32,665 nucleotides of DNA from a virus: IMG/VR virus record IMGVR_UViG_3300047095_000701, positions 1 through 32,665 of that record; one strand, 5' to 3'. The position numbers were made by a program, and so were the translations under genes. The notes under the pieces were generated by a model. It was not told the DNA's origin and searched no databases. It worked only from the letters and a program-made list of their open reading frames with translations. This document shows positions 1-32,665 of the stretch, piece by piece. How positions within the stretch are numbered: the stretch's first letter is position 1; every line of letters starts with the position of its first letter.

Positions 1-215
1 TTAGCTAACGGATACGCCACTGATTGTCTATAAATATCTACTGTAATTGAAGCTCCGTTAGTCCCATCGATATTGGCTATAAGAATTGAATTTACTTTAT
101 ACACAAATCCACTATCGGATGCATTAGTAAGCAACGATGCTGGGGAGGTAGTAACTTCCAGCATCGATGTTTTGCCGATCATAGATGTCAGATTAACTAT
201 ATTTGGAGCTGACAT
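1..215 (-). CDS. small virion-type structural protein, 3' end outside window
   Basis: A reading frame opens with ATG at 215-213 and runs off the left edge after 71 codons without a stop. It begins MSAPNIVNLTSMIGKTSMLE and contains an SILIANIDGTNGASITVDIY stretch. This resembles a family of about 110-residue beta-rich proteins found near fibre genes in many tailed phages, in which 'N.DGTN..SI.VDIYR' is typical; the resemblance is from memory and no search was run. The start lies 3 bp after the stop of the preceding gene, which fits the packed operon. It is probably a virion or fibre-associated protein, but its exact role is unknown. The C-terminal part is missing. Confidence 0.7.
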   Translation of the reverse strand, partial: MSAPNIVNLTSMIGKTSMLEVTTSPASLLTNASDSGFVYKVNSILIANIDGTNGASITVDIYRQSVAYPLA

Positions 216-218
216 TAT

Positions 219-473
219 TTACCCTATGATTTTTGCTAATGCTAAACTTTTGCCCACTGAGATTCCCCCACCTCCTCCGGCGACGCCCCAAGTGCCGTCA
301 CCTTTAAGAAATTTACTCGAATCTCCGCTTACTGGTGCAGGTACACAACCTTTCGAGCCTCCACTACCTGTATCTCCGATAAATACAGGTAACAAAGAAG
401 CATTTAATGAATCCGCCAGCGAAAATTGCTGGACCCTCCCAGCACTAAGTTTTAATGGAATAGCTTCGCTCAC
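219..473 (-). CDS. small tail-fibre-like protein with KFLKGDGTWG motif
   Basis: The frame extends upstream to an ATG at 527, but the best start is GTG at 473-471. That start overlaps the TGA of the previous gene as GTGA and has GGAG 10 bases upstream, the coupling style used throughout this operon. It gives 84 residues (VSEAIPLKLSAGRVQQFSLA onward). Residues around 54-64 read SSKFLKGDGTW, a linker motif seen again and again in phage tail fibre proteins, followed by a glycine run. No catalytic motif is visible. It probably belongs to the fibre apparatus. The longer ATG version would force a 58-base overlap and is less likely. Confidence 0.6.
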   Translation of the reverse strand: MSEAIPLKLSAGRVQQFSLADSLNASLLPVFIGDTGSGGSKGCVPAPVSGDSSKFLKGDGTWGVAGGGGGISVGKSLALAKIIG

Positions 474-760
474 GCGTCCACCGCTCCAGCGTACTCGTCC
501 ATCGTCTTCAGCTGCGTATAAGCCCACGCCACAGCGTCCCCGTCGCCTCCGGTATACTCAACGCTATGCATCCGGGTATCTACCGGCTGATAGTCAGTAC
601 TGTCAGCATTGCGCCAAATATCAACAACAATATCACAGCTAAACTTTGGTACGCTAACGATATCTTTGTTGCGCCTCACACTAGAGCGCACTACCCGCGC
701 ATATGGCGTCGGAATCGGAAATCCCTGGTCATTGGTCATGGACGAAAGAATTAAAGCCAT
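470..760 (-). CDS. conserved small phage protein of the fibre region
   Basis: This 96-residue protein begins MALILSSMTNDQGFPIPTPY. The ATG at 760 is preceded by an AAAGGGG ribosome site and lies 14 bp after the adhesin stop. The pattern of a short strand, 'T.(D/E)QGF.IP..YARV', then a central beta region and a C-terminal helix (YTQLKTMDEYAGAVDA) matches a family of roughly 95-residue hypothetical proteins often found beside tail fibre genes in siphoviruses. No enzymatic motif is present. Its role is unknown; a fibre chaperone or small virion protein are both possible. A second ATG at 739 (MTNDQGFP) is a weaker alternative start. Confidence 0.65.
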   Translation of the reverse strand: MALILSSMTNDQGFPIPTPYARVVRSSVRRNKDIVSVPKFSCDIVVDIWRNADSTDYQPVDTRMHSVEYTGGDGDAVAWAYTQLKTMDEYAGAVDA

Positions 761-774
761 CTATTTCCCCTTTG

Positions 775-2076
775 TTATGCGTACACACACTCGGTTGCCC
801 ACACTGTAGCAACCCATCTAATATTCGTTGTTGCTTTTCCGACTACGGTCAGAGCTACTCCACCATTCGTTGTATCTGCGGTTACTGTGAGTGTGCATTC
901 AGCCAGATTTGCGTCAGCAGCTGTTTGTGTCGGGGTGATGGTGCCGACAATAGCCGTATTTGCAGCTGCTGCACCACGACGCACCAGACCTGAAAACTCA
1001 AACATCACAGCTTCATCCCCATCACCGCGCTTGCGACGACCGATGACCAGTCCACGCAGTGCGTATCCGCCATTATTTGGCAACGATATCAGATTTGTTG
1101 TGCTTGGAGCACCTGCATCAGTGGTAAGTACGGTAGCTGTTGTATCTGTCGTGGCTCGACGCAGAATATAGATACCAAGCTGGGAGTCAGCAGCAGTATC
1201 AAAAATACCATTACCGAAAGCTATCTTTCCCGTACTCGCTGCTGAATTTGAGTTATAGCCTAAAGCCGATCCGTTTACTCCAGAGGTACTACCCCAGCCA
1301 CAAGCTGTTCCTGCATAGGCAGCAGTAGAGCTACCTCCAAGTGCGCTGCCGTAATTACCTCCAGCATTTGCGCTAACCCCTATAGCAGTTGCGCTGGTAG
1401 TATAGTAAGCGTTTGCTCCATTACCAACTGCTGTACCACTTGTTTGTGCTGTCGCATTTCTACCTATAGCGGTTGAGTAATCACTAGCAGCATTGGTCCC
1501 AGATCCAATTGCTACCGTATGTAATTTATCTCCTCCATTACCTGACGAGCCTAGGATAACTACATTCCCGGCACCTCCATAACACGTCCCCATTGCAGTA
1601 AATGTTCCCGCACCATTTATGTATCCACCACCAATCGCTACGGCTCCATCCCCCAGTGCAGGTGGGGTATATGCATTTGTAAAGTTAGCGGATATGACTC
1701 GTTTTGAATCTCGCTCTCCGATTTCCCACGCCGTGCCTGTACAATAAATGCGTGCACCTTCGCCTCGATACAGGAAAATTGTGGTGCGCCCATCAATTGT
1801 TTCAGTACTGTTTGGATCAATAGTGATGACGTGTGTAGCGGTATTGCTTGTGTTGACTATATCAACATAAAATCCAGATCCAAGCGTAGCAGCTGCTGTA
1901 AGACTGACTGTATAGCTACCACCAGAGCAATGCAGGATCTTTCCAAGGTCACCGGCAACGACCGTGTATGCAGCAGTCTTTGAATCGATGGTATAGGCTG
2001 TTGGACCTCCACTTGTAGCTGATGTAGCTTCGATATTACCGGTTACGGTATCTAATTGCAGAGTTTTCTTAGCCAT
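775..2076 (-). CDS. tail adhesin with YadA/Hia-like head repeats
   Basis: A 433-residue Ala/Gly/Ser/Thr-rich protein. Roughly residues 140-300 carry repeated units of the type AIGxxAxAxxxxSxAxG (for example ATAIGVSANAGGNYGSALGG), the signature of the trimeric YadA/Hia 'head' left-handed beta-roll. Residues 1-130 form a beta-rich N-terminal part (GRTTIFLYRGEGARIYCTGT) of the kind found in phage tail spikes. The C-terminal 90 residues (GLVIGRRKRGDGDEAVMFEF, ending in WVATVWATECVYA) look like a compact trimer-end or receptor domain. There is no autotransporter anchor, as expected for a virion protein. It probably acts as a trimeric receptor-binding fibre. It starts with an ATG that overlaps the endopeptidase stop (TAATG). 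Trimerisation and receptor role are inferred from the repeat type. Confidence 0.75.
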   Translation of the reverse strand: MAKKTLQLDTVTGNIEATSATSGGPTAYTIDSKTAAYTVVAGDLGKILHCSGGSYTVSLTAAATLGSGFYVDIVNTSNTATHVITIDPNSTETIDGRTTIFLYRGEGARIYCTGTAWEIGERDSKRVISANFTNAYTPPALGDGAVAIGGGYINGAGTFTAMGTCYGGAGNVVILGSSGNGGDKLHTVAIGSGTNAASDYSTAIGRNATAQTSGTAVGNGANAYYTTSATAIGVSANAGGNYGSALGGSSTAAYAGTACGWGSTSGVNGSALGYNSNSAASTGKIAFGNGIFDTAADSQLGIYILRRATTDTTATVLTTDAGAPSTTNLISLPNNGGYALRGLVIGRRKRGDGDEAVMFEFSGLVRRGAAAANTAIVGTITPTQTAADANLAECTLTVTADTTNGGVALTVVGKATTNIRWVATVWATECVYA

Positions 2077-2495
2077 TATACGGTCACTCCGTGCTCATAG
2101 CGCAGATCGGCGAGTGTTTTACCTTCAGTCCACTGGCAATGAGGATAATCTTTGAACGACTTCCATGATCCTCCCCATTCGAGTCCCAGACTCATCGCAA
2201 TTTTTCCAGCTTTTGTATATAACGCCACATTATCCCAATCGATCTTCCCATCAACCTTGACTGCGAAATCAAAAGCTCGACGAAAGTTATGATATGATTG
2301 TCCACCTTTTGCATTCGTAACTTTTTTGCCCGGCTTTGTTCGGCCCTGTGCATAGACATCATTTTGTTTTTCAATATCCCTATAAGTTGAGTATATCATA
2401 ACGTCAAGATTATTCAACTTGCACTCATTAACAAACTGATTAGCAAGTCGTTGCAGTTCAGGAAGTAAATCTTCGATTTTACGAGAGTCAATCAT
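2076..2495 (-). CDS. M15-family L-Ala-D-Glu peptidoglycan endopeptidase (endolysin)
   Basis: This 139-residue enzyme has the M15C (CwlK/Ply500-like) order of motifs: STYRDIEKQNDVYAQGRTKP at 36-55, a VTNAKGGQSYHN block at 59-70, the AFD at 74-76, WGGSW at 107-111 and PHCQ at 118-121. The expected zinc ligands are H69, D76 and H119. The family cuts the L-Ala-D-Glu bond in peptidoglycan stems. The length is normal for a single catalytic domain with no wall-binding module. In the usual SxHxxGxAxD motif the glycine is replaced by R72. No signal peptide or membrane segment is visible, so release would need a holin; a holin pair lies at 25990-26380. The 4-bp ATGA overlap with the collagen-like gene suggests coupled translation. 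It could alternatively be carried on the virion. Confidence 0.85.
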   Translation of the reverse strand: MIDSRKIEDLLPELQRLANQFVNECKLNNLDVMIYSTYRDIEKQNDVYAQGRTKPGKKVTNAKGGQSYHNFRRAFDFAVKVDGKIDWDNVALYTKAGKIAMSLGLEWGGSWKSFKDYPHCQWTEGKTLADLRYEHGVTV

Positions 2496-3619
2496 GCTTG
2501 TATAATCCCTTTCGTTGGAGCAAATTTAAGAGTTGTTGCAGAAATTGCGACACCTAATTCTTGTACCACATAATTTGCAGTAGTAGGAATCGCAGTATCT
2601 GCCAGTCCGGCAGTAGTCGATAGATAATAGGTGCTACCAAGACTAAGACTATTTAGATAACTATTTCCACCACCAGTAAGTACAGTAACTGTATCACTTG
2701 TATTATAATTTGCGGATACATAGCCAGTAGCTGCGAGACTAATTGTAGTAGCGGATGCTTTACGAACTTTCAATGCACCTGAGTTATTATAAACATTAAC
2801 TACATTACCAGCAGTTAGAGACTCATCTGCGACGCCGATAACTGGCAATGCATAGGATAGCATAGTTGGGCTACCCCACGGAGAGCTTGTTGCATCAGTT
2901 TTCGGGCCATAGATTTCCAAGGTACTAACATTTATGTACCAATCATTCACTCCACCGATTGTATCTGCTGGTGCTCCGGCTTCATTTAGTACTGCGTAGC
3001 CTCGTTGCCCTTGGATTCCTTGTACGCCTTGAACTCCTTGAATTCCTTGTGGGCCTTGCGCGCCTTCAATTCCTTGTGCTCCAGTAGCACCTGTAGCACC
3101 GGTAGCACCAATAAGTGCGATAGGTGTACCCCAGATCGAAGTTTTTGGTCCATAGAGGAAATAAGTTACTGTATCGAGGTAGAAATCACCTACGACACCT
3201 GCGCCTGCTGAGGGTACTCCGACGCCATTAAGGATAGTATTACCTGCTGTACCTGTAGTTCCTTGGATACCTTGAGGGCCGGTAGGGCCTGTAGCACCTG
3301 TAGCGCCGGTGGCACCTGCACTACCTGTAGCTCCAGTATCGCCTTTTGCACCTTGAATGATAGAGATCCCATCGCTCCAGCCAACGACTGCTTTTGGGCC
3401 GTAGAGTTTATATTCGGCGAGGTCGATATAGAAGTCATCAACTTCGCCGGTTTCAAATGTAGGTGCTCCGTTACCATGCAATAGTGCGGAGCCTCTTGAG
3501 CCTTGCGAGCCTTGAACGCCTTGCAGGCCCTGTTGTCCTTGAATTCCTTGAGTGCCCTGAACACCTTGAACACCTTGAATTCCTTGTGGGCCGATATAAT
3601 CGTCATTAATAATACCCAT
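2492..3619 (-). CDS. collagen-like tail fibre protein with GDFY..LYGPK modules
   Basis: A 375-residue fibre. Three Gly-X-Y blocks (residues 10-43, 90-126 and 171-207) should form collagen-type triple helices. Each is followed by a small domain with the pattern G(D/N)(F/W)Y(I/L)(D/N)...(L/I)YGPK...W (about 60-84, 142-167, 222-253). From about residue 262 a beta-rich C-terminal domain begins (GVADESLTAGNVVNVYNNSG) and ends LGVAISATTLKFAPTKGIIQ, similar to C-terminal domains of other phage collagen-like proteins. ATG at 3619 follows an AGAGG ribosome site. It probably forms a trimeric rod in the tail tip or side fibre. Tandem Gly-X-Y DNA is prone to copy-number change, so rod length may vary between relatives. 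Confidence 0.8.
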   Translation of the reverse strand: MGIINDDYIGPQGIQGVQGVQGTQGIQGQQGLQGVQGSQGSRGSALLHGNGAPTFETGEVDDFYIDLAEYKLYGPKAVVGWSDGISIIQGAKGDTGATGSAGATGATGATGPTGPQGIQGTTGTAGNTILNGVGVPSAGAGVVGDFYLDTVTYFLYGPKTSIWGTPIALIGATGATGATGAQGIEGAQGPQGIQGVQGVQGIQGQRGYAVLNEAGAPADTIGGVNDWYINVSTLEIYGPKTDATSSPWGSPTMLSYALPVIGVADESLTAGNVVNVYNNSGALKVRKASATTISLAATGYVSANYNTSDTVTVLTGGGNSYLNSLSLGSTYYLSTTAGLADTAIPTTANYVVQELGVAISATTLKFAPTKGIIQA

Positions 3620-3628
3620 TTCGACCTC

Positions 3629-5143
3629 TTACAAAACTCGGTTATAATACCATTGCTGATCGTAATAACATGTATACATATTACCCGACTCGCCGATTAA
3701 AAGTCCTCTAGCATTTATGTATGCATGAGAGGAGTAACTTCGTACATACCCATCTGTATTAGATTGGATATAGATATCTGTCATAGGCTCAATAAGATCT
3801 AATTTTTCAGGAGCATTTTGTAAAGTTTGTAATGGGGATGACCCAAATGAAGGAGATAGACCTAATATAGGTAAATCAGATGCTCCACAACTATATACAT
3901 CTCCGCTTGTGGTTAATAACATAACCCCTTTAGTCGGAGCATACGTAGTAGGAGTATATGTTGCAGGTACATATGTATATTGTCTAATAACCTGACATTT
4001 TGTTACCGGCAGAGCAAGTATTAAGGTTGGAGTATCTATATTTGTAGTACTTCCTACCCAAAATCCTCCCCATTTATATGCGTATAATGTCGATTTCTCA
4101 ATACCTACTACATACGGATATTGATACCACTTACTAGGATCATCTAAGCTCTGATGGAACGTCCCTACATGAATAGATTCGTACAGCCCTGAAACAAGGG
4201 TCCAATCTTCTATAATTGTTGCTCCTCCGGGAATACCTAACTGACTGTACTGATTATCACCTTTAACCCATAATTCCCCCGATTCAAGCAATACGTATCT
4301 AGAAATTCTATCATCTGTAGCTGAATCAACTATAATACATTTTTTTATGGTAGAACTAAATTCCTTATCAACATCAAATATGGATTTAGAGGACGCGTAG
4401 GATGTCTCGCTTAATTTTGATCCTGATACTACAGCTGCATGGCTATAGCCTATAATCACATCATCAATTGGTTGAGGATACTGATAAACTGGATGAAACG
4501 TATATGACGCAAATGAAGATTTATTAAGCCCATTTAGCTTTAATGTTGTTGTATATGTATTAGCTGAGGTATAAAAATATAGAATCCCTTCTTTAAGTAC
4601 AAATATATTAAGACTTGTATTTACCGCTACGGACCCATAACTAGTCCCCGCCCAAAAATTATCTACATTAGTGAGCACATCCACAACACCTCTATCTATC
4701 CGAAGAGCTTTATCGGAGGTTAGGGTGACCAGATATTGATACGAGTCTATTGAGTATCCGTTAGAGTACAGAAAATATTTCTGTATTGGGTTACTAGCTT
4801 TATAGATTGTGACCCACTTATTTTCATGGATACTTTTTATGGTAGCGTCATTGAATAGTCTACATACTCCACGTTGTGTAACCGAATACTTACTCGAAAC
4901 GCTTACTTTATCTCCAGCTGTATTAGCGTAATTGCTATCATTATCTATAATATAATTTTTCGTAGCTACGTCGGATAATACGCATTTTTTTATATCGATA
5001 TTATACACAAATGAATCGCGTAGTGTCGACGCTATTGGAATCGTATTGTACGAGTTTAGCCCTCGCAACGTACTATCGACGTGTGATCGGGTGGTGGTAT
5101 CGACAATTTCAGATTGAAGGTTGCTAAAATCAGAATTAATCAA
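3629..5143 (-). CDS. RCC1/BLIP-II-like beta-propeller tip protein (second copy)
   Basis: A 504-residue protein starting at a TTG (5143-5141) that overlaps the end of the preceding gene by 8 bp; AGG lies about 11 bases upstream and no ATG is available near the 5' end. Repeated blade-like segments such as LLESGELWVKGDNQYSQLGI and MLLTTSGDVYSCGA match the 'sG.lw.wG.n...qLG' pattern of RCC1/BLIP-II propellers. Blades are degenerate and interspersed with other beta-rich sequence. RCC1-type repeats usually form 6-7-bladed propellers that bind proteins. Here the likely role is host contact at the tail tip. The neighbouring gene at 5136-6812 has the same type of repeat, so the two probably arose by duplication or form a hetero-assembly. 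Function is inferred. Confidence 0.65.
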   Translation of the reverse strand: MINSDFSNLQSEIVDTTTRSHVDSTLRGLNSYNTIPIASTLRDSFVYNIDIKKCVLSDVATKNYIIDNDSNYANTAGDKVSVSSKYSVTQRGVCRLFNDATIKSIHENKWVTIYKASNPIQKYFLYSNGYSIDSYQYLVTLTSDKALRIDRGVVDVLTNVDNFWAGTSYGSVAVNTSLNIFVLKEGILYFYTSANTYTTTLKLNGLNKSSFASYTFHPVYQYPQPIDDVIIGYSHAAVVSGSKLSETSYASSKSIFDVDKEFSSTIKKCIIVDSATDDRISRYVLLESGELWVKGDNQYSQLGIPGGATIIEDWTLVSGLYESIHVGTFHQSLDDPSKWYQYPYVVGIEKSTLYAYKWGGFWVGSTTNIDTPTLILALPVTKCQVIRQYTYVPATYTPTTYAPTKGVMLLTTSGDVYSCGASDLPILGLSPSFGSSPLQTLQNAPEKLDLIEPMTDIYIQSNTDGYVRSYSSHAYINARGLLIGESGNMYTCYYDQQWYYNRVL

Positions 5144-6812
5144 TAGTGTCTACCTGATTAAACATAGGTTGAGACACATTAGCTATACTACCTATACCTA
5201 ATGAATTTAATATACTCACTCCCCGTGCATAAAGTTTGCCACCTGAGGTCAGTACAAACGTACGTAAATACTGATCATAGGACGACATTTCTGTTGCTCC
5301 GGGATACTTATGTATGTAGCATCTAACATCCACTATAGTTTCTGATGCAGATAAGCCATATAACGGAATCAGACTAAAGTATTGCCCAGCACTTATATCA
5401 TTATATAAAATTGTACTATTATTTAGAATTACATATGTAGCGTACGTAGTATAGTTACTATATTGAATGTATGATCGTGTAGAAACTAGAGCTACAGCAT
5501 CGGTAATTTGAGATATAGTGCCTGATAAATCCTGCTTATAACAAGCAACTGGAGTAGTACGCTGAGTCAAACTTCCATCGGCTAATTGGTACGAGTTATT
5601 ACCTCCCCAGCCATAGACATCTCCTGTGGTAGTTACTCCGAGAACAGAAATTTGTGCCCCAACATTAAAGACTTCAATATCAGTAAATGCATATCCAGTT
5701 AGGTGAGTGAATTCGCTTAAATCAGTTGTATTACCAAGCCCAAAGGATCCGTTAGTATTTACGCCTCGTACCCACAATTCGCCATTAGTTAGTAGTACAA
5801 ATTCTCCTCCAGTATGACTGTAACAAAACTTCCCAATAGGGGATAAGAAAGTATGTGATAATTCAAAGCTTGTTGTATATGTAGCTCCAGCAACATATAA
5901 TTCATAATTTGTATATAAATACGTACGTTGACCGGTACTAACAATCTTTTGAATACCTTCAACAAAAAATTCGAGCGCGGTAAAAGCGGTTAGGCTGGAT
6001 GTATTCCCAGTACCTAACGACCCGGCATAATTATCCCCCTTTACGTAAATCGCCTCGTCGGTCAGTGCAAAGTAATTTACATATGAAGCATTCCATCCAC
6101 CAATATAGACATTGGAGGCATTACTAACATCCAAATTTTTCGTCATTACTGGAGCTATAGATGAATTATATACAACATTTTCCCAGAGATTTCCATCAAC
6201 ATCTATAGCAAAAGTTTGCTTAGCACTCGGAATCACTTTAGCTATATCGATAATATCATCGGACCTAAATATCATATATGATGGATTTGCGCTACCTATA
6301 GATGTTGAAGTAGCATAGACTCCATCAGATCTGGTTAAATAATAACCGTTAACCTCTGTATACGCACCAAACGTAACTACATCATTTGTAGTAGTTACGT
6401 AGCACATAGAGCGTACTGGGGGAAAATACGTATCTTCAGGCAATTTCAGCGCTTTTGTTGACGTCCCTTCAATCCACGCAGCAACTCCATCTTTCATCCC
6501 AATGATTTGTCCGGGTGTCCCAGGAATTAATTTTGAGATTGGGATTGAGTTATCAGCGAGCTCAGCTCCGTTTATATCTACTCCTACTAGTACGGATGAA
6601 GTATCGAGTGTGCCTAGTCTGATCCACGACGCATTGTCACCGCTACGGATATATAGAAAATTATCAGTCAAGTTTGCCCAGAACATATAAGGCATCATCG
6701 TTGGGGGCTCTGTCTCCCCCGCATTCAATGTATTTGTGGCAAGGAGCATCTCATTTAACTTCGGTATTGTATACTCGGTCAATGAGCTCGGAAGCAGGTA
6801 ATTTGATTGCAT
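5136..6812 (-). CDS. RCC1/BLIP-II-like beta-propeller tip protein (first copy)
   Basis: A 558-residue protein with ATG at 6812 overlapping the stop of the J-like gene (TAATG). Residues about 1-135 are a phage fibre-type N-terminus containing ISKLIPGTPGQIIGMKDGVA, a motif common just before distal fibre domains. The rest carries several RCC1-like blades: IYVKGDNYAGSLGTGNTSS, LLTNGELWVRGVNTNGSFGL, TTTGDVYGWGGNNSYQLADG and LTSGGKLYARGVSILNSLGI. These are clear 'G.ly..G.n..g.LG.G' units. The N-terminal part probably docks to the tip and the propeller faces the host. No enzyme motif is visible. RCC1 repeats are best known from eukaryotic nuclear proteins and bacterial effectors, so their use as a phage tip module is notable. 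Confidence 0.75.
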   Translation of the reverse strand: MQSNYLLPSSLTEYTIPKLNEMLLATNTLNAGETEPPTMMPYMFWANLTDNFLYIRSGDNASWIRLGTLDTSSVLVGVDINGAELADNSIPISKLIPGTPGQIIGMKDGVAAWIEGTSTKALKLPEDTYFPPVRSMCYVTTTNDVVTFGAYTEVNGYYLTRSDGVYATSTSIGSANPSYMIFRSDDIIDIAKVIPSAKQTFAIDVDGNLWENVVYNSSIAPVMTKNLDVSNASNVYIGGWNASYVNYFALTDEAIYVKGDNYAGSLGTGNTSSLTAFTALEFFVEGIQKIVSTGQRTYLYTNYELYVAGATYTTSFELSHTFLSPIGKFCYSHTGGEFVLLTNGELWVRGVNTNGSFGLGNTTDLSEFTHLTGYAFTDIEVFNVGAQISVLGVTTTGDVYGWGGNNSYQLADGSLTQRTTPVACYKQDLSGTISQITDAVALVSTRSYIQYSNYTTYATYVILNNSTILYNDISAGQYFSLIPLYGLSASETIVDVRCYIHKYPGATEMSSYDQYLRTFVLTSGGKLYARGVSILNSLGIGSIANVSQPMFNQVDTID

Positions 6813-9800
6813 TATTCAGTCCATGCCAGCCAATTTAAGTATAAAGTATCAGGATGCGCTGAGACCCGAATTGTCGCCCCAGTTGTAGTAACGTCAACGT
6901 CAAAAGCATCGTTATTTCCTATCTCCAACGTCGGTACAACATCAAATGGAGCCTGAAAAGTTAGTGTATAATCCGACGCTACCGATGATGCTGGAATTTT
7001 CAATACACCGCGCTGTACCAACCTATCCTTAATTAAGGATAACATTATATTAGTGATTTTCCACCCAGTGTTGAGCTTATATTTTTTGTTCATTTTTGGG
7101 CTTATAGCATTAATATTGTAATGATTGTCGTACATAGGATATGTATATACATAATCTCTATTATCCGAAACAAAATATACTGTGTACGCACCAATTTTTG
7201 ACTGGTATTGTTCAACAGGTATTAGCGAAGTGTACGAATCGGTATACGTATTTCCGTATAACCAAGACTTCTTTGCTAGCACACTGCTTACCGGATTATT
7301 ATAGGATAATACCGCTTGCATCACATAATTATTATCCGGATTATACGGGTCATACGATGTGTACAATCTTACTTGGAGTGATATTCCAGAAGCACCTAGA
7401 TACTCATACATCAGCTTAATTCTTAACTGATAATCTCCAATATTAGTTTCTCCAATACCTTGAGTATTAACTGATTTAATTGGCCCTAATTGATTATTTT
7501 CATAGATACAGTACTTTATATTTGTTGAGGAATACGTTCCTCCATTATAAGTCTTTGACTCGTACCAAACAATAATATCTCCTTCCGCATAGGTCGCGGA
7601 CGAACTAATTTGGGGTGAGCCTGCACTATTTTGCCCGATGTTCATAGTTAATCCATCGCCTGATTGAATTCCACCATTCCATACAGTGCATCCAAACCAT
7701 TGATGAGGTTTATCGGTGAATACGATTAGATCGTTGTCCGTGTAGTCAATTAAGCATTTATATTTTACAGACCCTGATAATCTAACCGCATCCATTCCTT
7801 TAGGTACCAACTGAAAATCTTCGCCCAAAGTAATTGTGGATCCTATTACCCCTTCGTTGTACTCTACAGGTCTAGTTTGAATTACATTAGCATTTCTGTA
7901 ATATTCTAACTGCAAATCTACCACCGTTGTATCCCACTGCGACTCTGCCATATCCAACATAGTCACGCTAGGGCTGATGTAATACCTACTTAACGAACTC
8001 AGCGCTACAGTATTAGTGCTAAAACTATGTATTAATGCAGTTGTAGAAGGAGCTATCGTTGCATCAGCTCCAGTCATATTAGTTAATACACAGTCCGATC
8101 CGTCAAAATACGGATAGCTAGAGTTAGTATCCGTCTTATACGCAGATAAACTAAGCTTACTAATTTGAGGCCCAGTAGGCATTATCTGCCCATCAAGCCA
8201 TGTCCCATCTACAGTCCGTGCAGTGTATAATTTATTAGCTACACTATCAAAGTAGGAACTAGCTTCGACTGATACGGATTCAGAAGAACCTAGATATATC
8301 GGAATCCATTTTTGAGCATACTTAGGCCCATATAACTTTATGTAGTTTAGGTCACGAGCTATGACAAATTCACCTAACAATGATACAGACCCATTCGAGG
8401 AATCATCAACAGTTGTGACTTCTGGAATAGTTAGTGATAGACTGCCACTACCAGATGTAGTATATAGACAGGCCGGATTGTCGTAATCTATGATGAACGA
8501 GTTAGCATCGATGGATGATACCGGAGCATTTTTTGTAACTACATTAATTTTATACCCATCGACAGTTTTTACAGTAGCGTTAACTAACTGAGTAGACCAA
8601 GACCACGGATTCCTGCTACCATAATATAATGTATTATTATTAAATGAGATTACATCCGTTGCAGTAGTAGTATCGTTAATACCTAAATTAATCGTATTTG
8701 TTCCGGCTGAATCTAATTGATACGAATTTGTGGATGTTGCTGCTGTAAACGCTGTGTGCCTATATAAGCAGTGAGCGTCTACGGTAGATATCATTTTATG
8801 TGTTGTACCATCTTTATATATAAATGTAGTATTAGACAAGACAGTAGGTACGTAGCGCGAACGAGCTCCAAATATAAAGTAGGCGTTTAGGTCGCTTTTA
8901 GTATATATAAAATTAAATAATGACAGATCTGAACAAGTAACATATGAGCTATCAGATGAAATACTGGCTGGGCCAAATATTAAATCTGTTAATTTTATCA
9001 AAAATATATTCGTATCCGGACTTACTGCGTATCCTATCGAATTGCTTAATGCTGAACTAGATGTGCGACGTAGCGCTGACGCGTCAGCTCGACTTTTCAG
9101 TAATTTAGTCTCAGCATATACTACTGTCCAGCCATTGCTGTTGATTCCTATTTTCATTAATTTAGCTCTATGATATCCAGATGCATCTATGAGGCTGATT
9201 AAATACACATAGCGCTCATTATTAGAATCAAGTGCAAATGGGTGATATGTCGTGGCTAGAATAGCATCGTACTCAGTCGGCGAACAGATTTTTACTATAA
9301 TCCCTCGCACAGCTGCGTTTGTATCCTTTCCTTTAGTGTACATAACTCCAGAAGGAATATCCCTATCTACTATCAAATACGGAGCCATCGTAGATGAGGT
9401 GTTGAATGTCCGCTGTAATTTATATCCTGTATCTAAGCACGATACCGTAAAGTTATCCGATGTAAGTACAGATGTAGTTACTATAGTCTTATTATGATTA
9501 GTAGCTAATAAATCGTACTCGGCGCTAGTAGATGAAAAGGTCGCCGTATACGAATTATTAGGTGCAAGCAAATTCACCGTAGAATCCATACCACCTATGC
9601 CATAATTGATCACAGCCGGAAACGTTACTAATGGTGCTAAGTTTCCGTAGTAAGTTAACTGTAATTTAAGGCCATGTGAGTACGTTGCGATCCCTAATCT
9701 GTAATTACTGGATGTATCAAAATTAGTAATAGGGATTCCATTGATAGCCCCATTAACGTAATAACTATTTGCGTGAGGTGTAGTTCTAGGTCCGTACAAA

Positions 9801-12733
9801 ATCTTTGTAGCCGTATTTACATAATATCGAGTGCCACTACGAAGCCATCCTAGCGAAGGCATTTCTGTACCTAACATACTTACAGTAGGTACAATCGTGC
9901 CACTACTTATTGCTAAGGTCTGTTCTGGTATATTCCACCCATTAGCTGAGTAATAGGTAACACCTGTACTAGATACGCCCATAGACCCATGTCTGGGATA
10001 CATAGAATTAAGTTGTGACTTATCTCCGACCAAGACTGTGGCACCCTCTTTTACAATAACGTACCCACCACTTTTCCCCCAACGACTCCACAAACTTCCT
10101 GCAATCGAATCTCGTACCCATAATTTGCTTGTGCTAGACTCCCAAGCGATGTATCCTATCTCCGCAGTAGTTACGATGTCGTAACATTTGACACCAATAA
10201 CATTTGTAGTCATTGTAGTTACTGCGGTTAAAGTAGTCCCGGACTCAAAACCTGTATTTGTAGAATTTCGTCGAGCAATAACTAAGGTTGATGTATTGAA
10301 ATAAAAGTCTCCCGGATTATACGTACCCGCATCACTGGCCCCGATATAACATTTAATCGGGATCCCAACAATTGAGGATTTATTTACAAGTGGATGCGTA
10401 GCATCTACAATCTTAGAGCCTACTGATGCGAGCAATTTATCCCATTTTGTCTCGCGTTTTAGATAGACAATTTTAGAGCTACTATCCCAATAATATGTAT
10501 CATTCTTGACCAATGTTCCGGTAGTTGAGAGTGTAGGCGCAATCGTCCCGGACGCTATTACTGAAATACTATCCCATGTTGATCCATTATATATATGGCA
10601 GGTAGAGCCTTCAAAACTATGATCACCTGCTAACGCAGAGTTAATAGATGTCCTAGCATTATTGTATATATTAAAATTAGGGGGAATTGTACCGATCTCT
10701 AAAGCCTCTACGCCCGATGTAGGTACTCTATACATAGTCATTGTAGTTGTTACAGTAGGATGCTCAGGCTGAATTTCTTGCATCCATTGATACGACTGTG
10801 TTCCAGCTATAGCTAAGCTTGAATTGATACTGATTGTATTTGAATTATTTGACGCTTCCGTAGCTATCTGCACGAATCCTTCTGTACCTACATTAGTTAA
10901 TCTGTACGATAATAAATTAGCATCCTCACTAATACCTGTAGTTTTTATATATGTGCCTACAATAGCATTAGTACTGACTTGCAATTTATTATCTGATACT
11001 GTTAGATTATTTTTCGCACCTGTAAAACTTCCAAGCTCTTCATATACAAGGCCTTGTCCTGATGCGTATAGCGAATTTGACGGGTATGTTTGTATCGTGC
11101 GCTGTATTGTCCCTACAAACGTAGCTATGGATTGTGGTACTCGCTGCCATCCAAATCCACTTAATACAATTACTGAGAACTCGGATCCAAACCGTAAAAT
11201 ACCAGATATATCAGTAAATCTGTATATAATCTTATTGCCAAAATTTGAGTAAATTGGGAATACATGTGGCTGATAAATCGTCGTAGGCATAGCCGGACTA
11301 TAGGATTTATCGGCAGAAACATATATAGCTAAGAATGACCCGTACTTAGATGTAAGTGATTCTCTACTCAAATCTATCTGTACTTCAAGTTCTTGATACG
11401 CAGATTCTGCTGTAGGTGGAATCTCTCTCAAAGAAATTAGATCAACCGGTATTGGAGTTGTAGCAGTTAAATCAGGCAATGTAACAGGTACGAGGTAAGA
11501 CCGCGGTGCTGATTGAATGGGTGCGCTATTATGAATAGCTCGAATCGTAATCGGGTACGTACCTAAATTTAATTGTGAGAACGGTATAGAAATCTGTGCC
11601 GTCGGGAATGTTTTTGAAATACTGCCATCAAAAAACATACCTGGAGCAGGGGAATCTATCTGATATGTATAATCGTTCGGGTCTCCATCTACTTTAACAT
11701 TTATTATCAAATCTATATCTGGCTGACTATTATAAATCGAGCCGTTTAGCCTCGACGATTGGGTGATACGTAGAATCTTAGGTGTAGCTATCACAATTGA
11801 CGGATTTGCACTTACAAATAAATTCTCAAACTCGACTTCGGATAAAGTATCAATATCGGCAAATTTAGTAGTATCGTACTGCATCGCAGCTACTTTGTAG
11901 GTATAATCGCTATTGTCTTCAATGGATATAACTAAATATTCTGAGCCGATCGCTGGTACAGCACTGAACATCACAAAGACTTGGTCTCCGTGAATTGAAT
12001 TTGCAAGTAGATTTCCACTTATCGATATTGTAGCTAATTCAGCATCGTCAGTCGGAGTGAGTTCAGTAGTAAATACATCCGTTACTGATACAGCGGATTT
12101 AGCTACAACTTTTACATAATATTTTGTGTTAGCAGTTACCGTAAATGCGTTATCAAGGGTCACTATACTTGTAGTTTTATTTAAGGTACCGACACGCGTA
12201 GCTGTACAATTCTTATCAGCATCAAATACAGTTATTACGTCACCTGGAGCGATATACATACTTTCAATTGAGGTGTTGAATGTGATTAAATCCTGATTCA
12301 ACAATTCTGAGAATAATGCCCACTTACCAAATCTCCGAGCTTGTCCTCGGCTTGTACACCCAAAAGCATTGATTGACAACTCACTGTACCCAAGTTGATC
12401 AATTACTGATGGAAGTTCAATAACTTCAAGCTTCGGCTTATACATATCACTAGCATCTACCCACGATACTTTACAAACTGAGTGCCTGTTCTGTCGTGCT
12501 GAGCTTGTATAATTAAATTCCCCATTTATGACATTCTGGTTAGAAAACGACATAACCGACGAGCCTAATTTGTCGGACTTTAGATGTAAGTTTCCCTTGC
12601 TCCAATAAGCAATCCCTCGAAATACAGATAGAAAATCCTTGACTAAACTTGCAGCATCCGTCGATTTAGTGATAAAACAATTTAATGTGAAACGACGCTC
12701 TTTACGCCGAGGTACGGTTACTACAGTATCCAT
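6812..12733 (-). CDS. lambda J-like tail tip protein, C-terminal part, very large
   Basis: A 1973-residue protein. Residues 1-210 continue the lambda J core: FTLNCFITKSTDAASLVKDF aligns with J 'CNAYLTTQRKAWDVLSDF', and FGCTSRGQARRFGKWALFSE (about 124-143) with J 'FGCTSRGQAHRAGLW'; IAPGDVITVFD follows. About 300-425 is fibronectin-III-like. The remaining 1500 residues are beta-rich fibre sequence with modules such as NPGDFYFNTST and TATKILYGPR. The last 80 residues (FQAPFDVVPTLEIGNNDAFD, ending LNWLAWTE) resemble a phage fibre C-terminal beta-sandwich. It starts with its own AAAGGA ribosome site 6-7 bases before ATG, 10 bp after the stop of the N-terminal J gene and in another frame. It is the central tip/host recognition protein. 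Lambda J is 1132 residues in one chain, so this is both split and enlarged. Confidence 0.8.
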   Translation of the reverse strand: MDTVVTVPRRKERRFTLNCFITKSTDAASLVKDFLSVFRGIAYWSKGNLHLKSDKLGSSVMSFSNQNVINGEFNYTSSARQNRHSVCKVSWVDASDMYKPKLEVIELPSVIDQLGYSELSINAFGCTSRGQARRFGKWALFSELLNQDLITFNTSIESMYIAPGDVITVFDADKNCTATRVGTLNKTTSIVTLDNAFTVTANTKYYVKVVAKSAVSVTDVFTTELTPTDDAELATISISGNLLANSIHGDQVFVMFSAVPAIGSEYLVISIEDNSDYTYKVAAMQYDTTKFADIDTLSEVEFENLFVSANPSIVIATPKILRITQSSRLNGSIYNSQPDIDLIINVKVDGDPNDYTYQIDSPAPGMFFDGSISKTFPTAQISIPFSQLNLGTYPITIRAIHNSAPIQSAPRSYLVPVTLPDLTATTPIPVDLISLREIPPTAESAYQELEVQIDLSRESLTSKYGSFLAIYVSADKSYSPAMPTTIYQPHVFPIYSNFGNKIIYRFTDISGILRFGSEFSVIVLSGFGWQRVPQSIATFVGTIQRTIQTYPSNSLYASGQGLVYEELGSFTGAKNNLTVSDNKLQVSTNAIVGTYIKTTGISEDANLLSYRLTNVGTEGFVQIATEASNNSNTISINSSLAIAGTQSYQWMQEIQPEHPTVTTTMTMYRVPTSGVEALEIGTIPPNFNIYNNARTSINSALAGDHSFEGSTCHIYNGSTWDSISVIASGTIAPTLSTTGTLVKNDTYYWDSSSKIVYLKRETKWDKLLASVGSKIVDATHPLVNKSSIVGIPIKCYIGASDAGTYNPGDFYFNTSTLVIARRNSTNTGFESGTTLTAVTTMTTNVIGVKCYDIVTTAEIGYIAWESSTSKLWVRDSIAGSLWSRWGKSGGYVIVKEGATVLVGDKSQLNSMYPRHGSMGVSSTGVTYYSANGWNIPEQTLAISSGTIVPTVSMLGTEMPSLGWLRSGTRYYVNTATKILYGPRTTPHANSYYVNGAINGIPITNFDTSSNYRLGIATYSHGLKLQLTYYGNLAPLVTFPAVINYGIGGMDSTVNLLAPNNSYTATFSSTSAEYDLLATNHNKTIVTTSVLTSDNFTVSCLDTGYKLQRTFNTSSTMAPYLIVDRDIPSGVMYTKGKDTNAAVRGIIVKICSPTEYDAILATTYHPFALDSNNERYVYLISLIDASGYHRAKLMKIGINSNGWTVVYAETKLLKSRADASALRRTSSSALSNSIGYAVSPDTNIFLIKLTDLIFGPASISSDSSYVTCSDLSLFNFIYTKSDLNAYFIFGARSRYVPTVLSNTTFIYKDGTTHKMISTVDAHCLYRHTAFTAATSTNSYQLDSAGTNTINLGINDTTTATDVISFNNNTLYYGSRNPWSWSTQLVNATVKTVDGYKINVVTKNAPVSSIDANSFIIDYDNPACLYTTSGSGSLSLTIPEVTTVDDSSNGSVSLLGEFVIARDLNYIKLYGPKYAQKWIPIYLGSSESVSVEASSYFDSVANKLYTARTVDGTWLDGQIMPTGPQISKLSLSAYKTDTNSSYPYFDGSDCVLTNMTGADATIAPSTTALIHSFSTNTVALSSLSRYYISPSVTMLDMAESQWDTTVVDLQLEYYRNANVIQTRPVEYNEGVIGSTITLGEDFQLVPKGMDAVRLSGSVKYKCLIDYTDNDLIVFTDKPHQWFGCTVWNGGIQSGDGLTMNIGQNSAGSPQISSSATYAEGDIIVWYESKTYNGGTYSSTNIKYCIYENNQLGPIKSVNTQGIGETNIGDYQLRIKLMYEYLGASGISLQVRLYTSYDPYNPDNNYVMQAVLSYNNPVSSVLAKKSWLYGNTYTDSYTSLIPVEQYQSKIGAYTVYFVSDNRDYVYTYPMYDNHYNINAISPKMNKKYKLNTGWKITNIMLSLIKDRLVQRGVLKIPASSVASDYTLTFQAPFDVVPTLEIGNNDAFDVDVTTTGATIRVSAHPDTLYLNWLAWTE

Positions 12734-12743
12734 TGATTATCCT

Positions 12744-14288
12744 TTACAAACTATCGACAAGTTCATCACAATATTGGCCAATCTCGTAAAATGTCCATTT
12801 ATTAACGAATGAATCCTTTACTACATCCCCAAGGCCATAACGAGGATTTGTTAATAAATCATATAAACACCATGCCGGATTGTCAGTCCAAGCTTCTTTG
12901 AAACTCCCATCCCACGTTCCTGAATATGTAGCAGTACTAGGATTGTAATTGGTTGGTACTTTCACTTTTAATAATCGCATCAAATACTGTCGAGAACGTA
13001 AATCCGGGTCAATGCCGGTATCCGCAAATAACCGTACACATGCAGTATGAGGCATCATTAAATTTATATTTAAGGTGTATATAATCTTTGATACTGATAC
13101 CGATACATTAGATTCGGATGACGATTCTTTTCTTGGCCCGACTATTTGTATAGTCTGCGCATCTGGTGGACAGTCAAATTCATAATCAATTCCAAGTCTT
13201 GCAGTGACTATATTCTCAAATCGAAATTCATAAGTAATGATGTCGGTCTTTGTCGTAACCACCGCTTGCATTGGTACCGATTTTGATATATATTCGGCAG
13301 TATTTGTATCATACCCATATGCAGCATTGATGCCAAAATTAACCTTGATCTTGCTAACATTCTTTGGGATAGTACGAACGCATTTTTCCTGCCCAGTAAC
13401 ATACTCAAGATTGATACTATCAATGAGACTAAGTCCGTCCGGGGTCTTCCCGTATGTATCGGCTCCGTTGTAGTAATAAATCGCTCTTGGAAAGTTAATC
13501 GATACAGTCTGTCCCGTATTCGGGTCAACAACTAATGAGTCCTCTTCTACTACGGCTTGCGCAGAATCAATGAGTATATACGCGTCTATTATATCAAGTG
13601 AGGTCCAATAGTTCTGAGTATAACTATCTCCATCACCTCCTCCTGCGATGTATACTCCCGCATAACTAGAAACAGGCTTCTCTATATATATACTATGTAT
13701 AGTTTTTCCATTAGAGATCTCATAAATAAAGTCAGCCTTTTGCCAACCTACATAATTCGAACCTATCTGCTTTATGTACCCGCTATCATTTATATATGGA
13801 GGGTCCCCATAAAATGCATCAAACATATAGTTTCCCGCAGCGGGATAGGTAATAGTAGCTATCCCGTAATCCAACGCAGTTTTCGAGTTTTGTATTTGGA
13901 TATACAACCTACTTGGCCCGGTACCACGTACAGTAATCGTTAATTTAATTGTTCCTGCCGGTAATTTATATTCAGTCCATGAAGCTAATTGTTGGATATC
14001 TGCCGTAATATTGCGTTGTTCAATAACTGGAGCTGCATTACCGGATTCTGAGATTGTTGAATTACTAGCTGCGATGATCACTGGTTCGCCGGTAGCAGCG
14101 CTGACCAGAGTTTCATTGAGGTAATAACATCCTTGTGTAACCGGGCCGTCTATCGGGCCTTCGCAGATTACATCGGTTAATTTTACTAATTCTTTAGTCT
14201 TCGCAGCGACGACTTTTTTAGCTCGTTGTCCAGCTTGTCGTTCATTTAAGTAAGTTGCGAGCTGGACAGAGACTGTTCTATTAGCCAT
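12744..14288 (-). CDS. lambda J-like tail tip protein, N-terminal part
   Basis: A 514-residue protein. Residues 32-60 (KELVKLTDVICEGPIDGPVT) match the J N-terminal hub region, and the C-terminal 100 residues (DNPAWCLYDLLTNPRYGLGD then IGQYCDELVDSL) match lambda J 'DNPAWCLYDMMTHPRYG...IGQYCD'. The chain then stops exactly where J would continue. Residues about 90-295 form a beta-rich insertion (LTITVRGTGPSRLYIQIQNS and following) between hub blocks that are closer together in lambda J. ATG overlaps the stop of the I-like gene (TAATG). The product should form the trimeric hub below the L/I region of the tip and associate with the product of the next gene to rebuild a complete J. See the separate finding on the split. 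Confidence 0.85.
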   Translation of the reverse strand: MANRTVSVQLATYLNERQAGQRAKKVVAAKTKELVKLTDVICEGPIDGPVTQGCYYLNETLVSAATGEPVIIAASNSTISESGNAAPVIEQRNITADIQQLASWTEYKLPAGTIKLTITVRGTGPSRLYIQIQNSKTALDYGIATITYPAAGNYMFDAFYGDPPYINDSGYIKQIGSNYVGWQKADFIYEISNGKTIHSIYIEKPVSSYAGVYIAGGGDGDSYTQNYWTSLDIIDAYILIDSAQAVVEEDSLVVDPNTGQTVSINFPRAIYYYNGADTYGKTPDGLSLIDSINLEYVTGQEKCVRTIPKNVSKIKVNFGINAAYGYDTNTAEYISKSVPMQAVVTTKTDIITYEFRFENIVTARLGIDYEFDCPPDAQTIQIVGPRKESSSESNVSVSVSKIIYTLNINLMMPHTACVRLFADTGIDPDLRSRQYLMRLLKVKVPTNYNPSTATYSGTWDGSFKEAWTDNPAWCLYDLLTNPRYGLGDVVKDSFVNKWTFYEIGQYCDELVDSL

Positions 14289-14878
14289 TATGTTGCGATC
14301 GTTGTTGTAATTGTTGAGATATTTGTCCCTGAGACCAGCATTGTTCCATATCCGAATGGCATAGGCGATCCAGAGGATAGACGATAATCACCTCCAGCGT
14401 AGAAGCTACTAGTTGCAGATTCTACGGTAGCTACGTCTCCAAGCCCATCCGGCATTTTTGCGGATGGAGCCATTAAGGCTAAAACTCCTCCAATCGCAAA
14501 CATGATAGCCATTGTTGTCCATTCAGCTACAGTCAAGGTAAGAAATGTAGCAATCGCCATCTCAGTCATTACAGCCGCGGTAGCTGCGGAAATGGCTGCA
14601 AATACGGCCATCATTGATACCGGATCAGCAAGTCTTAACCTAGGTACTACAACAACATAATCCTTCAATGGTCGTAGCAAATCAGATTTAGGCATCAACT
14701 TTGTGCCGTGCATAAAATAATACTCATATCCTTGGCGACGATATTGCATCCATCGCTGCCTAAATCCTCTAAAATTAGCACTTAAAGCATCGAAAATATC
14801 CCTCGCAGTTTTTATATCAAATTTATGTATTCTCCCATATTCTTTCCCTAATTCTCCAACAAGATATACTTGTATCAT
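14288..14878 (-). CDS. lambda I-like tail assembly protein
   Basis: A 196-residue protein beginning MIQVYLVGELGKEYGRIHKF, which fits the start of lambda I-type tail assembly proteins (ubiquitin-like N-terminal domain, about residues 1-80). A long Ala/Met/Ile-rich stretch at about 87-135 (VFAAISAATAAVMTEMAIAT) could insert in a membrane or fill the tip channel. The C-terminal 45 residues (SFYAGGDYRLSSGSPMPFGY) are the Gly/Ser-rich tail common in this family. In lambda, I is needed for tip initiation together with J, K and L and is not detected in the mature virion. Its position between K-like and J-like genes is the lambda position. ATG at 14878 follows a 22-bp gap. Confidence 0.8.
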   Translation of the reverse strand: MIQVYLVGELGKEYGRIHKFDIKTARDIFDALSANFRGFRQRWMQYRRQGYEYYFMHGTKLMPKSDLLRPLKDYVVVVPRLRLADPVSMMAVFAAISAATAAVMTEMAIATFLTLTVAEWTTMAIMFAIGGVLALMAPSAKMPDGLGDVATVESATSSFYAGGDYRLSSGSPMPFGYGTMLVSGTNISTITTTIAT

Positions 14879-14900
14879 ATATACCTCGATTGCTTGTAGT

Positions 14901-15173
14901 TCATACCCATCTAACTATCTTATGGTCGAATTTACGATATAAATAATATTTACTTATATGTGCTGGAACATCTCCTCCACCGTGTTTGAAGGAGTTAGAA
15001 TCTACAAAGGTTCCAACATGATTATAATAACATTTACCCCATTTCATAATTATTATATCATCTTTTTGCGGGGCATCAACTTCCTTAAATCGGGATTTAT
15101 GCACGATCTTTCGACTAAGTTGGTCCAAAGATACTGTCCCACAATTATATTCAGCTAAGAATTGTTTCATCAT
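14901..15173 (-). CDS. lambda K-like NlpC/P60-type protein, N-terminally truncated
   Basis: A 90-residue protein. Residues 36-90 (QKDDIIIMKWGKCYYNHVGT and following) align with the C-terminal half of the lambda K peptidase domain, with H52 at the 'NH(A/V)' catalytic histidine position and H64 near the third active-site position. The N-terminal half of the NlpC/P60 fold, which normally carries the nucleophilic 'DC', is absent; C11 is too close to the 'GD' strand (about 28 residues) to fit easily. The frame cannot be longer: an in-frame TGA lies immediately upstream of the ATG, which itself overlaps the L stop (ATGA). The metalloprotease-like N-terminal domain of lambda K is also absent. It may be an inactive structural remnant or a minimal tip protein. 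Confidence 0.65.
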   Translation of the reverse strand: MMKQFLAEYNCGTVSLDQLSRKIVHKSRFKEVDAPQKDDIIIMKWGKCYYNHVGTFVDSNSFKHGGGDVPAHISKYYLYRKFDHKIVRWV

Positions 15174-15889
15174 TCATCAATCGTTGGGAAGCCTCCATAT
15201 CGCAACGGATCTGATCCAAAGCGTAGTCTACAACTTTCGACACGCTTACCACAACGATCATTGACGTCCGTACTCGGCTGATCTGAATAATCAAAATATT
15301 TAGTTGCTCGTGGAGTCCATCCGCAAGTGGCAGAATCCTTATATTCCCAAATACATGTATTCTTACTTACGACACGTTTGGGGTATTTTATATGTTCGAC
15401 ATCAAACGGATTCATCAACTCAAACTCAAACATAAATCTATTTTCTGAAGTCTTCTGAGCGATGTAGAAGAAATCATAGTTATACATCTGAGCATTAGTG
15501 AAATCCGTAGTCATAAATTTAGAATTATACGTAACTCCAGCACCAACAAAATCTCTGCCTGCAATATCCATCGCTGAAGCAATTGCGGATACAATCGGAT
15601 CAAGCTTTGTTATTTGCAACTTAGGCCTTGACGCTTTTCCGTTTGAATCTCTTGTCAGCCCATCAAGTTTCATTGCAATCGGATAAAAAGTGATCGAAGG
15701 GCTTTCTATTTGCGTATACCTCATAAATGAAGTTGTGATTGGTCCGGATAAGTTAGCTCCAGCTGTATAGAAATAATACCTAGGTTGTACCCCATTTACC
15801 TGAGTGCCTACATTGATGAATGTCAAATCTATTTCGAATAAATAGACTAGATCCGGAATCTCGCTCGAGGTATAATTTATGGTAGCCAT
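15170..15889 (-). CDS. lambda L-like minor tail protein with four-cysteine Fe-S site
   Basis: A 239-residue homologue of lambda L, a tail tip protein. The C-terminal quarter has four cysteines, C179, C189, C213 and C220, in the arrangement of the lambda L C-terminal domain, which binds a [4Fe-4S] cluster, followed by RLRFG and a terminal 'YGGFP' as in the family. The N-terminal part contains the DLVYLFEIDL start typical of this family. It sits between the M-like and K-like genes, as in lambda, and overlaps the K-like gene by 4 bp. In the mature tip, L joins the M ring and the J hub. The length is close to lambda L (232). Confidence 0.85.
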   Translation of the reverse strand: MATINYTSSEIPDLVYLFEIDLTFINVGTQVNGVQPRYYFYTAGANLSGPITTSFMRYTQIESPSITFYPIAMKLDGLTRDSNGKASRPKLQITKLDPIVSAIASAMDIAGRDFVGAGVTYNSKFMTTDFTNAQMYNYDFFYIAQKTSENRFMFEFELMNPFDVEHIKYPKRVVSKNTCIWEYKDSATCGWTPRATKYFDYSDQPSTDVNDRCGKRVESCRLRFGSDPLRYGGFPTIDE

Positions 15890-16219
15890 TTATACAATAA
15901 CCTGCCTAAATTTTGTTTTGACGGTATTGACATTATATGAGTTATATGTACGCGACCATTCTTCACTAACGTACGTTTTCTCTACACCTCGTGGATTCGT
16001 CCAAGTAAATTTTATGTATCCTTTTCTAGCCTCCAGAAAATCGACGAGTGCATTCGCATCTGAGTCACTAAATGAATCAAATGACAAGCTCCACGATTCA
16101 AGTGCATTATTCAAGCCTCCAAATCTTTTCTCGTAGCCGTCGCCAAATTTGACGACCGTAACTGACGGCTTCATGGATAACTCAGTGGAGAATGAAGGCT
16201 TCCAAGTAAATTCGCTCAT
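15890..16219 (-). CDS. lambda M-like minor tail protein
   Basis: A 109-residue protein aligning end to end with lambda M (109 residues): 'FTWKPS', then KFGDGYEKRFGGLNN (lambda 'RFGDGYSQR...GLN'), FLEARKGYIKFTWTNP (lambda 'FLEEHGGWKSFLWTPP') and a terminal 'FRQVIV'. This is the baseplate-like ring protein that connects the tail tube to the tip. It is directly adjacent to the L-like gene with no gap and 9 bp downstream of the tape measure, which is the lambda order. ATG at 16219. I see nothing unusual in it. Confidence 0.88.
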   Translation of the reverse strand: MSEFTWKPSFSTELSMKPSVTVVKFGDGYEKRFGGLNNALESWSLSFDSFSDSDANALVDFLEARKGYIKFTWTNPRGVEKTYVSEEWSRTYNSYNVNTVKTKFRQVIV

Positions 16220-16228
16220 CCTACTATC

Positions 16229-19200
16229 CTATTGTCTATATTGATTCAAAGCACCACCCTTACGCATCTCCTCCGCGACAGTCTTTAATACTACGCCACG
16301 AAGAGTTTCACTTAAGGATTTCATCATCGTTTCCTGCTTATCAGGTCCATTTGACTGATCCCCTTCAGTTTCGTTACTAACATTTACTGTGATCGTTATT
16401 GAATTGTTTGATATACTAGTACCTGATGCTCTAACCCCAAGCCGTCCGGAGCTATCTCTAGCTAATGGCATAATAGCTTCAGGCCCAGCTTCGCCCATAA
16501 CTCCTATTGGAAATTGTGTAGCCCCATTAACAATCCCGTTAGTAAAGGTCCCACCACCAGCGAACGCCATCACATTGCCACTATCAAAGATCTTACCTAA
16601 AGCTGCGTGGACGCCTAGTGACGCTCCTCCAGCATCTGGAGTAACTATAGCACTATTATTAGGCGCTGTTAGCCCACTACCGGAAACTGCGTTCCCTACG
16701 ATCACATTAGCTATTGCAAAAATCGCTTTTTTCATTCCAATCGCAGCCATCGTAGAGATATAATCGGCTACGATTTTAGATAAGACTTTATGTACGGAGA
16801 CTGCAAAATCCTTAAGTCTAAAGGTTCCAGCAGTTATAAACTGTTCAAGGCTTGAGCTAAGCGTGTCCTGAATGCCTGTTAATGCATCTACAAACGCTTC
16901 GCCTACAGTTAGCATTGAAGCTGCTTGCTCTTGAGCGGATTTTTTCAGGGCACCGATAAAGGTACGATCAGCTTCATATACTTCCCGCATTTTCCCTTGC
17001 AGACTATCCATTAGACCGATCTGGGTAGTTAACTCACTAATACTAGATTCCGGCATCCCGTTAGCTATATACGCAGCTCGTTGCTCTTGCAGCTTAGATT
17101 TTCTAATATCCAGCCGAGCCAAATTTTGATCCTCGGAAGTCATTCCCCGAGAATTCACGTCGAATTCAAACTCCTTAATTTCATCTCTTATGGAGTCTGT
17201 CGTTTTCATCAACGACATAGTTATTTTCTGCGATAATTCCTCAAGACCGGATGCGAACCCTTCTCCGGCTAACTCAACCGCTCTATTGTACTGCTCGATA
17301 ACATCTGGATTCAGTCTATCTTTGCTGGCATTAAATGCTCCGGTCAGGTTATCCATATTTTTAGCAAAAGAATCTTTTATTTTCTGCATCTCGATGATAT
17401 CGTCACCGATAGAGAGCAACTTAGGATTATTTTTAATCATTTGGAAGGTCTGATTACTAGCTTCCGCCGACGTAATTGCTTTACTTGCGTCGGAGCTAAT
17501 TGCATTAATCATACTGAGCATATCGATATTAGCAGCAAGATCAATCAATTTTTGTTTATCAGCATTACTAAATTTCTTAGCTTCGGAATTAGTAGTTAAG
17601 GTGGATTGCAATTTCGCGGATACTTTACCAAAACTTTTGTTGATTTCTAATTGTATATTCTCTAATTCTTGCATCGAAGATTCAAGATTCGAACTTAAAT
17701 TAGAAAATAGACTCTCATACTTCGACGCAATCGGATCCTTCTTTGTGGTACCTCCAGCGGACCGCTTAGCATATTGCGAGGCATCTTCCTTATCTCTCAT
17801 TTCGCCTACCTCAACATTTCTCTTTAATCTATCTTCAATAGATTTATATTCAGATCGTGATAACTTTGCGGAATTAGCATCCATATAAAAATACTCTAAC
17901 GTTTTTTCAGCCTCACCTTTATATACATTAAGCGCATCTCCCTTTTTCCGCTGCATCCAAGCCTGATTACTATGATATTGAGTCATAGCCTCCTGCATTC
18001 TTCCAGCATAATCTACAGCGCTTATAGCGCTCAGCGCGTTGGTTAATTGCTGCTGAGCATCATTTGCAACTTGCTCAGCACTATTCTGAATTTTTATAAC
18101 TGTTTCCGCCAATGCGCTAATAAGCCCCATACCTGATCTCGCTAATTTGGTAGCATAAGCAGCATTATCCATCATCTTTTTTACTAAATTTTGGTATACA
18201 GCTTCTGTATTCCCTCCCTTTTTTATACCAGCAGCTATATTATCTAAATCTGCCATCATTTCATCTGCTCGCAAACTAGTGCGTTCAGCCTCTCTAGTCA
18301 TAATCATATTAGATTTTAAGATATCATCTACGGTTAAATTAAGCGTAGTTTCAGCTACACCACGGGCTATTTCCGCCCGTGCAGCTGACATCCCTTTTTC
18401 ACGAAGTTTCAAATGCACCGGATCTGATAGCTTATCCAAGATATCATTTATATTCCATTCTTTAATAGCTTTGTATACTTCTACATCATCTTTAACAGCT
18501 TCTAACGCTTCTTGATGCACCTTATTAGCTATAGATACCAGCGTGCGATAATCGCTCAGCGCCGTTGCCTTTGAGTATGAGTCGGCTGTTGCTTCTAACA
18601 CTCCTTTATTAATCTCAGCCATTGACGCTAAACTAGATACGCCTGCGGTGAGTCTCTTCATCATTTCTGAAGGGATCGCTGTAAATTCTTTAGCTCGCTC
18701 TAAATACATACTCTGGGTCGTAGCCGATTCAGTTACGGTAGTAGCTACTTTTTGCGCAGTAGTAGCTACGTTTTCAGTAAAACTTTCAGCACTTTCTTTA
18801 TACTGTCTCGACGATGTTTCTACCATTTGAGTCCAAGTAGTAGGTCTAGTGAGGAAATCAATTACCTGCCCTGCTCCGGAATGTAGTGCTTGGAATCCCG
18901 TTAAATCTCCTACGGATCCTCTACTAGGATTAGCAAATTCACTTGTGTTCCAAGCCTGTTGATTTCGAGTATAGTCAATTGATTTAGTTCGTTCAGCAGT
19001 ATCAAAAAAACTAGTCACTGCCACTGATGCTTTAGCAGCCATCGCAACTGTATCAGATATGAATTGGATAAATGTAGCTAAAAAGTTGAATATATTCTCA
19101 AACGATCTCAAAGCATCGTGGGTAAGATTACCTTGATTATCAATAAATAATTTATTTAATTTATCGAAAAAAGTAATGATCGGAGTAGACAACTTTTCAA

Positions 19201-22200
19201 AAAAGGCTGACGCACTTTTGCCATCCATAGATTCAAAAAATTTAGCTACGCCGATAAAAAAGTTGCTGAAAAAACTTGAGACGGATGTAAAGAACTTTTC
19301 AACTAACACAGGATCGACTTTACGGATCATATCGGCAATTTTCTGAATAGCTATCCCCAAAGAGTTGCCTACAACAGCTAAATGCTTAGGGATAGCATTC
19401 ATTTTTTCAGATAAAATAAATAAGAACTCTCCGACACCTTTGTTTAACCCAGTAGCCTCATCACTAACTTTTTCTTTACCGGTAACACCTGTCCAAAAGG
19501 ATGTTGCAGATGCATCAATCAGTGTCTGAAATCTTCCAAACTGAATAAATGTATTGTTGTAGATTTTCTGTAATGCTGTTACGGACTGATTTTCAAATTG
19601 GCTCGCAAAAGCTTTAATAGCTAAGTTAACATTGATTGTCCCTGCCTTGACTCTAGATAACAGCTCCTGTTCGGATAATCCCAAACCTCGAGCTAAAATA
19701 CCCATCGCATCAGGGATTTGGTTACCAAGCTGCTTTTTGAATTCTTCGAGACTTACAACACCCTTAGAAGCAGCGTCTCTAATAGCTTTGAACGAGTACG
19801 CAATCTGCCCTGCGTCCAAATGATAAACAGCGGCTCCTACAGTAATACCTCGAGCAACATCTTCCGCTAATTTAGCTCCTCCAGGCAATTTGGCAAATGA
19901 CGCTGATAATACACCGAACGCTTTACTAACTTCACTAATCCTAGCGCCTGTTAACTGAGCAATATCAGTAACTTTTGCAAAGGAATCCGCAACTGAATTA
20001 GTAGCATATGCTGTATTCGCCATCAAAGTAGCTAACTGCGATCTCTCAGCTGCATCAGCGCCCATATCTACAACGCTTTTTGATAAAGATCCTCCAAAAC
20101 GAAGCGTGTTCGTATCTTTCTTATTTAACTCATCCCCCTCAGCGTACTTCATCAAAGATGATCTATACTTATCCTGGTTAGTCCTCGAAGATTCTTGAGC
20201 TACAGTCATTGTTGCAAAAAAGATGGCGTACGAATTATACGCATCCCAAGTACTCTTGAATATAGTACTCACACCAGTCATTACCTTGCTCAACACGCCT
20301 AATAGCATTTGTACCGGCCTAATTACTAACCCTTGATATATATCCATCATTTTCTTTTTAAGTTCAAATATAGAGGAGATAGTTGAAGATACTAATGCTA
20401 CTATTCCTACAGTCGATGCACTTACCACATCGACTATAGTCGCTGGCCAGCCTGTAAGCTGAATTTGAATAGCTTGAGCCATAGTTTTCAAACGAGCAAT
20501 GACTACATTTTCGACAGATAATACGGATGTCTGTACAGTATCTAACGCTGATACCAAAAATCTATACTCACTACTTCCTACGGAAGTAGTTTTAAGCTTA
20601 GAAGTGATGGCAGCTATATCTTTCAATTCCTGTTCACGTTGCTTCAGTGTAGTATCTACAATATCCTTTGTATAATCGTTCAACCCTCTCTGCAACGAAG
20701 CTATGTACCGAGATAACACTCTCGCAAAAGCTGGATCAGCAGTCTGCTTAGCTCGTTCTAACTGGAGGATTAAATCTGTATCATGTTTTAATTTCAATTC
20801 CCATGCAGCAGTTGGGTCAGCGTCCTTCAGAGCTCTAAATAATGTATTATAAGTCTTCTCGTAGCTGCGATCTCTAGTGCCGTTAGCTAATAATTTATTA
20901 AATTCAGTTTCTAATTTAACGATATCTTCCAACTGCCTGGTTATACGAGTTACTGCATCAACCCGACCGCCCTGAGCACCTCCAGCTAATCTTTCTTGTA
21001 GACGGCGCAATTCTGCCGTATAAAACGGTTTTAATGTCGCATCAGTAGTAGAACTAGCCAATAGGGCTTCTAAAGCAACTATATTCTGTTTTATCTTAGC
21101 TGTTTTATCTTGCGCTCTAGATTCAGCTCTTTGCTCTAACGTCATTTGCTTATAAAGCAATCTAGCTAATTCATCCGAATCTGATGGAGTGAATTTACCT
21201 TCAGCTCGATCAGCTTCCAATGCTTTAATCTGATTAGCTACATCATCCCGTTTGGATTCGAGTTTTCCCCTGCGGTAGCCAACAGGATCTATACGTTTTC
21301 TAATACCTTGCATATAAGCATTAGTATCTTTAACTAGCCTATCTACTTGCTCTACACTCAAATTATGTAAATCAAATATCTCAGCAATAATTTTTCTACG
21401 TTCGTCTAACGACTGTGTTGATGTCCCTGTACCTACTGACTTAAACCTAGCATCTAAATTGGTGATAAACTCAGTATCAAATGACTGTCTGCGTAACTTT
21501 TCTCTGACAACACTAAATTCCCCCGACACTAATCGAGCAATACTGCGCTCATACAACCCTATTAATTTAGCACTCGCATTCGGGCCTTTTGCACGCTCTT
21601 GTTTAATAGCATCTTGATAATACGTTACCTCAGCTGATTGTCTGGCTACACGAGCGGCCATCATATTCTGAAAGGCTTCATCAGACGTCGCAACCTGATT
21701 TTCAAGCTCCCTAATTTGACGATTAATGTGGTCAGGAGCTTGTCCAGTAGCATATCCTGCCCGAGCACGTTTTAAGTCGAATAGTTTACTGCGGATAGAA
21801 TCAGTTTTATTGGTTATAGATCCTTGAGGATCAAATGTTTTAGCTAATGTCCTATACCGACGCTCTATTTCAGGAAGCATTTCTACCACTTCCATCAAAG
21901 TCACATTTCGCGCTAATAACTTTTCCGCAGCAGCTAGTAAGTCGGGTCCTCCAGAGTCCCGAGTAAGCATCACTCCCTCTAATTTCTTAAATTGAGTGAG
22001 TCGCTCTGATATATTAACACCCGCTCTACTACTGCTATTCAATGATTTCCCTCGAATCATCATTGAATCCCGTACAGTATGCATTTGAGCGAGAAAGCTA
22101 TCTCTCGTCGCTATTGAACTATCCCCTAATCCAATAGTTCCCCAAAACGTGGAGTCAGATGCCGATTTATCAGCTGTCATAGCTGCAATAGCTGCATCCA

Positions 22201-23125
22201 AAGCTGCAATTTTATCATTACGATCTTTTACTTTAATTATAGCTTGTTCGATAATTGAATCCGTCGATGATATGAATCTATTAGCTCTATTAAATATTAA
22301 TTGTAAAGCTCGTTTTGTATTATTCTCAGTTACTTCCCAACTTTTAGCTAATTGCTTAATCAGCGCAGGATCTTCCTTGCTTATTATCATCGCGCTGGCG
22401 TTCAATAGAGCAGATTGATCCTGGACATTTTTAGCCGTAGAATCTCCAGCTAAAATCATTGTAGTAAGCGCCCTGTCAAGATTAGACTTCTCTACATTTG
22501 AAGCAGCTTGCTCTAACTTTTTCTGTGTACTTTTTAACTGCCCTTTTGCGCTAGATGTTAAGCTAGTTATCACTTTGCTGAGAGCGCCTTGTACATCTGC
22601 TACGGTCTTCATAAGATCATTTACTGAGCCTTTATCTACATCAGTTTTGGCTCTGGATAACAACTGAGTTTGTAACTTAGCCATAGTTTCAGCGGATAGA
22701 GTTGTGGTTAGATCCTTCATGGCAGTAATCATGCCTTGAGACAATGTATTCGCGTATGAATTAAAATCACCTTGCTTAAAAAGACCGGAGGCTGTCGTAT
22801 TAGCAAGCTGTAAATTAGCTAATGTCTTTGTTATAGCATCTCCAATTGATCCTGTGCCAGCTTTTAATTTAGATAAAGATTTGAATCCTGTTGATAATTT
22901 ATCTAATTCCGCTATCATAGCTGCGGAGTTTTCATTCAAATTCTTCTTCAATGCAGCTTGTTTTTGAGCCATATCAGCAGTAGCTAATTTAGAAGTCTCT
23001 GCAATCACTGCGGAAATAGCTGGCTGATATTTTCCAATCGCGGATACAATCTTTTGTGTTGCGGCATTTATAGTAGTTGTATCAGCTGCTACTGTAATAA
23101 CTATGCCGTTCTGTGCATCAGCCAT
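16229..23125 (-). CDS. tape measure protein, 2298 residues
   Basis: The largest gene. The N-terminal 880 residues are rich in charged coiled-coil helices (for example KLEQAASNVEKSNLD). A hydrophobic segment lies near 890-990 (TIVDVVSASTVGIVALVSST). Residues about 1005-1215 (GGSLSKSVVDMGADAAERSQ through ASATSFWTG) match the conserved tape-measure domain. The C-terminus near 2205-2235 reads GVMGEAGPEAIMPLARDSSG RLGVRA, very close to the lambda H C-terminus. Tape measure proteins set tail length, act as scaffold for tube polymerisation and may form the DNA-entry channel. At about 0.15 nm per residue the predicted tail is near 345 nm, more than double lambda. It lies directly after the GT chaperone frame (1 bp gap). 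C-terminal processing, as in lambda H, is possible but not provable here. Confidence 0.95.
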   Translation of the reverse strand: MADAQNGIVITVAADTTTINAATQKIVSAIGKYQPAISAVIAETSKLATADMAQKQAALKKNLNENSAAMIAELDKLSTGFKSLSKLKAGTGSIGDAITKTLANLQLANTTASGLFKQGDFNSYANTLSQGMITAMKDLTTTLSAETMAKLQTQLLSRAKTDVDKGSVNDLMKTVADVQGALSKVITSLTSSAKGQLKSTQKKLEQAASNVEKSNLDRALTTMILAGDSTAKNVQDQSALLNASAMIISKEDPALIKQLAKSWEVTENNTKRALQLIFNRANRFISSTDSIIEQAIIKVKDRNDKIAALDAAIAAMTADKSASDSTFWGTIGLGDSSIATRDSFLAQMHTVRDSMMIRGKSLNSSSRAGVNISERLTQFKKLEGVMLTRDSGGPDLLAAAEKLLARNVTLMEVVEMLPEIERRYRTLAKTFDPQGSITNKTDSIRSKLFDLKRARAGYATGQAPDHINRQIRELENQVATSDEAFQNMMAARVARQSAEVTYYQDAIKQERAKGPNASAKLIGLYERSIARLVSGEFSVVREKLRRQSFDTEFITNLDARFKSVGTGTSTQSLDERRKIIAEIFDLHNLSVEQVDRLVKDTNAYMQGIRKRIDPVGYRRGKLESKRDDVANQIKALEADRAEGKFTPSDSDELARLLYKQMTLEQRAESRAQDKTAKIKQNIVALEALLASSTTDATLKPFYTAELRRLQERLAGGAQGGRVDAVTRITRQLEDIVKLETEFNKLLANGTRDRSYEKTYNTLFRALKDADPTAAWELKLKHDTDLILQLERAKQTADPAFARVLSRYIASLQRGLNDYTKDIVDTTLKQREQELKDIAAITSKLKTTSVGSSEYRFLVSALDTVQTSVLSVENVVIARLKTMAQAIQIQLTGWPATIVDVVSASTVGIVALVSSTISSIFELKKKMMDIYQGLVIRPVQMLLGVLSKVMTGVSTIFKSTWDAYNSYAIFFATMTVAQESSRTNQDKYRSSLMKYAEGDELNKKDTNTLRFGGSLSKSVVDMGADAAERSQLATLMANTAYATNSVADSFAKVTDIAQLTGARISEVSKAFGVLSASFAKLPGGAKLAEDVARGITVGAAVYHLDAGQIAYSFKAIRDAASKGVVSLEEFKKQLGNQIPDAMGILARGLGLSEQELLSRVKAGTINVNLAIKAFASQFENQSVTALQKIYNNTFIQFGRFQTLIDASATSFWTGVTGKEKVSDEATGLNKGVGEFLFILSEKMNAIPKHLAVVGNSLGIAIQKIADMIRKVDPVLVEKFFTSVSSFFSNFFIGVAKFFESMDGKSASAFFEKLSTPIITFFDKLNKLFIDNQGNLTHDALRSFENIFNFLATFIQFISDTVAMAAKASVAVTSFFDTAERTKSIDYTRNQQAWNTSEFANPSRGSVGDLTGFQALHSGAGQVIDFLTRPTTWTQMVETSSRQYKESAESFTENVATTAQKVATTVTESATTQSMYLERAKEFTAIPSEMMKRLTAGVSSLASMAEINKGVLEATADSYSKATALSDYRTLVSIANKVHQEALEAVKDDVEVYKAIKEWNINDILDKLSDPVHLKLREKGMSAARAEIARGVAETTLNLTVDDILKSNMIMTREAERTSLRADEMMADLDNIAAGIKKGGNTEAVYQNLVKKMMDNAAYATKLARSGMGLISALAETVIKIQNSAEQVANDAQQQLTNALSAISAVDYAGRMQEAMTQYHSNQAWMQRKKGDALNVYKGEAEKTLEYFYMDANSAKLSRSEYKSIEDRLKRNVEVGEMRDKEDASQYAKRSAGGTTKKDPIASKYESLFSNLSSNLESSMQELENIQLEINKSFGKVSAKLQSTLTTNSEAKKFSNADKQKLIDLAANIDMLSMINAISSDASKAITSAEASNQTFQMIKNNPKLLSIGDDIIEMQKIKDSFAKNMDNLTGAFNASKDRLNPDVIEQYNRAVELAGEGFASGLEELSQKITMSLMKTTDSIRDEIKEFEFDVNSRGMTSEDQNLARLDIRKSKLQEQRAAYIANGMPESSISELTTQIGLMDSLQGKMREVYEADRTFIGALKKSAQEQAASMLTVGEAFVDALTGIQDTLSSSLEQFITAGTFRLKDFAVSVHKVLSKIVADYISTMAAIGMKKAIFAIANVIVGNAVSGSGLTAPNNSAIVTPDAGGASLGVHAALGKIFDSGNVMAFAGGGTFTNGIVNGATQFPIGVMGEAGPEAIMPLARDSSGRLGVRASGTSISNNSITITVNVSNETEGDQSNGPDKQETMMKSLSETLRGVVLKTVAEEMRKGGALNQYRQ

Positions 23126-23126
23126 C

Positions 23127-23462
23127 TTACTTCCCTCGCTCTTGTTCCTGCTTCTTGGACACAGTAGTCAAATATGCATTATCCATTCGCTTTATATATC
23201 TTATGAATTGATGCGGATTATATGGAGTATAAATCTGTATATAAGCTAAAATATCGCTCATCGAAATCGGATTTGCTCCCATTCCATAAGTGCGACAACC
23301 TGATAACATAAAAAACCCCTCCATATAAGGACGCATCCAGTCATAATATGGAGGGGCATTTTCTAACGCTTGTGGGACGAAAGATTGAGTATCTGCTATA
23401 TCCTCTAGGAACTCAATCTTGTCCCCCCACATAACGTTCCATTCAACGTGAGAGGCTAAGAG
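23127..23462 (-). CDS. T-frame of tail assembly chaperone GT (made by -1 frameshift)
   Basis: This reading frame has an internal ATG at 23432 (MWGDKIEFLEDIAD) with only a weak GGA before it. It stays open back to the G GGA AAC slippery sequence in the end of the G-like gene, with eleven sense codons from CTC at 23462 to that ATG and no stop. It is therefore best read as the second half of a G-T fusion: 127 G residues, a linker LLASHVEWNV, then 101 residues, giving 238 in all. In lambda the GT protein recruits tube protein to the tape measure. The frame ends with TAA one base before the tape measure start. Confidence 0.8.
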   Translation of the reverse strand, partial: LLASHVEWNVMWGDKIEFLEDIADTQSFVPQALENAPPYYDWMRPYMEGFFMLSGCRTYGMGANPISMSDILAYIQIYTPYNPHQFIRYIKRMDNAYLTTVSKKQEQERGK

Positions 23463-23842
23463 TTTCCCTCCAGCTCCTCTTCCTGCGCTTTGAAGTTACC
23501 CAAGTCCATCGCAAATTCCTGCACAAATTCACGAAGATCCTCGTTATTCGCCAACGCTGTGGCGCCTAACTCTGCATCATACTTGACTTTGGTCCCATCT
23601 TTCTTGCTAACATTCTTCCAATCCAGCAAAATCCCCTCTGCCAAGGCCCGACACAGAATGCTCTTACCTTCGACAGGATCCAAATTGCCCTTTTCAATCT
23701 TCCGCCTGTGCGGAGCTTGCAGCCGACTCAGCGTCCGCTGAAACTTTGGATTATTGTATCCAGCAATCAGAAACTGGCTACCACCAAAATCTGCCCAAAC
23801 CCCGCTCTCAATCAAACTATTGTCATTGTCAATTACGATCAT
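23456..23842 (-). CDS. tail assembly chaperone G-like protein
   Basis: A 128-residue protein located between the tail tube and tape measure genes, the invariant position of lambda-type G chaperones. Sequence such as VWADFGGSQFLIAGYNNPKF near the start and the repeated acidic C-terminus FKAQEEELEGNS fit tail chaperones that bind tape measure helices. The ATG overlaps the tube stop (TAATG). The last codons contain the slippery heptamer, so the termination product is G and the frameshift product is GT, with G expected in large excess. It is a cytoplasmic assembly factor that should be absent from the virion. Confidence 0.85.
   Translation of the reverse strand: MIVIDNDNSLIESGVWADFGGSQFLIAGYNNPKFQRTLSRLQAPHRRKIEKGNLDPVEGKSILCRALAEGILLDWKNVSKKDGTKVKYDAELGATALANNEDLREFVQEFAMDLGNFKAQEEELEGNS
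23462..23468 (-). other. programmed -1 frameshift slippery site G GGA AAC
   Basis: On the minus strand the zero frame reads GAG GGA AAC TCT TAG. The heptamer G GGA AAC is in the X XXY YYZ register required for tandem -1 slippage and differs from the lambda G/T site (G GGA AAG) only in the last base. After slippage translation continues through the T frame to 23127. Twelve bases further on, ACGTT/AACGT can form a 5-bp stem with a 6-base loop (about 23434-23449), a weak possible stimulator. Register, neighbours and the open downstream frame all agree. Confidence 0.85.
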
Positions 23843-24858
23843 TAAACCGATGTCCTATTCTTCTTCTTGTTGATTTTGATACATACCCCAGTCGTCGGAT
23901 CATACAATGCTCGGTACGTAAACTTCGCAATAATGTCCTGATCCAACCCTCCTGCAACAACATTTACACTCTCATACTTGCACTTCGGCAATGTGAAAAT
24001 GTACTGCTGATTGCCAGCCGTCGCAGTATCAGCCGCACCAATCGTCCACGCAAGCGCAAACGCGGTATTAGACAAGAACTTCTGATACTCAGTGCTATTC
24101 TGAAAATACATATCAAAAGAGCCTGTCAAATCCATCTTGCCAAGCGCAATATTTGCAGCTGCTTCTGCACCAATCTGCGTCTGCGTCCGCAAATTGTTGT
24201 TAATATCCATAGTTAGCGACTGCAAAATACTCGTAGTCGCCCCACCAATGGATAATCCAGATACGTCGCCCATCGTCGCACGTACATCCCCTGTGTATAA
24301 TACCGCTGTAGATGTCGTCTGCCCAGTAATAGTAGTCGTGGCTACAGTAGCATCATTACCCATGAGCTTATAAGCCCCAGTAATAATGCTTCCCTTAGCC
24401 ATATTCAATGAAACTCCTCCAATACGTACGCCTTTATAATTGACGTAAACTGGAGTATCCAAATCATTGAATACTTTCTGGAACGTAAATGATCGTGCAG
24501 TAGTTCCATTACTGATCGTTGTATTCAGCAATGTAGCTGTGCCTGACATATCAAAGTTGGCAGAACCTACAGCTGCACATAACAACGGATCCATTGCATA
24601 CATCAATGACCCGGTAGTTACAGCATCGGCACTCCATTCAAAGTTAATGTCCCCAGCAACATCAATTTCAGTCGGAATGACGTCCGAAATCATTCGATCC
24701 GACCGAAGCTCCTGACTAACAGTAGTCTTCTTCCCGTAGTTCAGACTCTCACTCGTAACCCTAAGAGGGATTAACGCAGGTGTAGTTGGAGTAGTACCAT
24801 ACGTAGACTCCTCAACATATGCAACACTAACGCGGTTCGATACACCAATAGCAGCCAT
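23842..24858 (-). CDS. major tail tube protein
   Basis: A 338-residue beta-rich protein. The N-terminus SVAYVEESTYGTTPTTPALI followed by LRVTSESLNYGKKTTVSQEL RSDRM is the hallmark start of the Phage_tail_tube family of siphoviruses (lambda V-like fold), and 'DVAGDINFEW' continues the pattern. It polymerises as hexameric rings around the tape measure to form the tube. It lies between the terminator-like gene and G chaperone as expected. It ends in a short basic tail (IKINKKKNRTSV). ATG at 24858. The extra C-terminal portion may be a surface domain, but no Ig-like motif is obvious. Confidence 0.85.
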   Translation of the reverse strand: MAAIGVSNRVSVAYVEESTYGTTPTTPALIPLRVTSESLNYGKKTTVSQELRSDRMISDVIPTEIDVAGDINFEWSADAVTTGSLMYAMDPLLCAAVGSANFDMSGTATLLNTTISNGTTARSFTFQKVFNDLDTPVYVNYKGVRIGGVSLNMAKGSIITGAYKLMGNDATVATTTITGQTTSTAVLYTGDVRATMGDVSGLSIGGATTSILQSLTMDINNNLRTQTQIGAEAAANIALGKMDLTGSFDMYFQNSTEYQKFLSNTAFALAWTIGAADTATAGNQQYIFTLPKCKYESVNVVAGGLDQDIIAKFTYRALYDPTTGVCIKINKKKNRTSV

Positions 24859-24860
24859 CT

Positions 24861-25253
24861 TTATGCTCCCACATCAAAATAAAACGGATTAAACACACTC
24901 ATACCATACCATTTGCCAATCGTGCCATTTACAGCAAACGAACCTGCCTTGAATCGGATACCTCCAATGTTCGCAGCAGTAAATAAATCAACTAGCGTCT
25001 GGCATAACCCCGTTATGTTGCCGCTACCAGTGTTAGCTAAATCATATACATCGAATATCAGTAATCCCTCAATTCGACGCTGACTAGTATCGCCGATACT
25101 TAAAAACTTTGTCTTACTAAACTCTACTTTAACATCTATAAATAATTCATTGATGTTATCACTTATCTCTATATTATCATAATATATAGGATAATCAACT
25201 ATAGATGATTGAATATATCCCTCAATTAACTTCTTCGCATCCCGAATATTCAT
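24861..25253 (-). CDS. tail terminator (lambda U-like / DUF4128)
   Basis: A 130-residue protein (MNIRDAKKLIEGYIQSSIVD) with a helix first, then strands (LFIDVKVEFSKTKFLSIGDT), an 'RRIEGLLIFDVYDLANTGSG' core and a C-terminal 'FNPFYFD' end. This layout is the DUF4128/lambda U terminator pattern: these proteins cap the growing tube and join it to the head. The position next to the tube gene supports it. A strong GGGGGA ribosome site lies 8 bases before the ATG, inside the end of the preceding short frame. Confidence 0.75.
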   Translation of the reverse strand: MNIRDAKKLIEGYIQSSIVDYPIYYDNIEISDNINELFIDVKVEFSKTKFLSIGDTSQRRIEGLLIFDVYDLANTGSGNITGLCQTLVDLFTAANIGGIRFKAGSFAVNGTIGKWYGMSVFNPFYFDVGA

Positions 25254-25255
25254 TC

Positions 25256-25339
25256 TTAATCCCCCGCACGAGCTATCGCGGTTAATAATTTATTTGCAGC
25301 CCTTGTTGATCTGCCTCGATACCATGCATCCTTAATCAT
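25256..25339 (-). CDS. 27-codon in-frame extension or micro-gene after the gp10-like gene
   Basis: Directly after the TAA of the gp10-like gene (25342-25340) comes ATG in the same frame, then 27 sense codons (MIKDAWYRGRSTRAANKLLT, then AIARAGD) and TAA at 25258-25256, two bases before the terminator gene's ATG. No Shine-Dalgarno precedes this ATG. It may be a micro-gene translated by stop/restart coupling, a C-terminal tail reached by TAA readthrough, or a tail recently cut off by a nonsense mutation. Otherwise the operon would contain an 83-base unused gap, which would be unusual here. Confidence 0.4.
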   Translation of the reverse strand: MIKDAWYRGRSTRAANKLLTAIARAGD

Positions 25340-25951
25340 TTATTTTCTATACTTTACGCCACTCATTTCTGAAAATTCTATACCATACTTGAACTTGGCT
25401 AAAACCTTATTTACAGCTTTCGTTAATATATGCCTAGGTATAAATGCAGGAGGATTTGCTCCACCAAACTCTAAATATTGAGCAATAGGGTATACCTTCC
25501 CAGATTTTGCACGCCTTACCTTTGTGTTGCGAATAACAAACCTACGAGATTTTCCGTACCGCGCTGCAAAATCCGCAGGTAAATCAGCGGCTCGTATCGC
25601 CCCATGCTTTGTAACCACCTCCCATAACTTATGATACTCCCCAGTATAATATGGGTACTTATCATAATTCTGCTGTGTAGTTACCTCAATTAAAACTTCT
25701 TGTGCAATCCTCGCGGATTGAAATTGAGCTGCCATATCCAGAACAGTAAATAATTCGTTACTAAAATTGTTGGAATTGGCTTCTAAATTCGTAATAAATG
25801 TTGACGCATTATCCTTGGGCTTTTGAGCAGTCCTAAACCCTCCAGTTACAGATGTCAGCCCAGCAGCAATATTTAAGGTGGCACGATTCCATGCGCCTGA
25901 CCCATAACCTCTCCCACTGACTGATACACTACGTATAGAATTTGCGATAAT
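25340..25951 (-). CDS. HK97 gp10-like neck/tail-completion protein with probable ATT start
   Basis: The ATG-initiated form (25735) gives 131 residues, but the frame is open another 72 codons upstream and that stretch is protein-like: RSVSVSGRGYGSGAWNRATL, later FITNLEANSNNFSNELFTVL. No ATG, GTG or TTG occurs in it. The first plausible codon is ATT at 25951-25949, just after tandem stops TAG TAA. This gives 203 residues. The C-terminal part (IAQYLEFGGANPPAFIPRHI) matches gp10-like proteins, which contain 'EfG....PaFi' near their end and act at the head-tail joint. The neighbouring terminator supports the role. A ribosome site and hairpin upstream are described separately. The shorter ATG form is possible but has no good ribosome site and would leave about 215 bp of coding-like sequence unexplained. 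Confidence 0.6.
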   Translation of the reverse strand: MIANSIRSVSVSGRGYGSGAWNRATLNIAAGLTSVTGGFRTAQKPKDNASTFITNLEANSNNFSNELFTVLDMAAQFQSARIAQEVLIEVTTQQNYDKYPYYTGEYHKLWEVVTKHGAIRAADLPADFAARYGKSRRFVIRNTKVRRAKSGKVYPIAQYLEFGGANPPAFIPRHILTKAVNKVLAKFKYGIEFSEMSGVKYRK

Positions 25952-25957
25952 AAGTTA

Positions 25958-25990
25958 CTATCCGCCCTCTACGAGCGGATAGCCCTCCCC
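25958..25990 (-). promoter_or_regulatory. Shine-Dalgarno plus 8-bp hairpin before ATT start
   Basis: On the minus strand GGGGAGGG (25990-25983) is followed immediately by CTATCCGC (25982-25975), a 9-base loop, and GCGGATAG (25965-25958): a perfect 8-bp stem. Six bases later (TAACTT) is the ATT at 25951. If the hairpin folds, the effective distance from the ribosome site to ATT becomes normal. A hairpin bridging a Shine-Dalgarno and start codon is known from T4 gene 38. The stem also contains the tandem in-frame stops. An alternative reading is a weak terminator or processing site after the XhlA-like gene. Confidence 0.5.
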
Positions 25991-26202
25991 TAAATAGGCT
26001 TGCCTACAAAATATGCCCACGTTACAGCTAATCCAGATCCAATGATGGCTATCATCTTTAAGAACGCTAATGTCCCCTTTAACATTAACATGATAGACTT
26101 TAGCTCCTCAATGTCCGTACTGATCTTGGCTACCTTATCCTCGTACGGACAATTATCACTGCACCTACGAGCCTCAATCTTACTGAGCTCCTGTGGCGCC
26201 AT
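25990..26202 (-). CDS. XhlA-like small membrane protein
   Basis: A 70-residue protein with an N-terminal amphipathic/coiled region (KVAKISTDIEELKSIMLMLK, about 23-42) and one C-terminal membrane segment (LKMIAIIGSGLAVTWAYFVG, about 48-67). This shape matches haemolysin XhlA-type proteins, which work with holins. Its ATG has a strong GGAGG ribosome site and lies inside the end of the holin-like gene (23-bp overlap), so the two are translationally linked. Two cysteines at 14 and 18 sit in the N-terminal part. It could also be a spanin-like or anti-holin protein; the membrane topology is visible but the exact role is inferred. Confidence 0.6.
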   Translation of the reverse strand: MAPQELSKIEARRCSDNCPYEDKVAKISTDIEELKSIMLMLKGTLAFLKMIAIIGSGLAVTWAYFVGKPI

Positions 26203-26380
26203 TCTTGCCTCCTACCTCAGGCAATAAAATACTCGCTGCACTTGCTAAAGATACTACTACCTGCCCAATAACATCTACCGCACCCGGAGGTGCACCAAAT
26301 AAAATGGCTAATGCCGATACCCCAGCCCACGTCGAAGGTTCCTTCAATCTACCCACAATAGACCTCACAATTCCCCACAT
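26180..26380 (-). CDS. holin-like protein, two membrane segments
   Basis: A 66-residue protein with two hydrophobic helices (about 17-31, TWAGVSALAILFGAPP; and about 35-54, VDVIGQVVVSLASAASILLP) joined by a Gly-Ala-Pro-Pro-Gly turn, and an N-terminal KEPSTWAG motif common in small phage holins. This size and topology fits class II holins, which form membrane lesions releasing the endolysin. The ATG overlaps the preceding head-tail gene's stop (TAATG). No other lysis gene is adjacent except the XhlA-like partner; the only wall hydrolase lies at 2076-2495. Confidence 0.65.
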   Translation of the reverse strand: MWGIVRSIVGRLKEPSTWAGVSALAILFGAPPGAVDVIGQVVVSLASAASILLPEVGGKNGATGAQ

Positions 26381-26733
26381 TAGGAAAAATCCTCCCTTAG
26401 TTGCGCCTCAACTACCTGTAACTCAGCCCCAACATATGTGGGATTTACTTGTACCATCTTGTATGTGGCCCCACTAGCTAATGTTAGCTGACTGTTTATC
26501 GCAGGCGGAGAAGCTCCAGCCTCCGGTATGTATATCATCCGAAAATCAGATTCCCGAATCTTGTCACCATCAATCAGTGAATACTCATACCGATCGATTA
26601 CTAACGACACCGTTTCTTGCCACGACGCATAATTTAGATACCCCCCACTGTCAACATCATACTGCGAACTTATCTCAGTGATTATGCCAGACTGCGTATA
26701 CCTCGTGGGAATCCTTAAATTGAACCTCGCCAC
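26380..26733 (-). CDS. head-tail connector (head-closure) protein
   Basis: A 117-residue protein starting at GTG (26733-26731), preceded by AGGAG with 7-base spacing. It is beta-rich (FNLRIPTRYTQSGIITEISS, later TLASGATYKMVQVNPTYVGA). Size, secondary structure and position between the adaptor and the gp10/terminator genes fit a head-closure or stopper protein of lambda/HK97-type phages. No diagnostic motif is visible, so the assignment relies mainly on gene order. Confidence 0.55.
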   Translation of the reverse strand: MARFNLRIPTRYTQSGIITEISSQYDVDSGGYLNYASWQETVSLVIDRYEYSLIDGDKIRESDFRMIYIPEAGASPPAINSQLTLASGATYKMVQVNPTYVGAELQVVEAQLREDFS

Positions 26734-26736
26734 TTA

Positions 26737-27219
26737 TTAACTCCTTACTACGGATACTACAGATGCTGACCTCGACGAAGTTAAATCATCTATCCGGCCC
26801 CCACTCGCTGAAATTAACGCCCGAATCTGGCTGGTGAATACATTATCACTTACCCGACTCATGTCGTTCTGTACCTTCAACGAGCCTGCCTGAAATACCA
26901 CAGGTACCTCAGGTCCATCGAATCCCCCGTAACTAAGTAGCTGATAAGCAATCTCACAGCATATATGCTGCACAAAAACTGGAATTGTATCCGACGCAAT
27001 AAGTTGCATCTCATCATCGTACACTCCAGCCCGAGGCCATTTAGTCTCCTGCGTAGCATCAGTCTTGACACCCTCCCAACTAATAAACCGATCCATCAGC
27101 CTCGTCGCCGAAACTAATAACTTTAGTTTCGGCGACGTACTGAGCCAGCTATCATAGCCGAAGCCCTCAGTATAATATGCATCCGCTTCTTCAACAGTTG
27201 CATACGGCTGAATTGCCAT
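26737..27219 (-). CDS. head-tail adaptor (DnaT-like family)
   Basis: A 160-residue protein. ATG at 27219 (MAIQPYATVEEADAYYTEGF) lies one base after the capsid stop; an upstream in-frame TTG at 27249 would overlap the capsid gene and is not preferred. The helical pattern 'YATVEEADAYY...W', then LKLLVSATRLMDRFISWEG, 'TKWPRAGVYD' and 'IPVFVQHICCEIAYQLL' is that of the phage 'DnaT-like' family, which despite its name is found directly after capsid genes and corresponds to the portal-bound adaptor ring. It probably attaches below the portal after packaging. Confidence 0.75.
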   Translation of the reverse strand: MAIQPYATVEEADAYYTEGFGYDSWLSTSPKLKLLVSATRLMDRFISWEGVKTDATQETKWPRAGVYDDEMQLIASDTIPVFVQHICCEIAYQLLSYGGFDGPEVPVVFQAGSLKVQNDMSRVSDNVFTSQIRALISASGGRIDDLTSSRSASVVSVVRS

Positions 27220-27220
27220 C

Positions 27221-28186
27221 TTAGTTGGTGATCCCCGCCAGTCGCCCAACCCCTAAGGTGCTGAACAACGCCATCCCACAGTAAAACTTGATGCGGATGA
27301 TCGACTCATCATAGTCAGCCTTCAATCCAACATTCTCTACCCGAATGCCCGCCGACCCACGTGCAGTCAACCCGGAAATGCCATGCATACCACTACCATC
27401 ATCGAACGTACCCGCATACACACTCGTACACGTCGTGCCTAAGGTAGTAGTGCCACCTGCACCTCCGATAACAGTCTCATTGACCGGAATGTAATCATTC
27501 GTAAAGATCGGAACTCCGCGATATGCTGGAACCTGACGCCCGGAAGGCAAGGTCACAACTTCCGCAATACTCGCTCCTCCCAACCCACGCAACAATGCAT
27601 AATAACTGCGCTTCGTCCGGCTGTTCATTAACATATAATCAACCTGACCATCTTTGTCCTTGATCAAGTCAATCAGTGCATCCAGCGAATCTAACGTCAA
27701 AGTGCCAACAGTCGCCGTGGCCCCAGCAGCTGCCCCGTAAACTAACTGCCCAGACGCCGTGTCCGTAATCCACTTGTTGATTCCTTTGAACTGCTCACTA
27801 GCCCCAGTCCCAGTAATCATGTACTGCTGATACGCTCGAGCGATGCTCTTCGCTTTCGACGCAATCTGAATCGCTCGCTGATCCTGCATGTTCGACCGCG
27901 TAGCCTCAATCAATCCATTGATCTCAGCATCACCCAAAATAGTCGTCAAACTAGCAGTCTGCTGCGTGAACGATGCAGCTGCCTTAGCAGAGATCTGCGT
28001 ACCTACCGTACCAAGCTGAACATCCCCAAGCGCATTTTCCTGATTATAGGATAATGCATTACCATCAATCTCCATGAACGGAAACATCTCGAAAATCGGA
28101 TTGACCGTAACTACACTCTCAATCACTCCGCGAATCAACATGTCCTGAGACAGCTTACCGCTCTCTGATAACGTAATACTTGCCAT
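27221..28186 (-). CDS. major capsid protein (HK97 fold)
   Basis: A 321-residue protein located between scaffold and connectors. It begins MASITLSESGKLSQDMLIRG and contains VVTVNPIFEMFPFMEIDGNA, a long helix SKAKSIARAYQQYMITGTG, a substrate-like loop around YRGVPIFTNDYIP and a C-terminal domain ending in LFSTLGVGRLAGITN. This matches the group of HK97-fold capsid proteins found in several siphoviruses with DUF4055 portals. No long N-terminal delta domain is present, which agrees with the separate coiled-coil scaffold gene upstream. It has a strong AGGAG site 7 bases before the ATG and a 105-bp leader, both consistent with high expression. It forms the icosahedral shell. Confidence 0.85.
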   Translation of the reverse strand: MASITLSESGKLSQDMLIRGVIESVVTVNPIFEMFPFMEIDGNALSYNQENALGDVQLGTVGTQISAKAAASFTQQTASLTTILGDAEINGLIEATRSNMQDQRAIQIASKAKSIARAYQQYMITGTGASEQFKGINKWITDTASGQLVYGAAAGATATVGTLTLDSLDALIDLIKDKDGQVDYMLMNSRTKRSYYALLRGLGGASIAEVVTLPSGRQVPAYRGVPIFTNDYIPVNETVIGGAGGTTTLGTTCTSVYAGTFDDGSGMHGISGLTARGSAGIRVENVGLKADYDESIIRIKFYCGMALFSTLGVGRLAGITN

Positions 28187-28291
28187 CTATCATCTCCTGC
28201 TACTACTTAAACGTTGTAAAAACTTGGCTATCTACTACTTACTGACTAACTTTAGCTCCACTGGAGACGATAAGTCGTCACTGACTCCTTA
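28187..28291 (-). promoter_or_regulatory. non-coding leader of the capsid gene with dyads
   Basis: This is the longest gap inside the operon apart from the terL leader. Just after the scaffold stop an imperfect inverted repeat (28269-28293; arms GATAAG/CTTATC, inner GTCAGTGAC palindrome) and a second short dyad CTCCAGTGGAG (28256-28266) could form RNA hairpins. I see no convincing -10/-35 pair. The region may be a processing or stabilising element that raises capsid mRNA over scaffold mRNA. The AGGAG ribosome site is at its end. Confidence 0.4.
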
Positions 28292-29035
28292 TCATTTTAA
28301 CTTGCTTAACCCAGCTAAAATCTTCTGCACCGAACTCATCGTACTCGTATCAGTTACCGGAACTCCAGTGTTGCCAATCGCTCCACCTCCAGTGTTCTGA
28401 TAAAATAAATGTGGCGCAGTCTTTTTTAGATCGGCAAGCCAATCATTGACTGTAACTTCCTTCTTGTCTTGATTATATACGATAACTCGTGTATTATCAA
28501 CTACTTCTACATTATTTTTGATGCGTAATGTAACATCCTCTAACGCACTGGGAATAACCCCCTCCTTTAATGCTACATCTCGTACCGTGTTCTGTACTAA
28601 AACATCATTAAACTTACTCGCAATCGTTGATACACTCTGCGATAAAAGACTAATACTAGCCTCATACTCGCCCTTCAACTTCTCTAAAAGTGCAATCGAT
28701 TCGTCCTTAGTACTTACATTTCCTTTTACTTCATTTAATTCTTCCGCCATCTTCGCCGTCCTCTCAGTTAAACTGTCCCGCTCTTTCATTAATACAATAT
28801 TGTTCGCCCTGAATTCATCTACCTTGCCCTGTAACTGATTGATCCTCTCCTTGTATAAATTAATATCTCCTCCGGTTAGGCTTTGCTCCGGAGATGACTG
28901 CTCCACGCGACGCTGACTTGGCTGTTCTTGGCTTTGGATCGGTGTCAACGTCTGTTGCACTCCTTCGCTCTGGATCACTCCCGTCCCCATCCCCGTCGTC
29001 ACTTCCGCCGTTGCCTGCTGCAATCCTTCTGGCAT
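28292..29035 (-). CDS. capsid scaffold protein candidate, coiled coil
   Basis: A 247-residue protein between portal and capsid genes. Residues about 60-150 form a strong coiled coil (LYKERINQLQGKVDEFRANN and LLEKLKGEYEASISLLSQSV). The C-terminal third (DWLADLKKTAPHLFYQNTGG, then SSVQKILAGLSKLK, a basic amphipathic helix) fits scaffold proteins that bind the capsid through a C-terminal helix. ATG at 29035 has GAGGG 9 bases upstream and implies a 176-bp overlap with the portal gene in another frame. A possible alternative is ATT at 28864-28862, right at the portal stop and next to GGAGG, giving 190 residues and avoiding the overlap. The first 58 residues are Gln-rich. It should be lost or cleaved after capsid maturation. 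Confidence 0.7.
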   Translation of the reverse strand: MPEGLQQATAEVTTGMGTGVIQSEGVQQTLTPIQSQEQPSQRRVEQSSPEQSLTGGDINLYKERINQLQGKVDEFRANNIVLMKERDSLTERTAKMAEELNEVKGNVSTKDESIALLEKLKGEYEASISLLSQSVSTIASKFNDVLVQNTVRDVALKEGVIPSALEDVTLRIKNNVEVVDNTRVIVYNQDKKEVTVNDWLADLKKTAPHLFYQNTGGGAIGNTGVPVTDTSTMSSVQKILAGLSKLK

Positions 29036-30392
29036 CCTCTTTGTCCCTCTCTAATTCATCTATGATGTCTAAATCACTATCTTCAGGCGATAATACATCA
29101 CCCCTCTTTAAGTTGTAAACTAAAGTCTGCGCATTGATCCCTCCAGTCTGATACGCAGATACTAAATCAAGTACCTCACGTGTAGTTAATCGATCATCTA
29201 AAAAGTCCTTGTTGAATGATATGTATACTTCATCAGGATTCGCCCCTAAACTCTCCGCAATAAATCGATAACTCTTGGTTAAAACACTCTCTACCGTACG
29301 TACTAAGGTCGTTAATCCAGCTACCTCACTCATGTACCGTAAACGTACTGTATCTACAGCCTCACTTCCATACCTCGAATTGTCAAGCATCCGCGCTGAT
29401 AAACTCGCCATCTGCGTCTGCTTCTCTACTAACGCCCTCTCTAACGCCCCTAACCCTACCCCAGTAAATTCAAGGTACTTCGCATCAGAATTGACGTCAG
29501 GTAACACCCACGCACTCGTGCTACCTACCCTTAATTTTACGTTCGCATCCGCACCAATTAATACCGGCGTCGGTAATCCCGTAAAATGTCTCCCATGCTC
29601 TAAATCTGCACTAGTCCGATAATGACTGATGTTGATGTCTACAATGTCAAGCAATGGAGGCTTCTGAATGACGTGACTCATCCCAGTCGGTGTTACTAAC
29701 TGAAATGGAATGAAATTTAATGCCCTCCCCTTTATGGTCGGAGTTATAATACTTCCATCACTGGCTAATACTTGCTGATAGACTCCATCATTTAATAATA
29801 AAATACGCTCCTTGACCTTTAATTCCTGCGCAAAATTTGATCCCTGCTCATAATAACTCTCCTCTAATACATAAAAATTCTTGCCCCAGTTTATTACAGA
29901 CTCCGCATTGTATAATACAATATCATATACCCCACTGTCTATAGGCGCATCTACCATTACTCCAGCTCGACCAGTGATTAATAACTCAGTGATTAAATCA
30001 GTTACTACCTCGTAAAATTGCCGATGCTCATCATTGTCTTCAAAATAACCGGCTAACTCCGGAGGATACCTCAACGCAGGTGGCCTCGTCATTACCATCC
30101 CTACAAATGCACTGATCGTCTTGCTTAATATACTGAAAAATAACGCCCGATCCTTGTATAAATTATACTCCTCAGTGCTCTGCTCACTTAACCGTGGTAA
30201 ATATGCCTCCCCTCGCTCCTTTACTACCCGACTCCCATAATATACATCCCTACACTTGTCCCAATCACTCCTATAATATACATACTCAGGATGCTTGCTC
30301 ATCCTCCCTACCTGACTCGCTCCACCTAATCCACTGTGTACCCCAGCTATCGGAGCACTCGTCGTCGAATATCCAAAACTTAACTCACCCAT
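28860..30392 (-). CDS. portal protein (DUF4055 family)
   Basis: A 510-residue protein. The pattern HPEYVYYRSDWDKCRDVYYG, 'GEAYLPRLSEQSTEEYNLYK' and 'RALFFSILSKTISAFVGMVM TRPP' is the typical start of the DUF4055 portal family; 'LITELLITGRAGVMVDAP' follows. The middle (KYLEFTGVGLGALERALVEK, MLDNSRYGSEA) and the long C-terminal helix are also typical. The last 60 residues are acidic then basic and low in complexity (NGGSDDGDGDGSDPERRSA and beyond). The portal is the dodecameric ring through which DNA enters and leaves. ATG at 30392 overlaps the preceding gene by 8 bp; the 3' 176 bp overlap the scaffold frame. Confidence 0.85.
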   Translation of the reverse strand: MGELSFGYSTTSAPIAGVHSGLGGASQVGRMSKHPEYVYYRSDWDKCRDVYYGSRVVKERGEAYLPRLSEQSTEEYNLYKDRALFFSILSKTISAFVGMVMTRPPALRYPPELAGYFEDNDEHRQFYEVVTDLITELLITGRAGVMVDAPIDSGVYDIVLYNAESVINWGKNFYVLEESYYEQGSNFAQELKVKERILLLNDGVYQQVLASDGSIITPTIKGRALNFIPFQLVTPTGMSHVIQKPPLLDIVDINISHYRTSADLEHGRHFTGLPTPVLIGADANVKLRVGSTSAWVLPDVNSDAKYLEFTGVGLGALERALVEKQTQMASLSARMLDNSRYGSEAVDTVRLRYMSEVAGLTTLVRTVESVLTKSYRFIAESLGANPDEVYISFNKDFLDDRLTTREVLDLVSAYQTGGINAQTLVYNLKRGDVLSPEDSDLDIIDELERDKEDARRIAAGNGGSDDGDGDGSDPERRSATDVDTDPKPRTAKSASRGAVISGAKPNRRRY

Positions 30393-30837
30393 CTTCGCCC
30401 CCTGTAGCTATCTCCGCCTCAAATTCCGCCTTCATGTCATCTAATCCATAATCCTCACTTAATTCCCCGTATACCGCATCACTTCGTAATATCGATATCG
30501 GCGCATCCTTACTAGTCCTACTATAACTTATCTGCCCTAAATTACTTAAATCTTCATACTCACTTGTATTACTCTTATCCTCAAGTATATCATTACTTTC
30601 ATCTATATTCGACCCAAATAATTTTACACGTACATAATTGTCTACACGCTTCTCCTCTAAATACTCTACCGCCTTGACCTCAGGCTCAATGTACCTTAAT
30701 ATAGTCTTGTGACATAAATATCGTAAACTGACCGGCGTACCTTCATCCTGCGCTATGTCCGTTAAACTTACTATCGGATGATACCCAGGATAATACCCCT
30801 GAATTAAATCTAATAACCGCTCACCTCGCCTAGCCAT
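30385..30837 (-). CDS. conserved protein between terL and portal, possible small terminase
   Basis: A 150-residue protein beginning MARRGERLLDLIQGYYPGYH. The first 60 residues (HPIVSLTDIAQDEGTPVSLR then HKTILRYIEPEVKAVE) resemble a helical element found in small phage proteins beside large terminases, some annotated as small terminase subunits. The rest is acidic and probably flexible. Acting as the TerS DNA-recognition subunit is possible, but a clear helix-turn-helix is not visible and TerS usually precedes TerL. It starts 3 bp after the terL stop and overlaps the portal by 8 bp. Confidence 0.5.
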   Translation of the reverse strand: MARRGERLLDLIQGYYPGYHPIVSLTDIAQDEGTPVSLRYLCHKTILRYIEPEVKAVEYLEEKRVDNYVRVKLFGSNIDESNDILEDKSNTSEYEDLSNLGQISYSRTSKDAPISILRSDAVYGELSEDYGLDDMKAEFEAEIATGGEDG

Positions 30838-30839
30838 CG

Positions 30840-32261
30840 CTATATCCCCGTTACCCTAGCCTTGTGTACTACCCTCGCCGCCCGTAATATCCGATACCGA
30901 ATGCAGTCCCATATGTGATCCTCACCATGCGTGTCAACATCATCCTCATTCGTACTGTCACTCTGTAACTCCGGTACAGTCCGTATCGTATGTACACAAT
31001 TACTGAATATGTATATCCCAGCTTGCTCTATACTACCTACCTTAGATGCTAATAATCGCTGCCTCATGATCTGTACACCCTGTACCCGACTCCCAGCACT
31101 CTTGATCGCTCGACAAAATTTGACCCCTACTCGCTCCATCTCCATCGCTACACTTGTGTGCCCAGGCTCATTAACAAATATCGCACTGTCCGCAGGACCA
31201 ACATTTATGTAATTGCTCCCTATTATCCCTCGTAATTCCCCATTCTCATAGTCAAGTATCTTGGACGCTTGCTCCGTCGCCGTTAACCTTAATCCCTCAT
31301 TCCGCCGGTTCGCTATGTATACCTCACCTATGATGAATATCGTCCCACGAGGATATACACGCCCATCCCCAACCTCTTCTCCATTGCTCTCAGCAAACCA
31401 TACACACGCAGCAGGACTCGTGCTACCATAATCATAACTCTTGTCTATCCGCCAACTGCCCGGTATCGCAAATGGCGCTAGTACATGCCGACGACTGTCC
31501 CATACATCAGTGAATCCTCCACTGCTTAAAGCATCCCAATCCCCTTCTAACATCCCCTTTACTAACGCTGTGTCCCCTAATCCTAATAACCGAGTCGCAT
31601 ACTCAGGATCACTGTGTAATAATGCCTTGTTGTCCCTTAAATACGACGGAATGTACTCACGTAACATCCCACCCTCATCCTCAGGTGCCCGATATACATG
31701 CCCTCCACCAAAATTAACAAAATTACTCTTGAAAAAATGATGCGATGGCCCCCCAGGATTCGCAGTATATAATATCCTCGGAAATAATCCCTTGTACTTC
31801 CCAGGTATACTTAATGACCCTAACCGTACACGACTCCGAATGAATCGTATCATCTCCTCCGTAAAATGAGTCGCTTCATCTATAATTAAAAATCCAATCT
31901 GCGCCCCTTGATGACTGTATATGTCCCCTTCATATTGACTGTGAGCTAATTGTATCCGACTCCCATTCCGAAATGCAAAACTATACTCATTCTTGCTGAA
32001 TATTACCTCCTTCGCCTTTATCATCGGAGCTAACATCTCTAAATACCCGCCCGGAGTGTATATGTGATTCGCTACTACTTCCTTGAATGTCCGCCGAAAT
32101 AAATATGTGATTAATCCGGGAATCTCTAAACTATATACAATGCTCCCTACACGAGCTAAATAACTCTTCCCTCCGCCTACCGCACCTCCATATAATAACT
32201 CTGTCGCAGGACTTACTAACGCCCGCATCTGTGGCGGATATAACTCATACTCAGCTAACAT
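30840..32261 (-). CDS. terL: terminase large subunit (ATPase and nuclease)
   Basis: A 473-residue packaging motor. Walker A is GGAVGGGKS (25-33), Walker B FLIIDE (124-129) with E129 the catalytic carboxylate, and motif III TANPG (166-170). The RNase H-like nuclease domain shows acidic residues D277 (SYDYGS), D358 (GPADSAIF) and D452 (HIWDCIRY). The protein powers DNA into the portal and cuts the concatemer at initiation and completion. ATG at 32261 has AAGG 7 bases upstream and lies about 34 bases after the predicted transcription start of an extended -10 promoter. It is the first gene of the visible operon. Confidence 0.95.
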   Translation of the reverse strand: MLAEYELYPPQMRALVSPATELLYGGAVGGGKSYLARVGSIVYSLEIPGLITYLFRRTFKEVVANHIYTPGGYLEMLAPMIKAKEVIFSKNEYSFAFRNGSRIQLAHSQYEGDIYSHQGAQIGFLIIDEATHFTEEMIRFIRSRVRLGSLSIPGKYKGLFPRILYTANPGGPSHHFFKSNFVNFGGGHVYRAPEDEGGMLREYIPSYLRDNKALLHSDPEYATRLLGLGDTALVKGMLEGDWDALSSGGFTDVWDSRRHVLAPFAIPGSWRIDKSYDYGSTSPAACVWFAESNGEEVGDGRVYPRGTIFIIGEVYIANRRNEGLRLTATEQASKILDYENGELRGIIGSNYINVGPADSAIFVNEPGHTSVAMEMERVGVKFCRAIKSAGSRVQGVQIMRQRLLASKVGSIEQAGIYIFSNCVHTIRTVPELQSDSTNEDDVDTHGEDHIWDCIRYRILRAARVVHKARVTGI

Positions 32262-32301
32262 TTATTCACCTTTGCACGGATTTATCCTATTACTTCCTTA
32301 T

Positions 32302-32329
32302 ATTATATCATACCTGATGTACTATTCAA
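32302..32329 (-). promoter_or_regulatory. extended -10 sigma-70-type promoter of the late operon
   Basis: On the minus strand TTGAAT (32329-32324) is followed by a 16-base spacer and a perfect TATAAT (32307-32302) with TGA directly before it, so it is an extended -10 promoter (TGnTATAAT). The -35 has four of six consensus bases. Predicted start is near 32295, leaving a leader of about 34 bases for terL. The -35 sits in a fourth, degenerate copy of the GTTGAAT box repeated upstream, which suggests regulation by a protein bound there. Confidence 0.7.
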
Positions 32330-32342
32330 CAATATTCTAGCA

Positions 32343-32436
32343 GTTACAATTCAACACCAAAATGAAAAAAAATTTGTTACAATTCAACACCAAAATGAAA
32401 AAAAATTTGTTACAATTCAACACCAAAATGAAAAAA
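32343..32436. repeat. three tandem 33-bp direct repeats upstream of terL
   Basis: The unit (GTTACAATTCAACACCAAAA then TGAAAAAAAATTT) occurs at 32343-32375 and 32376-32408 without difference; a third, 28-bp copy (32409-32436) is identical except that its A-run is two bases shorter and it lacks the end. Box GTTGAATTGTAAC on the minus strand therefore recurs every 33 bp, about three helical turns, placing the boxes on one face of the DNA, with A-tracts between them that would bend it. A related box occurs at the promoter. There are no spacers, so this is not CRISPR. Possible roles: terminase binding sites, operator, or replication iterons. Confidence 0.85.
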
Positions 32437-32451
32437 TACCGCGAGGTGACG

Positions 32452-32470
32452 CGCGCTCCGTGATAGCGCG
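32452..32470. repeat. GC-rich inverted repeat next to the direct repeats
   Basis: CGCGCT (32452-32457) and AGCGCG (32465-32470) are perfect inverted arms around a 7-base loop (CCGTGAT). The surrounding 32440-32486 is markedly GC-rich against AT-rich flanks. The position, beside tandem repeats and upstream of terL, resembles the layout of a cos/pac site in which a partly symmetric cutting site lies next to repeated terminase-binding sites. It could equally be a terminator or operator; no U-run follows directly on either strand. Confidence 0.5.
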
Positions 32471-32478
32471 AACGGGGC

Positions 32479-32495
32479 CTGGCACGATTCTTGCT
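32479..32495 (+). promoter_or_regulatory. sigma-54 (RpoN) promoter motif, rightward
   Basis: The + strand reads CTGGCACG ATTC TTGCT, matching the sigma-54 core consensus YTGGCACG-N4-TTGCW at every defined position, with the GG and GC elements correctly spaced (-24/-12). A start near 32506 would transcribe rightward, away from terL. A 7-bp dyad (CGATTCT at 32485-32491 and AGAATCG at 32502-32508) overlaps the -12 element. No enhancer site is identifiable. An exact 13-position match is very unlikely by chance in this length, but activity is unproven. Confidence 0.6.
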
Positions 32496-32508
32496 ATCAT
32501 GAGAATCG

Positions 32509-32665
32509 CATGCGTTCCAGACTCATTGACAGGCTTATGGCGGGAAAAGTTATATTTCAATATATCAATATTTTTATTGAAAATACCATATATATATTGA
32601 TTTGACGTTTCGGAGTCACTCCAGTGCGACACAAAAAAAATTCAAGGCAACGCGATTTTTCTATT
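32509..32665. other. AT-rich right end without a convincing gene
   Basis: The rest of the window is AT-rich. It holds overlapping dyads around TTTCAATA...TATTGAAA (about 32555-32583) and a poly-A stretch at 32632-32640. Short frames on both strands lack ribosome sites. It may be the untranslated leader of a rightward gene that begins beyond the window. Confidence 0.5.

Follow-up and report, generated by a model that had tools for sequence, protein, structure and literature searches.

Two genes of bacteriophage T4, 25 and 38, are named in a T4 review as having split ribosome-binding sites, in which a hairpin shortens an over-long distance between the Shine-Dalgarno (SD) sequence and the start codon (PMC3014915). 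Mutations which weaken the hairpin lower translation (PMC3014915). The initial annotation of the gene described here had referred to gene 38 as a precedent, to which gene 25 can be added. Hairpins located within the 40 nt before a start codon are generally described as inhibitory to translation (PMC4631060).

Natural AUU, AUA, or AUC starts have been reported in infC, pcnB, and the Staphylococcus aureus genes cvfC1 and ccpN (PMC13009471, PMC5472188). The AUU/AUA starts of S. aureus are accompanied by extended SD motifs and reach approximately 10% of AUG in poor medium (PMC13009471), and IF3 represses starts of this type, including the ATT of its own gene in Escherichia coli (PMC5472188, PMC2268962). 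What these cellular genes have in common is a near-cognate start combined with a strong SD, from which weak and IF3-sensitive expression is expected; unlike the gene described here, they have apparently ordinary linear SD spacing. T4 gene 26 offers an AUU start within a phage virion gene, in which respect it resembles the present gene, but its start is internal and it is not known to have a bridging hairpin. No report of a bridged SD joined to an AUU start was found in the open-licence PMC literature, a scope outside which most papers in subscription journals lie. Each of the two devices is known separately and, within that scope, their combination in this gene appears to be new, as had been suggested when it was first noticed.

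Genomic Context of the Neck-Region Gene

The window, that is, the whole stretch of DNA analyzed, is a 32,665-base IMG/VR virus record which encodes a siphophage structural module on its minus strand. Genes for terminase, portal, scaffold, major capsid, head-tail adaptor (Ad1), and head closure (Hc1) are followed on this strand by two small ORFs, the neck-region gene, tail terminator, tail tube, chaperone, and tail genes. A capsid search of viral contigs gave 11 loci, among which a single close relative was found (IMGVR_UViG_3300034061_006095, 4,297 bases, hereafter L007). Its proteins are 90% (capsid), 82% (Ad1), 85% (Hc1), and 81% (tail terminator) identical to those of the window. The orthologue of the neck-region protein, with 213 aa encoded at 3410-4051, is 42-46% identical, as if this protein were evolving faster than its neighbors or had been exchanged. 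Coordinates of all features are listed in table 1.

Table 1. Features of the neck-region locus (window coordinates)
Feature	Coordinates	Strand	Remarks
Head-tail neck-region gene (Neck1/gp10 slot)	25340..25951	-	203 codons counted from ATT; flanked by Hc1 and tail terminator
Upstream 70-aa ORF	25990..26202	-	Stop TAG (25992-25990) touches the SD; ORF absent from L007
Shine-Dalgarno GGGGAGGG	25983..25990	-	GGAGG at 25988-25984
Bridging hairpin, 5' arm	25973..25982	-	Pairs retained in L007 (3378-3387)
Bridging hairpin, loop	25968..25972	-	Predicted fold
Bridging hairpin, 3' arm	25958..25967	-	Terminal TAG closes the gene frame, also in L007; pairs retained in L007 (3394-3403)
Spacer TAACTT, 6 nt	25952..25957	-	AATTTT in L007
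Proposed AUU start codon	25949..25951	-	Position matches ATG 3410 of L007
Out-of-frame 10-codon ORF (ATG 25905)	25873..25905	-	Behind GGGAGAGG; rival start requiring a frameshift
First in-frame ATG	starts at 25735	-	Rejected as start: no SD; inside the stretch conserved in L007

The two small minus-strand ORFs that separate head closure from the neck-region gene (25990-26202 and 26180-26380) overlap each other, contain hydrophobic stretches as judged by eye, and matched no family in the libraries searched. L007 retains the second of them, which is membrane-like (72% identity over 57 residues), and lacks the first. On the other side of the neck-region gene, a 27-codon ORF (25256-25339, minus strand) starts right after the stop codon and fills the gap before the tail terminator gene; it has no match in L007.

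Coding Potential Upstream of the First ATG

The neck-region frame on the minus strand opens after TAG TAA (25960-25955), followed by CTT and ATT (25951-25949), and from this ATT 203 open codons extend to the stop at 25340. ATG, GTG, and TTG are all absent from the 72 codons that precede position 25735. In the gene frame this stretch scores as coding, like the genes of this phage: 0.213 per codon, as against -0.395 and -0.695 in the other frames, the reference for 72-codon windows of known genes being 0.196 +/- 0.064. The first 15 codons taken alone are ambiguous (0.096 vs. -0.013 and -0.614). The codon scores and coordinates thus bear out the initial annotation, which had described a protein-like extension devoid of canonical starts that opens after TAG TAA, has ATT at 25951 as its first plausible start, and fills an otherwise empty gap of 254 bp (25989-25736).

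Other in-frame near-cognate codons are ATC 25948, ATA 25936, ATT 25870, CTG 25858, ATT 25795, and CTG 25741, and no usable SD was seen by eye in the 20 nt before each of these candidates downstream of ATT 25951. Judging from the sequence, ATC 25948 may serve as an alternative start, as it lies 3 nt past the ATT and would share the bridged SD. Readthrough from the upstream 70-aa ORF was rejected as it arrives in the wrong frame and meets additional stops. Elsewhere in the window, a 504-aa ORF (3629-5143, minus strand) without a match in PHROGs has a TTG start which overlaps the end of the previous gene.

SD Sequence and Hairpin

The SD sequence GGGGAGGG is located 31 nt ahead of the ATT, and its first G doubles as the last base of the TAG of the upstream ORF. 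Its duplex with the anti-SD of an assumed 16S tail is predicted at -11.7 kcal/mol. Counted from GGAGG, the distance to the start is 32 nt in both the window and L007, too far for direct use. The perfect 8-bp stem between SD and ATT was confirmed along with the 6 bases that it leaves, and we found that it lengthens to 10 pairs including one T-G, with an 11th pair (G.U) possible. A stem of 10-11 bp leaves 6-7 nt, which is a workable spacing.

The excised 29-nt hairpin has a predicted energy of -18.6 kcal/mol (z = -5.35) that none of 200 shuffles equaled; the stability of the surrounding 63-nt stretch stands out less (z = -2.94; 2 of 200 shuffles did as well). To judge how often such an arrangement might occur by chance, a 40-Mb random sequence with the nearest-neighbor composition of the window was used as control. 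A perfect stem of at least 8 bp followed GGAGG at 24 of 43,069 occurrences, and in 11 of the 24 a start-like codon was present 5-7 nt further on. GGAGG occurs 71 times in the window (60 on the gene strand and 11 on the other), and the site described here is the only one with such a stem.

Folding predictions suggested that GGAGG is partly paired in the window, with an unpaired probability of 0.26-0.43 at four of its five bases and a cost of approximately 3 kcal/mol for opening the SD, and that the AUG of L007 is mostly paired (unpaired probability 0.11 and 0.05 at two bases). According to these models, the partly paired SD and the mostly paired AUG neither help nor exclude initiation across the hairpin.

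Conservation of the Site in a Relative

The region before the neck-region gene of L007 has the same layout: a stop codon 3 nt from the SD, AGGAGG, a hairpin, 6 nt, and ATG. Seven of the ten stem pairs are unchanged between the two phages, two (pairs 4 and 10) differ in both bases, pair 9 differs in one (T-G vs. T-A), and none is broken. Downstream of the 3' end of the stem, both sequences align without a gap, which places the ATT under the ATG. The start in L007 is well fixed because TAG (3401-3403) closes the frame at the end of the stem and ATG 3410 is the sole ATG, GTG, or TTG before codon 68. The window lacks a canonical start where coding begins and has AUU at the start position of its homologue. 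In this one relative, the SD, the paired stem, the length of the spacer, and the position of the start are all conserved; the paired changes support the hairpin, and the comparison as a whole supports the bridge and, with the ATG of L007 at the same place, the earlier proposal that the ATT is a start behind a hairpin-bridged SD. As the 70-aa ORF is missing from L007, the initiation module has remained next to the gene through a change of upstream neighbor.

It is improbable that the covarying hairpin is instead a separate element, such as a weak terminator or a processing or repressor site, with the start still near 25951 but no bridging. Both hairpins pass a loose terminator pattern, and upstream hairpins often inhibit translation (PMC4631060). 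However, terminator-like sites showed no excess over shuffles (2 found vs. 3.8 expected; 3 found vs. 3.0 expected), the T tracts are interrupted, and an SD 32 nt away would be unworkably distant in both phages unless the intervening sequence is folded.

At the protein level, window residues 26-193 and L007 residues 13-191 share 42% identity. None of 2,000 shuffles matched the alignment of window residues 1-72 with L007 residues 1-60, whose similarity is carried mainly by NFSNELFTVLD/NFSKELFTALD, located just upstream of ATG 25735. Similarity to L007 therefore runs across and upstream of this ATG, so that it is not the start. The possibility raised in the initial annotation that homologues begin there did not hold for L007, whose protein extends upstream. 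A start at ATG 25735 with 72 untranslated codons could be considered as it is the first in-frame ATG and would give 131 aa, within the 121-137 aa of five annotated proteins of the Neck1 slot. On the other hand, it has no SD, it would cut the conserved stretch, and it would place a P-x3-G-x5-W motif at residue 28 rather than at 40-45 as in those five proteins. Such a start appears already contradicted by L007, and its probability is practically nil.

Closer to the N-terminus, window residues 1-62 gave no significant alignment with L007 residues 1-43 (573 of 2,000 shuffles as good); in the comparison with L007, 186 of 2,000 shuffles were as good for window residues 20-62 and 886 of 2,000 for residues 1-20 of both. 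Thus, the exact start cannot be located from protein similarity but is fixed by the DNA. ATG 25905, out of frame behind GGGAGAGG, could be a start if followed by a frameshift, or if a normal start at this place is masked by an indel error. The spacing of its SD is good; an SD of this strength precedes only 9 of the 477 ATGs that lie out of frame in other genes (any SD-like match: 44 of 477), and by eye the distance to the first similar residues resembles that in L007. Nevertheless, its frame hits TAA after ten codons, no slippery site or homopolymer was seen there by eye, and upstream codons score, though weakly, as coding in the gene frame. Moreover, L007 starts behind the hairpin instead, and by eye the ten residues resemble nothing in L007. 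We consider this start quite improbable.

In the bypass of T4 gene 60, matched codons flank a hairpin-bearing gap which begins with a stop codon. A similar event here would take off at the last codon of the upstream ORF (ATT 25995-25993), pass over 41 nt including the hairpin, and resume at ATT 25951, these matching codons lying around a stop and a hairpin. ATT accounts for 313 of 10,239 codons, so that a matching codon is expected by chance in approximately 3% of cases, and L007 has GAA TAA and ATG at the corresponding places and no codon match. Fusion of the 70-aa ORF to the neck protein would make little sense, and the strong SD would be left unexplained; SD and spacing fit initiation better, and bypass seems extremely improbable.

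The AUU is not shared by L007, which has ATG. It is known from one metagenomic record, and no second record of the window phage was found. The main rival, although an unlikely one, is that the bridged site is real and used but the phage start is ATG, the T being a one-base consensus error or a minority variant. In its favor are the ATG at the corresponding position of L007, the single record, and the rarity of AUU starts, of which infC is a rare example and pcnB a second chromosomal case in E. coli (PMC5472188, PMC13009471). No frame-breaking change was observed among the other listed gene-sized frames of the window, which argues against poor assembly but not against one substitution. In addition, a viable AUU requires a strong SD, which is present.

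Proposed Mechanism and Comparison with Known Systems

Taken together, the neck-region gene is probably translated from AUU 25951 via a hairpin-bridged SD. The sequence is best read as a conserved split ribosome-binding site of the kind known from T4 genes 25 and 38, combined in the window with AUU as the start codon. The 30S subunit would bind by pairing to GGGGAGGG, where the upstream ORF ends, and a 10-11-bp hairpin would fold away the 25-27 nt between SD and start codon. The working distance from GGAGG to the start would decrease from 32 to 7 nt, or to 5-6 nt with the additional G.U pair (in L007, to 6 nt), bringing AUU into the P site, where initiator tRNA would start. If ribosomes use this bridged site, the AUU would be read by initiator Met-tRNA and discriminated by IF3, presumably with a lower yield than AUG. 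Ribosomes finishing the upstream ORF may also be handed on to the site because its stop touches the SD (3 nt apart in L007).

This arrangement shares with T4 genes 25 and 38 a strong distant SD and a hairpin which removes the excess (27 to 11 and 22 to 5 nt in T4; 32 to 6-7 nt here), as well as conservation of the structure among relatives, here a single one. The T4 genes are virion genes, as is the present one. The differences lie in the phage type and gene, the longer stem, and the AUU of the window (AUG in L007), and the present case is based on sequence. Several of infC, pcnB, cvfC1, and ccpN are conserved as near-cognate, whereas the relative of the window gene has ATG. It is likely that two known devices, a hairpin-bridged SD and an AUU start, have been joined in a siphophage virion gene far from T4; the hairpin would have pre-existed in the family, the change from AUG to AUU would have drifted or been selected, and synthesis of the neck protein would be weak and IF3-sensitive.

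The presence of a covarying hairpin of this kind in the neck gene of a siphophage suggests more than one origin of the device, and bridged sites can be searched for systematically as a stop codon, SD, hairpin, and start. Should the AUU prove genuine, near-cognate starts can be served by a bridged SD, and the window and L007 would form a natural pair, AUU versus AUG behind nearly the same hairpin, in which the shares of start codon and folded spacer could be separated. Gene callers restricted to ATG, GTG, and TTG would remove 72 residues from the neck-region protein.

Identity of the Neck-Region Protein

The initial annotation had called the product gp10-like. Gene order is in agreement with this name: apart from the two small ORFs, the gene lies between Hc1 (phrog_161) and tail terminator (phrog_179), the same slot as in Xp15. 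Two motifs also bear on the name, both drawn from the five Neck1-slot proteins themselves and chosen after inspection. P-x3-G-x5-W is present in all five of these proteins, and P-x5-E-x-G in four, the fifth having one extra residue. The window protein contains both in this order, which none of 200,000 shuffles reproduced; L007 contains P-x5-E-x-G and, of the first motif, only SG-x5-W.

Other analyses did not confirm the name. The window protein matched no family in PHROGs or Pfam, and the only family match of the L007 protein was phrog_27412, of unknown function (E = 0.21). Comparison with the five Neck1-slot proteins by hhalign gave a probability of 0.1%, both profiles being shallow, and a PDB profile search returned no match. 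Structure prediction reached a mean pLDDT of 38.7, so the model was too poor for a fold search, and a predicted helix (63-93) spanning ATG 25735 was given no weight. Thus, the Neck1/gp10 identity rests on gene order and two post hoc motifs.

Searches for Further Cases

Neither the window DNA nor the window or L007 proteins matched a collection of phages, in which Hc1 found four weak records, and an Rfam search gave no match. Scans of viral contigs with the neck-region protein and tail tube found nothing; entries closely similar to the window may be missing from the material covered by such scans. Scans of the same contigs with the tail terminator, a two-member alignment, the hairpin pattern, an Hc1 alignment, and the L007 protein returned the L007 contig only. 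Among genome contigs, a first scan had no match and a later one revealed one remote capsid relative (34%; L019).

A scan for the SD-hairpin-start arrangement followed by an open frame of 50 codons covered 17 sequences (the window and L002-L017; 189,723 bases), leaving out L019 and the duplicates L001 and L018, the latter being the same contig as L007. Five distinct sites were detected, including the two orthologues. The three others, ATC at 9308 of L002, CTG at 1393 of L006, and ATT at 17223 on the plus strand of the window, are near-cognate codons and coincide with no annotated or assigned gene start. The arrangement was also sought, and not found, in the gap before the Neck1-slot gene of Acinetobacter phage HHU4 (L004), which is filled by other hairpin repeats: two near-identical tandem hairpin-like repeats of approximately 70 bases at about 6567-6740. 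A further hairpin, of 12 pairs and with a short T run after it, is located in L007 within the start of the Ad1 coding region (2356-2384).

Follow-up and report, generated by a model that had tools for sequence, protein, structure and literature searches.

The stretch of DNA analysed here (the window) is the whole of an IMG/VR record, a linear piece of viral DNA 32,665 bp in length. Its genes run leftward from the large terminase gene in the order terL, a gene for a 150-aa protein, portal, scaffold, capsid and tail. The TerL protein is 61% identical to that of Xanthomonas phage Xp15, 58-59% to those of the Acinetobacter phages Effie and HHU4, and 44% to those of the Rosemountviruses. Bacterial genomes searched with TerL yielded no confirmed relative, and the best match of a capsid-gene search for a closer relative (L087; 90% capsid identity, 4.3 kb) stops short of the site discussed below. 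In the tail region, two adjacent proteins (3629-6812, minus strand) carry RCC1-type repeats, which is unusual for such a region, and the likely tail-tip proteins (2492-3619 and 775-2076, both minus strand) show collagen-like repeats (Pfam E 5.5e-19) and a weak match to the YadA head that lies below the cut-off. The features on and around the intergenic DNA upstream of terL are as follows.

30385-30837, minus strand: 150-aa protein, candidate small terminase (tblastn 41-47% over ~70 aa, E to 1e-17)
30840-32261, minus strand: terL (PHROG large terminase, E 1.8e-31; 61% to Xp15)
32302-32329, minus strand: promoter-like site before terL, TTGAAT-16-TATAAT with an extended -10 (10/12, sigma-70-like)
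32343-32375, minus strand: 33-bp repeat unit 1, with the box GTTGAATTGTAAC at 32355-32343
32376-32408, minus strand: 33-bp repeat unit 2, identical to unit 1, with its box at 32388-32376
32409-32441, minus strand: 33-bp repeat unit 3, with its box at 32421-32409; the T-tract of the putative junction element makes up its upstream part
32430-32440, minus strand: T-tract end of the putative junction element, GGTATTTTTTC; the same 11-mer occurs in L011, and repeat unit 3 begins with it
32441-32472, minus strand: GC-rich spacer of the putative element, containing a dyad at 32452-32470
32473-32479, minus strand: GGCCCCG, the counterpart, by pattern match, of the GGGGCCC block of the relatives
32479-32495, plus strand: exact sigma-54 consensus CTGGCACG-N4-TTGCT (TGGCACG-N4-TTGCT), overlapping the GGCC block and pointing off the record
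32486-32507, minus strand: dyad GATTCT-N10-AGAATC, at the site where several relatives have Fur-box-like palindromes

Tandem Repeats Finder reports one strong array, at 32343-32436, with a period of 33 and 100% matches. The units start at 32343, 32376 and 32409, giving spacings of 33 and 33, and the third is identical to the others up to 32436 and diverges beyond (88% overall). The longest exact self-match at a lag of 33 is 61 bases, against shuffle maxima of 12 (300 shuffles of the 404-bp intergenic region) and 14 (ten shuffles of the whole window), so the array is not a product of chance. The first-pass annotation had proposed three near-identical 33-bp units beside terL, and these are borne out. 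The window has three exact copies of the 13-mer GTTACAATTCAAC, and matches to it with 3 mismatches are no more frequent than expected by chance. The annotation had also placed the boxes on one face of the helix, which holds for the three boxes at 33 bp but not for a fourth, degenerate box, TACTATTCAACA at 32320-32331, which lies 25 bp from box 1 and is off phase. No exact or spaced match to the 33-bp repeat was found in viral contigs, in bacterial and archaeal genomes or in the fetched loci of relatives; BLAST of the intergenic region against phages and plasmids gave nothing useful, and Rfam gave no match. As the repeat has no match elsewhere, the array was placed by its surroundings and not by its own sequence. 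The record itself ends 224 bp past the array.

These surroundings contain an element that was first recognised by reading the DNA upstream of the late operons of relatives. It has the form GG(GG)CCC, about 35 GC-rich bases, and GGnATTTTTTC, and it lies in noncoding DNA upstream of the late operon, on the terL strand, in 15 relatives whose TerL is 43-64% identical. A spacing-restricted pattern (pattern C) gives 15 matches in 1.0 Mb, both strands included, all of them upstream of terL and on the terL strand; they come from the window and from 12 distinct relatives, of which Effie and a metagenomic phage are each counted twice, and the specificity of the pattern is partly fitted since it was loosened to accept GGCCCC. 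A looser pattern adds L014, L027 and L048 together with two matches elsewhere. Within the window, pattern C falls at 32479-32430 (minus strand), and it is present in 2 of 5000 shuffles of the window intergenic region. A profile trained on ten of these elements recovers five others absent from its training set (MD-2021a, HHU4, L017, L027 and L048). When the profile is built without the window, the element site ranks first in the window with a weak score (E 0.46), and in an enlarged profile model it comes second, at 3.4 bits and E 5.7. The profile search misses the element in Escherichia phage fHy-Eco03, which has only the GC-to-T-tract layout in common. Pattern and place thus speak for the window site as the counterpart of the relatives' element, an assignment that by profile score is weak.

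Several relatives, two Acinetobacter phage records among them, carry clusters of Fur-box-like palindromes (matches to the 19-bp GATAATGATAATCATTATC with at most 4 mismatches) just before the element; in the rest of the relatives' loci such palindromes are rare. The clustered ones lie at 4334-4534 in L007, 3057-3171 in L011, 623-902 in L013, 4001-4307 in L014, 339 in L017, 1272 in L005 and 1588 in L101. A literature search found no published link between Fur boxes and phage late genes.

The genome ends of two relatives fall at this place. The first 3,598 bases of the Effie record are repeated exactly at its end as a direct terminal repeat (DTR), and this end, taken from the sequence record, lies 30 nt into the element. 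For fHy-Eco03, terminal repeats of 3,699 bp were found with PhageTerm and verified by restriction digestion (PMC8145870); the end given by PhageTerm is base 3699, immediately ahead of GGCAAATTTTTT, and base 3700 begins GGCAAATTTTTTATTTTTTTC. The junctions of Effie and fHy-Eco03 lie 2.1 and 3.7 kb upstream of terL, respectively. Terminal repeats were also proposed, from a terminase tree, for phage S144, whose layout is related (PMC7432712). The Rosemountvirus vB_SenM-1 was reported to use cos packaging (PMC7503781), which conflicts with the relatives that have DTRs. We take the element to be the DTR end and the place of the terminase cut. By its position in Effie and fHy-Eco03, the cut or DTR end of the window phage is predicted at about 32440-32450.

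Direct repeats beside the element are not confined to the window. In the 120 bp after the T-tract, strong direct repeats are found in nine of the 16 phages, window included, compared with 52 of 400 random stretches (13%; p 9e-5), and the excess persists when the window is left out (eight of 15 relatives; p 3e-4). The remaining seven of the 16 element-bearing phages have no clear repeats in these 120 bp, and the next two 120-bp zones contain repeats in 2/16 and 0/16. The repeat sequences differ by phage, with GTGC(C/T)(A/T)(A/G)G-type boxes in several and AT-rich boxes at 33 bp in the window, which are unlike those of the relatives. HHU4 has 18 GTGCYWRG boxes in 50 kb, and five of them fall in a stretch of about 90 bp next to the element. 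Spacings of 14, 20, 21, 22, 28, 42 and 45 bp are the best for repeats in the relatives, so helical phasing is not a common property. The intergenic DNA across the element from these repeats is repeat-rich as well, so that the junction region as a whole is marked by repeats.

The 150-aa protein belongs to a family encoded by the small gene adjoining terL in relatives, directly before terL in Effie (gene 100) and others. The gene order is swapped in the window, where the 150-aa gene follows terL instead of preceding it. The protein has no Pfam, PHROG or fold match, and a search of solved structures with its profile returned only weak matches, to MAD2B, which were judged to be chance. Its structure model has a pLDDT of 58, with three predicted helices in the N-terminal 55 residues (pLDDT 81-89 at residues 11-50) that neither support nor exclude a role as small terminase. 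A small terminase is nevertheless a plausible identity for this protein, given the company it keeps.

Several known packaging sites offer themselves for comparison. In lambda, the R sites of cosB are repeats beside a GC-rich cut region (cosN) and the terminase gene, and the DNA ends in 12-base cohesive ends. The first-pass annotation had likened the order of dyad, repeats and terminase gene in the window to this arrangement. The likeness is not supported, since Effie and fHy-Eco03 have DTRs of 3.6-3.7 kb in place of 12-base cohesive ends and junctions that lie kilobases from terL, and by present evidence the site is probably not a lambda-type cos site. The GC-rich dyad invoked in that comparison does exist, but the strand folds no better than shuffles (z -0.1). 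Another known site is pac of the Bacillus phages SPP1 and SF6, where direct repeats lie beside the first terminase cut and adjoin the terminase genes, as the array would in the window. SPP1 packages by a headful mechanism from pac, whereas relatives of the window phage have fixed long terminal repeats, and the sequences are unrelated. For SPP1 and SF6, too, repeats next to the pac cut vary between relatives that share the same packaging (PMC4737164). The DTR ends of Effie and of the Rosemountvirus-like fHy-Eco03 resemble the window in having a homologous terminase and GC-rich followed by T-tract DNA upstream of the late operon. Neither has 33-bp units; the repeats of Effie are shorter and imperfect, of the GTGCCTGG type, while no repeats were seen at the DTR end of fHy-Eco03.

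A role in transcription was weighed as well. A phage or host regulator on the three phased boxes (at about -53, -86 and -119) could control terL and the late operon from operator or activator sites of the promoter at 32329-32302. The -35 of this promoter-like site starts 14 bp beyond box 1, and the fourth box, claimed in the first-pass annotation to form it, does overlap with it; promoter-like sites in the array region are, however, no more numerous than in shuffles. The extended -10, the degenerate box on the -35 and the 33-bp phasing would suit such control, as would the tandem units upstream of the late operon in L007 and L011, which contain TTGACT and palindromes. Yet the repeats of Effie and HHU4 stay with the junction element, about 300 bp from the first late gene, and the window unit includes the junction T-tract; together with the off-phase fourth box and the chance-level promoter count, this makes control by operators rather unlikely as the function of the array. 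The boxes might also serve an enhancer-binding protein at about -91, -124 and -157 of a plus-strand sigma-54 promoter starting near 32506. The consensus is exact and has no second match in the window even when 2 mismatches are allowed, one other exact core was found in 0.8 Mb of related loci, and the enhancer distances are typical. This reading was downgraded when the GGCC block turned out to be part of the conserved element; the consensus overlaps that block and a dyad and so may be a coincidence, it is not conserved at the same place in relatives, shuffles yield 1.7 matches with up to 2 mismatches, and no gene is seen in the remaining 159 bp of the record. We consider it very improbable.

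Two further readings concern the DNA itself. Phased identical repeats near AT-rich DNA recall replication-origin iterons, with 32545-32605 as the unwinding region, but no initiator gene is seen in the window and the GC-rich element separating the repeats from the AT-rich stretch is the packaging junction in relatives, so that an origin here is scarcely credible. Neutral tandem duplication of a junction-proximal stretch, with no function of its own, would account for two identical units and a third that breaks off at the T-tract, as recent slippage would give, and phages of this kind are rich in intergenic repeats. It does not account for repeats of other sequence at the same place in eight of 15 relatives, compared with 13% of random stretches, and we judge it improbable.

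The array is probably part of the packaging junction or signal, and the reading that we favour, with somewhat better than even confidence, is that it consists of putative repeats for terminase recognition, on the side of the junction that faces the late operon, in a phage with long DTRs. The earlier proposal of a terminase binding array is upheld in its link to packaging, as the array abuts the element where the DTRs of Effie and fHy-Eco03 end and the 150-aa family lies beside terL. We infer that the window phage has its own ends at this junction, that the 150-aa protein binds there and that the repeats are required. While the DNA replicates as a concatemer, the terminal repeat would end next to the late operon, at about 32440-32450; the small terminase, probably the 150-aa protein, would bind the repeated boxes and T-tracts, and once bound would position the large terminase to cut the neighbouring GC-rich spacer. 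Control of the late promoter by the same protein and sites is possible.

On a broader and more tentative level, to which we give somewhat less than even credence, these phages may form a lytic group with an undescribed virion-end element, in which a conserved core is kept while the adjoining repeat array is replaced in each lineage, the small terminase presumably co-evolving, and Fur-box-like arrays lie across the element in several lineages. Little is understood of how terminases select the ends when genomes have long DTRs, and a conserved element with two known ends and lineage-specific arrays offers a defined site at which this can be tested. The element would also predict the ends of metagenomic phages of this group from sequence alone.
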